64,000 bases of DNA from contig CAJXZB010000006.1 in the NCBI GenBank assembly GCA_913063405.1, positions 1-64,000 on the forward strand. The letters run 5' to 3'. The notes beneath the pieces are model-generated. The model was not told the origin of the DNA and ran no database searches. It saw only the letters and a program-made list of their open reading frames with translations. Origin of the DNA: an uncultured Ulvibacter sp. GTDB lineage: Bacteria > Bacteroidota > Bacteroidia > Flavobacteriales > Flavobacteriaceae. Below, one piece after another: positions 1-64,000 of the stretch; the stretch's first letter is position 1; each line of letters starts with the position of its first letter. Position numbers and translations under genes: made by a program.

Positions 1-235
1 ATTTGAAACCGAAATGTTTAATCAAAAAGTAGCAGCATGACTCTTAACTAAATGTCCACTTTTTTGTTGCAAGTCCACTCTCAGAACAATCCCTTATATG
101 GGACACATTATCGTAAAATGATCGTAGAGAAAGCATGGCACCATATTTTTAATGGCAGGTCTGGGATTATTTTCTGGGTTTTATTTAACAAAAAAATTAA
201 ATAGCGACGCTTAATTTATTAAAAACATTTTAAAA

Positions 236-275
236 GAAAGCCCCAACTATATTGTATAGTTGGGGCTTTTTATAA
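236..275. terminator. Intrinsic (bidirectional) terminator hairpin
   Basis: AAAGCCCCAACTATA-ttg-TATAGTTGGGGCTTTTT just downstream of the minus-strand ORF stop at 297. Confidence 0.85.
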
Positions 276-296
276 TACTAATTACTATGGTTTGAT

Positions 297-3200
297 TTAA
301 TTGTTTACCACAATTTTTCTAACATAGTTTTGCTTATCACTTTCTAATAAAAAATAATAAACTCCTGTAGTAATACCCGATAGGTTAAATGTATAATTTG
401 AACCTTCAGAAACATTGATCTTTTTAGTAAAAATAATAGAACCAATTTGGTTAACTATGCGTACTTCAAAATCTTGCACCAATAACGAATTAATTTCTAA
501 GTTTAATTGTCCGCTATTTGGGTTTGGGTATAATACAAAGTTGATTCCATTTTCAACATCATTAACACCTAATGTCGGAGTAACTTCTATTGTTTGCGTT
601 GCAAAATTTTCGCAACCATTGCCATCTGTATACGCATAGGTAATAATATGAACTCCTATTCCTGCAATAGCAGGATCAAAGAAACCACCAGTAACACCTG
701 GTCCAGAATAAGTGCCTCCAACTGGAGTACCTCCTGTTAACTCAAATGCAGGCGTTGTATCTGTAACAGTTGCAAATGGAGTAAGGGTAACCGTTGGTAA
801 TGGATTTACCTCTATAGTTTGGGTAGCAAAATTCTCACAACTATTACCATCTGTATAAGCATAGGTAATGGTATGGATTCCAACTCCTGCTACTAAAGGA
901 TCAAAATTTCCTCCAGAGACACCAACACCAGAATAGGTTCCTCCCATAGGCTCTCCACCAGTTAATTCAAAAGCAGGCAGATCAATACAAATAGCATCAA
1001 AACCTGGTAATGTAACTGTTGGTAATTCATTAATAGTTATAGAAATAGCATTAGATACTGCTCCGGGGCCACAATCATTATTTGCAGTTACGGTAATAGT
1101 TACTGCGCCACTAAAAGCAGCATCCCAATCTACACTTGCAGATGTACCTGTTCCAGAAATAGTACCTGCAGCAGTAGGGTTAATAGTCCATTGATACGAA
1201 GTTGTATTGGCAACTACATCGGTTATATAGGTACTACTTACAGAATCTTGACAAAGCTCTTGATCTCCCGTAGGTGTGTTTGCTTGTGCAGGGACATCAA
1301 CTATATCTACAGAGACATCACTTGAGGCTGTATCTGCTCCATCATCCACAACAACCGTATAAATTGTATTAACAGTAGGTGAAACCGTAGGGTTTTCATC
1401 AGAAGAAGTAAAACCAGCTGGCACGGAAGTCCAAGAAAAAGTATAGGTTCCAGAGCCTCCATTTGGATTAGCATGTAAAGTGGTAGAAGTACCACTACAA
1501 ACTTCCGAATCATCAACAGTAGCTGTTGCATCTAAGATATTCCCTTCAACAACATGTAATGTAACAGGCACTTCAACTAAAGGATCGTCTGTCGCATTCG
1601 AGTTTACTGAAATAGTTGCAAAATAATCTCCTATTGAAAGTCCTGTTGAATCGAATGTAACATTAATGTTTTCTGTTGCACCTGGAGCTAGTGTTCCGTC
1701 TATAGTTTCTACTTGAAGCCATGAATGAATATTTAAAGAGTAATCTTCTACTTCTCCCCAAGTTGTTGTTCCACATGAACTTCCACAATCTGAACCATTA
1801 AATTTTATTCTAATTCGCATTCTTGCGGTACCTCCTAGTGCGTCAGAAGGAACCGTTATACTGTAAGTTCCGTTAGCACCATCATCGACCGTACAAACTA
1901 CTTGCTCTCCTGGATCATCAAAATCATCATCTTGATTGGCATCAATCCAAATTCCTAAATCATCGGCAGAAAAAACTTCTCCATTAGTAATGGTAATTGG
2001 ATAGGTGCTCCCTGCATCTACATCTGTAGATAAAGCAGTATAATCGCCATAAAAGGTTTGAGCACTTGAGTTATCTATGTCTCCAAATTCTACTCGGCTA
2101 ATATACTCGTCACCTCCACCTCCACTTGCTCCACAAAAAACTTGAGGATTCGTTAAGGTTGTTATAATTTGTGTGTCAATGTTATAAGTTAAATCTAGTT
2201 CTCCTGTATTTGTAATCGTTAAAACTTTAACAGACATCTCATCGGGTTGTAATGTTTCTTCAAGAAAACCTGGTGTAACACTAATGTTTGGATTACCCCA
2301 CTGTACAGATCCATTTTCTCCTGAAGATTCTCCATCATCATGCATCGCTGTTACCGTATAATTATATAATCCAAAAGTGGGTAATATATCTGTATAAAAA
2401 GGGTCGGTCGTTGTTGTTATTTGAACACCGTCTCTATAGACAATAAAAAACTGAAAGGTGGGTGCGCCAGGAAAATTCCAATTTAAATCTGTTTGCCCTG
2501 TTATATCGTTTGTTAAAACAACCGTTAAATCAGTTGGTTTTTCTCTTGTATTTGTTTCAAAAGGAGAAACAAAAGCTTGTATATATCCATTTCTGTTATC
2601 TGGCCAAACGGGATAAACAATTCCCCCTCTTGCTGAAATTCCTAAATAATCTCCCATATATCCTCCAGCTAAACCTGCTATAGGTTGCGGAGTAAAAGCA
2701 ACATCACTCACTCTAAAATCTTCCCAAGTAGTACCGCCGTCATACGAACTTGACACCCATGCTTCTACTTGTGTTGAACTTACATCTCTATCATCATAAA
2801 AAATACAGCTTAATACACCAGATTCAGGATCAGAAGTAATCCATGGAAAATATGATTCTTTTCCTGTTTGAAAATTTCCTTGGTTTACTCTTATTGGAGT
2901 TCCCCAATTAGCTCCCTCATCTGTAGATTTAATCATATATACACTTAAGTTAGTCCCTGTATTAGTTCCAGGAACTCCTACATTTGTCCAAACTATATAG
3001 ATACTTCCATCTTCAGAACCGCCACTAATATCGACTGTCATAGATGGAAAAGAATTTACACGTTGATTTTTTGAAGTAGCCGTTGTTCTAATTCCTCTAA
3101 TATTATTAATTATTCTTACTGGAGTTCCAAATGTAGCTCCTCCATCCGTAGACTTTATAAAACCTAAAGCAGTCTCATCTGAAGGCCAACTATCATAAAC

Positions 3201-4031
3201 CGCCCATGTTACATAAACTTCTCCATTAGGTCCTGTTTGAATATTTACTCCTTGATCATGGCTTCCACCACCAATAGCTGAACTTAAATTTATAGGAGCG
3301 CTATATGACAAACCATTATTTATTGAACGAGTAAAAAAGATATCATTTCCATTATTAAAATCAGTCCAAGCATCATATATATTTCCTTCATGTGGACTCG
3401 TTGGACTATTATCAATCCATAAATGATTTTTATCTAAAATAGTTCCTCCAGTTGGAGCTCCAGCTACAACACTTGTCCAAGTTACACCTTCATCATCAGA
3501 ATAGGCAACTCCTTGACCAGAATTACTATGGATAAAACCATCAAAATATCTTCCGTTAAGGCCAATAACTGCGGCTGGATCTCCGCTATTAGATCCTCCT
3601 GTTCCTTGAACACTTCCTCCCCATGATAATCCAGTATCGTCAGTTAAGAAAAAGCTAGTCCCAAAGAGAGACCCTACAGAAGTTCCATTCCAGGAAGTAG
3701 AGTTATTTGAATTAAATGCTTTCGAGTTGTCATTCGGGTTTACAAAAATGGAGGTTTCACTTTGTGTATTATCTCCTCCTGCATTTACAGGAACATCTGG
3801 TGAATCTGCATTGATTCCTCTCGCATTAATGCGAGAGCTTTTTACCACTGCTCTAGGAGGTTGTACGTCTGGCTGAACAGGAACAAGCCCTCTTTCTGCC
3901 AGGTCTTTCCAATAACCCATATTATCAATTCTAGTGTCTATTAATGGGGCATCAGATCCTTTTTCTTTTTGTGCAATCGCATCGAAAGAAAAAGCTAGGC
4001 AAATAATAAGTAATAATAGTGTTTTTTTCAT
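297..4031 (-). CDS. Secreted T9SS type A sorting-domain protein with BNR/sialidase-like repeats, GEVED domain and PKD-like/immunoglobulin-like repeats
   Basis: Signal peptide MKKTLLLLIICLAFSFDAIAQ; 'DDTGLSWGG', 'STDGGATFG', 'SYDGGTTWED' BNR motifs; 'GEVEDYSLNI'; C-terminal 'FVLYPNPNSGQLNLEI...GVYYFLLESDKQNYVRKIVVNN' T9SS tail. Confidence 0.9.
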   Translation of the reverse strand: MKKTLLLLIICLAFSFDAIAQKEKGSDAPLIDTRIDNMGYWKDLAERGLVPVQPDVQPPRAVVKSSRINARGINADSPDVPVNAGGDNTQSETSIFVNPNDNSKAFNSNNSTSWNGTSVGSLFGTSFFLTDDTGLSWGGSVQGTGGSNSGDPAAVIGLNGRYFDGFIHSNSGQGVAYSDDEGVTWTSVVAGAPTGGTILDKNHLWIDNSPTSPHEGNIYDAWTDFNNGNDIFFTRSINNGLSYSAPINLSSAIGGGSHDQGVNIQTGPNGEVYVTWAVYDSWPSDETALGFIKSTDGGATFGTPVRIINNIRGIRTTATSKNQRVNSFPSMTVDISGGSEDGSIYIVWTNVGVPGTNTGTNLSVYMIKSTDEGANWGTPIRVNQGNFQTGKESYFPWITSDPESGVLSCIFYDDRDVSSTQVEAWVSSSYDGGTTWEDFRVSDVAFTPQPIAGLAGGYMGDYLGISARGGIVYPVWPDNRNGYIQAFVSPFETNTREKPTDLTVVLTNDITGQTDLNWNFPGAPTFQFFIVYRDGVQITTTTDPFYTDILPTFGLYNYTVTAMHDDGESSGENGSVQWGNPNISVTPGFLEETLQPDEMSVKVLTITNTGELDLTYNIDTQIITTLTNPQVFCGASGGGGDEYISRVEFGDIDNSSAQTFYGDYTALSTDVDAGSTYPITITNGEVFSADDLGIWIDANQDDDFDDPGEQVVCTVDDGANGTYSITVPSDALGGTARMRIRIKFNGSDCGSSCGTTTWGEVEDYSLNIHSWLQVETIDGTLAPGATENINVTFDSTGLSIGDYFATISVNSNATDDPLVEVPVTLHVVEGNILDATATVDDSEVCSGTSTTLHANPNGGSGTYTFSWTSVPAGFTSSDENPTVSPTVNTIYTVVVDDGADTASSDVSVDIVDVPAQANTPTGDQELCQDSVSSTYITDVVANTTSYQWTINPTAAGTISGTGTSASVDWDAAFSGAVTITVTANNDCGPGAVSNAISITINELPTVTLPGFDAICIDLPAFELTGGEPMGGTYSGVGVSGGNFDPLVAGVGIHTITYAYTDGNSCENFATQTIEVNPLPTVTLTPFATVTDTTPAFELTGGTPVGGTYSGPGVTGGFFDPAIAGIGVHIITYAYTDGNGCENFATQTIEVTPTLGVNDVENGINFVLYPNPNSGQLNLEINSLLVQDFEVRIVNQIGSIIFTKKINVSEGSNYTFNLSGITTGVYYFLLESDKQNYVRKIVVNN

Positions 4032-4506
4032 AGCTGTAGGTTTTTTAATAAAATCACGTAAATATAAGAAAAAAGAATAGAATGGTCGAAATCAGCTTCT
4101 TCCTGTCTTTTAAAAAAATAAATCGTAGAAAAACGTATAAATTTGTCTTAGTAATATCGTATAGAGGATATTATAGACTACTAATGCTATGAAGTAATAT
4201 ATAGAAAAGAAAAATAAACGATGCACTGTATATAAAGTGCTTTAGCATTTTAATACATGCCAAAAAGTGTATGGGCTAGAATAATTTTGAACGACCCATT
4301 TTTATTCAAAAAGTGAAGAACAATTATTTAACAACTAAATTGCTATAGGTTGCATTGATACTAATTAATTTATTTGAAACATTAAGGATAGTATATTATT
4401 GCACAATATCTTGATAGCCAGTGTTTTAATTTACAGAAATTTTAAACTTCTCCCTTAATTATTATTTATTTTTACTTCCTTTTCGTCTAATATAGGGAGC
4501 CAGAAG

Positions 4507-4755
4507 CTAGGGAGCCTGTTTGTGAACTTTATATAAAACAAAGATGATTAAAATTAAACCGATACTAATTAATCCCGTAATAATATTCAAATGAAAATTA
4601 GAGGTCTTCGGTTGTGGAGTCTGTCGAATTCTAATCTCTTGGTATAACTTTTGACTTCTTAGCCAAGACAATACTTCATTCTCACTAACACTTCTTAATA
4701 TTCTATAAATTCCATTTATTGACTCATATTCACCATGGGCTGGTGGTATATCCAA
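4507..4755 (-). CDS. Short orphan ORF with one C-terminal TM segment, possible gene fragment
   Basis: ORF track; hydrophobic 'LNIITGLISIGLILIIFVLYKV'; no family recognised. Confidence 0.35.
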   Translation of the reverse strand: MDIPPAHGEYESINGIYRILRSVSENEVLSWLRSQKLYQEIRIRQTPQPKTSNFHLNIITGLISIGLILIIFVLYKVHKQAP

Positions 4756-4823
4756 ATTAGACTTAAGTGAAACTTACCAAGACAGGATCACTGCCAACCA
4801 AAATTGTTTTTGATGTGTATTAA

Positions 4824-5363
4824 AATGGAGGTTTAAAGGATAGGGCCATTGAAGATGGTATTGTAAAATTACAAAAGGAAACAGATTCCTCGACAATTCA
4901 TCTTTCAAAAAATCTTTTGAGTTTAATGGGCATTATTAAAAAACGTAATAATAAACTAAGCCTCACTCAAAAAGGAAAGAAATTATTAGAAAATGATTCT
5001 CAACTAACGGAATTACTATTTACTACCTTTTGTCGAAAATTTAATTGGGTCTATTTTGATGGTTATGATATTGAGCAGTGGGGGCAACTTGGTTTTGGTT
5101 TTTCTCTGGTCTTGCTCAGAAAATATGGAGGCTTAAAAAGAGAAGGTAATTTTTATGCAGAAAAATATTTTAATGCATTCCCTAATCTTTTGGATTTTCA
5201 TCCTTTTTCCGAGAATATTCAAAGAAGAGCCTACCATTGCTATTTACTACGAACTTTTGAGCGATTCTTAGCCTATTTCGGATTTGTAGAATATGACAGA
5301 GCCTGGCGAGATAACCCTAGATATGTCGTCACAACAAAATTATTTAACTCCTTTTTACAGTAA
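4824..5363 (+). pseudogene. Hypothetical protein, probably 5'-truncated gene remnant
   Basis: ORF at 4917 (TTG) stays open upstream to 4824 without a convincing start (NGGLKDRAIEDGIVKLQKETDSSTIHLSKNLLSLMG...); winged-helix-like 'KNNKLSLTQKGKKLLEND' start. Confidence 0.35.
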
Positions 5364-5395
5364 TATCGTAAGCCTTCGTCGAAGGCTTACGATAT
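5363..5395. repeat. 33 bp perfect inverted repeat with 1 nt loop
   Basis: ATATCGTAAGCCTTCG-T-CGAAGGCTTACGATAT immediately after the stop of the 4917 ORF. Confidence 0.9.
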
Positions 5396-5684
5396 AGGGA
5401 GCCATGTAGCAACTAGTTTGAACCACTAAGTTTTAAAATTCGCTTTTTAAGCCCTTAGAGTTGGACAAAAAGAAAATGAGTATACTCGTTTTTGAATATT
5501 GATTAATATTTAATTTACTCTATTTCATCTATTTACGCTCTAAATACATCCCACCAACTAATCTGAATCATTACCGATCTGAACCTTTACTTTTTTTACA
5601 TATTTCATTAATAATAATTTTCCATCTTCGTTTTTCATGAATGGATTCTCCATTATTAATGAATCTTCTGTCGTTTTTAGAATT

Positions 5685-6437
5685 CTAATACCCTGTTTCT
5701 CTTTTCCATATAGCGCTACCATATTGATCAATATATTTAATAGCTGTGTTTCTTTGATGGGTTTTATCATCTACTATGGCATTCGACCTAGGAGGGATAA
5801 TCATTCTAACATTAGGGTGAGTAAGTCTAACGGAGGATTTAAAATCATACCCTCCATCAGCTAGTACTGTTTTAATCTTGTTACCTACCTGTTTGATGGT
5901 ATAAGGAAGTTGCGTACCATCGTGCCTTCTAGATGATGTGGTGGTGTTAAATATGATGTGTCGAGTAGTTACATTAATTCCCGTATGAATCTTAATAAAC
6001 TTACGAACTCTAGTAGCCTTATGTTTCTTACGCATCCATTCCTTTTCTCCACTACACTTTAATCCACTTGCATCTATAGAGAAGACTATACTTTCCTTGC
6101 GATTCCAAGGAGTAAGTTTCTTCTTTATATTTAGTGTTTTTCTTCGACGGCAAAGGGTGGTGTAATCTGGAACTTCTAGAGCAATATTTTGCTCTTCTAG
6201 CAGACTCATCATAAACCCTTGTGCTTGGCGTAGTGGTAAATAATATACATAGGAAATTATTAAAATCAATTCTATTACTGCAGCACTATAAACTTGTTTG
6301 CCTCCTCTTAAACGAGTACCTCTATAATACCAATTAATGAAAATACTCTTGTCAAACCAAAAATCAATACGCCCTCTTTGAATTAAACTCTTATTATAAG
6401 AACTACTATTGATTAGTTGAAGTTTATAGCTACGCAT
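5685..6437 (-). mobile_element. IS5-family transposase, C-terminally truncated
   Basis: DDE-type layout: 'VFSIDASGLKCSGEKEW', 'VLADGGYDFKSSVRL', 'IIPPRSNA'; ends abruptly at 'WKRETGY*' where IS5 proteins normally continue with an E-containing segment. Confidence 0.8.
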
Positions 6438-6502
6438 AAGTATAGATTTACTTCAAATCTAACTCTTCATCATTAAAAATACACTATCCGTGCAACAAGA
6501 CT

Positions 6503-6528
6503 AGCCGAGTCATTTAGTTGATTCGGCT
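6503..6528. terminator. Hairpin, possible terminator remnant
   Basis: AGCCGAGTCA-tttagt-TGATTCGGCT (one G/T pair) followed by TTTG. Confidence 0.45.
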
Positions 6529-6663
6529 TTGTACGTTTTGCCCAAAATTTTTTAAATTTTCGGCACACTTTATGTAATAGTCATCGCTGTATATAGGAGC
6601 TAGCAAGTTTTTAAGTAAAAATTGCTATGTTCGTTAAACGAATATTAATTTCAATTATACCAA

Positions 6664-7272
6664 ATGAGAAAACAAGTAACACTAATTTTAGCGATCGTTT
6701 GCACGGCCTTTGTTTATGGACAAAAGATGAAAGTGGTAGACGGGGATTTTTCCTTTTTAAAAGGACAAACACAGATCAATGTAGAATTTGACTATAGCAA
6801 TTTAAAACTCTATAAAGACAAAAGGCCTGAGACAGAATATATTAAGACACGGACTGCCGAGTTAGAGGAAAAGGGAAGGGGTAAAGGAAAAGCTTGGGCT
6901 AAGAAATGGGAAGCAGCGAAAGAACTAATCTATGCGCCGAAATTCTTAGAATTAATGAACAGATACCTTACCGAGGATTATAATATGGAGTTTGATCAAG
7001 GGCTTACGGACGCGAAGTATACGTTAATTGTGGATGCCACATGGATGTACCCAGGGTATAATGTTGTCGTAATGAGAAAACCCGCTAAACTTTCAACGAC
7101 CATGAGATTTATTGAGACAGCGAATAGAAGTAACGTTCTATTAGAGATTACTGGTAAGAACGCTCCTGGAAACAGATATGGAGGAACTTTTAGCAATGAG
7201 GATCGCTTAGGCGAAGGATATGCTAAAACTGGAAAAACCTTAGCAGGAATGATCAAGAAAAAGATCAAATAA
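6664..7272 (+). CDS. Secreted hypothetical protein
   Basis: Signal peptide MRKQVTLILAIVCTAFVYGQ; 202 aa; followed by terminator. Confidence 0.75.
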   Translation: MRKQVTLILAIVCTAFVYGQKMKVVDGDFSFLKGQTQINVEFDYSNLKLYKDKRPETEYIKTRTAELEEKGRGKGKAWAKKWEAAKELIYAPKFLELMNRYLTEDYNMEFDQGLTDAKYTLIVDATWMYPGYNVVVMRKPAKLSTTMRFIETANRSNVLLEITGKNAPGNRYGGTFSNEDRLGEGYAKTGKTLAGMIKKKIK

Positions 7273-7290
7273 GTTGAGAATAAGTTCTAA

Positions 7291-7324
7291 AAAAAGCCAT
7301 CGATTTTTAGTTGATGGCTTTTTT
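7291..7324 (+). terminator. Intrinsic terminator
   Basis: AAAAAGCCATC-gatttttagtt-GATGGCTTTTTT. Confidence 0.85.
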
Positions 7325-7414
7325 ATAGTATACTTTGATTAGACTTGATCACTTTCCATATCAATTACACGCGCCACAGTTTTTATAAGCCTGTGATGAT
7401 TTTTTACAAATGGA

Positions 7415-8584
7415 TTAGATTTGTCCCAAACATAGCCCGCTAGAACCGCACATATTTGTTTTTTTTATTTCTGGGTTCTCAGGGCGGTGGAAAAATATTT
7501 TCTGAAGATTTCCTGTATACCATTCTTTCACATAGGTTGCAAAAACATCCACTCCTTCCTTTATATATCCGGTATATTCTGTTTCCCAATCTACAGTTTC
7601 TCCCCTAAGTTCACGAGTGATGAGCTTGGCCGAAAGTAGCGCAGATTCAGTAGCAAAAGTAACACCAGATGAAAACACTGGATCTAGAAATTCTGCACTG
7701 TTTCCTGTTAAAGCAAAGCCTTTTCCGTAGAGTTTTTTAACAGATTTCGAATAGTTTTTTATTTCGACTGGTGAGAACTCGTAATCGAGATCGGCAAAAC
7801 GATCGTTGTAATGTTTCGAAAGCGTCATCATTTCCTTCAGTTTTTCTGAAGGAGTTCCTGTATATGATTCTATAAACTCACTTGGGCCTACAAATCCTAA
7901 ACTTGTAACACCACTGGAAAATGGAATTACCCATAACCAAACTTCATCTGTAACTACATCAAAGGTGATTAAAGTTCCTTCGGTACCTTGGGGTCTGTTT
8001 TTATCCACTACATGCGAAAAAATAGAAGAATGTTTTGGCATAGCCGAAGGTTTGTCAAGGTCTAATAACCTGGGAAGCACCCTTCCAAAACCGCTAGAAT
8101 CAACAATGTACTTCGCGTGAATAGTAGAAACGGTGCCGTCGATATTTCTTACGGTTGTCGTTGAAGAACCGTCTTCAGCAATTTTAACATCGATCACCTC
8201 TTTCTCAAACGCAATAGCAACACCTCTTTTTAAAAGTTCTTGGGCAAGAGCATTGTCGAAATCCGCACGTGGTACTTGCCAGGTCCAATCCCAACCTAGA
8301 GTGTGCTTTTTACTGAAGTCAAAATTACAGACAACATTATTCTTAAGAAAACGGGCTCCTCTTTTGATCTCAAAATTTTGCTCTTTTAAGCAATCTAACA
8401 ATCCAACTTCTTCAAAATGATCCATGCATCTTGGCAAAAGACTCTCTCCAATTACAAACCTTGGAAACATGTTTTTTTCAACCACTTTAATCGAAAATCC
8501 TTGATTATTTAGGTAAGAGGCTGCCACACAGCCAGATGGACCGACGCCAATTATTAGTATATCTACGTTTTCGTCCTGAGTCAT
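7415..8584 (-). CDS. NAD(P)/FAD-dependent oxidoreductase, tryptophan-halogenase-like (flexirubin cluster)
   Basis: N-terminal 'DILIIGVGPSGCVAASYL'; halogenase-type motif 'VWLWVIP' (WxWxIP); divergent from TAL operon. Confidence 0.8.
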   Translation of the reverse strand: MTQDENVDILIIGVGPSGCVAASYLNNQGFSIKVVEKNMFPRFVIGESLLPRCMDHFEEVGLLDCLKEQNFEIKRGARFLKNNVVCNFDFSKKHTLGWDWTWQVPRADFDNALAQELLKRGVAIAFEKEVIDVKIAEDGSSTTTVRNIDGTVSTIHAKYIVDSSGFGRVLPRLLDLDKPSAMPKHSSIFSHVVDKNRPQGTEGTLITFDVVTDEVWLWVIPFSSGVTSLGFVGPSEFIESYTGTPSEKLKEMMTLSKHYNDRFADLDYEFSPVEIKNYSKSVKKLYGKGFALTGNSAEFLDPVFSSGVTFATESALLSAKLITRELRGETVDWETEYTGYIKEGVDVFATYVKEWYTGNLQKIFFHRPENPEIKKTNMCGSSGLCLGQI

Positions 8585-8605
8585 TGCTTACAATAGATTG
8601 ATTTA

Positions 8606-8643
8606 TATATTTGGGATATAGATGCTTTAAATTATTAGATTTG
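8606..8643 (+). promoter_or_regulatory. Candidate Bacteroidota sigma-A promoter for the TAL-led operon
   Basis: TTG (8611-8613) - N22 - TAGATTTG (8636-8643), matching TTG/TAnnTTTG consensus. Confidence 0.5.
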
Positions 8644-8709
8644 CATTCAAATTAACTATTTTTATTTAAGGAATTGTATTAATATTCATTAAAAATTATC
8701 AGGTTTTAC

Positions 8710-10236
8710 ATGTTGACAATTACGGGAGAGTTAGGTGTTAAAGAATTTTACGATGTTATTTTTAGGGAAGAGCCTATCTTAATTCATAACAAAATTAAGG
8801 ATACAGTTCAGAAAAGTTTTGATTTTTTGAAGGGTTTTTCAGAAAACAAAATTATCTATGGGGTTAATACGGGCTTTGGTCCTATGGCCCAATATAAGAT
8901 AAAGGACTCTCAAAGAATTCAGTTACAATACAATCTAATTAGAAGTCATGCTTCGGGTACCGGAAATCCTATTCCACCTATGTATGTGCGTTCTGCGATG
9001 CTGGCACGTCTTAATACGTTGAGCCTTGGAAATTCTGGTGTTCATATATCGGTTATCGAATTGATGACATCACTGATAAACAAGAATATTATTCCGCTTA
9101 TTTATGAGCACGGTGGTGTTGGTGCCAGTGGAGATTTGGTTCAGTTGGCTCATATGGCATTGGTATTGATTGGTGAAGGTGAAGTGTTCTATAAGGGAGA
9201 ACGACGAAACACAAATGAGGTTTTCGAACTAGAAAGTTTAGAGCCAATTACTGTTGCTTTGCGCGAAGGGCTTGCCATTATGAATGGTACCTCCGTAATG
9301 ACCGGAATTGGGGTTGTGAATACGATTTATACGAGAAGGTTGTTGAACTGGATGATTTCTTGTTCTTCAGCAATCAATGAAATTGTTCAGGCCTACGACG
9401 ATCATTTGTCTGAAGACCTTAATCAAACTAAAAAACACGTTGGTCAACGCTGTATAGCAGAGGCTATGAGGAATCATTTACAAGATAGTACACTTACAAG
9501 AAAGCGCGAACATCATTTGTATAATGGTAATAACGAAGTCGTTGTTTTTGAAGAGAAAGTACAAGAGTATTATTCATTGCGTTGTGTCCCTCAAATATTG
9601 GGTCCAGTTCTAGATACCTTGAATAATGTAGAAAGAATCTTGATTGAAGAAGTGAATTCTGCGAACGATAATCCAATTGTTAACGTCGAGAAAGAGCATG
9701 TATTTCACGGAGGTAATTTTCATGGAGATTATGTATCTTTAGAGATGGACAAGCTGAAAATTGTCGTTGCTAAAATGAGTATGTTAGCAGAGCGACAGTT
9801 AAACTATCTGCTTAATTCAAAATTAAATGATATTCTTCCTCCTTTTGTAAACCTAGGGACTTTAGGGTTGAATTTCGGAATGCAAGGCGTGCAATTTACC
9901 GCCACGTCAACTACAGCAGAAAATCAGATGCTTTCTAATCCTATGTACGTACATAGCATCCCCAGTAATAATGACAATCAAGACATTGTAAGTATGGGTA
10001 CGAATGCCGCACTTATTACAAAGAAGGTAATCGAAAATGCTTACGAAGTTGTAGCTATTGAATTAATTACAATCGTTCAGGCAATTGAATACTTAAAATT
10101 ACAAGATAAGGTGTCTTCTAAAACGAAGAAGATGTTTGATGAGATTCGAAGTATCGTACCCGCCTTTACCGAAGATGTTGTTATGTATCCATATGTAAAT
10201 CAAGTAAAAGAATATATTATTAACTCAGAAGAATAG
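8710..10236 (+). CDS. tal: Tyrosine ammonia-lyase (HAL/PAL family)
   Basis: MIO motif 'GGVGASGDLVQLAHMAL'; strong resemblance from memory to the F. johnsoniae TAL ('KVIYGVNTGFGPMAQY', 'FNFGMQGVQFTATSTTAE.QMLSNPMYVHSIP'). Confidence 0.93.
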   Translation: MLTITGELGVKEFYDVIFREEPILIHNKIKDTVQKSFDFLKGFSENKIIYGVNTGFGPMAQYKIKDSQRIQLQYNLIRSHASGTGNPIPPMYVRSAMLARLNTLSLGNSGVHISVIELMTSLINKNIIPLIYEHGGVGASGDLVQLAHMALVLIGEGEVFYKGERRNTNEVFELESLEPITVALREGLAIMNGTSVMTGIGVVNTIYTRRLLNWMISCSSAINEIVQAYDDHLSEDLNQTKKHVGQRCIAEAMRNHLQDSTLTRKREHHLYNGNNEVVVFEEKVQEYYSLRCVPQILGPVLDTLNNVERILIEEVNSANDNPIVNVEKEHVFHGGNFHGDYVSLEMDKLKIVVAKMSMLAERQLNYLLNSKLNDILPPFVNLGTLGLNFGMQGVQFTATSTTAENQMLSNPMYVHSIPSNNDNQDIVSMGTNAALITKKVIENAYEVVAIELITIVQAIEYLKLQDKVSSKTKKMFDEIRSIVPAFTEDVVMYPYVNQVKEYIINSEE

Positions 10237-10240
10237 TATT

Positions 10241-11371
10241 ATGAAAAAATTAAGTCTTTTAATTCTAGCCCTCTTAGTCAACCTAAGTTTTGCTTATGCA
10301 CAAGAATTTGCCCGAGTAAGGGACAATGATAAATTTGGATTTATTGATAAATCTGGTGCTATGGTAATTACATCCCAATTTGATAAGGCAGGAAATTTTT
10401 CTGAAGGTCATGCAGCCGCGTTTAAAGATAAAAAATGGGGGTTTATAGATACTTCAGGAAAATGGGTAATTCAGCCCAGCTATGATAAGGTAAAAGCATT
10501 TAATTCTGGATATGCCTTAGTCCTAAAAGATGATCAATGGAATTATATTGATACTTCTGGAAATATATTGAACACTCCGGTGCAAGAAAAATTCTATGAT
10601 TTTAATGAACGTGGGATTGCCTTTTATAGAATAGGCAAAAAAATAGGTCTTATGAATACCAATGCAAAAGTAATTTTAGAGCCAACCTATGATGTTATTA
10701 AACCCTTTGTAGATGGACATGCTAGGGTGAGAAACGGAGATATGTGGGGCATGATAGATTTAACAGGTAAGGTGACAATTCCTGTTGAATATTCTAAGTT
10801 GAGTGATTACAGAACGAAAGCCATTTGGGCGGCAAAGGGTGAGTCCTATGGCGTTCTTGTTAATGGGAAATTTGAAATTGTAGCTAGTGCTAGTAAAATT
10901 TGGGACTTCACAAATGAGTCAGACCTAACATATGCCCGTAAGGGTAAAAAAGTTGGATTTATCAATGCAAAAGGCGAATGGGTAATTGAACCTACATTTG
11001 ATAAAGCTAGAGCTTTTAAAAACGGATTGGCGCCAGTTGCTAAAGAAAAGAGTTGGGGGTATATTAATGAACAAGGAGCCGAGGTGGTTGGATTTAATTA
11101 TAGGGATGCCGAAATATTCGCTGATAATGGGTTAGCTCCAGTTAAAGAGAAGAAATTATGGGGCTTTATCGATTCCACAGGTAAGATGGTGATCCCGGCT
11201 CAGTATAATATTACTGCTGGGGGACTCTCTCTTTTTAGTAAAAATAATATTAAGGGTTTTCATAATGGAATGGCTAGAGTGCGATACAAGAAAACTTGGG
11301 GTTTCATTACTGAAGATGGACAGCCTCTAGGAGGAAAATGGTATCAAAATGCTGAGAATTTTTCAGAATAA
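10241..11371 (+). CDS. Secreted WG-repeat protein
   Basis: Repeated 'WGFIDTSGKWVI...', 'WGMIDLTGKVTIP', 'WGFIDSTGKMVIPAQYN'; signal peptide. Confidence 0.9.
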   Translation: MKKLSLLILALLVNLSFAYAQEFARVRDNDKFGFIDKSGAMVITSQFDKAGNFSEGHAAAFKDKKWGFIDTSGKWVIQPSYDKVKAFNSGYALVLKDDQWNYIDTSGNILNTPVQEKFYDFNERGIAFYRIGKKIGLMNTNAKVILEPTYDVIKPFVDGHARVRNGDMWGMIDLTGKVTIPVEYSKLSDYRTKAIWAAKGESYGVLVNGKFEIVASASKIWDFTNESDLTYARKGKKVGFINAKGEWVIEPTFDKARAFKNGLAPVAKEKSWGYINEQGAEVVGFNYRDAEIFADNGLAPVKEKKLWGFIDSTGKMVIPAQYNITAGGLSLFSKNNIKGFHNGMARVRYKKTWGFITEDGQPLGGKWYQNAENFSE

Positions 11372-11391
11372 AAAATTAGAGTATTATATAG

Positions 11392-12144
11392 ATGGAAGAA
11401 AAGAAAGCACCTACAAAGTATGCTTTGGTGACAGGAGGTTCAAGAGGAATAGGAAGAGCAGTTTGCATACAGCTTGCGAAAGATTTGACCTATCGTATTC
11501 TAATTAATTATAATAGTAATGAAGCTGCGGCAAAAGAAACTTTAAAAGGGGTTGAGGCCGTTGGAGGTTCAGGAGAAATTATTCAGTTTGATGTTGTGGA
11601 TGGAGTAGCGGTTGCTGCAAAACTAGATGCTTGGCAAGAAAATCACAAAGATGATGTGATCGAAGTAGTGGTAAACAACGCTGGTATTACTAAGGATGGA
11701 TTGTTTATGTGGATGCAAAAGGAAGATTGGAGTAATGTAATTAACACTAGTCTTAATGGGTTCTTTAATGTTACTAATCATTTGATTCAGAAACTATTGG
11801 TCAATCGGTACGGAAGAGTTATAAATATGGTGTCGGTTTCAGGATTAAAAGGAACTCCCGGTCAGACGAACTATTCTGCGGCCAAAGGAGCGGTAATTGC
11901 AGCAACAAAGGCATTGGCGCAAGAGGTTGCTAAAAGGAAGATTACTGTAAACGCAGTAGCTCCTGGTTTTATTAGGAGTGATATGACCGCAGGCCTTGAT
12001 GAGAAAGGGTTAAAGAAAATGATCCCCGCAAATAGATTTGGAGAAGCAGAAGAAGTGGCTCATATAGTTTCATTTTTGGCTTCGGAAAAATCCTCTTATA
12101 TTACAGGAGAAGTAATTAATATAAACGGAGGAATATATTCATAA
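11392..12144 (+). CDS. fabG: 3-oxoacyl-ACP reductase (SDR)
   Basis: 'VTGGSRGIGRAV', 'NNAGIT', 'YSAAKGAVIAATKALAQE', 'INGGIYS'. Confidence 0.93.
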   Translation: MEEKKAPTKYALVTGGSRGIGRAVCIQLAKDLTYRILINYNSNEAAAKETLKGVEAVGGSGEIIQFDVVDGVAVAAKLDAWQENHKDDVIEVVVNNAGITKDGLFMWMQKEDWSNVINTSLNGFFNVTNHLIQKLLVNRYGRVINMVSVSGLKGTPGQTNYSAAKGAVIAATKALAQEVAKRKITVNAVAPGFIRSDMTAGLDEKGLKKMIPANRFGEAEEVAHIVSFLASEKSSYITGEVININGGIYS

Positions 12145-12159
12145 AATTAAGTTGGGCAG

Positions 12160-13377
12160 ATGAGGCGAGTAGTAATTACCGGCATGGGAATTTATTCTTG
12201 TATAGGTAAAAATCTTTCTGAAGTAAAGGAGTCTCTTTATAACGGAACATCGGGAATTGTCTTTGATCAAAAAAGAAAAGACTTTGGATATCGCTCACCA
12301 TTGACTGGAATGGTTGAAGAGCCAAACCTCAAAGGTTTCTTGTCTAGAAGAGAGCGCATCAGCATGGGTGAAGAAGCCACGTATGCATATGTAGCAACAC
12401 TCGAGGCTCTCGAAAATGCAAAAATTGATCAAGATTTTTTAGATACTAATGAAGTAGGTATTCTCTATGGAAATGATAGTACGGCAAGGTCTGTAATTGA
12501 ATCTGTAGACAAAATTAGATCTAAGGTAGATACTACTTTGGTGGGTTCTGGTGCAATATTTAAAGCAATGAATTCAACCGTAACCATGAACCTTTCTACA
12601 ATATTCAGACTTACAGGAGTTAATTTTACTATTAGTGCGGCCTGTGCAAGTGGATCTCATGCAATTGGTATGGCATATCAACTAATAAGAAGTGGCCTTC
12701 AGGATATGATAGTTTGTGGTGGAGCTCAAGAAATTAATGAGTTGGCGATGGGAAGTTTTGATGGTCTTGGTGTTTTTTCAACGAATCAGGATTCCACAAA
12801 GGCCTCTCGACCATTTGATAAGGATAGAGATGGTTTGGTTCCAAGCGGAGGAGGTGCAACACTTATTGTTGAAAGTTATGAATCTGCGATTAAAAGAGGC
12901 GCACCAATATTAGGCGAAATTGTTGGATATGGTTTTTCTTCCAATGGAGAACATATTTCTACACCAAATATTGAGGGGCCATCAAGGGCAATGATAAAGG
13001 CATTATCCCAAGCAAATTTAAAAGCTAATCAGATTGATTATGTAAATGCACATGCAACATCAACTCCCGTTGGGGATGCAAATGAGGCTAAAGCAATACT
13101 TGGGGTTTTCGGTGAAAATGGCCCTTATATTAGTTCTACTAAGTCAATGACGGGGCATGAATGTTGGATGGCAGGTGCTAGTGAGGTGATATATTCTATG
13201 CTCATGATGGAGCATTCTTTTGTGGCGCCAAATATAAATTTGGAAAATCCAGATGAGGACGCAGCGAAATTAAACCTTGTTAACAAAACATTAAACAAAA
13301 AAATTGATGTATTTTTGTCCAATTCTTTTGGATTTGGAGGAACAAATTCAGCATTAATAATAAAAAAAGTGTCTTAA
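12160..13377 (+). CDS. Beta-ketoacyl-ACP synthase (KAS I/II type)
   Basis: Active site 'ISAACASGSHAIG' Cys, 'NAHATSTPVGD' and 'KSMTGHECW' His. Confidence 0.93.
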   Translation: MRRVVITGMGIYSCIGKNLSEVKESLYNGTSGIVFDQKRKDFGYRSPLTGMVEEPNLKGFLSRRERISMGEEATYAYVATLEALENAKIDQDFLDTNEVGILYGNDSTARSVIESVDKIRSKVDTTLVGSGAIFKAMNSTVTMNLSTIFRLTGVNFTISAACASGSHAIGMAYQLIRSGLQDMIVCGGAQEINELAMGSFDGLGVFSTNQDSTKASRPFDKDRDGLVPSGGGATLIVESYESAIKRGAPILGEIVGYGFSSNGEHISTPNIEGPSRAMIKALSQANLKANQIDYVNAHATSTPVGDANEAKAILGVFGENGPYISSTKSMTGHECWMAGASEVIYSMLMMEHSFVAPNINLENPDEDAAKLNLVNKTLNKKIDVFLSNSFGFGGTNSALIIKKVS

Positions 13378-13379
13378 AA

Positions 13380-13625
13380 GTGATGACGAAAGAAGTAATT
13401 GTAGAGAAGATAAACTACTTTCTTGTAGACGAATTTGAAGTTGAAGAAGAAGAGATTGCACCTACTGCAAACTTAAAGGAAACCTTAGAGCTTGATAGTT
13501 TAGATTTTGTAGACTTAGTGGTTGCAATAGAAGCCAATTTTGGTGTAAAGCTGGTTGGCGAAGATTTTGTAAAAGTGACTACACTTCAGGATTTTTATGA
13601 CCTAATTGAAGAAAAACTAAGCTGA
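13380..13625 (+). CDS. Acyl carrier protein
   Basis: 'LELDSLDFVDLVVAIEANFGV' phosphopantetheine Ser; start likely at ATG 13383. Confidence 0.9.
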   Translation: MMTKEVIVEKINYFLVDEFEVEEEEIAPTANLKETLELDSLDFVDLVVAIEANFGVKLVGEDFVKVTTLQDFYDLIEEKLS

Positions 13626-13645
13626 AAAATTACCAATAATTACAC

Positions 13646-14533
13646 ATGTCGGGTGAATGGGAAGGAAAATCGCGAGGTACTGTTTTAGGGTATAAAATTT
13701 TTATTTTCTTTATTAAGAAATTAGGAATTCGCGCTGCGTACTTTCTTCTCTATTTTGTTGCTTTCTATTTTTGCTTCTTTGCCTCTAAAAGCACTAAATC
13801 TATTTACTATTATCTGCGTAATAGACTTGCATATTCTAAAATTAAAAGTACCGTTAGTGTTTTCAAAAGTTATTTTAAGTTTGGGCAAACAATAATAGAT
13901 AAGGCCGCTATTGCATCGGGGCTTAGGAGCCAATTTACGTATGAGTTTGATGGTGTTGAGGACATCACAAATTTATTGGATAAAGGACAGGGTGGAATTT
14001 TGATTAGCGCGCATGTTGGTAATTTTGAATTGGCTGAATATTTTTTCGAAGAAATTGATACCCGTTCTCAAATCAATCTTGTTACTACAGATGCGGAACA
14101 TCAAAACATTAAGGAATATCTGGAGAGTGTTACTTCAAAATCAAAAATTAAGTTTATTCTAATAGGAGAAAATTTATCTCATATTTTTGAAATTAATGCT
14201 GCTCTTGGTAAGGGGGAACTGGTCTGTTTTACTGGAGATAGGTTTTTTGAAGGAACAAAATTCCTTAGCGAAGAATTTCTTGGTGAGGAAGCAAAATTTC
14301 CTGCCGGACCTTTCTTGTTGGCTTCGCGATTAAAAGTACCAGTTGTTTTTGTTTATGTAATGAAGGAGACCGCGAAACATTATCATTTATACGCAAGAAT
14401 AGCCGAAGTAAAGCATAGGGACGCACTAGGTTTGCTTAAAAAATACACCGAAAGCGTCGAGTGGATTTTAAAGGATTATCCCCTACAATGGTTCAACTAT
14501 TTCAATTTCTGGAATATAAATAAGGCTAAATGA
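13646..14533 (+). CDS. Lysophospholipid acyltransferase (LpxL/HtrB-like)
   Basis: 'ISAHVGNFELAEYF' HxxxxE motif, N-terminal TM; overlaps next gene by ATGA. Confidence 0.85.
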   Translation: MSGEWEGKSRGTVLGYKIFIFFIKKLGIRAAYFLLYFVAFYFCFFASKSTKSIYYYLRNRLAYSKIKSTVSVFKSYFKFGQTIIDKAAIASGLRSQFTYEFDGVEDITNLLDKGQGGILISAHVGNFELAEYFFEEIDTRSQINLVTTDAEHQNIKEYLESVTSKSKIKFILIGENLSHIFEINAALGKGELVCFTGDRFFEGTKFLSEEFLGEEAKFPAGPFLLASRLKVPVVFVYVMKETAKHYHLYARIAEVKHRDALGLLKKYTESVEWILKDYPLQWFNYFNFWNINKAK

Positions 14534-15456
14534 AAGAGATTCTAGTAGTATATTATTCCCAAACAGGACAGTTGTTTGATATTCTTCGGAATGTGGTCTC
14601 CACTATCGTGGATAACCAAATGAACGTAACTTATCATCAATTAGTTCCAAAAACGGGTTATGATTTTCCTTGGAAGAAAGATAAATTTTTTGACGTTTTC
14701 CCTGAGTCTTTTCTCCAAATACCCTGTGAGCTGGAAGAGCCAAACGCTGAATTATTCGACAAAAAATATGACCTAGTTCTATTGGGACATCAGGTGTGGT
14801 TTTTAACACCATCTATTCCTCTCAACTCTTTTTTGAAATCTGAAGCCGCAAAAAAATTACTGAAAAATACACCAGTAGTTACTGTTATTGGTGCCCGTAA
14901 TATGTGGATTCAGGCGCAAGAAAAATTAAAGAAATTACTATTGGCTTGTGACGCAAAATTGGTGGGAAATATTGCCTTAGTCGATAGACATTTAAATCAT
15001 ATTAGTGTTATTACAATTACACATTGGATGTTTGGAGGAAAGAAGGATAAGATGTATGGGGTTTTTCCGAAACCAGGTGTTTCAGAAAAAGATATAAGAG
15101 GAGCTTCTAAGTTTGGATTTCCAATTAAAGAAGCATTGATGGCGAACAATTTTTCAAGTCTTCAGAATGCATTGTTAGAATTGGATGCGGTTAGAATTAA
15201 ACCTTTTTTATCATTGGCAGATAAACGGGCAAATCTTTTGTTTTCGAAGTGGGCAAATCTTATAATAAAAAAAGGCGGTCATGGAGATTCAAAAAGGAAG
15301 AAATGGCTCGTTTTTTTTAATTATTATTTGTTACTTGCAATATGGGTCATAGCACCTATAGTTTTTATTGTATTTTTACTCACTTACCCAATAATGATGA
15401 ATAGTATAAGCAGAGAAAAAAAGTACTTTTCATCTGTTACCACAACGAAGGATTAA
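14530..15456 (+). CDS. darA: Dialkylresorcinol condensing enzyme DarA-like (flavodoxin-like N-terminus)
   Basis: 'ILVVYYSQTGQLFDIL'; size and position directly before DarB. Confidence 0.85.
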   Translation: MKEILVVYYSQTGQLFDILRNVVSTIVDNQMNVTYHQLVPKTGYDFPWKKDKFFDVFPESFLQIPCELEEPNAELFDKKYDLVLLGHQVWFLTPSIPLNSFLKSEAAKKLLKNTPVVTVIGARNMWIQAQEKLKKLLLACDAKLVGNIALVDRHLNHISVITITHWMFGGKKDKMYGVFPKPGVSEKDIRGASKFGFPIKEALMANNFSSLQNALLELDAVRIKPFLSLADKRANLLFSKWANLIIKKGGHGDSKRKKWLVFFNYYLLLAIWVIAPIVFIVFLLTYPIMMNSISREKKYFSSVTTTKD

Positions 15457-16589
15457 TGAAAGATGTTTACATAACCAGAGTTTCTAAGTTTTTACCAAAT
15501 GCTCCCGTAGATAATGATACTATGGAAGAGCGATTGGGCTTCATAAATGGAAAAACATCTAAGGCAAGACGGATTGTTTTACGCAATAATAAAATTGAAA
15601 CCAGATATTATGCTATCGATGAGAGAGGTAATGTATCTCACAATAATGCTCAACTGGCAAAGGAAGCAATAGTTGAATTATGTGATGAGAGTTTTACTGT
15701 TGAAGAGATTAAATTACTTTCCTGCGGTACTTCTAGCGCGGATCAAATATTACCGTCTCACGCTGCAATGGTTCACGGGTTTCTGAACAGTAAGAATTTA
15801 GAGATCAATTCACCAACTGGAGCTTGCTGCAGTGGAATGAATGCTCTTAAGTATGGTTATATGGCTGTAAAATGTGGAGAGGTTGAAAACGCTGTTTGTA
15901 CTGGTTCGGAAAGAATTTCGTCCTGGATGACTGGTGCAATTTATGAAGAAGAAGTTGCGCATCTCGAGGCGATGAAGGAACAACCCATTATTGCTTTTAA
16001 TAAAGATTTTTTACGTTGGATGCTGTCTGACGGAGCTGGAGCCTTCTTGTTACAGAGCGAACCTGTAGGTGAATTGCCTCTCAAAATAGAATGGATGGAA
16101 GGGTATTCATATGCCCACGAAATGGAACCTTGCATGTACGCTGGAGGAGATAAGATGGAAGACGGTTTTTTAAAACCTTGGAGTGAATATCCAACCGAAA
16201 TGTGGAGTAAACAATCCTTGTTCTCCATTAAGCAGGATGTTAAAATTCTAGGAGAAAACATTCTTGTGAAAGGAGTAGATAGCCTTAAGAATGCTATGGG
16301 CAAACACGGTATTACATCGGAAGATATCGACTACTACCTTCCGCATATTTCATCTTATTATTTTAAGGATGGATTATATAATGAAATGGAGAAGCAAGGA
16401 GTGAAAATTCCTTGGGAAAAATGGTTTATGAATTTGAGCAAGGTTGGGAATGTTGGCTCTGCTTCTATCTACCTAATGTTAGAAGGCTTGGTGGCTTCTA
16501 GGAAATTGAAGAAAGGAGATAATATTTTGCTTTCAGTTCCTGAAAGCTCTCGTTTTTCTTTTGCATATGCCTATTTAACTGTGTGTTAA
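15456..16589 (+). CDS. darB: KAS III-like DarB
   Basis: 'INSPTGACCSGMNALKYGYMAVKCGE'; 'KVGNVGSASIYLML'; adjacent to DarA. Confidence 0.87.
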   Translation: MKDVYITRVSKFLPNAPVDNDTMEERLGFINGKTSKARRIVLRNNKIETRYYAIDERGNVSHNNAQLAKEAIVELCDESFTVEEIKLLSCGTSSADQILPSHAAMVHGFLNSKNLEINSPTGACCSGMNALKYGYMAVKCGEVENAVCTGSERISSWMTGAIYEEEVAHLEAMKEQPIIAFNKDFLRWMLSDGAGAFLLQSEPVGELPLKIEWMEGYSYAHEMEPCMYAGGDKMEDGFLKPWSEYPTEMWSKQSLFSIKQDVKILGENILVKGVDSLKNAMGKHGITSEDIDYYLPHISSYYFKDGLYNEMEKQGVKIPWEKWFMNLSKVGNVGSASIYLMLEGLVASRKLKKGDNILLSVPESSRFSFAYAYLTVC

Positions 16590-17024
16590 ATGAATTTGCT
16601 CACCAGCGAAATAACAGATAAGAGTTTTGTTCAGAACTTAATTCCGCAGAAGAAGCCTTTTGTTATGGTAGATAAGCTGTTTTTTTTTTCTGAAGAGAAA
16701 GTAGTATCTGGCTTGACAATTTCTTCGGAAAATATGTTTACTTCAAACGATATATTTACTGCTCCTGGGTTAATTGAACATATGGCTCAGACAGTTGCGT
16801 TATATACAGGATATCAATATTTCCTGAAAAATGAACCTGCACCTGTAGGTTACATAGGCGCAATTAAGAAAGTAGAGATAAATCGATTGCCTGCGCTTTC
16901 AGAAGAACTTAAAACTACCGCTACTATTTTGCACGAAATTATGGGAGTGACGCTAGTTCAAATACAGACCAAATGTGAAGGAGAGGTTATTTCTACCAGT
17001 GAAATGAAAACTGTTATAGCCTAA
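16590..17024 (+). CDS. 3-hydroxyacyl-ACP dehydratase-like hotdog protein
   Basis: 'IPQKKPFVMVDKLFFF...APGLIEHMAQTVALYTGY'. Confidence 0.8.
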   Translation: MNLLTSEITDKSFVQNLIPQKKPFVMVDKLFFFSEEKVVSGLTISSENMFTSNDIFTAPGLIEHMAQTVALYTGYQYFLKNEPAPVGYIGAIKKVEINRLPALSEELKTTATILHEIMGVTLVQIQTKCEGEVISTSEMKTVIA

Positions 17025-17027
17025 CCA

Positions 17028-17486
17028 TTGAAACCTACTCGCGAAGAACATATCGACTTTAAGAACTTTCTACCACACAGAGATCCTATGTTAATGGTAA
17101 CAAGACTCTTATTTATTGATGAAACTTCGGTTCGCACAGAGTTTGATGTTACCAGGGAATGTGTTTTCTTTAAAGAGGGCAGACTTTCTGAAACGGGACT
17201 CATTGAGAATGCGGCGCAGGCATGTTCTGCGATTGTGGGTCAGAGTTACTTTGAAAAAGATGATCTTACTGGCGAAGGAAATAAGTTGGTAGGTTATATA
17301 AGCGCTATTAAGAAAATAGAGATTTTCAACCTTCCGAAGAAGGGAGATATTGTAACTACAAGAGCTTCGTTAATTTCAAGATTTGACACTGGTTCTGTTA
17401 CCATCTGCAGTATTGAATGTTCCACTTTTAATAGTGACGAATTAATTGTAGCTTGTACACTCAATTTCTTAATCCACGAAGTCTAA
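17028..17486 (+). CDS. Second hotdog dehydratase-like protein (TTG start)
   Basis: 'LPHRDPMLMVTRLLFID...ETGLIENAAQACSAIVGQSY'. Confidence 0.8.
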   Translation: MKPTREEHIDFKNFLPHRDPMLMVTRLLFIDETSVRTEFDVTRECVFFKEGRLSETGLIENAAQACSAIVGQSYFEKDDLTGEGNKLVGYISAIKKIEIFNLPKKGDIVTTRASLISRFDTGSVTICSIECSTFNSDELIVACTLNFLIHEV

Positions 17487-17887
17487 TGAAAAAGAGTGAC
17501 GTACCACAGGATGAAAGTAATTTGGCATCAACCAATTTACGTGAATTGTGTTACGCGGTAGACGAGAATGGAGATTATACCACGGAGCACACTACTGGTT
17601 GGGACCCTAAAACAATTGCACTTAGTAACGCGATAGAGGAAATTAAAGAGCGAGTGGCCACCGCTAAGGCAAAAGTACGTGCTAATGAAACTAGTCCAAT
17701 AGAATATTATATGGAATTGCATAAAATGGATCTGCCAGTTTTAGCGAGTTATGTTGGGGCTTGGAAATGGTGTGTAAAAAGACATTTTAAGCCTTCGGTC
17801 TTTAAGAAACTTAGTTCGAAGATGCTTCAAAAATATGCAGACACTTTCGATATAACAATCGAGGAACTTCAACACATCGACACTTAA
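17486..17887 (+). CDS. Conserved hypothetical protein of pigment cluster
   Basis: ATG at 17486 overlaps previous TAA; tight operon spacing. Confidence 0.75.
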   Translation: MKKSDVPQDESNLASTNLRELCYAVDENGDYTTEHTTGWDPKTIALSNAIEEIKERVATAKAKVRANETSPIEYYMELHKMDLPVLASYVGAWKWCVKRHFKPSVFKKLSSKMLQKYADTFDITIEELQHIDT

Positions 17888-17890
17888 TTC

Positions 17891-18892
17891 ATGGAAATAG
17901 ATTTTACACATCATCAATCCGCACATTGCGAAAACGGCGTTGTTTCTAACCTTATGAAACATAATGGATTTACTGTTAGTGAGCCAATGGTTTTTGGAAT
18001 AGGATCTGGTCTTTTGTATTGTTATATTCCTTTTTTGATGGTAAATCACGCGCCCGCAATAACTTATAGGGCGATGCCAGGAGCAATCTTTAACAGATTT
18101 GCCAAACGAGTTGGAGTAAAATTTAAACGAGAAAAATTCAAAAATGCGAAAGCAGCGAAGGCTCGATTAGATGCTAATTTGGAAAGAGATAATCCTGTTG
18201 GCCTTCAGGTTGGAGTATATAACTTGACTTATTTTCCAGACGAATATCGATTTCATTTTAATGCTCATAACTTGGTGGTTTATGGGAAGCAGGACGACAT
18301 CTATCTAATTAGCGATCCCGTGATGGAAACCGTTACAACTCTTACCGCGAAAGAATTAGAGAAAGTACGTTTTGCAAAGGGTGCCTTTGCGCCAAAGGGA
18401 CATATGTATTACCCTATCGCTTTTCCTAAAGAGTTAAAGCTTGAAAAAGCAATAGTTAAGGCAATTAAACATACCTGTAGAGATATGCTCGCGCCAGTTC
18501 CTTATGTTGGTGTTAAAGGAGTAAAAACCGTAGCTGGTTTGATACGAAAATGGCCCGAGAAGAAAGGAACCAAAACTGCCAACCATTATCTAGGACAAAT
18601 CGTTCGAATGCAAGAAGAGATTGGCACTGGTGGTGGTGGATTTAGGTATATTTATGCTGCTTTTTTGCAGGAAGCAAGTAAGCAACTAGGTAATGAGAAA
18701 CTACTAGAATTGTCTTCTGAAATGACACAAATTGGTGATCTTTGGAGAGATTTTGCTGTAGACGCGTCAAGAATATATAGAAACCGAAGCACAAAAGTGG
18801 TGATTGATGTATACGATGATGTTGCAACGCAATTGGAGATGATTGCGAATAAAGAAGAGGCTTTTTTCAAGAAACTTAAAAAGGCTGTTTAA
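17891..18892 (+). CDS. BtrH N-terminal-domain protein
   Basis: 'FTHHQSAHCENGVVSNLMKHNGFTVSEPMVFGIGSGLLYCYIPFL' typical BtrH-type N-terminus. Confidence 0.8.
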   Translation: MEIDFTHHQSAHCENGVVSNLMKHNGFTVSEPMVFGIGSGLLYCYIPFLMVNHAPAITYRAMPGAIFNRFAKRVGVKFKREKFKNAKAAKARLDANLERDNPVGLQVGVYNLTYFPDEYRFHFNAHNLVVYGKQDDIYLISDPVMETVTTLTAKELEKVRFAKGAFAPKGHMYYPIAFPKELKLEKAIVKAIKHTCRDMLAPVPYVGVKGVKTVAGLIRKWPEKKGTKTANHYLGQIVRMQEEIGTGGGGFRYIYAAFLQEASKQLGNEKLLELSSEMTQIGDLWRDFAVDASRIYRNRSTKVVIDVYDDVATQLEMIANKEEAFFKKLKKAV

Positions 18893-18940
18893 TTCTGATA
18901 TGGTAGAAATTAAATCTTCAGAGAGAGGAATTCATAGCAT

Positions 18941-19684
18941 ATGATTGAAATTCATCAACTATCAAAAAAATACAAGGGTGCCGAAGGTTTTTCGGTCGAG
19001 AACTTGGATTTGAGAGTTGAAGATCAAGAGATATTTGGCCTATTAGGCCCTAATGGAGCTGGAAAAACCACCCTAATTTCTATATTGAGTTCATTGCTTA
19101 GGCCTACCTCAGGTTCTTTCTCTATAAACGGACTCACATTTCAGGAGAACAAAAATGAATTAAAACAGCTCATTGGAATTGTACCTCAAGAATATGCCTT
19201 ATATCCAACACTGACTGCATTTGAGAATCTCTCTTACTTTGGCAGTATGTACGGTTTACAAGGAAATGCCTTAAGAAGTTTAATAGGAGAACATTTAGAA
19301 ATATTAGGTCTTACCCGTTTTGCGAATAAAAGGTTGAGTACTTTTTCTGGTGGAATGAAACGTCGTGTTAATCTAATTGCCAGTATTCTTCACAGCCCAA
19401 AAATTTTGTTCCTTGATGAGCCAACAGTTGGTGTGGACGTGCAATCTAAGAATGTGATTATTGATCATCTTAAACAATTGAATAAAGAGGGAGCAACAAT
19501 AATTTATACGTCGCATCATTTAAATGAAGCTGAGAATTTCTGCAGTAGAGTGGCTATTATTGATAAAGGTAAAATCATTACAAAAGGAGTTCCTGCAGAC
19601 TTGGTCTCGGCCCAAGAGAATGCTTATAATTTGGAGGATGTGTTTTTAACAATCACCGGCAAAGCACTACGGGACCATGCATAA
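18941..19684 (+). CDS. ABC transporter ATP-binding protein
   Basis: Walker A 'GPNGAGKTT', signature 'FSGGMKRR', Walker B 'ILFLDEPT'. Confidence 0.95.
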   Translation: MIEIHQLSKKYKGAEGFSVENLDLRVEDQEIFGLLGPNGAGKTTLISILSSLLRPTSGSFSINGLTFQENKNELKQLIGIVPQEYALYPTLTAFENLSYFGSMYGLQGNALRSLIGEHLEILGLTRFANKRLSTFSGGMKRRVNLIASILHSPKILFLDEPTVGVDVQSKNVIIDHLKQLNKEGATIIYTSHHLNEAENFCSRVAIIDKGKIITKGVPADLVSAQENAYNLEDVFLTITGKALRDHA

Positions 19685-20945
19685 ACTATTGGCATCGGCA
19701 TATAAAGAAGTAGTATTGCTTTCCCGAGATATAGGGGGAATTGCGATTCTCTTTATTATGCCTTTGGTACTGGTTATTACCATTACACTTATCCAAGATA
19801 GTAGCTTTAAAACTATTAATAACACCCAAATCCCTATCTTAATTGTTGACAATGATAGGGGAAGTGTTTCTGAAAGCATTTTTGAAGGTCTTACGAGTTC
19901 CAATACTTTTGAAATAATTAAAAGTGCTTCAGAAGAAGAAGCTAAAGGGGCTGTCTTTAAAGGAGATTATCAATTGGCAATTGTAATACCCAAAACACTA
20001 TCTGATGCGCTTCAGAAAAAAGTAGATCGAAATGTAGAAGGAATCTTAGCGCAATTTGGATTAGAAGACGAAGTGCCTTCAGCTTCAGCAGAAAGAACAA
20101 CTCAGAAGGAAATCAGGCTCTATTTTGATCCTGCCACCCAGATTACTTTTAAAAGTTCGGTAAAAAATGGGATTGACAAAATGATCTCGCAGATAGAAAC
20201 CCAATCGATCTATAAAGCGTTTCAGCAGCAGATTGGAGAAGAAGAGGATACCGCTATATTTGAAACCGATAGTTTTATTAGCTTTAAGGAAATAGTCCCA
20301 ACTAAGGACGATCAGGACATTTTACCAAATTCTGCACAGCACAACGTACCAGCTTGGGCGCTCTTTGCTATCTTTTTTATTATTGTTCCCTTATCAATTA
20401 ATATGGTGAAGGAGAAAACACAAGGAACATTTGTACGTTTACGAACCAATCCTGTTAATTATGTGACCGTTTTGGGTGGGAAAACAATAGTGTATGTAGG
20501 TGTCTGCTTGATTCAATTCACCTTCATGCTATTAGTTGGGGTTTATTTGTTTCCAAGTATTGGATTGCCAAAATTAGATATCTCTGGCCGTCTTCCATTA
20601 CTTTTTGTAGTGGCCGCCTTTGCTGGTCTGGCAGCCGTTGGTCTTGGATTGCTTTTAGGTACTGTTGCAAAAACCCAAGAACAATCGGCACCTTTTGGAG
20701 CTACCTTTGTGGTAATTCTTGCAGCATTGGGAGGTGTTTGGGTGCCAGTTTTTATTATGCCAAAATTTATGCAACTCCTTTCTAATTTATCCCCAATGAA
20801 TTGGGGATTAAATGGTTTCTATGATGTATTTTTAAGGAACGCAAGTTTCTGGGAAATCCTTCCCGAAATTTCGCTATTACTATTGTTTTTTATCATAACT
20901 ACTATTATTTCGATTGTCTATAATGAAAGGAAAAATGCGGTATAA
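19677..20945 (+). CDS. ABC-2 type transporter permease
   Basis: Overlaps ATPase gene; multiple TM segments, 'NMVKEKTQGTFVRLRTNPV'. Confidence 0.92.
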   Translation: MHKLLASAYKEVVLLSRDIGGIAILFIMPLVLVITITLIQDSSFKTINNTQIPILIVDNDRGSVSESIFEGLTSSNTFEIIKSASEEEAKGAVFKGDYQLAIVIPKTLSDALQKKVDRNVEGILAQFGLEDEVPSASAERTTQKEIRLYFDPATQITFKSSVKNGIDKMISQIETQSIYKAFQQQIGEEEDTAIFETDSFISFKEIVPTKDDQDILPNSAQHNVPAWALFAIFFIIVPLSINMVKEKTQGTFVRLRTNPVNYVTVLGGKTIVYVGVCLIQFTFMLLVGVYLFPSIGLPKLDISGRLPLLFVVAAFAGLAAVGLGLLLGTVAKTQEQSAPFGATFVVILAALGGVWVPVFIMPKFMQLLSNLSPMNWGLNGFYDVFLRNASFWEILPEISLLLLFFIITTIISIVYNERKNAV

Positions 20946-21375
20946 TTCCAATAGAGAAATTACATATACTAACCAAATAAGGGTTCGATTTGTCGAGACA
21001 GATCCTTTGGGTATTGTATGGCACGGAAACTATATTCAATATTTTGAAGATGGAAGAGAGGCTTTTGGACGCCACCATGGAATTTCCTATTTAGATCAAA
21101 AAGATAATGGCTACGCTTCTCCCATCGTGAAATCAATAAGCGAACATAAACTTCCTTTACGCTATGGAGATGTGGCGACTATTAAAACAGTCTATGTAGA
21201 TTCTCCAGCGGCAAAAATGATTTTCCGCTACGAAATTTTTAATCCCGAAGGCGAATTGGTTTGTACAGGAGAGACTATACAGGTCTTCGTTTCATTAGAT
21301 AAAGGAGAATTATCATTGACAATTCCAGACTTCTTTATTACCTGGAAAAAGAAAGAAGGTTTGCTTAATGGGTAA
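20923..21375 (+). CDS. Acyl-CoA thioesterase (4HBT hotdog)
   Basis: 'VRFVETDPLGIVWHGNYIQYFEDGREAFGR'; ATG at 20923 more likely than TTG at 20914. Confidence 0.88.
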   Translation: MKGKMRYNSNREITYTNQIRVRFVETDPLGIVWHGNYIQYFEDGREAFGRHHGISYLDQKDNGYASPIVKSISEHKLPLRYGDVATIKTVYVDSPAAKMIFRYEIFNPEGELVCTGETIQVFVSLDKGELSLTIPDFFITWKKKEGLLNG

Positions 21376-22513
21376 GGTTTATCTTTCATACAACAATATT
21401 GTTTCGTCATTTGGTTTTGACAGTCAATCAGCGGTGGGAAATATTGCAAAGGAAATTTCTGGTTTGGCATTGATCGAGGATGAAAAAATCTTTCCAGAAC
21501 CGTTTTATTCTTCCATGATTTCTTCGGAAAAACTGGCAAAAGTCTTTTCTCATCTCAATCAAGCAGAAAAGTATACGCGCTTTGAACAGATGCTTCTAAT
21601 TTCTCTCAAAGAAGTGATAGAAACTTCTGGCATTCCATTGACTGATAAGGTTGGACTAATAATATCTACAACCAAGGGAAATATAGATGTCTTAGATGCA
21701 GATAGTTCTTTTCCAAAAGAACGCGCCTACCTTGGTGCTTTGGGAAAGGTCGTAAAAGATTTTTTTGGATTTAAAAACGAAACTATAGTGCTTTCAAACG
21801 CCTGTGTTTCTGGTGTTTTGGCAGTAGCTGTGGCAAAACGATATATTAATCAAGGTAAGTTCGATCACGTATTTATTGCCAGTGGTGACCTTGTGACTAA
21901 ATTTATTATCTCAGGATTCAATTCGTTTCAGGCGATGAGCAATGAACCTTGTAGACCCTATTGCAAGCATAGATCTGGCATCAATATAGGAGAAGTTGCA
22001 GCTAGTGTTTTGGTAACTTCCAAAGCGGATAACTTACCTCCAGAAGCGGTTTTGATTTTGGGCGATGCGTCTTGCAATGATGCTAACCATATATCAGGTC
22101 CTTCGAGAACTGGAGAAGGACTGGTACGTTCTGTAAGTTCGGCATTAAAGGAAGCCAATATTGAAGTAACTGAGATCGATTATATTTCGGCACATGGAAC
22201 AGCAACGTCTTTCAACGACGAAATGGAGGCTATTGCCTTCAATAGGCTAGGACTAAGTGAAGTTCCGTTGCATAGTTTAAAAGGGTATTTTGGACATACA
22301 TTGGGCGCTTCCGGATTATTGGAAACCATTGTAGGAATGCATTCATTGTGCCAAGACACCCTTTTTACATCTTTAGGTTTTTCAGAATTAGGAGTTTCGG
22401 AGACACTTAATGTAATTACCAGAACAACACCTGAGGAGTTAAAAACGTTTTTAAAAACGGCTTCAGGATTTGGAGGGTGTAATACGGCAGCAATTTTTCA
22501 AAAGGTAAATTAA
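21368..22513 (+). CDS. Beta-ketoacyl synthase
   Basis: 'VLSNACVSGVLAVAVA', 'SAHGTATSFNDEME', 'KGYFGHTLGASG'. Confidence 0.9.
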   Translation: MGKVYLSYNNIVSSFGFDSQSAVGNIAKEISGLALIEDEKIFPEPFYSSMISSEKLAKVFSHLNQAEKYTRFEQMLLISLKEVIETSGIPLTDKVGLIISTTKGNIDVLDADSSFPKERAYLGALGKVVKDFFGFKNETIVLSNACVSGVLAVAVAKRYINQGKFDHVFIASGDLVTKFIISGFNSFQAMSNEPCRPYCKHRSGINIGEVAASVLVTSKADNLPPEAVLILGDASCNDANHISGPSRTGEGLVRSVSSALKEANIEVTEIDYISAHGTATSFNDEMEAIAFNRLGLSEVPLHSLKGYFGHTLGASGLLETIVGMHSLCQDTLFTSLGFSELGVSETLNVITRTTPEELKTFLKTASGFGGCNTAAIFQKVN

Positions 22514-22532
22514 TAACAGATAATAGGAAGAA

Positions 22533-23621
22533 ATGAGTATCGAGCGATTTAGAAAAGTAGTCCCAAAAAAACCAATGAGAGCGATAGAGGCTTTGGAAGA
22601 AGCACAAAAAATTGCTTTTGCACCTTTTGTATTTCAGGCTACGGTATCCCTTAGAAATTTGGGTGTTTTTGATTTTATCTTTGATAGAAGAGATGGTAAT
22701 GGCGTGACGATAGCGGAGATTTCTAATGAGTTAGGGATTAGTGAATACGGTATTGGAGTTTTACTGGAGATCGCTGAAAGCTCTAATATTGTTGTTAAGG
22801 ATGAACAAAATAGATATGAGCTTACTAAGGTTGGGTATTTTTTAAATTATAATACTACGGCAAGCGTAAATATTAATTTTACGCAGGATGTTTGCTACCA
22901 AGGCTTGTTTCACATGGAAGAGGCCATTAAAACGGGCAAACCTTCTGGTCTCAAAGAGCTTGGAAACTGGCCAACCATCTATGAAGGCTTGTCGCAATTA
23001 ACACCAGAAGTGCAAAAGGCCTGGTTCGATTTTGATCATCATTATTCGGACGATATTTTTGATGAGGCTCTAGACTTGGTTATTGAAACCAAACCCAAAA
23101 CCATTTTTGACATTGGAGGTAATACAGGAAAATTTGCCATCCAATGTTGCAAGCGAGATGAAGATATTTCTCTTCGAATTGTCGATTTACCTGGGCAATT
23201 GAAAAAGGCTTTGGTTAATGTAAAGAGTAATGGATTTGAAGATAGAGTTATTGGGCAAGAAATTGACTGGCTTTCTGAAAACCCTAAAATCCCAATCGGC
23301 GCCGACCTTATTTGGATGTGCCAATTTTTAGATTGTTTTTCTGAAGACGAAATCCTCAAGATTCTATCGACTTGTTCCGAATCAATGGATGAAAACACAG
23401 AAATACGAATCACCGAAACCTTCACAGACCGTCAAAAGTTTGATAATGCGAAGTTTATTTTGGAAGCAACTTCCTTATATTTTACGGTAATGGCAAATGG
23501 TAATAGTAAAATGTATAGTTCTGAAGTATTTATGCGATTAATAGATAAAGCGGGATTAAAAGTTACAGACGATATTAGCCTAGGTGAGTATCACACTATG
23601 TTAGTTTGTAAGAAAAAATAA
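22533..23621 (+). CDS. SAM-dependent O-methyltransferase
   Basis: 'IFDIGGNTGKFAIQCC' SAM motif; N-terminal winged-helix-like dimerisation domain. Confidence 0.88.
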   Translation: MSIERFRKVVPKKPMRAIEALEEAQKIAFAPFVFQATVSLRNLGVFDFIFDRRDGNGVTIAEISNELGISEYGIGVLLEIAESSNIVVKDEQNRYELTKVGYFLNYNTTASVNINFTQDVCYQGLFHMEEAIKTGKPSGLKELGNWPTIYEGLSQLTPEVQKAWFDFDHHYSDDIFDEALDLVIETKPKTIFDIGGNTGKFAIQCCKRDEDISLRIVDLPGQLKKALVNVKSNGFEDRVIGQEIDWLSENPKIPIGADLIWMCQFLDCFSEDEILKILSTCSESMDENTEIRITETFTDRQKFDNAKFILEATSLYFTVMANGNSKMYSSEVFMRLIDKAGLKVTDDISLGEYHTMLVCKKK

Positions 23622-23627
23622 ATTTAT

Positions 23628-24236
23628 TTGAGTAAACAAAATTACATACGGGCTTTTTCACACATAAAGAACCATGTTGTTTCCTTGAATGGGGAATACT
23701 TATATCATGATGAAGCGCTTGATTTTTCGGAGTTTATTAAAAGAGCCTATAAGAGCTTAGATACCAGCTATTCGAAGTTTTTCAAAATGGATAATCTTAG
23801 TAAGTTAGCTTTTCTGGCAGCAGATGTTTTGCTTGAGGAAGTTAATTCTCAAGAAGAGAATATTGCCATTGTCTTATCCAATAGAGCCTCAAGTTTGGAT
23901 ACGGATCGAAGACATCAAAATTCCATTGAAGATGAGGCAAATTATTACCCTAGTCCGGCAATTTTTGTGTACACTTTACCAAATATTTGTATTGGTGAGA
24001 TTAGTATAAAACATAAACTTCTTTCCGAGAATAGTTTTTTTATCTTTGATCACTTTAATGCAGCATATTTATTCGATTATGCTGAAAGTCTAATTAATAC
24101 TAAGAAGGCAGGAAAAGTGCTTTGTGGATGGGTAGATTTTGACGAAGAAAATTACGAAGCTTTTTTATATTTGGTAAGTGACAAAGGGAATAGAATACAT
24201 AACAAAGAAGAGATAACAAGATTGTATACATTATGA
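23628..24236 (+). CDS. Truncated beta-ketoacyl synthase-like protein (N-terminal half only)
   Basis: 'IAIVLSNRASSLDTDRRHQNSIEDEANYYPSPAIFVYTLPNICIGEISI' resembles KS fold N-half; no Cys/His/His; TTG start. Confidence 0.65.
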   Translation: MSKQNYIRAFSHIKNHVVSLNGEYLYHDEALDFSEFIKRAYKSLDTSYSKFFKMDNLSKLAFLAADVLLEEVNSQEENIAIVLSNRASSLDTDRRHQNSIEDEANYYPSPAIFVYTLPNICIGEISIKHKLLSENSFFIFDHFNAAYLFDYAESLINTKKAGKVLCGWVDFDEENYEAFLYLVSDKGNRIHNKEEITRLYTL

Positions 24237-24490
24237 GTAAATTAAAACAAGAACTGAAGGAAAAGATAATTGAGCAATTAAACCTTGAAGATGTTTCTAT
24301 TGAAGAAATAGGAGATGATGATGCCTTATTTGGTGATGGCTTGGGCTTAGACTCTATTGATGCTTTAGAACTTATTGTGATGCTTGATAAAGACTACGGA
24401 ATTAAATTATCCGACCCTAAAGAGGGAAGAAAGATATTCGAATCTATTGAAGTAATGGCGAACTATATTGCAGCGAATAGAACCAAATAA
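24233..24490 (+). CDS. Acyl carrier protein
   Basis: 'GLGLDSIDALELIVMLDKDYGI'; overlaps upstream gene ATGA. Confidence 0.92.
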   Translation: MSKLKQELKEKIIEQLNLEDVSIEEIGDDDALFGDGLGLDSIDALELIVMLDKDYGIKLSDPKEGRKIFESIEVMANYIAANRTK

Positions 24491-24500
24491 ATAGTTTCTT

Positions 24501-25703
24501 TTGAGTAAAGGCGTAGCAATCACGGGAATGGGAATTATTTCTGCCATTGGAGACAACGTGGCAGAAAACTACAACGCCCTCATTGAAGGAAGAAAAGGGA
24601 TTTCTAGAATTTCTAAAATTGACACTGTCCATAAAGATGCGATAATGGTTGGAGAGATTGAAGCATCCAACCAAGAGCTTGTCAATCAACTTGGATTACC
24701 ATCCGAAAACAATTATTGCCGAACTGCGATGCTCGGGGCAATTGCAGCAAAACAGTCAATAGCGGATGCAAAGATCTCAGATATTAAGAAATATAAAACT
24801 GGTTTGATTTCTGCTACAAGTGTTGGTGGGATGGATATGACTGAGAAGTATTTTTATGAATACCTTGAAGACAAAGAACTCCAAAAATATATTGAAGGCC
24901 ACCACGCAGGGGATTCTACACAAAAGATAGCGGAGCAATTAGGGATAGAACAAAGTCTAGTTACTACAATCAGTACTGCTTGTTCTTCCGCTGCTAATTC
25001 TATTATGTTTGGTGCTCGACTTATTAAATCTGGGAAACTGGATAGAGTGGTTGTGGGAGGTACAGACTGCCTTTCAAAATTCACGATTAATGGTTTTAAA
25101 ACCTTGATGATTCTTTCAGATACGTACAATACACCGTTCGATGAAAATCGTAAAGGACTGAACCTAGGAGAAGCTGCTGCTTTTTTAGTGCTGGAAAGTG
25201 ATGCTGTTGTGAAGGCCGAGAATAAAAAGGTTCTCGCATATGTAAAAGGTTACGGAAATGCCAATGATGCGTACCATCAAACAGCTTCCTCAGAAAATGG
25301 AGACGGAGCAACCTTAGCTATGGAAAAGGCGCTAAAGGTAGGGGGATTACAGCCAAAGGATATTGACTATATAAATGCGCATGGTACAGCAACGGGTAAC
25401 AACGATCTTTCTGAGGGACGCGCTATTATACGTGTTTTTGGCGAGGATTTGCCAGAGTTTAGTTCTACAAAGGCTTATACGGGTCATACCTTGGCTGCGG
25501 CTGGAGCCATCGAAGCTGTATATGCAGTGTTAGCATTGCAGAACAATGTTATTTACCCCAACCTTAATTTTAAGACACAAATGAAGGAATTTGACATTAC
25601 ACCTCAAACCGTACTCAAAGAAAAAGAGTTGGATACAGTGTTGTCAAATTCGCTAGGTTTTGGTGGAAATTGTTCTACAGTAATCTTTTCAAAACAAGCG
25701 TGA
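24501..25703 (+). CDS. Beta-ketoacyl-ACP synthase
   Basis: 'TISTACSSAANSIMFG', 'NAHGTATGNND', 'KAYTGHTLAAAG'; TTG start. Confidence 0.92.
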   Translation: MSKGVAITGMGIISAIGDNVAENYNALIEGRKGISRISKIDTVHKDAIMVGEIEASNQELVNQLGLPSENNYCRTAMLGAIAAKQSIADAKISDIKKYKTGLISATSVGGMDMTEKYFYEYLEDKELQKYIEGHHAGDSTQKIAEQLGIEQSLVTTISTACSSAANSIMFGARLIKSGKLDRVVVGGTDCLSKFTINGFKTLMILSDTYNTPFDENRKGLNLGEAAAFLVLESDAVVKAENKKVLAYVKGYGNANDAYHQTASSENGDGATLAMEKALKVGGLQPKDIDYINAHGTATGNNDLSEGRAIIRVFGEDLPEFSSTKAYTGHTLAAAGAIEAVYAVLALQNNVIYPNLNFKTQMKEFDITPQTVLKEKELDTVLSNSLGFGGNCSTVIFSKQA

Positions 25704-26767
25704 TGAAAAAGGTATACATTCGAGGTGTAGGCTCTATTTCTTCTCAAAAGACTTTGGACAACAAGGAGTTCTTAGACGAGATTACGGGATATAATGACAC
25801 CGTTATCTCTGTGGTGAATCCAGTGTATAAGGACTACATCCCGCCAGCAGCGGCTCGTAGAATGGCAAAAGGGGTAAAGATGGGTGTGGTTGCTTCGAAA
25901 GTTGCGTTGGAAGATGCTGGACTTGAGAATGTGGATGCTATTATCACTGGAACAGGAATGGGATGTGTAGTGGATTCAGAAAAATTTGTTAGCGCAATTA
26001 TCGATAATAACGAAGAGTTTTTAACGCCAACTTCATTCATTCAATCTACGCACAATACAGTTGGAGGGCAAATCGCCTTAGGTCTAGGATGCAAGGGCTA
26101 TAATTTCACCTATGTTCATGCGAGCAACTCCTTCGAATCTGCAATGCTCGATGCTAAGATGCAGTTGGAATTCGATGAAGCTTCTTCTATTCTAATCGGC
26201 GGTGTGGATGAGTTAGGAGCACATACGGTAAAGATTCATCGATTGATAGATCATATAAAACCAGTAGAAGTTTCTCCAGCTAATCTGTTAGATTCTGGAA
26301 CCAAGGGAGCTGTCTTTAGCGAAGGCGCTAATTTCTTTGTACTTGGAAACGCTAAGAAAGAAAACACCTATGCTGAACTAGTGGCCGTAGAGACTTTCAA
26401 TGACCTTCCCGAGGAGAATCTTTTGGAGGCAGTTAAAAAGTTTCTAATAGATAATAATGTATTGATTGAAGATATTGATGTGTTGATCCAAGGGAATAAT
26501 GGCGATGTTGTTTATGACAGGTATTATAATAGTTTGAGTCAGGGCATTTTTTCCAAAACCCAACAAATATATTACAAGCATCTGTGTGGAGAGTTCAATA
26601 CGGCCTCATCTTTTGGAGTTTGGCTGGGGGCTAAGATTTTAAAAACCCAGCAAGTTCCAGATATTGTAGCATTGAATGACGTGAAAACCTCAAAACTTGA
26701 AACCATTCTTTTATATAACCAGTATCGTGGAGAGAATCACAGCTTCACTTTGCTCAGAAAATGTTGA
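25703..26767 (+). CDS. Degenerate ketosynthase, chain-length-factor-like
   Basis: KS fold ('GTGMGCVVDSEKF', 'TPTSFIQSTHNTVGGQIAL') but Cys replaced ('YVHASNSFESA') and both catalytic His missing ('QGNNGD', 'KHLCGEF'). Confidence 0.82.
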   Translation: MKKVYIRGVGSISSQKTLDNKEFLDEITGYNDTVISVVNPVYKDYIPPAAARRMAKGVKMGVVASKVALEDAGLENVDAIITGTGMGCVVDSEKFVSAIIDNNEEFLTPTSFIQSTHNTVGGQIALGLGCKGYNFTYVHASNSFESAMLDAKMQLEFDEASSILIGGVDELGAHTVKIHRLIDHIKPVEVSPANLLDSGTKGAVFSEGANFFVLGNAKKENTYAELVAVETFNDLPEENLLEAVKKFLIDNNVLIEDIDVLIQGNNGDVVYDRYYNSLSQGIFSKTQQIYYKHLCGEFNTASSFGVWLGAKILKTQQVPDIVALNDVKTSKLETILLYNQYRGENHSFTLLRKC

Positions 26768-27537
26768 GGTTTAAAACCATAAACTTGTTATTCCTAACAG
26801 TCTTGATAGCGCTGCTAATATTGAATTATTATTTTCCAATTACTCCAATTATTTATGTCCTGTTACTTTTCTTATGGTTTTGTATTACGTTGCTTGGATC
26901 TACTCTAATAACTTGGAATTATCACATATCATCATTATATCGCAATAAAACGATAAAAGAAAATTGTATTTCAATTACCTTTGATGATGGCCCAAATATT
27001 GAATTCACCCCTAGCGTTTTATCACTTCTGAAAAAACACAATGCCAAAGCCACTTTTTTCTGCATTGGAAAACACATAGAAGCACACCCCGAGTTATTTC
27101 GGCAGATAATTGCCGAAGGACATACCGTAGGGAATCACACTTATTCTCATTCGAATAATTTTGGATTTTTCTCTTCGGAAAGAGTGGTTACCGAGTTAAA
27201 CAGAACTAATCGGCTTGCAAGAGATATTTCAGGATTGGAATTAAAGCTGTATCGGCCAGCTTTTGGAGTAACCAATCCGAATATTAAAAAGGCATTACAG
27301 TTAGTAAAGTTGCAACCCATTGGATGGAGCAAGAGGTCACTGGATACCACAAAGCTTTCAGAAAAAACTATTTTAAAAAGAATCACCAAAAGCTTAAAAA
27401 GAGGAGATATAATCCTACTTCATGATTCGAGCGCAAAAAGCGTTGCTATTTTGGAACACTTATTGCTATTTTTGCAAGCAAAACAAATGCGGTCGGTCAC
27501 TGTAGACCAATTGCTCGAAATTGAGCCACATGTATAA
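26761..27537 (+). CDS. Polysaccharide deacetylase family protein
   Basis: 'ISITFDDGPN', 'HTVGNHTYSHSN', 'ILLHDS' NodB motifs. Confidence 0.9.
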   Translation: MLRFKTINLLFLTVLIALLILNYYFPITPIIYVLLLFLWFCITLLGSTLITWNYHISSLYRNKTIKENCISITFDDGPNIEFTPSVLSLLKKHNAKATFFCIGKHIEAHPELFRQIIAEGHTVGNHTYSHSNNFGFFSSERVVTELNRTNRLARDISGLELKLYRPAFGVTNPNIKKALQLVKLQPIGWSKRSLDTTKLSEKTILKRITKSLKRGDIILLHDSSAKSVAILEHLLLFLQAKQMRSVTVDQLLEIEPHV

Positions 27538-28159
27538 GTATCTTTTTATGTTGTTTATGTTTCTGTCATCGACGCTCTCGATTGGTCAGGAAACGGAAAT
27601 GGATGCTTCCGAAATTGAAATATTCAAGAGGCAAGTTAGTGAGATGTCAAAAAACACAACTACTATCACGAGTAACTTTGTGCAGTTGAAACATCTGGAT
27701 TTTTTGGATAATGATATTGAAACATCTGGAAAATTGGTCTTTAAAGCTCCAGAATTAGTGAAATGGGAATACACGAATCCATATCAGTACAGCGTGATTT
27801 TTAAGGAAGATGAGCTATTAATCAATGATGATGGGACTAAAAGTAATGTTGGTATTGGAAGTAGTAAGATGTTCAAAAAGTTAAATCAACTTATTATAAA
27901 TAGTGTAAAAGGTACCATGTTTGATGATGATGATTTTGAAATCTCTTATGCGAAAGTAGCTAAAGCGAATAAGGCTACTTTCATTCCAAAGGATAAAAAA
28001 ATAGCGAGATATATCGCGGCTTTCGAACTGCTTTTCAATAAAAAAGACGGGACGGTCCGAGAAGTAAAAATGATTGAGCCTTCATTGGATTTTACCCGAA
28101 TTATTTTTTCTGATAGAGTATTAAACGGCCCTGTAGATGATACGGTTTTTACTAATTAG
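27530..28159 (+). CDS. LolA-like outer membrane lipoprotein carrier
   Basis: Signal peptide; 'TITSNFVQLKHLDFLDNDIETSGKLVFKAPELVKWEYTNPY'. Confidence 0.83.
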   Translation: MYKYLFMLFMFLSSTLSIGQETEMDASEIEIFKRQVSEMSKNTTTITSNFVQLKHLDFLDNDIETSGKLVFKAPELVKWEYTNPYQYSVIFKEDELLINDDGTKSNVGIGSSKMFKKLNQLIINSVKGTMFDDDDFEISYAKVAKANKATFIPKDKKIARYIAAFELLFNKKDGTVREVKMIEPSLDFTRIIFSDRVLNGPVDDTVFTN

Positions 28160-28772
28160 TATTCTAACTTTGGTTGCCGGTGTTTCTTGTTCTTTAAAGA
28201 CTACTGAAGGACTTAGGCAGACGGCAATTGCCAAAAGTGAGATTGAAAATGCCTATTTTTCAGTTTTAGAAACGGATTATATTTATAAGGCCAAAGTCGA
28301 TATCTATGGAAGGTATTTTGGTGGAATTTTAATTGTTAAAAAAGTAGGAAAAGATTCTCATAGAGTTGTTTTTACTACCGAGTTTGGAAGTAAAATATTT
28401 GATTTTTTGTACGAAGGTGATACCTTTACCAAGAATTTTGTCTTGGAAAATCTAGATAGAAAATTTATTGTAAATACGTTACGCAAAGATTTTAAGCTAT
28501 TGGTTTCTGAAAGGGTACAAGTGTTAGGGCAATTTGCTTTGGAAGGGTATTCAATTTATAAGACAGAGAGAGATAAGCGATTTAATTTTTACTTTTTTGA
28601 TTCCGAGGGAAATTTAGAAAAGCTTATAAATAGCTCGAAACATAAAGAAAAAGTAACTATTGTTTTTGAATCAACCGAAGCTTCAGAAGGAAAAACGGTT
28701 GCAGAAAAAATTGCGATTAATCACTCCAATATCAAGCTGAAAATTGAGTTGGATTATTTCAAAAAATACTAG
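28137..28772 (+). CDS. Lipoprotein, hypothetical
   Basis: Lipobox 'TLVAGVSCS'; overlaps LolA gene. Confidence 0.75.
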   Translation: MIRFLLISILTLVAGVSCSLKTTEGLRQTAIAKSEIENAYFSVLETDYIYKAKVDIYGRYFGGILIVKKVGKDSHRVVFTTEFGSKIFDFLYEGDTFTKNFVLENLDRKFIVNTLRKDFKLLVSERVQVLGQFALEGYSIYKTERDKRFNFYFFDSEGNLEKLINSSKHKEKVTIVFESTEASEGKTVAEKIAINHSNIKLKIELDYFKKY

Positions 28773-29141
28773 ATGCTAATAGAAGGATTATATACAATTG
28801 AGAATTTTCAGAAAGAAGGGCAAGAGGTTATAGCCGCAATTAAACTGAATAAGGATCACGAGATTTTCAAGGGCCATTTCCCGGGTAATCCCGTGATGCC
28901 TGGTGTTTGCATGCTTCAAATTATTAAAGAGCTCACGGAGCAAGCAACGACTAAGAATTTATTTTTATCGATTTCATCCAATATTAAGTTTATGGCAATT
29001 ATTAATCCTGAGGTGAATCCAGACTTACTACTGAAAATTTCCATTGCAGAAATTGAAGATGGTATAAAAATTAAAAACGTCTCTTCTTTTGAAGAAACAG
29101 TGGCATTGAAATTGAGTGCTACTTTTAAAATTATAGATTAG
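28773..29141 (+). CDS. 3-hydroxyacyl-ACP dehydratase (FabZ-like)
   Basis: 'HEIFKGHFPGNPVMPGVCMLQIIKE'. Confidence 0.87.
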   Translation: MLIEGLYTIENFQKEGQEVIAAIKLNKDHEIFKGHFPGNPVMPGVCMLQIIKELTEQATTKNLFLSISSNIKFMAIINPEVNPDLLLKISIAEIEDGIKIKNVSSFEETVALKLSATFKIID

Positions 29142-29630
29142 ATGAAAGCTTTATTTCTTTTTGCTTTTTTGGTTTCAGTTTTTGTGGTTACCCCCAAGGT
29201 ATCGCAAATACGGGCAGACTACAGTAAGTCTAATGGAAACATGGAAATGATCGTTAAGTTACACGATGCCTTGTCTTCAGTAGAGAAAAAAGATAATAAG
29301 ATACTGGTCGCATATAAAGGAGCCGTTTTAACCGCGATGGCTAAATACACAAAGGGTAAAAAGGAGAAGAAAGAGTTTTTTAAAGAAGGAGCAGCACTTT
29401 TAGAATTTGCTGTTGCTTCAAAACCTAATGACATTGAGATACGAACCATTAGATTGAGTATTCAGGAAAACGCACCCAAGTTTTTAAAGTACAACAAGAG
29501 TATTATTGAGGACAAGGCGTTTATCTTGAATAATTTTAAGAGTACAACTTCCTCTGGTGTGCGGGCGTTTGTAAAGTCATATGTAGCTCAATCAAAGGGC
29601 TTTAGTGTTTCAGAAAAAGATCGATTGTAA
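29142..29630 (+). CDS. Secreted hypothetical protein; its 3' end is duplicated at 36945-36965
   Basis: Signal-like N-terminus; C-term ...SEKDRL* matches ...SKKEQL* remnant on the far side of the island. Confidence 0.75.
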   Translation: MKALFLFAFLVSVFVVTPKVSQIRADYSKSNGNMEMIVKLHDALSSVEKKDNKILVAYKGAVLTAMAKYTKGKKEKKEFFKEGAALLEFAVASKPNDIEIRTIRLSIQENAPKFLKYNKSIIEDKAFILNNFKSTTSSGVRAFVKSYVAQSKGFSVSEKDRL

Positions 29631-29720
29631 CTCAATAAATTACTATCGGATTTTTCTATATTCATTCTCATCTAAATTTTGATACTTAGATGTCAAATGC
29701 GTATTTTTACAAGGTGTTCA
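29610..29720 (+). repeat. Left copy of ~111 bp direct repeat flanking island
   Basis: About 100/111 identical by eye to 36945-37055, no gaps; contains hairpin CATCTAA-N10-TTAGATG. Confidence 0.9.
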
Positions 29721-29838
29721 TTACTGCCATTCTTGCCCTGAACTGGGTCGAAGGGATCTTGTTTTGAACTAGTCATAGTCATTTTTTGAACTAGAAGTTG
29801 GAGGTTTTCCAGAAATTGAACAAGTATTTAATCAAAAA

Positions 29839-32439
29839 ATGATCTATTCTAATCCCCTTCTGTATAAATATATATTCCATTTCTTCTTAATGCTATTAAT
29901 TAGTATAGAGTGCAGTGCTCAAGAGTTTATCTATGAAAACTTCGGGGTAGATGAAGGTTTACCTAGCTCTGAGGTTTATGATGTCTATCAAGATAAAGAA
30001 GGATATATGTGGTTTGCGACCGATAAAGGGCTATCTAGGTATAATGGGTATGAATTTCAAAATTTTAACACCAATGATGGATTAACAGGTAATGTAGTTT
30101 TACGTTTTTACCCACAATCAAACGGGCAAGTATGGTGCTATTCCTTTCATAATAAATCATTATTCTACTTTGATGAAATATTTAAGGGTTTTAAAACTTA
30201 TAAATACAACAACATACTAGCCAAAAATTTACAGGAAAGCAGTATTGTAAAAAGTGTCTACTTAGACACAATAAACAATTTACATATTGGAGGGCATCAA
30301 ATAAATGGTGAATTAATTATTCACAATGATGGTGTAGCTACAAGTAATTATTCAACAGAAGATTATTTTCTTCCCCTCATATCGATTCAAAAATCTACCA
30401 TTTTAAAAAAGACTCTTGATTCTGGAACCGCCCCCTTTTTTTTCACAACAAGTGATACAAACAAAATAAAAAAAAGTGTATCAAATACAAATTACAAATC
30501 CCCTCGTATTATGGCAGACTGGTTGGTGCAAGATGGAATAGGGATTCTCATGAGTGATAGTATTGTTGAAATTGTAAACCAAAATAATGAAAATATCATC
30601 ATTAGATATGAGCATTCCCCTATAGGTATTAAGATGATTGATAGTGCTTGTTTCTTTGTTGGTTACGAATTTGGAGGAGGGAAAATCGTCGATAAAAGAG
30701 GTGTTGTTTTAAGAGAATTTTTAAAAGACAAGTCTGTCTCTAATTTATTAATAGACCACGAAGGTGGGTATTGGTTTACTACACTAGATTCTGGCATATA
30801 TTATGTTGAAAATCCTTTAGTCGCTGTTTATCGTTCAATAAACCAAAAATCCCGACATATTAATAGTTTGGCAAAAAACAATGACAAAGAATTATTAATT
30901 GGGTATAAAAACGGAAATATTTCAAAATTGTTAAAGAACAGAACTACATTAGTACTAGATCAACCTGAAAAAAGCGTACATGCATTCGTTGAGCATGATT
31001 CGATATTTAATAAGACATATTTATATAATAATTACGGATTAAAAAACGCTACAACAAGCAAAAAATTACTAACTGGCTATATATTAAAGTTATCAGAACC
31101 AATTGACAGTACCATTTTTGTTTCTAGTATTAATCGTTTTTATGAAATTAATAAAAATGGAGCTGTTAATACTCGTAAATCACGCTACAGAATACACGAT
31201 GTTTGTATTTGGAATAAAGATACTTTAATTAGTACTCCATTGGGGGTTTTTAAATTTGAGAATGGCAGTACTATTTCTTTATCAGGTCAATCAAAATTAT
31301 ATAATTACAGGAGTGAAGATATTGATGTTAACAGCAACAATGATATATTGTTTGTCGCCACTCAAGGAGCAGGAGTTATTGTAAATGATGGGGAGCATAT
31401 TTATAATATCACAAGGAAAGATGGATTGAACAGTAATATAGTTAATGAAATTTATATTGAAAATGACACTACCATTTGGGCCTGTACAAATAATGGGATA
31501 AACAGAATTGAATTTCACAAAAATGGTAAAATCATCGCTGGAATTAGTAAAAAAGAGGGTTTATTAAGTGATGAAATTGAAGATATAGAAATTATAAGCG
31601 ACACTGTTTGGGTAGGAACTAAACAAGGACTGTGTTACTTCCCTAAGAGTCAATTAACCTTAAAAAGTAATACTTCTTCCTATTTAAAACTTAAAGAGGT
31701 TTATGTAAATAGCAAATCAAAAGAAATTACGGGCAATGTTATTTTAACACATAAAGAGAACGAAATTGACTTTGTGTTAGAAGGTATATCTTATGCAAAT
31801 AAAGACAACTTACATTATCAATACAGGTTGAACAATAACTTGAATTGGTCTTCTACAAAGGAGAGGGTAATTCATTTTTCATCACTAGCCCCAGATACAT
31901 ATATTTTTGAGTCCAAAATGTGCTTTGGTGATAAAGACTGTTCTGAGAAAATAATAACATATCAATTTACTATTCGGCCTCCTTTTTGGAAAACAGGATG
32001 GTTTAGCCTACTTGTCTTATGCGTTTTGGTTTTACTCATTTATTTATTCTTTAAAGTAAGGGTGCTTACCTATAATAAAGACATCACAAGAGAATTAATA
32101 CGACTCTTAATAAAGCGATTAAAAAGAAAAGAAAAATATTTTTCTTTTAGAGAAAATGGAAATCAAATAAGAATCAAAACCCATGATATTTTATTTATAA
32201 AGTCGGCAGCAAATTACATCGATATTCATACCGAGAACAAAACCTATACAGTACGAATGAGTATTGGTAAGTTTTTAGAACAGATCCCAGACAAAATTGA
32301 ATATGTACGCATGCATCGTTCTTATATTGTTAGAATCGATAAAATCACTTCAAAATCTAAAAATGAAGTCTTTATTAAAGATCTAAAAATACCTGTTAGC
32401 CAAAGCTTTCTTCCAAATTTAAAGGATATTCATTTTTAG
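29839..32439 (+). CDS. Membrane-anchored two-component-regulator-propeller protein with C-terminal LytTR DNA-binding domain
   Basis: 'GLPSSEVYDVYQDKEGYMWFATDKGLSRYNG' propeller blades, Y_Y_Y-like domain, TM 'GWFSLLVLCVLVLLIYLFF', LytTR 'IRIKTHDILFIKSAANYIDIHTENKTYTVRMSIGKFLEQIP..YVRMHRSYIVRIDKI'. Confidence 0.92.
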   Translation: MIYSNPLLYKYIFHFFLMLLISIECSAQEFIYENFGVDEGLPSSEVYDVYQDKEGYMWFATDKGLSRYNGYEFQNFNTNDGLTGNVVLRFYPQSNGQVWCYSFHNKSLFYFDEIFKGFKTYKYNNILAKNLQESSIVKSVYLDTINNLHIGGHQINGELIIHNDGVATSNYSTEDYFLPLISIQKSTILKKTLDSGTAPFFFTTSDTNKIKKSVSNTNYKSPRIMADWLVQDGIGILMSDSIVEIVNQNNENIIIRYEHSPIGIKMIDSACFFVGYEFGGGKIVDKRGVVLREFLKDKSVSNLLIDHEGGYWFTTLDSGIYYVENPLVAVYRSINQKSRHINSLAKNNDKELLIGYKNGNISKLLKNRTTLVLDQPEKSVHAFVEHDSIFNKTYLYNNYGLKNATTSKKLLTGYILKLSEPIDSTIFVSSINRFYEINKNGAVNTRKSRYRIHDVCIWNKDTLISTPLGVFKFENGSTISLSGQSKLYNYRSEDIDVNSNNDILFVATQGAGVIVNDGEHIYNITRKDGLNSNIVNEIYIENDTTIWACTNNGINRIEFHKNGKIIAGISKKEGLLSDEIEDIEIISDTVWVGTKQGLCYFPKSQLTLKSNTSSYLKLKEVYVNSKSKEITGNVILTHKENEIDFVLEGISYANKDNLHYQYRLNNNLNWSSTKERVIHFSSLAPDTYIFESKMCFGDKDCSEKIITYQFTIRPPFWKTGWFSLLVLCVLVLLIYLFFKVRVLTYNKDITRELIRLLIKRLKRKEKYFSFRENGNQIRIKTHDILFIKSAANYIDIHTENKTYTVRMSIGKFLEQIPDKIEYVRMHRSYIVRIDKITSKSKNEVFIKDLKIPVSQSFLPNLKDIHF

Positions 32440-32470
32440 GGCTAAATATTTTGTCCCTAAAACCTAGGGT

Positions 32471-32500
32471 ATTCGTACCACCCTGTTTTTCATTCGTAAC
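32471..32500 (+). promoter_or_regulatory. Candidate LytTR operator (two 9 bp direct repeats, 21 bp centre spacing)
   Basis: ATTCGTACC (32471-32479) N12 ATTCGTAAC (32492-32500). Confidence 0.55.
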
Positions 32501-32547
32501 TATTTTATATATACCTGTAACAAAACGTTATAGAAGTAAAGCTTAGT

Positions 32548-32607
32548 TTTTCATAATTATATAGATTTAATGTATTCAATAACATTTAATCTATATAATT
32601 ATGAAAA
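32548..32607 (+). promoter_or_regulatory. Long hairpin overlapping the start codon at 32601
   Basis: TTTTCATAATTATATAGATTTAATGT - attcaata - ACATTTAATCTATATAATTATGAAAA, 25/26 paired. Confidence 0.8.
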
Positions 32608-33530
32608 CAAATTTTAAAGTAGTATTATTTGCATTATTCTGCATTACATATGCAAATTCACAAACAAATATCTTTCCTGACGATGGCAATGCAGGTATTG
32701 GAACAATAAACCCTACTGCTAAATTAGATGTTATACTAAATGACACTAGTATTTTTGAACAATCAGGAATACGATTAACAACACCATTTGCTTTTTCTCA
32801 AAATAGTATCATAGAAAGTTTATTTCAAATAAGAAGAAAAGGATTTACAGGAACCTATAGCGATTATCTAATAGTAAAACCAAATGGTAAAATAGGAATA
32901 GGTACTTCAAATCCAAATAGTAAACTACATGTTCATAACGGTAGAATTCAAATTACAGGGAACAACTCCTATGGAGGGCCTATGATGATTTTTGGAGGAG
33001 ATGAAAGTGCGCCTAATGGACAATGGGGTATTGAATATGCATCAGGAGGAGTTTCTGGTCTTAATTTTTGGAAACCCGATGGAAGTACAAATGGAAATAA
33101 TGGTGGAGGTTTTGGAAATCACTTTATGTTTTTGGCAGATAACGGAAGCGTAAGTATTGGTCTTGATCCAAACTTTATTAACACTTTTGGTAAAGTGACT
33201 TATAATGGAGATTATAGCTTATACGTTGGAACTGGAATATTAACTGAAAAAGTAAGAGTGGCGTTAAGATCTAGTGAAGATTGGGCTGATTATGTTTTTA
33301 AGGAGGGTTATAATTTATTAACTCTTTCTGAAGTTGAGAAATACATTCAAGAGGAAGGACACTTACCCAATGTTCCTAGTGCCGAAGAAATTGCAAACTC
33401 AGGAATTGATGTTGCAAAAATGGACGCCAAACTACTGGAGAAAATTGAGGAGTTAACACTTTATGTAATTCAACTTAAAAAAGAAAATGAGGAAATAAAA
33501 GCCTTATTGAACGAAAAAGGAATCAACTAA
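32601..33530 (+). CDS. Secreted tail-fibre-like protein with C-terminal coiled coil
   Basis: Signal peptide; 'AGIGTINPTAKLDV', 'IGIGTSNPNSKLHVHNG', 'EGHLPNVPSAEEIANSGIDVAKMDAKLLEKIEELTLYVIQLKKENEEIKALL'. Confidence 0.85.
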   Translation: MKTNFKVVLFALFCITYANSQTNIFPDDGNAGIGTINPTAKLDVILNDTSIFEQSGIRLTTPFAFSQNSIIESLFQIRRKGFTGTYSDYLIVKPNGKIGIGTSNPNSKLHVHNGRIQITGNNSYGGPMMIFGGDESAPNGQWGIEYASGGVSGLNFWKPDGSTNGNNGGGFGNHFMFLADNGSVSIGLDPNFINTFGKVTYNGDYSLYVGTGILTEKVRVALRSSEDWADYVFKEGYNLLTLSEVEKYIQEEGHLPNVPSAEEIANSGIDVAKMDAKLLEKIEELTLYVIQLKKENEEIKALLNEKGIN

Positions 33531-33542
33531 TATTGAGCTACT

Positions 33543-36500
33543 ATGAAAACAACAAATAAAATACTGGTTGTAATTTTTCTGCTCTTGTTTCAATTTTCTT
33601 TCGGTCAAGATTCTTCAAATCGTGATAGGGGAAATCCAAATGAACCCTATCAATTTATTTTGGGGGAAAATAATTTCACTGGTATAAAGAGAGAAGGATT
33701 AGAGTTTTACGAAAACAAAATTGAAATTTACGGAATTGACAAAGTGGCCACCGAAGGAAGTCCTTATATAGAATTTATACGGTTTATTACAGACTGGGAA
33801 ATAAAACTTGCAAATCATGATTATAATTTAAAGCGATATTTTTCATCTTTAGACAGTAAATCCGACTACAAAGACTTACCTGTAGCAGGCTGCGAATGGG
33901 AGGAGTTTGGTCCTTTAGTGAAATCTACTGGAAGTCAAGGAAATCCTAATACAGGGAGTCAAACAAGTATAAATGGAATTGGTCATACCGAGTTTATTAG
34001 AATAGACAATAATGAACCTTTAAACATGTTAATAGGATCTGCATTTGGAGGTCTTTTTTATAGTAGTAATGGAGGTGATCCATTGACAAATGGGAGTGCT
34101 TCATGGACTTGCGTTAGTGATAATTGGGATACTTCTGCGGTTGCTTGGGCCGAGTTTTCTGAGGCGTATCCAGGTACTATTGTAGCCGTTTCTACATTAG
34201 GAGGTGATCTCAATGGAAAATCTCATCGTTTAGGTGTTGGCGGAGGAATTTTAATTTCTAGAGATTATGGACAGACATGGAATAAACTACTATCTACTGG
34301 GATATTGTCTGCTTGGGATAAGGTTAATAAAGTGATTTTTAGCCCAGATAATCCCGACGAGATTTTTATTGCCAAGTCTAATGGATTATACAAATATACT
34401 GATATTAATGATCCAAATAATCCCTCTAACCTAGAGGAGGTATTTATCCCCTTAGGGAATGGTAATTATGAGAAGGTTGAATGTCTTGATGTAGAAATTG
34501 TAACATCAGACGAGCTATTTCCCGACGGAAATTTTTTTGCAACTAGTTTTCTAGTAATAGAAAATATTGGCAATAATACCGTGGCTAACGTTAAGATGTA
34601 TGTAACACAAGATGGTTGGCAAACGAGTGAAGAAGTATTTGAGACAATTGATAAAGAGGCCGCTACATTCGAATATTCTCCATCCAATTTATTTTCAGGA
34701 GCAGACCCATACAAAGCAAAGATACATTGTAATATTAAGACGGGTGATAATAAAGAAGTTTGGTCTTTAAGGTTGTTCAATCTTTCAGAAGAGATGTTAA
34801 AATCTCAATTTGAGGGTTCGAATAATTTTGGGAGTTCTTTTGCATTTGCTGTAAATCCCTTTGATGATAAAAAAATTATTTATTCTTATGGAACAGGATT
34901 ATCTGGAACAAATAATGGTTTTGTAAATAATTCAGGAAACCCTGCAAACAATGGGTTACACGATGATAAGGAGCATTTTTTATGGCATCCACATGACACA
35001 AACCCAAATGAAGTATGGGTGGCTCATCATGGGGGTGTATCCAAATCTGTTGATAATGGCCTAACTTGGGAAAGTAAAGACCTAGGGCTAGGAGTTGCCA
35101 TGGTTCAAAAATTTGATCATAGTGAAAATGATATTAATAAAATAATGCTTTCCTTAGATCATGATGGAACTACACGATTAAATAGTTCATATAATCAATC
35201 TAACCAAACACATGATTGGAATATGTTTTCTGTTGCTGATGGTGTTGGCGCCACTATGATCGATGAGGATGAATATCAATTTTATTTTGCGAGTGGTCAA
35301 TTCGGATCCAACACGAACGTCTCAATAGATTATAACGCCGCATCTCAACCATTAGGTTTTACATCTTCCTATGGTAATGCCGCCTATAATGGTTGGTATG
35401 AACCTGCTCAGGATGGAACTGTATTATATACCCATGGAGTTGAGAACAGTATTAACTTTGGGAATGTGTATAAGACTGAGTTAACCCCAGGAGTCATTCC
35501 TATATCAAGAACAAGAATTTCGGATTTTGCACAGTTCTTACCCGATGGTAATGACCATTATCTAACACAAATGAGCGCATCACAAAAAGATGATAATGTT
35601 TTATTTGCAAATGGTTTTGAAAATACTCCAAATGGAGGTAACCATGTTCTTTTCTATTGCAATAAAGCCAATAATACCGATCCTCAAGTAGCTATTAATA
35701 GTTGGGTTGAAATACAAATGCCTTATGATACAGGACAACTTATAAATACAGCTTTCGGTAGTGTTAAAGAAAGCCATTACATAAATGGAAGATACTATTT
35801 TACGACAAGTGGTAATAATGATGGAGTTTCTACTGAATATAGAGCTGTGATGTTAGACATTGATGGTCAAAACAATTTAACCTTAACAGATATTACAGGA
35901 AATTTACCCAAATGTGGTGTTAAATACGCTGCTGATTACAACATTACCATAGAAAAAGGTACACATGAAGGAATTTATGTTGCTCAAGATTGTGGCGTTT
36001 ATTATTTACACGGAAGTGATTTAGATTCTGGAAATTACAATTGGACTGCTATTGGAACTGGCCTCCCAAATATTGAGAAAAGAGGTATAAAACCTTATTA
36101 TGAGTTAAATAAATTACGCATAGGAACCTATGGTAGAGGCCTCTGGGAAGGATGCTTTGTTTGTCCAGAAGATGAAATATTTTATGAATCTGGAACGTAT
36201 GGCAACTCATATGTTTTCAAGGAGGCACGCCAACAAATTCATTCAACAGCGACCGTACAAGCTGAGCAAAATGTGAAATACAGAGCTGGGGACTTTATTG
36301 ATCTAAATCCAGATTTTACGTCTCAAAATGGAAGCATATTTGATGCCTTTATTCATCCTTGCGAACCAAATAGATCAAACAGTTTCAGGTCAGAACGAGT
36401 GAGCCCTTGGGAAAATATAATCCATGGCATGGATGAGGAGAATAGTGGAATGTTCGAGCGGATTTCAGAAGGTATTTTCCTGTTTCCAAATCCAACTAAT

Positions 36501-36701
36501 GGTATGACAACACTTTATCTTCTAAATTTTGAAGGGCCATATCAAGTAGAAATATTTACTCTTCAAGGACAGAGAATTAAGACTTTTGAAATGAAGGAAG
36601 CAAGGTTACAATATGACATAAGTGATTTAAGCAATGGTGTTTATTTAATTAAAGCTTCAAATGGAATAAATATTTACACATCTAAATTGCTTAAGAAATA
36701 G
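33543..36701 (+). CDS. T9SS type A sorting-domain BNR/propeller protein
   Basis: Signal peptide; 'ISRDYGQTWNKLL', 'KSVDNGLTWESKDLG'; C-term 'FLFPNPTNGMTTLYLL...GVYLIKASNGINIYTSKLLKK'. Confidence 0.9.
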   Translation: MKTTNKILVVIFLLLFQFSFGQDSSNRDRGNPNEPYQFILGENNFTGIKREGLEFYENKIEIYGIDKVATEGSPYIEFIRFITDWEIKLANHDYNLKRYFSSLDSKSDYKDLPVAGCEWEEFGPLVKSTGSQGNPNTGSQTSINGIGHTEFIRIDNNEPLNMLIGSAFGGLFYSSNGGDPLTNGSASWTCVSDNWDTSAVAWAEFSEAYPGTIVAVSTLGGDLNGKSHRLGVGGGILISRDYGQTWNKLLSTGILSAWDKVNKVIFSPDNPDEIFIAKSNGLYKYTDINDPNNPSNLEEVFIPLGNGNYEKVECLDVEIVTSDELFPDGNFFATSFLVIENIGNNTVANVKMYVTQDGWQTSEEVFETIDKEAATFEYSPSNLFSGADPYKAKIHCNIKTGDNKEVWSLRLFNLSEEMLKSQFEGSNNFGSSFAFAVNPFDDKKIIYSYGTGLSGTNNGFVNNSGNPANNGLHDDKEHFLWHPHDTNPNEVWVAHHGGVSKSVDNGLTWESKDLGLGVAMVQKFDHSENDINKIMLSLDHDGTTRLNSSYNQSNQTHDWNMFSVADGVGATMIDEDEYQFYFASGQFGSNTNVSIDYNAASQPLGFTSSYGNAAYNGWYEPAQDGTVLYTHGVENSINFGNVYKTELTPGVIPISRTRISDFAQFLPDGNDHYLTQMSASQKDDNVLFANGFENTPNGGNHVLFYCNKANNTDPQVAINSWVEIQMPYDTGQLINTAFGSVKESHYINGRYYFTTSGNNDGVSTEYRAVMLDIDGQNNLTLTDITGNLPKCGVKYAADYNITIEKGTHEGIYVAQDCGVYYLHGSDLDSGNYNWTAIGTGLPNIEKRGIKPYYELNKLRIGTYGRGLWEGCFVCPEDEIFYESGTYGNSYVFKEARQQIHSTATVQAEQNVKYRAGDFIDLNPDFTSQNGSIFDAFIHPCEPNRSNSFRSERVSPWENIIHGMDEENSGMFERISEGIFLFPNPTNGMTTLYLLNFEGPYQVEIFTLQGQRIKTFEMKEARLQYDISDLSNGVYLIKASNGINIYTSKLLKK

Positions 36702-36726
36702 ACACTAATTACGATTACCTAAGTTT

Positions 36727-36754
36727 AGAGGATACCATATGGTATCCTCTTTTG
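36727..36754 (+). terminator. Intrinsic terminator
   Basis: Perfect palindrome AGAGGATACCAT/ATGGTATCCTCT followed by TTTTG. Confidence 0.8.
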
Positions 36755-36835
36755 ATTTTAAACTATGTATAAATTAGGTCGTGTCTCAACAATAATAATC
36801 TTTAAAGGAGCATCAAGATAAGTAAGCCTACGGTA

Positions 36836-36935
36836 AATTATCCTTTTGGCTTAAAACAAAAAGGATACAACAACGAGGTTTCGCCAAATGGAAACTCCCT
36901 TGCACGAGCTTTTAAGTTTGGAGGAAAGGAATTAG
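36836..36935 (+). pseudogene. RHS/YD-repeat core remnant
   Basis: Frame reads NYPFGLKQKGYNNEVSPNGNSLARAFKFGGKEL, the RHS-repeat core boundary signature of Bacteroidota. Confidence 0.8.
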
Positions 36936-36944
36936 TTGAGCCAT

Positions 36945-37055
36945 TCAAAAAAAGAGCAATTATAATTCATTAAATTACTGCCAGATTTTTCTATATTCAT
37001 TCTCATCTAATTTTTGATACTTAGATGTCAAATGCATATTTTTACAAGGTGTTCA
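36945..37055 (+). repeat. Right copy of ~111 bp direct repeat
   Basis: See 29610-29720; includes in-frame 'SKKEQL*' matching 'SEKDRL*'. Confidence 0.9.
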
Positions 37056-37105
37056 ATAGCGCAATCTTCCCCGTTGGTATTGAATACTCGTATAGCAAAA
37101 ACTGA

Positions 37106-38302
37106 ATGAATCTTTCAAGCATTAACTCAAAATTAAAAGACTTGCAATGTTGTGTGATTATACCAACGTATAACAACAATAAAACATTGAAAAAAGTTAT
37201 CGATGGGGTGCTCGAATATACTAGAGATGTTATTGTTATTAATGATGGTGCAACAGATAGTACCAAGGAGGTCTTAGCGGAGTATCCAGAAATTGAGCAA
37301 ATTCACTTACCCAGGAATCAAGGAAAAGGAAATGCACTTAGAGAGGGGTTTGAAAAAGCCCTTTTGTTGGGATATAAATATGCTATAACAATAGATAGCG
37401 ACGGGCAACATTTTTCAGAAGATATTCCTGTTTTTGTTGAAGCCTTAGAAAATTCTGAAACTGAGAATCTTTTGCTAATTGGTGCAAGAAATATGGAGCA
37501 AGAAGGTGTTCCTAAGAAGAGTAGCTTCGGAAACAAATTTTCTAACTTCTGGTTTTGGATTGAAACAGGAACATGGTTAATAGACACCCAATCTGGTTAT
37601 CGATTATACCCTTTGAAACATATTGAGAGCCTGAAACTATTTACCAAGAAATTTGAATTCGAAATTGAAGTGATTGTAAAGGCCGCTTGGAATGGTACGA
37701 CCGTGAAAAATGTCCCTGTTAGTGTTTTGTATGATGAAACCGAAAGAGTTTCACATTTTAGACCCTTTAAAGACTTTACGAGAATAAGCATCTTAAATAC
37801 TTGGTTCGTACTCGTTGCTTTTCTTTTTATTAAACCTCGAGATCTTTATAGAAAATTTAGAAAGAAAGGCTTCCGAAGATTTATTCTGGAAGACTTTCTT
37901 GGAAATCACGACTCTCCGAAAAAGAAAGCGTTTTCAATTGCACTGGGAGTATTTATTGGATTGTCGCCCTTTTGGGGCTTTCACACGCTCATCGTTATCT
38001 TTCTTGCCATCCTTCTAAAGCTAAATAAGACAATTTCTTTTGTGTTTTCAAATGTGAGTCTACCGCCCTTTATTCCCTTTGTTTTATATGCAAGCTCGAA
38101 GATGGGACAGTTTGTTTTGGGGATTGAATATTCTTATACCATGGAAGAAATGACCGAAAACTTTGAAATTTTTAAGCACCTTAAAACATACATTGTTGGT
38201 AGTTTCTCTTTGGCAATTATTTCGGCAATTGTATTAGGGTTTTTAGGATATCTTATTTTGTCCATTTTTACTAAGAAACAAATAGCAATTCAACATGAGT
38301 AG
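37106..38302 (+). CDS. GT2 glycosyltransferase fused to DUF2062 membrane domain
   Basis: 'CCVIIPTYNNNKTLKKVIDGVLEYTRDVIVINDGATDST', 'TIDSDGQH'; C-term 'KKKAFSIALGVFIGLSPFWGFHTLIVIFLA'. Confidence 0.9.
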   Translation: MNLSSINSKLKDLQCCVIIPTYNNNKTLKKVIDGVLEYTRDVIVINDGATDSTKEVLAEYPEIEQIHLPRNQGKGNALREGFEKALLLGYKYAITIDSDGQHFSEDIPVFVEALENSETENLLLIGARNMEQEGVPKKSSFGNKFSNFWFWIETGTWLIDTQSGYRLYPLKHIESLKLFTKKFEFEIEVIVKAAWNGTTVKNVPVSVLYDETERVSHFRPFKDFTRISILNTWFVLVAFLFIKPRDLYRKFRKKGFRRFILEDFLGNHDSPKKKAFSIALGVFIGLSPFWGFHTLIVIFLAILLKLNKTISFVFSNVSLPPFIPFVLYASSKMGQFVLGIEYSYTMEEMTENFEIFKHLKTYIVGSFSLAIISAIVLGFLGYLILSIFTKKQIAIQHE

Positions 38303-41300
38303 GTTGTTTTATAGCGCATATCAATTCATTTCTAAAAATAGGATGCTAAGCTTGTTTGGTTTCGTCCTAATTCTGGCATTTCTTGCTTTTTTGGCTACGA
38401 AAATTAAGTTTGAAGAAGACATCACCAAGCTTATCCCTTCCAATAGTAAAACTCAAGAAGTTCAACGTGTTTTAAAATCGGTAAATTTCACCGATAAGAT
38501 TATTGTAAATATTAAAAGACAACCTAATGGGTCTGTTGAAGACTTAACCCAGTTTGCCACTCAGTTTATCGATAGTCTTGAAAAGAATGAGGAAGGTTAT
38601 GTTAAGAATATTCAAGGGAAGGTAGATGAAGATGCAATTGACGCTACTTTAGATTTTCTGTATCAAAATGCTCCATTGTTTTTGGATGAAACGGATTATC
38701 AATTAATAGCCAAGAAGCTTCAAAAGGAAAGTATTGAAACGATTACCCAGACCAATTTTAAAACCTTGATGTCACCATCAGGAATAGTTGCAAAGAAATC
38801 AATCCTGAGAGATCCTTTGGGGATTTCATTTATGGGTCTGAAGAAGTTAGAGAAACTTGGGATTGGGGATCAGTTTTTATTAAAAGATGGATTCTTACTG
38901 AGTAAAAACAAACAAAACCTATTGCTTTTTATCACACCAACGTTTCCTTCAAGTGAAACGGATAAAAATGAAGCTTTTGCCGAACGACTTTATCTGCTGC
39001 AAGATCAACTCAATGAAGACTTTAAAGATAGTATAGCGAGTGAGTATTTTGGAGCGGTCTTGATAGCCGTTGCAAATGCACAACAAATCAAGAAGGATAT
39101 TCAATTTACAGTAGGAATTGCCTTGACTATTCTCATGCTCATTTTTATTTTATTTTATAGAAAGTTAACGATCCCTCTTATTTTATTTGCCCCTACAGTT
39201 TTTGGAGGGTTACTATCCGTGGCAGTTCTTTACCTCCTTCGGACAGAAATTTCGGCTATTTCCTTGGGGATCGGTTCAGTTTTGTTGGGTGTTACGTTGG
39301 ATTATTCCCTTCACATTCTTACCCATATTCGGAATAATAAAAGCATAAAAGACCTGTATCGCGATATTACGAAGCCCATTTTAATGAGCAGCCTCACAAC
39401 GGCACTCGCCTTTTTGTGTTTGCTGTTTTTAGATTCTCAGGCGCTTCAAGATTTGGGAATTTTTGCTGCGATGAGTGTTTTAGGAGCTTCGGTGTTTGCC
39501 TTACTTTTTATCCCTCAAGTATATAAGGGCGGTATTCAGAAAGAGCGAAAACCAAATATATTGGATACGATTGCGGGGTACAATTTCCATAAGAAAAAAT
39601 GGAGTATTGGTCTTGTAGCGGTTCTCCTGCTGGTAAGCTTGTTTACCTATAATAAGGTGATTTTCAATAAGGATATTTCCAAACTAAATTTTGAACCACC
39701 AGCCGCTACTAAGGCAAAAGAGAATTTGGACGCGCTTACTAATTTAGCTTCAAAATCTATTTATCTGGCTGCCTTCGGAAATACCACAGAAGCAGCTTTA
39801 CAGGCAAATGATTCGGTTTTTAAGAAGCTTCAGAAGCTTGAAGATGATGAAGCAATTGTTAGTTTTAGTTCCGTAGGGGGTGTGTTGTATTCTGAAGAGA
39901 TTCAGAAACAAAAAATAGCACGTTGGAAGGCATTTTGGAGTCCCCAAACCATTGTCGATACAAAGAATAACTTAATAGAGAGCGGTAAATCACTTGGGTT
40001 TAAGCCAAGTACGTATAATCAATTTTATAGGCAGTTGGAGACAGATTTTGCCCCTCTTGAGGTTGATGACTATAGTGCGATTACCACCTTTTCGATTGAT
40101 GATTTTATAACCGAAGATGCAGATTTTGTCACAGTCACAAGTTTAGTAAAAGTTGATGTGGCCAACATCGATAGGGTGAGAGCTACCTTTATGGATAATA
40201 CGAGAATTCTGACTATTGATCGACAAGAAATGAACGAAACCCTTTTGGGAAATCTAAAGAATGATTTTAATAGTTTGATAGGCTATTCTCTAATCGTGGT
40301 GGTGCTCATATTGTTGCTATTCTTCCGAAGCTTTTCTTTAACTCTTGTAACGGTAATTCCAATCTTTCTTACTTGGTTCATAACCATTGGTGTGATGGGA
40401 TTGTTGGGGATAGAATTTAATATTTTCAATATTATTATTTCTACGTTTATCTTCGGTTTGGGAATTGATTATTGCATTTTTATCACCAATGGAATGCTCA
40501 AGGAGAATCAAACAGGGGAGAAAACACTAGCCACACATAAGACCTCAATTATACTTTCGGTGATCACAACGATTTTAGGTGTAGGTGTTTTAATCTTTGC
40601 AAAACACCCAGCGCTTTATTCGATTTCTTTAGTTTCGATTATTGGAATTTTCTCCGCAATGTTTGTTTCCTTTAGCATTCAGCCGTTGCTTTTTAGACTA
40701 TTGATTGGAAGTCGAACCAAACGCCCTATTTCTTTTAGACTACTTATTCATTCAGTTCTTTCTTTTACTTATTATGGCCTAGGAGGTCTTTGTCTTTCCA
40801 TTTTTAGTGTATTGATAATGCCGCTTATTCCATTAAGTAAGAAGGTTAAAATGCGAGGTTTTCACAAGGTGATTTCGAAGTTTATGAAATCGGTTCTCTA
40901 TACCAATCCTTTTATAAAGAAGAAGGTTATTAATGAAGGGAATGAGACTTTTTCGAAGCCCGGAATCATTATTGCAAATCATACTTCGTTCCTGGATATA
41001 TTGGCGGTTGGTATGTTGCACCCAAAGATTATCTTTTTAGTGAATGATTGGGTGTATAACTCACCAATATTTGGAAAAGCAGTACAGATGGCAGGTTTTT
41101 ACCCTGTTTCTGGGGGGATTGAGAAAGGAGTAGATCATTTAAAAGTAAAGGTTGCTCAAGGCTATTCTCTAATGGCGTTTCCTGAGGGAACAAGATCGAC
41201 AACCAATAAGGTAAGGCGGTTTCATAAAGGGGCGTTTTTTCTTGCAGAGCAGCTCGATCTTGATATTATTCCAGTTCTTATACATGGAAATTCTGAAGTG

Positions 41301-41930
41301 CTTCCTAAAGGAAGCTTTGTGATTCGTAGCGGAAGCATTACTGTAAAAATACTAGACCGCATTCGGGCTCAGGATACCTCTTTTGGAACAGCCTATAAGG
41401 ATAGAACAAAAGCAATTAGTGGTTTTTATAGAAAAAAGTTTGATACACTTCGGAAGGAGATAGAAAGGGAAACTTATTTCCATAATGTTGTAAAACAAGA
41501 CTACAGATATAAAGGTGATGCCTTTTACAGTGGTGTCGTTGCTGATTTAAAAGAAAATAAAACTACCTATAAAAAGGCACTCGATCTAATTGGCAAAAAG
41601 AGCATTATTGTCAATATTTCGGACGGGGATGGACAATTAGATTTCTTGCTGCTCTTGGATAGTGCGGACCGTAAGATTTGTACTTTTATTGAAGATAAAA
41701 TTAGCCGAGATATTGTAACGAATAGTTTTATCACTGCGCACTATAATAGAATGGTGTTTGCCACATCTAAAGAAGAAGCGCTAACACATCCAGCCGATGT
41801 CTTTATACTGAAGGCTTCTGACAAGGAGTATTTTGAATCAGAATATCTTGGAAGGAATAAATTTTTAGACTTTCAAATTCTTTATGAAAACCAGAATCTT
41901 ATTATCTTTAAACAAAAGGCAGATACTTGA
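38295..41930 (+). CDS. MMPL/RND-type exporter fused to PlsC-type acyltransferase and C-terminal methyltransferase-like domain
   Basis: Two MMPL halves with TM bundles; 'IIIANHTSFLDILAVG', 'FPEGTRS' PlsC motifs; C-terminal ~140 aa domain. Confidence 0.9.
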   Translation: MSRLFYSAYQFISKNRMLSLFGFVLILAFLAFLATKIKFEEDITKLIPSNSKTQEVQRVLKSVNFTDKIIVNIKRQPNGSVEDLTQFATQFIDSLEKNEEGYVKNIQGKVDEDAIDATLDFLYQNAPLFLDETDYQLIAKKLQKESIETITQTNFKTLMSPSGIVAKKSILRDPLGISFMGLKKLEKLGIGDQFLLKDGFLLSKNKQNLLLFITPTFPSSETDKNEAFAERLYLLQDQLNEDFKDSIASEYFGAVLIAVANAQQIKKDIQFTVGIALTILMLIFILFYRKLTIPLILFAPTVFGGLLSVAVLYLLRTEISAISLGIGSVLLGVTLDYSLHILTHIRNNKSIKDLYRDITKPILMSSLTTALAFLCLLFLDSQALQDLGIFAAMSVLGASVFALLFIPQVYKGGIQKERKPNILDTIAGYNFHKKKWSIGLVAVLLLVSLFTYNKVIFNKDISKLNFEPPAATKAKENLDALTNLASKSIYLAAFGNTTEAALQANDSVFKKLQKLEDDEAIVSFSSVGGVLYSEEIQKQKIARWKAFWSPQTIVDTKNNLIESGKSLGFKPSTYNQFYRQLETDFAPLEVDDYSAITTFSIDDFITEDADFVTVTSLVKVDVANIDRVRATFMDNTRILTIDRQEMNETLLGNLKNDFNSLIGYSLIVVVLILLLFFRSFSLTLVTVIPIFLTWFITIGVMGLLGIEFNIFNIIISTFIFGLGIDYCIFITNGMLKENQTGEKTLATHKTSIILSVITTILGVGVLIFAKHPALYSISLVSIIGIFSAMFVSFSIQPLLFRLLIGSRTKRPISFRLLIHSVLSFTYYGLGGLCLSIFSVLIMPLIPLSKKVKMRGFHKVISKFMKSVLYTNPFIKKKVINEGNETFSKPGIIIANHTSFLDILAVGMLHPKIIFLVNDWVYNSPIFGKAVQMAGFYPVSGGIEKGVDHLKVKVAQGYSLMAFPEGTRSTTNKVRRFHKGAFFLAEQLDLDIIPVLIHGNSEVLPKGSFVIRSGSITVKILDRIRAQDTSFGTAYKDRTKAISGFYRKKFDTLRKEIERETYFHNVVKQDYRYKGDAFYSGVVADLKENKTTYKKALDLIGKKSIIVNISDGDGQLDFLLLLDSADRKICTFIEDKISRDIVTNSFITAHYNRMVFATSKEEALTHPADVFILKASDKEYFESEYLGRNKFLDFQILYENQNLIIFKQKADT

Positions 41931-43474
41931 AACTAAAGGAAAAATACGATATCGTAATTGTTGGTAGTGGTCTAGGAGGTCTGGTGTCTGCGATTATTCT
42001 TGCCAAAGAAGGTAAGAGTGTTTGTGTGCTTGAAAAGAATCAACAGTACGGCGGAAATCTTCAAACTTTTTCGCGTAATAAAACTATTTTCGATACGGGA
42101 GTTCATTATATTGGAGGGCTTTCCGAAGGACAAAACTTATACCAGTATTTTAAGTATCTCGGTATCATGGACGATATTGAGCTTAAGAAATTGGATGAAG
42201 ATGGGTTTGATATTATTACGTTCGATGATGATGCCATTGAATACAAGCACGGCCAGGGTTATGAAAATTTTATAAAGGGATTGGTGTCTCAATTTCCTGA
42301 TGAGGAAAAAGGGATTCGGACCTATTGTGATAAACTGAGAGAGACCTGTGATAAATTTCCGTTGTACAATGTAAAACTTGGGAAACCATATTATGACGAT
42401 ACAGAAGTTTTTGAACTCTTTGCAAAGGAGTATATTGATTCTGTTACCACAAACAAAAAGTTGAGAGCGGTTCTTGGCGGAAGTAACTTGTTATATGCAG
42501 GCGAAGCCGATCGAACCCCATTTTATGTACATGCCCTATCGGTAAATAGTTATATAGTGAGCTCTTATCGATGTATGAATGGTGGGAGTCAAATAACCAA
42601 AGCTCTACTTAAGAGATTAAAAGAAGCTGGGGGCGAGGCATATAAACGTCATGAAGTAGTAGACTTTGAGGTTGTTGATAAACAGGTAATTTCCGCGACT
42701 ACTTCGAATGGAAAAGTAATCAAGGGAGATCTTTTTATTTCAAATATCGAACCTAAGCTTACCATAAAGATGGCCGGTGAAGAGAACTTCAGAAAATCAT
42801 ATGTTTCAAGAATTAGGGATATTGAGAGTACCATTGCGGCTTTTACTTTGTACTTGGCACTAAAACCAGGGACCTTCAAATATCTCAATAAGAATTATTA
42901 CCATCACAAGGATCCAAATGAGGTTTGGGATGTCCATAATTATTCCGAAGAGGATTGGCCTAAAGCCTATATGGTTTCAATGGGAGTTAAGAAGGATGGG
43001 AACGAATATGGAGATAATTTGGCAGCGATGACATATATGCATTTTGACGAGATGCAACCTTGGTTGGAGACGTTCAATACGGCTGCAGATCAAAATGAAC
43101 GAGGGCAAAGCTATGAAGAGTTTAAAAGAATTAAAGAAGAACAGTTTATTGTTGAGTTAGAAAAGAAGTTTCCAAATATAAGAGATTGTATTGAAGCAGT
43201 TTATTCCTCAACACCATTGTCTTATCGAGATTATATTGGCTGCAACAGAGGTTCAATGTATGGCTACGTAAAGGATGCCAACAACTCACTAAAGTCCTTT
43301 GTTTCGGCAAGAACGAAAATTAGAAACCTCTTTTTTACAGGCCAGAGCTTAAATATGCATGGAATTTTAGGCGTTACGATAAGCGGTGTTGTTACCTGCT
43401 CTACAATTCTTGGTGGAGAATATTTAGTGGATAAAATTCAACAAGCCAATAGTCTGGAAAAAGTTAATACTTAG
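41927..43474 (+). CDS. Phytoene desaturase/CrtI-like FAD oxidoreductase (TTG start)
   Basis: 'DIVIVGSGLGGLVSAIILAKEGKSVCVLEKNQQYGGNLQTF'; C-term 'NLFFTGQSLNMHGILGVTISG'. Confidence 0.9.
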   Translation: MKLKEKYDIVIVGSGLGGLVSAIILAKEGKSVCVLEKNQQYGGNLQTFSRNKTIFDTGVHYIGGLSEGQNLYQYFKYLGIMDDIELKKLDEDGFDIITFDDDAIEYKHGQGYENFIKGLVSQFPDEEKGIRTYCDKLRETCDKFPLYNVKLGKPYYDDTEVFELFAKEYIDSVTTNKKLRAVLGGSNLLYAGEADRTPFYVHALSVNSYIVSSYRCMNGGSQITKALLKRLKEAGGEAYKRHEVVDFEVVDKQVISATTSNGKVIKGDLFISNIEPKLTIKMAGEENFRKSYVSRIRDIESTIAAFTLYLALKPGTFKYLNKNYYHHKDPNEVWDVHNYSEEDWPKAYMVSMGVKKDGNEYGDNLAAMTYMHFDEMQPWLETFNTAADQNERGQSYEEFKRIKEEQFIVELEKKFPNIRDCIEAVYSSTPLSYRDYIGCNRGSMYGYVKDANNSLKSFVSARTKIRNLFFTGQSLNMHGILGVTISGVVTCSTILGGEYLVDKIQQANSLEKVNT

Positions 43475-43479
43475 ATTAA

Positions 43480-44361
43480 ATGGGACAGATTAGAACAATT
43501 CCAGTTGAAAGGGTTCAGAAGATTTCGAAAAAAGAGTTTGTAGAAAAATATTACAAACCACAACGCCCTGTTTTAATAGAAAACCTTATCGAGGATTGGC
43601 CTGCGTATAAAAAATGGAATATAGAATATTTTCAAGAACAAGCGGGAGATCAAATTGTGCCATTATACAATAGTGAACCCACAAAGGGAAAGCAGAATTC
43701 GGCAGCACCTGTTAAAGAGATGAAGCTCTACGATTATCTAGAGCTTTTAAAATCCCAACCTACAGATTTGCGTGTCTTCTTCTTTAATCTCTTGGATAAT
43801 GTTCCTAAGTTGCTTGAAGATATACGATATCCAGATATAGGGCTAAAATTTTTCAAAAGGCTTCCTGTTATGTTTTTTGGGGGCGGGGGCTCTAGAGTTT
43901 TACCACATTACGATATGGATCTATCAGATCTGGTTCATTTTCATTTTCACGGCCATAAGAGCGTTACTTTATTTTCACCAGAACAAACCAAGTATTTATA
44001 TAAGGTTCCATTTGCAGTACATAATTTGGAAATCATAGATATGGACAATCCAGATTTCTCAAAATATCCAGCAATGGCAGATGTTGAGGGCATTAAAGTT
44101 GAAATGAAACCTGGAGACTCACTTTATATGCCAAGCGGTTATTGGCACTACATTAAATATTTGGATGGGGGTTTTTCAATAACACTAAGAGCACTTCCAC
44201 GTCACCCCACAAGATTGATAAAAATGCTTGGAAATGTATTTTTAATGCGTCCTTTTGAAAATATTATGCGTAAAGTTTGCGGCCAGAAATGGGTGGATTA
44301 TAAGGAGGCTAGAATTGTGCGGAAAACGAATAGGAAATATGCAAAAGGGCTAAAGAACTAA
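43480..44361 (+). CDS. Cupin-like (JmjC-type) protein
   Basis: 'RPVLIENLIEDWPAYKKW', 'LPHYDMDLSD' HxD, 'GDSLYMPSGYWHYI'. Confidence 0.87.
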   Translation: MGQIRTIPVERVQKISKKEFVEKYYKPQRPVLIENLIEDWPAYKKWNIEYFQEQAGDQIVPLYNSEPTKGKQNSAAPVKEMKLYDYLELLKSQPTDLRVFFFNLLDNVPKLLEDIRYPDIGLKFFKRLPVMFFGGGGSRVLPHYDMDLSDLVHFHFHGHKSVTLFSPEQTKYLYKVPFAVHNLEIIDMDNPDFSKYPAMADVEGIKVEMKPGDSLYMPSGYWHYIKYLDGGFSITLRALPRHPTRLIKMLGNVFLMRPFENIMRKVCGQKWVDYKEARIVRKTNRKYAKGLKN

Positions 44362-46031
44362 TGATAAGGACTTATTTCTTTTACCTGAGCCTACTTTTTA
44401 TATTGGTTTCTTGCGGGACTGCGAAGTCGCTAAAAGACCGTCCCAATATAAGTCGTTACAACGCGGAAATTCCTCAAAGGGTGAAAACTTCAGATTCAAC
44501 GTTTCATCTTGGAAACAATTTTCTTCTGAAAAATAAGCACGGACTTTGGGAAATGTATTTGGAAGGAGACCCTTTGGAACGAGGATTGACCATGGGTAGT
44601 TTAACAAGGGAATTATTACAAAGACAAGAAGATGTTTTCTTGTCTAAGGTAAATGATCTGGTGCCTTCCAAAACAAAACAATCGCTGCTAAGAGGGCTTT
44701 TAAAGTGGTACAATCGTAAAATGTATCGTCATATCTCTGAAGAATTTAAAGCCGAAATTTATGGCGTCTCTAGATATTCTTCTTCCGACTTTAACAACAT
44801 CGCACCTCCATATCTAAGAGCGCTTTATTTGCATAGCGCTCACGACATTGGTCACGCTCTGCAAGATTTAGCCTTGGTGGGCTGTTCGTCTTTCGCTGTT
44901 TGGGGTGATAAATCTGAAGATGGTAGTTTGCTAATAGGTCGGAATTTCGATTTCTATGCTGGTGATGACTTTGCTAAAGAAAAGATAATCGCATTTGTAA
45001 ACCCTTCCGAAGGTTATAAATATATGTCGGTTACCTGGGGAGGAATGATAGGAGTGGTTTCGGGAATGAACGATCAGGGTCTTACGGTAACTATTAACGC
45101 GGGAAAATCCAAGATTCCGTTAATCGCTAAGACACCAATATCCTTGGTTACACGAGAAATTTTGCAGTATGCTTCCACGATTGAGGAGGCCATTGCTATT
45201 GCAAAACGACGGGAGGTATTTGTTTCTGAAGGGATTTTTGTGGGAAGCGCAAAAGATAAAAAAGCGGCAGTAATAGAAGTGTCTCCCAATAAATTTGGGG
45301 TATATGAAGTCGCGAACTCGGCAGAGCAATTGGTTTGCTCCAATCATTTTCAGAGTATGGCTTATTCTGAAGACAAACGGAATCTGAAGCAAATTGCGGA
45401 GAGCCATTCGAAATATCGCTTCGATCGGATGGAAGAGTTAATCGAAGAGGAAAAAAAATTAAATCCAACCGAAGCAATTGCGATACTTAGAAATAAAGAA
45501 GGATTGGATGATAAAGCTATTGGCTTCGGAAATGAAAAGGCACTCAATCAGCTTTTGGCGCATCACGGTATTGTTTTTAAACCAGAGGAGTTAAAAGTTT
45601 GGATCTCTACCAATCCATATCAGTTGGGAGAGTTTGTTGCCTATGATTTAAATAAGGTTTTCAGTAATCGTGAGAAGAGCGTTTCAGAAGTGACGCTAGC
45701 GGAAACAAAGTTGTTGGTTTCTGAAGATTCTTTCGTAAAAACAGAAACATTTAAGGACTATGAAGCCTATCGCATTCTAGAACGAACTTTGGAAACAGCT
45801 CTTAGTAATGATACCCAAGTTTCTGAAGAATTTCTTTCAGAAGTAAGAACTAAGAATCCAAACTATTGGAAATCGCATTACCTTGCGGGCAAATATTATT
45901 ACACCCACAAAATGTATTCAATGGCTTTGGATGCTTTTGAAGAAGCAAATACCAAGGAGATTACCACCGTTCCAGACCAAGAAAGCGTGGACAAGTACAT
46001 TAAAAAATCAAAACGAAAAGTAAGAAAATGA
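44361..46031 (+). CDS. C45 family autoproteolytic acyltransferase/hydrolase, lipoprotein
   Basis: Lipobox 'FILVSCG'; 'LVGCSSFAVWGDKSEDGSLLIGRNFDF' nucleophile region. Confidence 0.87.
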   Translation: MIRTYFFYLSLLFILVSCGTAKSLKDRPNISRYNAEIPQRVKTSDSTFHLGNNFLLKNKHGLWEMYLEGDPLERGLTMGSLTRELLQRQEDVFLSKVNDLVPSKTKQSLLRGLLKWYNRKMYRHISEEFKAEIYGVSRYSSSDFNNIAPPYLRALYLHSAHDIGHALQDLALVGCSSFAVWGDKSEDGSLLIGRNFDFYAGDDFAKEKIIAFVNPSEGYKYMSVTWGGMIGVVSGMNDQGLTVTINAGKSKIPLIAKTPISLVTREILQYASTIEEAIAIAKRREVFVSEGIFVGSAKDKKAAVIEVSPNKFGVYEVANSAEQLVCSNHFQSMAYSEDKRNLKQIAESHSKYRFDRMEELIEEEKKLNPTEAIAILRNKEGLDDKAIGFGNEKALNQLLAHHGIVFKPEELKVWISTNPYQLGEFVAYDLNKVFSNREKSVSEVTLAETKLLVSEDSFVKTETFKDYEAYRILERTLETALSNDTQVSEEFLSEVRTKNPNYWKSHYLAGKYYYTHKMYSMALDAFEEANTKEITTVPDQESVDKYIKKSKRKVRK

Positions 46032-47317
46032 TTCCTGAAATTGAAAAAGCGTCGAAAGAGAAAATTAAAGGAATTCAGGAAAAAAAACTGAAAAGCTTAC
46101 TTAAATATCTTCTCAAACATTCTATCTATTACCAGAGGGTGTTTAAAGAGTACCAGGTCAATTTGGATGCGATAAATACTTTAGAGGATCTGTCTAAGAT
46201 TCCCGTGACTACAAAAGATCAATTGCAGCAGAGTAATGATGACTTTATATGTGTTCCGAAGGGTAAAATTATTGACTATGTTACTACTTCTGGTACGTTA
46301 GGTGAGCCAGTTACCTTTGCTTTAACGGATAATGACTTGGATCGTTTGGCTTATAATGAAGCAATTTCTTTCGCCTGTGCAGGTGTGGGACAAGACGATG
46401 TGATGCAACTAATGACAACAATGGATCGTCGGTTTATGGCTGGGTTGGCATATTTCTTAGGTGCTAGAAAATTGGGTGCGGGTATTATAAGAGTGGGCTC
46501 TGGAATTCCAGAATTGCAATGGGATTCTATTAAAAAGTTTCAACCTACCTACTTAATTTGCGTTCCTTCTTTTTTACTGAAGCTAATAGAGTTTGCACAA
46601 CAACACGATATCGATTTAAACAATACAAGCGTAAAAGGAGCCATTTGTATTGGAGAACCTATTAAAAATCAAGACTTCTCATTAAATGTCCTTGCTTCAA
46701 AAATCAAGGCCTTCTGGGATATTGAATTATACTCCACTTATGCATCTACGGAGATGAGTACCGCTTTTAACGAATGTGAGTATCATAGCGGAGGACATCA
46801 CCACCCTGAACTCATTATCGCCGAAATATTGGATGATGATGATCAAGTGGTTGCTGAAGGAGAGGTTGGTGAATTAGTGATCACAACGCTTGGGGTGGAG
46901 GCGATGCCACTTCTTAGATTTAAAACAGGAGATATGATGATGGCACATGCCGAGGCCTGTAAATGTGGTCGCAACACCATGCGATTAGGGCCAGTAGTAG
47001 GGCGAAAAAAACAAATGATAAAATACAAAGGAACTACACTATATCCACCAGCAATGTATAATGTGCTAAATCATTTTAGAGAGGTGGATATTTTTGTAAT
47101 TGAGATTTCTCACAACGATCTAGGGACCGACGAAATCCTGGTTAAGATTGCCGCAAAGAATGAATCTGAAACACTTCTAACTGAGATTAAGGATCACTTT
47201 AGGGCCAAACTAAGAGTATTACCTCGTATTGAATTCTATGACAAAAAAGAACTCAATGTTTTGCGTTTTCCAGCAATGAGTCGTAAACCTGTTGAATTGA
47301 TCGATAGGCGAGAGTAG
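46028..47317 (+). CDS. PaaK-like AMP-forming phenylacetate-CoA ligase family
   Basis: 'YVTTSGTLGEPVTF', 'YASTEMSTAFNECE', 'RFKTGDMM'. Confidence 0.9.
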   Translation: MIPEIEKASKEKIKGIQEKKLKSLLKYLLKHSIYYQRVFKEYQVNLDAINTLEDLSKIPVTTKDQLQQSNDDFICVPKGKIIDYVTTSGTLGEPVTFALTDNDLDRLAYNEAISFACAGVGQDDVMQLMTTMDRRFMAGLAYFLGARKLGAGIIRVGSGIPELQWDSIKKFQPTYLICVPSFLLKLIEFAQQHDIDLNNTSVKGAICIGEPIKNQDFSLNVLASKIKAFWDIELYSTYASTEMSTAFNECEYHSGGHHHPELIIAEILDDDDQVVAEGEVGELVITTLGVEAMPLLRFKTGDMMMAHAEACKCGRNTMRLGPVVGRKKQMIKYKGTTLYPPAMYNVLNHFREVDIFVIEISHNDLGTDEILVKIAAKNESETLLTEIKDHFRAKLRVLPRIEFYDKKELNVLRFPAMSRKPVELIDRRE

Positions 47318-47428
47318 AAGAGTTGAAAACGAAGTAGCAATATGGGTAGAGGATTTATTCTTTTAAAGGTGTTAGTTCTATATTTCTACTAACTACCAAT
47401 CACCTATTTTCAATAGGAACGTTTTTCT

Positions 47429-48011
47429 CTAATAATAACCAAGTATGCCCAAAGGGCTAGAAGAACCCAAATTGAAAACAGAGTAATATCGATTAATTTC
47501 ATTAGGGCTATTTGAATTTAGTTTTAAGGGCTGATCAACGCTTGGCAGGTTCGCGATGTGGATTGCAAAACCATTCATTACAGGTTTCCAGTGGTTGTTT
47601 CGCAGCACATAAAGAAAGTATTTAAGAAGATTAGGATCTTTAAGTTTTGCAGTAACCAACAATAAATCTCTATCAAATCCATCTAAATTTATTTTAGAGA
47701 CACTCCCTCCATAAGTTTGCGGAATGGAAATTTGTGGCAGACTTTTATTTCCGAAGGAAATATAGGTGGTTTCATTTGTAATATCAACTCACGAAACATG
47801 CGCATAGAATGAATTTAAATCTCCATTAAAATTCCCTGTAACCACTCCTTCCGGAATAGAGGGAACAATGATAGGTTCTGGGTCGGTGTTAACAGGAATA
47901 GTTGTTGTTTGTTCTGGTTCTGAATCAACAACAATGAGTTTTGTCTGTTTACTGGATGCACCACACCCCTAAGAACAGAACCAAATGAAACGAAACGAAA
48001 AAACGAATCAT
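47429..48011 (-). pseudogene. Lipoprotein pseudogene (frameshift plus nonsense)
   Basis: MIRFFVSFHLVLFLG | frameshift at CCCC 47968-47971 | CGASSKQTKLIVVDSEPEQTTTIPVNTDPEP...FYAHVS* (TGA 47789-47791) then open to 47429. Confidence 0.8.
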
Positions 48012-48832
48012 TGAATTTTAAAAGTAATAACAGGCATATTCGCGTGATTTACTAAGTCTTCACTAACGCTTCCATTGAAGAAATGAGAAATACCTTTTCT
48101 TCCGTATGTACTCATTCCAATAAGTTGCGCATTTCTGTCCTTCGCGAATTGCAAAATTCCTTTTTCTATTGAGCTGTCATTATAGATGTTGAGGGTGTAG
48201 TTTTCAGCTCCCATTCCTTTTACAAAGTTGTCCATAAGACCATTAGCTTCTGCTGTAGTTCTAAAATCACCTGGAGTGTTTACAAAAAGGAGATGCATTT
48301 TGGCACCAATATTCTTAGCAAATTTTTGTGCCTCGTTAAAGCTCCATCGGCATTCTTCTGCGAAATCGGTTGCGAAGACGAAGTCATTGATTTCAAAAAC
48401 GGGATGATCATTTTTTATAACCAAAACAGGGATTTTGGATGTTCGTACAACCTTTTCGGTGTTACTTCCAATAAACATTTCTTTAAAACCACTGGCTCCA
48501 TGTGAACCCATAACTACTAAGTCAATATTGCTCTTTTCTACGGCCGCACTTATGTCATTATAAATTTCATTGTGACCAATTGCCTCGTGAACATTAACGT
48601 CTTGTAAATATGGTTTTTCAAGTATTTCTGAAAAATGCTTCTCTGCAAGTTTAATAAAGTAAAGAGATTCTGGAAGGTTGCTATTATCGCCAGATCCTCC
48701 AATACTTAGAGGCATTTCTAGGGAGTGTAGAAGGTAAATTTCACTTCCGTGTTTAACGGCCAGTTGAGCCGCCACCTTTATTGCATTTTCTGCTTGGGGG
48801 GAAAAGTCTGTGGGTACTAGAATTCTCTTCAT
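48008..48832 (-). CDS. Universal stress protein (two Usp domains)
   Basis: 'RILVPTDFSPQAENAIKVA', 'VMGSHGASG...GSNTEKVVR', 'GMSTYGRKGISHFFNGSVSEDLVNHANMPVI'. Confidence 0.93.
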   Translation of the reverse strand: MKRILVPTDFSPQAENAIKVAAQLAVKHGSEIYLLHSLEMPLSIGGSGDNSNLPESLYFIKLAEKHFSEILEKPYLQDVNVHEAIGHNEIYNDISAAVEKSNIDLVVMGSHGASGFKEMFIGSNTEKVVRTSKIPVLVIKNDHPVFEINDFVFATDFAEECRWSFNEAQKFAKNIGAKMHLLFVNTPGDFRTTAEANGLMDNFVKGMGAENYTLNIYNDSSIEKGILQFAKDRNAQLIGMSTYGRKGISHFFNGSVSEDLVNHANMPVITFKIQ

Positions 48833-48921
48833 AAAATTTGGTTTAGTTACTCGTTTAGGAAGTATTAAATTACAAAAATAAAATGGGAGTAGACGGTTTT
48901 TTTAATATTAAAAAAAATTGG

Positions 48922-48929
48922 TATATTTG
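48922..48929 (+). promoter_or_regulatory. Candidate -7 element upstream of rimP
   Basis: TATATTTG matches TAnnTTTG. Confidence 0.45.
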
Positions 48930-48953
48930 CACCGAAATTAATACGGAAAAGAT

Positions 48954-48980
48954 AGAGGGGACATAAAGTCCCCTCTTTTT
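48954..48980 (+). promoter_or_regulatory. Leader hairpin with U-tract (attenuator-like) before rimP
   Basis: AGAGGGGAC-ataaa-GTCCCCTCT-TTTT between promoter-like TATATTTG and rimP. Confidence 0.65.
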
Positions 48981-48990
48981 ATAGAAAAAA

Positions 48991-49458
48991 GTGATGCGGG
49001 CTAAGGTTACACAACTACTGGAACAAGCGTTAGATGAAAATGAATCGTTGTTTTTAATCGATTTATCTATTTCTGAAGGCAATATGATAAGAGTGATACT
49101 TGATGGAGATGCAGGAGTAACTGTAGAAGATTGTATTAAAGTAAGTCGTGCCATTGAGCATGATCTTGATAGAGAAGAGGAAGACTTTTCTTTAGAGGTT
49201 ATGTCTAGTGGAGTTTCAGAGTCGTTAACGATGCCACGTCAATTTAAAAAAAACATTGGTAGGTCACTAAAAGTGAAGGTTAAGGAAGGTTCAGAAGTAG
49301 AGGGAGAGATTGCAAATGTAGATGAAAAAGCGGTGACCTTGAAATGGAAGACCAGAGAGCCTAAACCAATTGGAAAAGGAAAAGTTACGGTGCAAAAGGA
49401 AGCGATTATTCCTTACACAAATATTGTTGAAGCAAAAGTTATGGTAAAATTTAATTAA
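48991..49458 (+). CDS. rimP: Ribosome maturation factor RimP
   Basis: 'VEDCIKVSRAIEHDLDREEEDFSLEVMSSGV'; upstream of nusA-infB. Confidence 0.93.
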   Translation: MMRAKVTQLLEQALDENESLFLIDLSISEGNMIRVILDGDAGVTVEDCIKVSRAIEHDLDREEEDFSLEVMSSGVSESLTMPRQFKKNIGRSLKVKVKEGSEVEGEIANVDEKAVTLKWKTREPKPIGKGKVTVQKEAIIPYTNIVEAKVMVKFN

Positions 49459-49464
49459 GATGAT

Positions 49465-50697
49465 ATGGAAAATTTAGCGTTAATTGATTCGTTTTCAGAA
49501 TTTAAAGACGATAAACTGATTGACAGAGTAACGCTTATGGCGATACTGGAAGACGTTTTTAGAAACGCTCTTAAGAAGAAATACGGGAGTGACGATAACT
49601 TTGATATAATTATAAATCCTGATAAAGGGGATTTAGAGATTTGGAGAAATCGAATAGTGGTTGCAGATGGTGAGGTTGAAGATCCAAATGAAGAAATTTC
49701 ATTAACAGAAGCTCAGAAGATTGAACCTGATTTTGAAATTGGAGAGGATGTTTCGGAAGAAGTTAAATTGATAGATTTGGGGCGTCGTTCTATCTTAGCG
49801 TTGCGTCAAAATTTGATTTCAAAAATTCACGAACACGATAATACTAACATTTATAAGCACTTTAAGGAGCTTGAAGGCGAAATATACACTGCAGAGGTAC
49901 ATCATATTCGTCATCGCGCAGTAATTTTACTTGATGATGATGGGAATGAGCTTATTCTTCCAAAGGAAAAACAAATTCCTTCAGATTTCTTTAGAAAAGG
50001 AGATAATGTTCGTGGAATTATTGAGAGTGTTGAATTAAAAGGGAATAAACCTGCAATTGTAATGTCACGTGCTAACCCTGTGTTCTTAGAAAAACTATTT
50101 GAGCAGGAAATTCCTGAAGTTTTTGACGGATTAATTACCGTTAAAAAAGTCGTGCGTATTCCTGGTGAAAAAGCGAAGGTTGCTGTAGATTCTTACGATG
50201 ATCGTATTGATCCTGTTGGAGCTTGTGTTGGAATGAAAGGATCGCGTATTCATGGTATTGTTCGTGAATTAGGGAACGAAAATATTGATGTAATCAATTA
50301 TACTAATAACTTGCAGCTATTTATTACGCGTGCTTTGAGTCCAGCCAAAGTAACTTCAATTAAGATAAATGAAGAGACAAAGCGAGCTGAGGTGATTTTA
50401 CGTCCCGAAGAGGTAAGTAAAGCTATTGGTCGTGGAGGACACAATATACGTTTGGCGGGTCAATTAACTGGCTATGAGATTGATGTGTTGAGAGAAGGTG
50501 CTGAAGAAGATGTAGAATTGAGCGAATTCTCAGATGAAATAGAAAGTTGGATTATTCAAGAATTCCATAAAATTGGATTGGATACGGCGAAGAGTATATT
50601 AGAATACGATTTAAAAGATTTAGTGTCACGCACCGATTTGGAAGAAGAAACAATTCAGGAAGTGATAAATATATTAAAAGAAGAATTTGAAGAGTAG
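49465..50697 (+). CDS. nusA: Transcription termination/antitermination factor NusA
   Basis: 'DPVGACVGMKGSRIHGIVRELGNENIDVI', KH domains. Confidence 0.97.
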   Translation: MENLALIDSFSEFKDDKLIDRVTLMAILEDVFRNALKKKYGSDDNFDIIINPDKGDLEIWRNRIVVADGEVEDPNEEISLTEAQKIEPDFEIGEDVSEEVKLIDLGRRSILALRQNLISKIHEHDNTNIYKHFKELEGEIYTAEVHHIRHRAVILLDDDGNELILPKEKQIPSDFFRKGDNVRGIIESVELKGNKPAIVMSRANPVFLEKLFEQEIPEVFDGLITVKKVVRIPGEKAKVAVDSYDDRIDPVGACVGMKGSRIHGIVRELGNENIDVINYTNNLQLFITRALSPAKVTSIKINEETKRAEVILRPEEVSKAIGRGGHNIRLAGQLTGYEIDVLREGAEEDVELSEFSDEIESWIIQEFHKIGLDTAKSILEYDLKDLVSRTDLEEETIQEVINILKEEFEE

Positions 50698-50758
50698 CTG
50701 AAAGTTTAGTTACTTTATACAAATTTTTTAGAATACTGAAACAGGAGAAAGCATTTAT

Positions 50759-53515
50759 ATGGCTGAAGTAAAAACGATAAGGCTTAACAAAGTACTACGA
50801 GAATTCAATATCTCGCTGGATCGTGCAGTGGAATTTTTAAGTTCCAAAGGGCATGGGGTGGAGGCGCGTCCTACCACGAAAATTTCTGATGAGGAATACC
50901 AAGTGCTGTTTGAAGAATTTCAAACCGATAAGACCAAAAAGGAATCTTCCAAAGAAGTTGGTGAGGAAAAGAGAAAGGAAAAGGAAGAGCTCCGTTTGGA
51001 GCGAGAGCGCGAAATTGAAGAAAAATCCAAACGAGTTGCACCAACCGTTATCAAAGCCACGTCTAAATTGGATGGCCCTAAGCAAGTAGGTAAAATTGAC
51101 CTTGATGCTAAAGCCAAAAAAGAGGTAAAGGAAGAAACTCTTGAAGTGCCAGAAATTCTTGTAGTTGAAGAAGAGAAAGTAGAGGTTGGGAAACCAGTAA
51201 AAGCTAGGAAGAAAGCAGCTCCGAAAGTTGTAGAACCTGAGGTTGAAGCAGAAACTCCTACTGTAGAGACTAAAGAGGATGCTCCTAAAGTAGAGGTTGA
51301 AAAAGAGGTCGCTTCAGAAGTGGTTGTTAAAGGTGAAGAAGAGGGAGAGACACCCCCAAAGAAGGTAGAAACGCAGTATAAAAAGCTAGATGGCCCTAAT
51401 TTTACAGGACAAAAAATTGACCTTACTAAATTTAAGAAGCCAGAGAAGAAAAAGCCTGAGACAAAACCAGGTGATGCAAAAGATAAAAAGAGTAAAAGAC
51501 GTAGAATTAGCAAGGATCCACAACGAGGTGGAACAAATGCTGGTTCAAGAGATAATAGAGGGCCAGGAAGAAAGGGAATTGGACGAACAAATGTTCCAAA
51601 AGAAGAGCCTAGCGAAGAAGAAGTGCAAAAACAAGTTCGTGAAACTTTAGAGAAGCTTCAAGGGAAGTCATCTAAAGGAAAAGGAGCAAAATATAGAAGA
51701 GAGAAAAGAGATAGTCACCGTCAAAAAACGGAAGACGAACAGGCATTGCAAGATGCGGAAAATAAGTTGTTGAAACTTACAGAATTTGTTACTGTAAGTG
51801 AGGTCGCAACGATGATGAATGTTCCTGTTACAAACGTTATTTCGGCTTGCATGTCTCTTGGGATGATGGTAACTATGAATCAACGTTTAGATGCCGAAAC
51901 GCTGTCTATCGTTGCAGATGAGTTTGGATTTGAAGTAGAATTTATTACTGCCGATATTGAAGAGGCAGTTCAGGAAGAAGAAGATGCACCAGAAGATTTA
52001 GTGGCACGTGCACCAATTGTCACGGTAATGGGTCACGTAGATCACGGTAAAACATCCCTTTTGGACTACATTCGTGAAGAGAATGTAATTGCAGGAGAAT
52101 CAGGAGGAATTACACAGCATATTGGAGCCTACGGGGTGCAATTGAAAGATGGTCAGAAGATTGCTTTCTTAGATACACCTGGTCACGAGGCCTTTACAGC
52201 AATGCGTGCAAGGGGAGCTCAGATTACAGATCTTGCCATAATCGTTGTTGCAGCAGATGATGATATCATGCCACAAACCAAGGAGGCAATTAGCCACGCG
52301 CAAGCGGCAGGCGTACCTATTGTGTTTGCAATTAATAAGATTGATAAGCCAGACTCTAACCCAGAAAGAATTAAGGAGGGGTTAGCGCAAATGAATTTAT
52401 TGGTTGAAGATTGGGGTGGTAAAATCCAATCTCATGATATTTCAGCAAAAACAGGAGTAGGTATCCCAGAATTATTGGAAAAAGTATTGCTGGAGGCTGA
52501 AATTTTAGAATTAAAAGCAAATCCAGATAAAGTAGCAAATGGTACAGTTGTAGAAGCCTTCCTTGATAAAGGTAGAGGTTATGTGTCTACAATTTTAGTG
52601 CAGGCTGGAACGTTAAAAATAGGTGATTACGTTTTAGCTGGTAAGAACAGCGGAAAGGTAAAAGCAATGCACGATGAACGAGGGAAAAATGTGAAAGAAG
52701 CAGGTCCTTCTACACCAGTGTCTATTTTAGGACTTGACGGTGCACCACAAGCAGGTGATAAGTTTAGTGTATTTGAAGACGAGCGTGAAGCAAAAGCAGT
52801 TGCCACGAAACGTACACAATTACAACGTGAGCAGTCTGTTAGAACACAGCGTCATATCACACTTGACGAAATTGGAAGACGTATCGCACTTGGTGAATTT
52901 AAAGAATTGAATATTATTTTGAAAGGTGATGTGGATGGTTCTGTTGAAGCATTAATAGATTCCTTCCAGAAGCTTTCTACGGAGGAGATTCAGGTGAATA
53001 TTATCCATAAAGCTGTTGGGCCAATTACCGAAAGTGATGTTTTGCTTGCTTCGGCATCTGATGCAATTATTATTGGGTTTAATGTTCGTCCTATGGGTAA
53101 TGCTCGTCAGATAGCGGATAAAGAAGAGATCGATATCCGAACTTATTCGATTATTTACGATGCCATCAATGACTTGAAAGATGCGATGGAAGGAATGTTG
53201 TCTCCAGAGATGAAAGAAGAGATTACTGGAACCGCGGAAATTCGTGAGACCTTTAAAATCTCGAAAGTCGGAACCATTGCGGGTTGTATGGTATTAAGCG
53301 GAAAAATATTAAGAAGCGCTGGTATTCGATTAATTCGTGAGGGTGTTGTTGTCTTTACAGGGGAACTGTCATCTCTTAAACGATTTAAAGACGATGTTAA
53401 AGAAGTTGCTAAAGGATATGATTGCGGTATTCAAGTGAAAAATTACAACGACATAATTGAAGGTGATATTATCGAAGCCTTTCAAGAAGTTGCGGTGAAA
53501 AAGAAATTGAAATAG
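50759..53515 (+). CDS. infB: Translation initiation factor IF-2
   Basis: '[22 protein letters not shown]', '[16 protein letters not shown]', 'NKIDKP'. Confidence 0.98.
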
Positions 53516-53534
53516 TAGTTCCTTTATCTTCAGA

Positions 53535-53579
53535 AAAATAAAAGTGGCTTCAATTATCTATTGAAGCCACTTTTATTTT
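53535..53579. terminator. Bidirectional terminator between infB and SPOR gene
   Basis: Perfect 20 bp stem AAAATAAAAGTGGCTTCAAT-tatct-ATTGAAGCCACTTTTATTTT. Confidence 0.9.
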
Positions 53580-53597
53580 TTGTAAATCTTAATAATC

Positions 53598-53984
53598 TTA
53601 TTTCCGCTTTAGAATAAAGGCGGAACCGAAGCTTTTCTGAACTTCCATTAATGCCCGATCAGCTTCCAGTCGTGAGCTGAAGTTTCCAACCCACACTTTA
53701 TAATTTGGCGTTTCATATTCAATAGATACTGGCCAAGCCCCATAACTGTTTCGGTATTTTTTTATGGTCGAATTTGCTTTGTTTAACTCTCCATAATACA
53801 ATTGGATGGTGTATCCATCAGACAGTTTATTCTCCTTTTCCAACTGCTTTTTAAGATCAAGTAACTGGACTATTTTTGCATCTTCATTAACTGTCACGGT
53901 GGCTGATTGAGCTCTTGTGGTTTCAGAAAAAAAAGCTATTAAGGTACTGATTATAAATAGCTTATAAAAAGATTGGATTTTCAT
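53598..53984 (-). CDS. SPOR domain protein
   Basis: 'GYTIQLYYGELNKANSTIKKY...YKVWVGNFSSRLEADRALMEVQKSFGSAFIL'. Confidence 0.87.
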   Translation of the reverse strand: MKIQSFYKLFIISTLIAFFSETTRAQSATVTVNEDAKIVQLLDLKKQLEKENKLSDGYTIQLYYGELNKANSTIKKYRNSYGAWPVSIEYETPNYKVWVGNFSSRLEADRALMEVQKSFGSAFILKRK

Positions 53985-54209
53985 GGGTTTTAAACTTTAG
54001 TGCAAATGTAAAAGATAATAACTTTAACAGGCGTAAATTTATTATTTAGAATAAATATAAATTAAGAGTTAACATATTATTTGCATTTCGCAAATCGACT
54101 TAAAGCTGTACTTTTGTGCCGTTATTTATGGCCTGTAAAATCAATTGTGTTATGCTTAAATCACTAACCAATTACGTGCCAAACTATTGACAATAATATA
54201 ACCATTAGT

Positions 54210-55505
54210 ATGAAAAAGGTGAATTTCCGAAATCTACCCTCACAATTGTCACTTCTTTTGTTAGCTGTAACGCTAACTTTTTCAACTACCTTATTCTCAC
54301 AAGATGCGGCTGCCGAAACTGGTGGTGCAGATGCTGTTGCAGGAAAGGCGTTGTTTAACGCAAATTGTGCTGCTTGTCATAAATTAGATAAGAAAGCAAC
54401 TGGGCCTGCACTTCGTGGTGTTGTCGATAAGTATGACCAAGCTTGGTTATACAGTTGGATTAAGGACAGTCAAGGGATGGTTAAATCTGGAGATGCAACG
54501 GCTGTTGTATTGTTCGCAGAGAATAACAACTCAGTAATGACTTCTTTCCCTGCTTTAAGTAATGGGGATATCGATAATATTTTAGCTTATACAAGCACGC
54601 CTCCTCCATCTCCACCCCCTCCGATAGAAGTAGCTGGTGGTGGTAATGGAACTGGTGATGGCGTTTCAAACAATATTATTTTAGCGGCCTTGGCATTAGT
54701 GTTCCTATTGCTAGTTGCCATGTTGTTCTTAGTTACAGGAACATTAAAGAAAATTGCCTCTGCTAACGGAGTTGATTATCCAGTAAAAGAAAAAGGACTT
54801 CCAATCTGGAAAGTATTTGTTCAAAACCAATTCTTAGTGATGGTGTGCTCTATTTTCTTATTGTTGGCTTCAGCTTACTTCGCTTACGGTTATGTAATGC
54901 AAGTAGGGGTGGATCAAGGATACGCACCTGTGCAGCCTATTCACTTTTCGCATAAAATTCACGCTGGTGACAATAAAGTAGATTGTAACTACTGTCACTC
55001 TTCAGCTAGAAAAAGTAAAACATCTGGAATACCTTCATTGAATGTTTGTATGAACTGTCATAAGAATATTGCTGACTACAACGGTGAAGAAGATGCTGCG
55101 AATGGATATGATAAAGCTTTCTACGATGGTGAGATTGCAAAACTATACGATGCTGCCGGATGGGATGTAGATGAGCAAAAGTATACAGGTGAAACGAAAC
55201 CAGTAAAATGGACTCGTATCCATAACCTGCCTGATTTTGCATACTTCAATCACTCACAGCACGTAACGGTAGCAGGAGTTGATTGTCAAAAATGTCACGG
55301 TCCTGTTGAGGAAATGGAAATTGTTGAACAGTTTGCACCGCTTACTATGGGCTGGTGTATAAATTGTCATAGAGAGACCAATGTTGATCTTAAAGGAAAT
55401 GAATACTACGAGAAAATTCACGAAGAACTTTCTAAGAAGTATGGAGTTGACAAATTAACAATCGCTCAAATGGGTGGATTGGAATGTGGTAAATGTCACT
55501 ATTAA
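54210..55505 (+). CDS. actA: Alternative complex III multiheme cytochrome (ActA) with N-terminal cytochrome c domain
   Basis: Six CxxCH: CAACH, CNYCH, CMNCH, CQKCH, CINCH, CGKCH; order with following genes. Confidence 0.88.
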   Translation: MKKVNFRNLPSQLSLLLLAVTLTFSTTLFSQDAAAETGGADAVAGKALFNANCAACHKLDKKATGPALRGVVDKYDQAWLYSWIKDSQGMVKSGDATAVVLFAENNNSVMTSFPALSNGDIDNILAYTSTPPPSPPPPIEVAGGGNGTGDGVSNNIILAALALVFLLLVAMLFLVTGTLKKIASANGVDYPVKEKGLPIWKVFVQNQFLVMVCSIFLLLASAYFAYGYVMQVGVDQGYAPVQPIHFSHKIHAGDNKVDCNYCHSSARKSKTSGIPSLNVCMNCHKNIADYNGEEDAANGYDKAFYDGEIAKLYDAAGWDVDEQKYTGETKPVKWTRIHNLPDFAYFNHSQHVTVAGVDCQKCHGPVEEMEIVEQFAPLTMGWCINCHRETNVDLKGNEYYEKIHEELSKKYGVDKLTIAQMGGLECGKCHY

Positions 55506-55533
55506 AAAATTAAAGTTAATTACAAGTAACAAT

Positions 55534-58500
55534 ATGGCATCAAACAAGAAATACTGGAAAAGTGTTGAAGAGCTGAACGAAAACAGTTCGATTGTTGAGA
55601 CGCTGCAACAAAACGAATTTGTAGAGCCAATACCTACAGATGAGTTTTTAGGCGATAAAGAAACCCTTGAGGCTTCATCAACAACACGTCGTGATTTCTT
55701 AAAGTACGTTGGATTTACAACAGCTGCAGCTTCTTTGGCTGCCTGTGAAGGTCCCGTTATTAAGTCTATTCCTTATGTGGTAGCGCCAGATGAGATTGTT
55801 CCTGGAGTTGCTAATTACTACGCTTCAACAATTGCAGATGGTTTTGATTTTGCCAATATATTGGTAAAAACTCGTGAAGGGCGTCCAATTAAGATTGAGC
55901 GCAACGACTTGTCAACTAATGGAGGTGTAAATGCACGTGTGCAAGCTTCTGTATTGTCTTTATATGATAAGAATAGATTGCAAGCACCCTTAGTAGATGG
56001 CGCGGAAGTTTCTTGGTCTGATTTTGATGTTGCTGTTGCTAAGAAAATGACTGAAATGTCTGGAAAAGATGTTGTGCTATTAACACAGACATTTGCCAGT
56101 CCTTCTACTTCAAAATTAATAAAGGAATTCACTACAAAGTACCCTAATGTACGTCACGTAGTTTATGATACTGTGTCTTCTTCGGAAGCACTTGATGCTT
56201 TTCAAAGTGTCAATGGAATGCGTGCATTAGCGGATTATGATTTCTCTAAAGCTGAAGTAATTGTTTCAGTTGGTGCTGATTTCCTTGGAGATTGGCAAGG
56301 TGGAGGATATGATGCAGGTTATGCAAAGAGTCGTGTCCCTAAGAATGGAAAGATGTCTCGTCACATTCAGTTTGAGTCGAATATGAGTCTTTCGGGTGCA
56401 AACGCTGATAAGCGTGTGCCTGTTACTCCAACGCAGCAATTGCAGATTGTAAAAGCCTTGACTAATGATGGAAGCCTTTCAGGTTTACCAGACGATGTTC
56501 AAGGAGCGGTTCAGAATGCAAAAGCACAACTCAAAAAAGCTGGAAGCAATGGGGTTGTAATAACTGGATTGCCAGATGTTACTGCTCAAAAAATGGTGCT
56601 TGAATGTAATGAAGGAAGTGCGGTAATAGATGCTGCTCATCCAAGAATGGTTCGTCAAGGGAATACGGCTGAAGTGCTTCGTGCAATGAATGGTGTTGTT
56701 TCTGGAACGGTCAAAGGAATGATTACCGTAGGTGTAGATCCCGTGTATTCTTTTCCTAATAATAAAGCATTCACTGAAGCATATAAGAATTTAGAAATGT
56801 CGCTTGCCTTCTCAATGAAGAACGATGCGACTGCTGCTGCTTCAAAAATGGTTGCTGCTACACCTCACTATTTAGAGTCTTGGGGTGATGCACAATTAAA
56901 GAAAGGCACTTTCAGTTTAATACAGCCAACAATTCGTCCATTGTTTAATACGCGTCAGTTTCAAGACTGTCTGTTGGGTTGGACTGGAAATAATAACAAA
57001 TATTACGATTATATAAAAGATACTTGGACTTCAGTTTTAGGCGGAAGTTCTTGGAATAAAGCTTTAGAGGCTGGTGTCTTCACAAGTGCTGCGGAATTAG
57101 AGATGGAAGTTATCCCTACTCTTGAAGGACAGGGAGAAATGGAAAGTTCTTCAAGCCACGGAGCTATGTCAGCAACGAATCAAGGTGGATTTGAGCTTAC
57201 CCTTTATGCGAAAACTGGTATGGGTGATGGACAACAGGCAAATAACCCTTGGTTGCAAGAAATGCCAGATCCAATAACACGTACTTCTTGGGATAACTAT
57301 ATTACTGTTTCTGCGGCAGATGCTGCGGAGATGGGTCTAGAAAATAGCCATGTTGCAAATGGAGGATTAAATGGAAGCTACGTAAATGTAAAAGCTGGCG
57401 ATGTAATAGTAGAAAATGTTCCTGTTTTAATTCAGCCAGGACAGGCTAAAGGTTCTGTTGGACTAGCATTGGGTTATGGAAAAACCGCTGCCATTCAGGA
57501 AGAAATGCAGACAGGAGTAAATGCCTATGCGCTTTACAATAACTTTTCTACGGTACAGAATGTGACCTTGGAGAAAGTTGGAGGGAAGCACGAATTTGCT
57601 TGTGTTCAATTGCACAATACTATGATGGGAAGAGATATCATTCGTGAGACTTCCCTTGAGGTATTCAATACGAAAGACGTTCAAGAATGGAACCCTGTTC
57701 TTTTTGTTTCTAAAGATCACCAGGAGATTCCTATTACATCTCCAGATGCGGATTTATGGGAGTCATTCGATCGTTCAATTGGACATCACTTTAACTTATC
57801 CATAGATTTAAATGCTTGTACTGGTTGTGGTGCTTGTGTTATTGCTTGTCACGCAGAGAATAATGTTCCTGTTGTTGGTAAGGAAGAAGTACGTAAGAGT
57901 CGTGATATGCACTGGTTGCGTATTGATAGATATTACTCGAGTGTAGAATCATTTAAAGGAGATTCAGAGAAAAAAGAAAACATCTCTGGATTAGGTAGTT
58001 CGCTTTCAGATTTTGGAGCGATGGAAAACCCTTCAGATAATCCACAAGTAGCGTTCCAGCCTGTAATGTGTCAGCATTGTAATCACGCTCCTTGTGAGAC
58101 TGTGTGTCCAGTAGCTGCAACATCGCACGGTCGTCAAGGACAAAACCATATGGCGTATAACCGTTGTGTAGGCACAAGATATTGTGCGAACAACTGTCCT
58201 TATAAAGTACGTCGTTTTAATTGGTTCTTGTACAACGAGAATGATGAGTTTGATTACCATATGAACAATGACCTTGGTAGAATGGTGCTTAACCCAGATG
58301 TGGTTGTACGTTCTCGTGGGGTTATGGAAAAATGTTCTATGTGTATTCAGAAAACACAGAAAACAATTTTGGATGCGAAGCGTGACGGTAGAGCTGTAAA
58401 AGATAATGAGTTCCAAACAGCCTGTTCAATGGCCTGTGATAAAGGAGCAATGGTCTTTGGAGATATAAATGATCATGGTAGCCAAATATATACAGAGAAA

Positions 58501-58593
58501 AAAGATAATAGAATGTATCACTTGTTAGAAGCAGTAGGGACAAAACCTAATGTGTTTTATCAGACTAAAGTGAGAAATTCAAAAGAAGTTTAG
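55534..58593 (+). CDS. actB: ActB-type molybdopterin-like/4Fe-4S protein, TAT signal
   Basis: 'TTRRDFLKYVGFTTAAASLAACEG'; ferredoxin clusters 'CTGCGACVIACHAEN', 'CQHCNHAPCETVCP', 'CVGTRYCANNCPYKVRRF'. Confidence 0.92.
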   Translation: MASNKKYWKSVEELNENSSIVETLQQNEFVEPIPTDEFLGDKETLEASSTTRRDFLKYVGFTTAAASLAACEGPVIKSIPYVVAPDEIVPGVANYYASTIADGFDFANILVKTREGRPIKIERNDLSTNGGVNARVQASVLSLYDKNRLQAPLVDGAEVSWSDFDVAVAKKMTEMSGKDVVLLTQTFASPSTSKLIKEFTTKYPNVRHVVYDTVSSSEALDAFQSVNGMRALADYDFSKAEVIVSVGADFLGDWQGGGYDAGYAKSRVPKNGKMSRHIQFESNMSLSGANADKRVPVTPTQQLQIVKALTNDGSLSGLPDDVQGAVQNAKAQLKKAGSNGVVITGLPDVTAQKMVLECNEGSAVIDAAHPRMVRQGNTAEVLRAMNGVVSGTVKGMITVGVDPVYSFPNNKAFTEAYKNLEMSLAFSMKNDATAAASKMVAATPHYLESWGDAQLKKGTFSLIQPTIRPLFNTRQFQDCLLGWTGNNNKYYDYIKDTWTSVLGGSSWNKALEAGVFTSAAELEMEVIPTLEGQGEMESSSSHGAMSATNQGGFELTLYAKTGMGDGQQANNPWLQEMPDPITRTSWDNYITVSAADAAEMGLENSHVANGGLNGSYVNVKAGDVIVENVPVLIQPGQAKGSVGLALGYGKTAAIQEEMQTGVNAYALYNNFSTVQNVTLEKVGGKHEFACVQLHNTMMGRDIIRETSLEVFNTKDVQEWNPVLFVSKDHQEIPITSPDADLWESFDRSIGHHFNLSIDLNACTGCGACVIACHAENNVPVVGKEEVRKSRDMHWLRIDRYYSSVESFKGDSEKKENISGLGSSLSDFGAMENPSDNPQVAFQPVMCQHCNHAPCETVCPVAATSHGRQGQNHMAYNRCVGTRYCANNCPYKVRRFNWFLYNENDEFDYHMNNDLGRMVLNPDVVVRSRGVMEKCSMCIQKTQKTILDAKRDGRAVKDNEFQTACSMACDKGAMVFGDINDHGSQIYTEKKDNRMYHLLEAVGTKPNVFYQTKVRNSKEV

Positions 58594-58618
58594 ACTAACT
58601 AAGAAATAGTATATAAAT

Positions 58619-60340
58619 ATGGCGTCGCATTACGAAGCACCTATTAGAAGACCCTTAGTTATAGGAGATAAAAGCTACCACGATGTAACTGTGGATGTGG
58701 CTGCTCCTGTGGAAGGCAAAGCAAATAAATCCTGGTGGATAGTTTTTACCATTGCCTTGGTTGCCTTTTTGTGGGGGATTGGTTGTATTATTTACACCAT
58801 TTCCACTGGAATTGGAGTTTGGGGACTTAACAAAACAGTGGGCTGGGCCTGGGATATTACCAACTTCGTTTGGTGGGTAGGTATTGGTCACGCGGGAACA
58901 CTGATTTCTGCAGTACTACTATTATTCCGTCAAAAGTGGAGAATGGCAATTAACCGTTCTGCTGAAGCAATGACGATATTCTCGGTTATTCAAGCAGGAT
59001 TGTTCCCTATTATTCACATGGGAAGACCATGGTTAGGATACTGGGTATTGCCTATTCCAAATCAGTTTGGTTCGTTATGGGTAAACTTTAACTCACCATT
59101 ACTTTGGGATGTATTTGCGATTTCAACCTATCTTTCTGTTTCATTAGTATTCTGGTGGACAGGATTGTTACCAGATTTTGCAATGATTCGCGATAGAGCT
59201 GTTACTCCGTTTACGAAGAGAATATATAGCATTTTATCCTTCGGATGGAGTGGACGAGCTAAAGATTGGCAACGATTTGAAGAAGTATCGTTGGTATTGG
59301 CTGGATTAGCTACACCACTTGTACTTTCTGTGCATACTATTGTATCATTTGACTTTGCTACTTCGGTAATTCCAGGATGGCACACCACTATTTTCCCGCC
59401 CTATTTCGTTGCGGGAGCGATCTTCTCTGGATTCGCAATGGTGAACACCTTATTGATTATTATGCGTAAGGTTTCCAAATTGGAGAACTATATTACGATA
59501 CAACATATTGAATTGATGAACATTGTAATTATGCTTACAGGTTCTATTGTTGGGGTCGCATATATGACCGAGCTCTTTATTGCTTGGTATTCTGGTGTTG
59601 AATACGAACAATATGCATTCCTTAACAGAGCAACAGGACCATATTGGTGGGCGTATTGGGCAATGATGAGTTGTAATGTGTTTTCACCTCAGTTTATGTG
59701 GTTTAAAAAATTACGTACGAGTATCATGTTCTCTTTCTTTATTTCAATTGTAGTAAACATTGGAATGTGGTTTGAACGATTTGTAATTATTGTCACTTCA
59801 TTGCACCGTGATTACCTTCCTTCATCTTGGACAATGTTCCAGCCAACATTTGTTGATATAGGAATCTTTATTGGGACCATTGGATTCTTCTTTGTGTTAT
59901 TTTTATTATACGCAAGAACATTCCCAGTGATCGCTCAAGCAGAGGTTAAATCTATTCTGAAAGGTTCGGGAGAGAAGTACAAAAAATTACGTGCAGAGCA
60001 TGGTGATGATGTAAAGCATTATGATCAAGTTGTTTCTTCAGTTAAAACTAAGGTGCCTTCCGAAGTAAAAGATGCTGGAGATCAATTAGGAAGTTTGATG
60101 AGTAAGCTTGGAGCATTTGACCTTGCCACTCAAACACAAGATGACCTTAAGTTGATTAGCGGAGTTGGACCAAAAATGGAAGATAAACTGCATCAACTTG
60201 GAATCTACACTTTTGAACAAGTTAGTAGAATGACTGATACTGAATACGATTTATTGGATAGCATAGTTGGCGAATTCCCAGGAAGGGCAAAACGTGATGA
60301 CTGGGCTGGACAAGCATCAAAACTTAAAAACAACTCCTAG
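58619..60340 (+). CDS. actC: ActC/NrfD membrane subunit with C-terminal helix-hairpin-helix domain
   Basis: 'WWVGIGHAGTLISAVLLL', 'SLVFWWTGLLPDFAMIRD'; C-term 'DDLKLISGVGPKMEDKLHQLGIYTFEQVSRM'. Confidence 0.92.
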   Translation: MASHYEAPIRRPLVIGDKSYHDVTVDVAAPVEGKANKSWWIVFTIALVAFLWGIGCIIYTISTGIGVWGLNKTVGWAWDITNFVWWVGIGHAGTLISAVLLLFRQKWRMAINRSAEAMTIFSVIQAGLFPIIHMGRPWLGYWVLPIPNQFGSLWVNFNSPLLWDVFAISTYLSVSLVFWWTGLLPDFAMIRDRAVTPFTKRIYSILSFGWSGRAKDWQRFEEVSLVLAGLATPLVLSVHTIVSFDFATSVIPGWHTTIFPPYFVAGAIFSGFAMVNTLLIIMRKVSKLENYITIQHIELMNIVIMLTGSIVGVAYMTELFIAWYSGVEYEQYAFLNRATGPYWWAYWAMMSCNVFSPQFMWFKKLRTSIMFSFFISIVVNIGMWFERFVIIVTSLHRDYLPSSWTMFQPTFVDIGIFIGTIGFFFVLFLLYARTFPVIAQAEVKSILKGSGEKYKKLRAEHGDDVKHYDQVVSSVKTKVPSEVKDAGDQLGSLMSKLGAFDLATQTQDDLKLISGVGPKMEDKLHQLGIYTFEQVSRMTDTEYDLLDSIVGEFPGRAKRDDWAGQASKLKNNS

Positions 60341-60342
60341 AT

Positions 60343-60879
60343 ATGGCATCGAAAGTGATTCACGCTATTTATAATGACGACGATATCTTAATGCAGGCCG
60401 TTAAAGAAGTTCGTGCTGAAAAATATCATATTGAGGAAGTATATACTCCTTTTCCGGTTCACGGACTGGACAAGGTAATGGGATTGGAGCCTACACGTAT
60501 TGCAATTACTTCTTTTATGTATGGATTGGTAGGTTTGGCCGTTGCAATTACAATGATGAATTTCATTATGATTGAAGATTGGCCACAAGACATTGGTGGT
60601 AAGCCGAGCTTTAGCTACATAGAGAATATGCCGGCTTTTGTGCCTATTATGTTTGAGCTCACAGTATTCTTTGCGGCGCATTTAATGGTAATTACTTTTT
60701 ATATGCGAAGTAAATTATGGCCATTTAAGAAAGCTGAAAACCCTGATGTTAGAACTACTGATGACCATTTCCTAATGGCTGTGGATACAGGACATCACGA
60801 TGCAGAGGAAGTTGCAAACTTCTTACGTGGAACAGGAGCGATCGAAATTAGTTTAATTGATAAGGACGAAGATCATTAA
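60343..60879 (+). CDS. actD: ActD (DUF3341)
   Basis: 'EVYTPFPVHGLDKVMGLEPTRI'. Confidence 0.92.
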   Translation: MASKVIHAIYNDDDILMQAVKEVRAEKYHIEEVYTPFPVHGLDKVMGLEPTRIAITSFMYGLVGLAVAITMMNFIMIEDWPQDIGGKPSFSYIENMPAFVPIMFELTVFFAAHLMVITFYMRSKLWPFKKAENPDVRTTDDHFLMAVDTGHHDAEEVANFLRGTGAIEISLIDKDEDH

Positions 60880-60880
60880 T

Positions 60881-61528
60881 ATGAGAAATATTGTAAAGAT
60901 AGCAGTTGTTGTTATAGCTTCATTTAGCTTGGTTTCTTGTTTTAATAAAAACAAGCCGAACTTTCAGTTTATGCCTAATATGTATGAACCAGTGAGTTAT
61001 GAGACTTATGGTGATTATGAAGTGTTTCCAAATAGAATGGAGGCTATGCATCCTGTAGAAGGTACAATTCCTCGCGGATGGCAACCTTACGATTATCCAA
61101 ATACAACAGAAGGATTGGAATTGGCACGTACCAATTTAAAAAACCCTTTGGAAGTAACAGAAGCGAATTTAAAAGCAGGATCTGAGTTATATGCAATTTA
61201 CTGTGCAGTATGTCATGGTGATAAGGGTGCAGGACAAGGGATTCTTGTAAAACGCGAAAAGTTCTTAGGAATACCAAGTTATGCAGATGCTGGAAGAGAT
61301 ATTACTGAAGGAGGAGTTTACCACGTGCAGATGTTTGGTTTGAACTCAATGGGTTCATATGCATCTCAAACCAATGAATTAGAGAGATGGCAAATTACGC
61401 AACACGTAATGAATTTAAAAGCTGCTCTAAAAGGAGAACCATTATTGATACCTGTTGCACCGGCAGCGGTTGAAACTATGGTTGCTGAAGAAGTTGGGCA
61501 ACCAGCCGGAAATTCAGAAGAACACTAA
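60881..61528 (+). CDS. actE: ActE cytochrome c lipoprotein
   Basis: Lipobox 'FSLVSC'; 'YCAVCHGDKGAGQG'. Confidence 0.9.
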   Translation: MRNIVKIAVVVIASFSLVSCFNKNKPNFQFMPNMYEPVSYETYGDYEVFPNRMEAMHPVEGTIPRGWQPYDYPNTTEGLELARTNLKNPLEVTEANLKAGSELYAIYCAVCHGDKGAGQGILVKREKFLGIPSYADAGRDITEGGVYHVQMFGLNSMGSYASQTNELERWQITQHVMNLKAALKGEPLLIPVAPAAVETMVAEEVGQPAGNSEEH

Positions 61529-61557
61529 TTAAGGAATAATAGAGAATAGCTAAAGAT

Positions 61558-62931
61558 ATGTATACGCTACCTAGTAAATTAAGACTTTTTGCGATTGTTT
61601 TTATGGTGATTGGTGCCATTGGTATCGTTTCAGGTTTTCTGTCGGCTCCAAGTAGTACTGCCGAAGTTAAAGAAATGATGGCTGCACATGGAGATGGTCA
61701 TGGTGCCGAGGCATCTCACGGAGAAACAAACAACTCGCATGGAGAAGCTCATAACGAATCTGAAGCTGCGTCTCAGGCTGTGCCTGGAGAAGGTCAGAGC
61801 GAAGATGCACACGGAAGTGAAGAAGAGCATTTGGAACATACCCTGCATCAAATGCAAAATAGACCTTGGTCTGCCTTGTACATTGCTTGTTTCTTTTTCT
61901 TTATGATTGCGTTAGGTTGTTTGGCTTTTTATGCAATTCAATTTGCTGCGCAGGCAGGTTGGTCTCCAGTATTGTTTAGAGTAATGGAAGCAATAACCGC
62001 TTACCTTGTTCCTGGAGGAATTATTATGTTCGTTCTTTTGGCTATGTCTGGAGTGCTTCATATGAACCATATTTTTGTCTGGAATGATGCTGAAGTAGTT
62101 GCTCACGACAAATTATTACAGGGAAAAGCAGGATGGTTAAATGGTACTGCAATGTTAATTAGAGCCGCAATCTTCTTAGGGGGTTGGTTGTTGTATCGTC
62201 ATTTTGCCGTTAAGTTTTCAAGAAATAGTGATAACGAAACAGATAACAGATGGTTTAAGAAAAGTTTCAAAATATCTGCAGGTTTCTTAGTATTCTTTAT
62301 TTATACAGAATCGATGATGTCTTGGGATTGGTTGATGAGTTTTGATCCGCACTGGTTTAGTACTTTGTACGGATGGTATGTATTTGCAGGAATGATGGTT
62401 TGCGCCATTACTACAATAGCCATAATTACAATCTATCTAAAATCTAAGGGATATCTCGAGTTTGTAAATGACAGCCATATTCATGATTTAGGAAAGTTTA
62501 TGTTTGGGTTTAGTATTTTCTGGACCTACTTATGGTTCTCACAGTTTATGTTGATTTGGTATGCAAACATTCCAGAGGAGGTAACATACTTTGTAACAAG
62601 AATAGAGCAATTTAAATTACCTTTCTTCGGAATGGTTGCAATGAACTTTATCTTCCCAGTGTTGTTGCTTATGAATAGTGATTACAAGCGAGTAAACTGG
62701 TTTATTGTATTAACTGGAATTGTAATTCTTGCTGGACACTATATTGATATATTCGTTATGGTGATGCCTGGTACCGTAGGAAATTCTTGGTATATCGGAA
62801 TACCAGAATTAGGAGCTCTTTGCTTTTTCTTTGGATTGTTTATTTATGTGGTGTTTACAGCACTCACGAAAGCACCATTATTGGTGAAAAACAATCCGTT
62901 TGTTAAAGAGAGTAAGCAATATCATTATTAA
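61558..62931 (+). CDS. actF: ActF quinol:cytochrome c oxidoreductase membrane subunit
   Basis: His-rich insertion after TM1 and multi-TM 'SMMSWDWLMSFDPHWFSTLYGWYVF'. Confidence 0.9.
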   Translation: MYTLPSKLRLFAIVFMVIGAIGIVSGFLSAPSSTAEVKEMMAAHGDGHGAEASHGETNNSHGEAHNESEAASQAVPGEGQSEDAHGSEEEHLEHTLHQMQNRPWSALYIACFFFFMIALGCLAFYAIQFAAQAGWSPVLFRVMEAITAYLVPGGIIMFVLLAMSGVLHMNHIFVWNDAEVVAHDKLLQGKAGWLNGTAMLIRAAIFLGGWLLYRHFAVKFSRNSDNETDNRWFKKSFKISAGFLVFFIYTESMMSWDWLMSFDPHWFSTLYGWYVFAGMMVCAITTIAIITIYLKSKGYLEFVNDSHIHDLGKFMFGFSIFWTYLWFSQFMLIWYANIPEEVTYFVTRIEQFKLPFFGMVAMNFIFPVLLLMNSDYKRVNWFIVLTGIVILAGHYIDIFVMVMPGTVGNSWYIGIPELGALCFFFGLFIYVVFTALTKAPLLVKNNPFVKESKQYHY

Positions 62932-62956
62932 TTAATTATTTAGAAGACAGATAACG

Positions 62957-64000
62957 ATGACCGCATTTTTAGTTGTATTAGTAATCATTCTATTTGGAGT
63001 TGCTCTTATGCAGTTGAATAAGATATTTTTAATGTCTAAATCAAAAGCCGACGAGACTGCCCAAATAGCTTCAGATAAGGACAATAGCATTAATGGATAT
63101 TTAATGTTAGGTTTTGCTTTTTTCACTTACTTCCTACTCATCTATTGTTTTTGGGAATGGGGTAATGTATTGTTGCCAGAAGCAGCATCGGAGCACGGTG
63201 CAGGAATTGATACCTTGATGTACGTTTCAATGGCACTTATTTTTGTTGTTGGCTTTTTCACACTTTGGTTGTTAGGTTGGTTCGCGTTTAAATACCGCGG
63301 AAAGAAGGGAAACAGAGCTTTGTTTTTTGCAGACAATGATAAATTAGAGTTCATTTGGACGATTATTCCCGTAATCGTTTTAGCGGGTCTTATTATCTAT
63401 GGATTGTTTACTTGGACAGATATTATGAATGTTGATACTGAAGATGATCCAATGGTAGTGGAGCTATATGCATATCAGTTTGATTGGAGAGCGCGTTATT
63501 CGGGTCCAGATAATACCCTTGGTGAAGCAAATGTTCGTTTAATCGAAGGTGTTAATCAGTTAGGTGTTGATGCTTCAGATCCTAATTCTCAGGATGATGT
63601 TGTTGTTAATGAATTACATTTACCACTAGGTAGAAAAGTGTTGTTCAAAATGCGGTCACAAGATGTATTGCACTCGGCGTATATGCCTCACTTTAGAGCA
63701 CAAATGAATTGTGTTCCTGGTATGATTACACAGTTCGCGTTTACACCATCAATTACCACAACAGATATGCGTTTTAATGACGACGTAGTTGGTAAGGTTG
63801 GAAGAATAAATAAAATTAGAAGAGATAAAAGTGTCGAATTATTGGCTAAGGGAGAAGAAGCTCTAGAACCATATGAGTTTGATTACGTACTTCTTTGTAA
63901 TAAAATTTGTGGAACAAACCACTACAACATGCAAATGAAGATTATTGTGGAGTCTCAAGAAGATTACGACGCTTGGATAGCAGCACAACCAACCTTTGCA
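62957..64000 (+). CDS. coxB: Cytochrome c oxidase subunit II (partial, runs off window)
   Basis: ATG 62957; 'LEFIWTIIPVIVLAGLII', 'LHSAYMPHFRAQMNCVPGM', 'CNKICGTNHYNMQMKI'. Confidence 0.92.
   Translation, partial: MTAFLVVLVIILFGVALMQLNKIFLMSKSKADETAQIASDKDNSINGYLMLGFAFFTYFLLIYCFWEWGNVLLPEAASEHGAGIDTLMYVSMALIFVVGFFTLWLLGWFAFKYRGKKGNRALFFADNDKLEFIWTIIPVIVLAGLIIYGLFTWTDIMNVDTEDDPMVVELYAYQFDWRARYSGPDNTLGEANVRLIEGVNQLGVDASDPNSQDDVVVNELHLPLGRKVLFKMRSQDVLHSAYMPHFRAQMNCVPGMITQFAFTPSITTTDMRFNDDVVGKVGRINKIRRDKSVELLAKGEEALEPYEFDYVLLCNKICGTNHYNMQMKIIVESQEDYDAWIAAQPTFA

Follow-up and report, generated by a model that had tools for sequence, protein, structure and literature searches.

The window analysed here, a stretch of 64 kb (64,000 nucleotides), belongs to a 64-contig, 85%-complete draft genome of the GTDB genus of Ulvibacter antarcticus and U. 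litoralis. It carries a flexirubin cluster, identified as such by the 8710–10236 gene, which scores above the NCBIfam cut-off for FlxA. The cluster is interrupted by a segment of 7.2 kb flanked by direct repeats. The features of the region are the following:

29142..29630, + strand: 162-aa flexirubin-cluster gene with duplicated 3' end; homologues stand directly before GT2 in relatives.
29609..29742, + strand: left repeat copy, with the last codons of the 29142 gene and an intergenic promoter-like block, fading toward 29742.
29678..29709, + strand: putative sigma-A promoter of the left copy, TTTG-N20-TATTTTTA, now directed toward the LytTR gene; conserved in U. litoralis, Marinirhabdus and Altibacter.
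29839..32439, + strand: 866-aa one-component regulator with a Reg_prop beta-propeller repeat (PF07494), a transmembrane segment (by eye) and a LytTR DNA-binding domain (PF04397).
32449..32500, + strand: putative LytTR-type operator, direct repeats TTTTGTCCC-N13-ATTCGTACC-N12-ATTCGTAAC.
32548..32607, + strand: near-perfect 26-nt inverted repeat, predicted RNA hairpin (z = -6.1) over the start codon of the tail-fibre-like gene.
32601..33530, + strand: 309-aa tail-fibre-like protein (PHROG 9942, tail fiber), with a 76% identical paralogue on contig C35.
33543..36701, + strand: 1052-aa T9SS-secreted protein with a 3-coathanger stack domain and a type A sorting tail; the N-terminal part is BNR/propeller-like by eye only.
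36485..36806, + strand: T9SS tail, terminator and 3' flank, common, whole or in part, to cassettes on contigs C19 and C35 at 73–81%.
36836..36934 (about), + strand: RHS core remnant (NYPFGLKQKGYNNEVSPNGNSLARAFKFGGKELVE), similar to RHS loci on contigs C14, C7, C5 and C2.
36944..37076, + strand: right repeat copy, running natively into the GT2 leader.
37013..37044, + strand: putative promoter of the right copy, TTTG-N20-TATTTTTA, directed toward GT2.
37106..38302, + strand: GT2 glycosyltransferase and DUF2062 gene, the native next gene of the flexirubin cluster.

Three genes are contained between the repeats (29839–32439, 32601–33530 and 33543–36701), in agreement with the preliminary description of this DNA. 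Both PF04397 and PF07494 score above the Pfam cut-off in the regulator, which matches 3v9f and 4a2l in the PDB. An alignment-free structure prediction of the T9SS protein reached a pLDDT of 32 and is uninformative, and the 29142–29630 gene matched no family in Pfam or NCBIfam. The hairpin at 32548–32607 is absent from the C35 paralogues and is, therefore, not counted in the conserved system. The island has a G+C content of 32.9%, compared with 36.9% for its flanks, and its composition is mildly atypical (GC z = -1.6; tetranucleotide distance at the 92nd percentile). A DDE transposase ORF (PF13737/PF01609) is located at 5685–6437 of the window, upstream of the flexirubin cluster, and a similar ORF is present on C35 (L085 6932–7858).

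Aligned without gaps, 29610–29720 and 36945–37055 are identical at 100 of 111 positions, as had been estimated by eye, and the earlier reading of the two gene ends is also correct, the left copy encoding SEKDRL-stop and the right copy SKKEQL-stop. The gapped direct repeat spans 29609–29738 and 36944–37072 (130 columns, 87%, E ~1e-37); its similarity decays but continues beyond 37055, as previously noted, fading out toward about 29742 in the left copy and about 37076 in the right. The longest exact word common to both copies is 27 nt. Direct repeats of at least 45 nt in the 64-kb window comprise the island pair and one tandem repeat inside the 297–4031 gene, with no others, and the genome search revealed no third copy in the 64-contig, 85%-complete draft. 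The repeat is thus present in two copies in the genome, rather than being a common dispersed element. In 400 kb of contigs C1 and C2, taken as a baseline, short direct repeats within 20 kb sit at a few loci; the C1 locus, inspected closely, consists of RHS-core repeats, and the C2 pair is located among related ORFs. A second direct-repeat pair is found on C35 (L085 1903–1996 and 5959–6052; ~94 bp, 88%), composed of a terminator and downstream DNA; it brackets 4 kb with two genes, and these two copies are the only ones in the genome.

The repeat had been described as the duplication of a gene 3' end. The gene end is included, but it contributes ~22 of the 130 nt; the remainder is mainly a conserved promoter-like region of the boundary, which had been overlooked. 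The core of this block (29649–29720) is identical at 70 of 72 positions between the copies, and at 50–54 of 72 in comparison with U. litoralis, Marinirhabdus and Altibacter; U. antarcticus does not have the block (30/72). Outside the core the copies have diverged, with 31 of 40 positions identical on the gene side and 12 of 22 on the GT2 side (gene side versus core, Fisher p ~0.007). The -7 box of flavobacterial sigma-A promoters is TAnnTTTG (PMC9723704), a motif that occurs in the intergenic region between the 29142 homologue and GT2 in 30 of 35 relatives (2.1 expected); the corresponding box in the window, TATTTTTA, is an imperfect match. Because of the TTTG-N20-TATTTTTA arrangement in the block and the TAnnTTTG motif in relatives, the duplicated piece reads as the putative promoter of the GT2 transcription unit together with the last codons of the 29142 gene. 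Given that the repeat core is a conserved promoter-like block, both flanks of the insertion can plausibly still be expressed. Both promoter-like copies appear to be kept under selection: a near-identical core between diverged flanks is as expected if both remain under selection and the insertion is non-polar.

The junction between the 29142 gene and GT2 was surveyed in 80 GTDB loci, 72 of which were measurable. In 61 of these 72 the 29142 homologue directly precedes GT2 with a gap of no more than about 200 bp, U. litoralis and U. antarcticus being among them, and a single repeat copy is found at the same place in U. litoralis, Marinirhabdus and Altibacter. The LytTR gene of the island is absent from all three congeners examined. 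Since relatives show an empty site and three of them a single repeat copy, the comparison identifies the three-gene island as a derived insertion, as first proposed, and not as an ancestral part of the cluster. The island is known from one draft genome, and a second strain with it was not found; searches across the family, using the long T9SS protein or the entire insert as query, scored only two candidates per genome, so that absence in these searches is weak evidence. In the other 11 measurable loci (L125, L166, L112, L098, L122, L137, L138, L144, L146, L147 and L152), 0.7–5 kb of other, unrelated genes are situated at the junction: a conserved gene of ~215 aa in several genera, a pair of large adjacent genes in two Aequorivita, and a small gene set in one more. 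No flanking repeats surround the inserts in these 11 species. The earlier view of the operon as a landing site thus holds in that the junction accommodates other genes, but these are unrelated to the island and lack its repeats. As for the other junctions of the cluster, most of those nearby almost never gain DNA; the one between the 28137 and 28773 genes exceeds even the 29142/GT2 junction in variability.

Relatives were further compared by column count at the sites where the two repeat copies differ. On the GT2 side they back the right copy by 5:0, which indicates that the right copy is native there and continues into GT2. On the gene side they split 4:4, and a by-eye judgement that the left copy is native on that side was dropped on this count. 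The proposal that the element restored the left gene and displaced the native end to the right is consequently neither backed nor contradicted by these counts, the GT2 side indicating only that the right copy runs natively into GT2.

At the right edge, an RHS-core remnant of ~100 bp, missed in the preliminary description, sits between the terminator of the T9SS gene and the right copy, ending ~10 nt before the repeat. It comprises only ~33 codons of the core, after which the repeat follows; the variable tip and immunity gene of an RHS orphan cassette were looked for and are absent. The related RHS sequences on C14, C7, C5 and C2 are RHS genes or isolated remnants, and the C14 copy matches TIGR03696 (Rhs_assc_core). 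A comparable arrangement is seen by eye on C11, where RHS-like sequence lies ahead of a LytTR fragment. RHS core genes and isolated remnants are scattered in the genome (L070, L071, L073, L074), some adjoining transposase-like ORFs. The RHS edge looks like the product of illegitimate joining among scrap DNA.

On balance, we consider it probable, with modest confidence, that the 7.2-kb island entered by homology-driven recombination without a dedicated integrase, duplicating ~130 bp with promoter-like DNA, and that the LytTR regulator then came to switch the cassettes. A chromosomal segment with the Reg_prop–LytTR regulator, the tail-fibre-like gene, the T9SS gene and the trailing RHS remnant would have been inserted between the 29142 gene and GT2, either through a single crossover with an end-joined circle carrying ~130 bp of the 29142/GT2 boundary, or through homology at one end and illegitimate joining of the RHS remnant to the gene end at the other. 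The recombination would have duplicated ~130 bp holding the apparent native promoter, such that transcription of the LytTR gene may start from the left copy, and that of GT2 and the remaining operon genes from the right one. Because the duplicated piece holds this apparent promoter, polar effects are not inevitable and the insertion could be retained.

Both routes have known counterparts. In an E. coli conjugation assay, re-circularised linear DNA integrated by single crossover with duplication of 109–950 bp of the target (PMC3240628). The island resembles these products in that a target duplication in the range of 0.1–1 kb flanks an insert without a dedicated recombinase; they derive, however, from engineered plasmid DNA, whereas the island results from a natural event long past, its repeat copies having diverged and the duplicated DNA including a promoter-like block. 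Homology-facilitated illegitimate recombination builds the orphan arrays of the V. cholerae T6SS and of RHS loci (PMC5361080). The V. cholerae arrays and the island have in common one homologous anchor, one illegitimate junction, an old gene end kept downstream and an RHS remnant at the junction. Unlike the arrays, the island has no effector–immunity pair, and its anchor is an operon boundary instead of a shared effector gene. No donor locus was found in which a copy of the boundary adjoins this cargo.

The two-copy anatomy alone fits a single crossover, one-sided homology or a lost integrase equally. Islands integrated at gene 3' ends by tyrosine recombinases display a duplicated gene 3' end, direct repeats and empty sites, all of which are seen here. 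The segment might thus be what is left of an integrative element whose attachment site was the gene 3' end with the promoter, its integrase having been lost or having acted in trans; the empty sites, the lack of the regulator in congeners and the low G+C of the insert would suit such an origin. Unlike those islands, however, the present one has no integrase, mobility genes or other att copies. Its three genes fill the segment and none is a recombinase, as the preliminary description had recognized, nor is there a relaxase or a phage structural operon inside. The T9SS protein has no match among plasmids and phages, the LytTR regulator matches plasmid genes only below 40% identity, and the inserts of the 11 other species are different genes without flanking repeats. 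Integrase-type integration at the gene 3' end, as initially suggested, is disfavoured by the lack of a recombinase, of a vehicle and of any other repeat copy, and a remnant of this kind is regarded as unlikely. The island most likely arrived through ordinary recombination and not as a mobile element.

Some of the cargo is found again at other loci of the genome, which the earlier account of the three genes had not recognized. Upstream of the C35 copy of the tail gene (76%) lies a LytTR pseudogene fragment containing stops, and downstream of it a subtilase whose sorting tail is of the same kind. A further LytTR 3' fragment stands before a T9SS protein distinct from these, and C19 encodes a subtilase whose tail and 3' flank are similar. 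Decayed remains of LytTR genes, together with T9SS cassettes in which the effector has been exchanged (subtilases, unknown), are located at L072 (contig C35) 5387–12001, L086 7894–8223 and L069 7453–9785. The effector-swapped cassettes have the tail gene, the operator or the sorting tail in common with the island. The sequences thus delineate a cassette family in which the ends are kept and the effector is changed. LytTR homologues of 42–52% identity also adjoin T9SS genes in several other genera; at nine other LytTR-homologue loci checked, no flanking repeats were seen bracketing the module.

This family raises the alternative of intragenomic shuffling, in which the boundary was duplicated locally and the duplicate became linked with a resident cassette of the C35/C19 family, the RHS remnants acting as stray homology. 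The presence of related cassettes and LytTR fragments on C35, C11 and C19, the RHS remnants at several loci, one RHS-like stretch lying beside the C11 LytTR fragment, and the 94-bp repeat pair of C35 all speak for it. Yet the cassette copies in the genome are only 73–82% identical, so that none is a recent source, and the island copy is the only full-length intact regulator of its kind found in the genome; shuffling is accordingly judged improbable. The same paralogues, situated on other contigs of this genome, argue against an assembly artefact, in which the repeat would have served to link a foreign contig piece into a draft assembly of metagenome type. The 64 contigs, the 85% completeness and the single genome leave room for such an error, but a 27-nt common word is short for a repeat-caused chimera and the composition is only mildly atypical, which makes an artefact highly improbable. 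The locus is best accounted for by an insertion of the recombination type in which the promoter region of the boundary was duplicated.

LytTR sites typically consist of two 9–11-nt repeats spaced by 11–13 nt (PMC4847170), and the putative operator of the island conforms to this repeat length and spacer and lies ahead of its target gene. Operators of the type ATTCGTACC-N11/12-repeat have three occurrences in the genome, each before a cassette copy, namely the island cassette and two cassettes on C35. The pattern ATTCGTAMC-N10-14-AYTCGYAMC has three genome matches, all of them a short way ahead of a cassette gene, and the reversed-pattern control yields no match; the pattern was written from the three homologous cassette copies, and conservation by descent therefore contributes to its matches. 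Repeats of the TTCGTCAC type with 12–13-nt spacing are found beside LytTR homologues and T9SS genes in other genera, with shuffle P values of about 0.007–0.023 in six of eight loci (uncorrected for multiple tests, and with two loci from close relatives). These repeats provide independent support for the candidate operator. The regulator is predicted to sense an extracellular ligand and to switch the tail and T9SS genes by binding the direct repeats at its own cassette and at the two C35 cassettes.

The LytTR domain and operator architecture are like those of the regulators YpdB and VirR (PMC4847170). Unlike these, the island regulator is a one-component protein with the Reg_prop sensor fused via a membrane segment, and its predicted targets are T9SS surface-protein cassettes. 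The pairing of Reg_prop–LytTR regulators with T9SS proteins was not described in any title or abstract returned among open-access papers. Tentatively, and with considerable doubt, one may envisage that a single membrane-anchored LytTR regulator, imported into the pigment cluster via a promoter-duplicating insertion, governs in trans a collection of exchangeable T9SS cassettes (BNR-like, subtilase, unknown) whose operators persist as the regulators belonging to them decay, which would constitute a shared-operator, effector-swapping surface-protein system in Flavobacteriaceae. The locus shows how a conserved biosynthetic operon could take up cargo that has no mobility genes and yet stay intact, and offers a testable regulator–operator pair for the Reg_prop–LytTR regulators that lie beside T9SS surface proteins in several Flavobacteriaceae genera.
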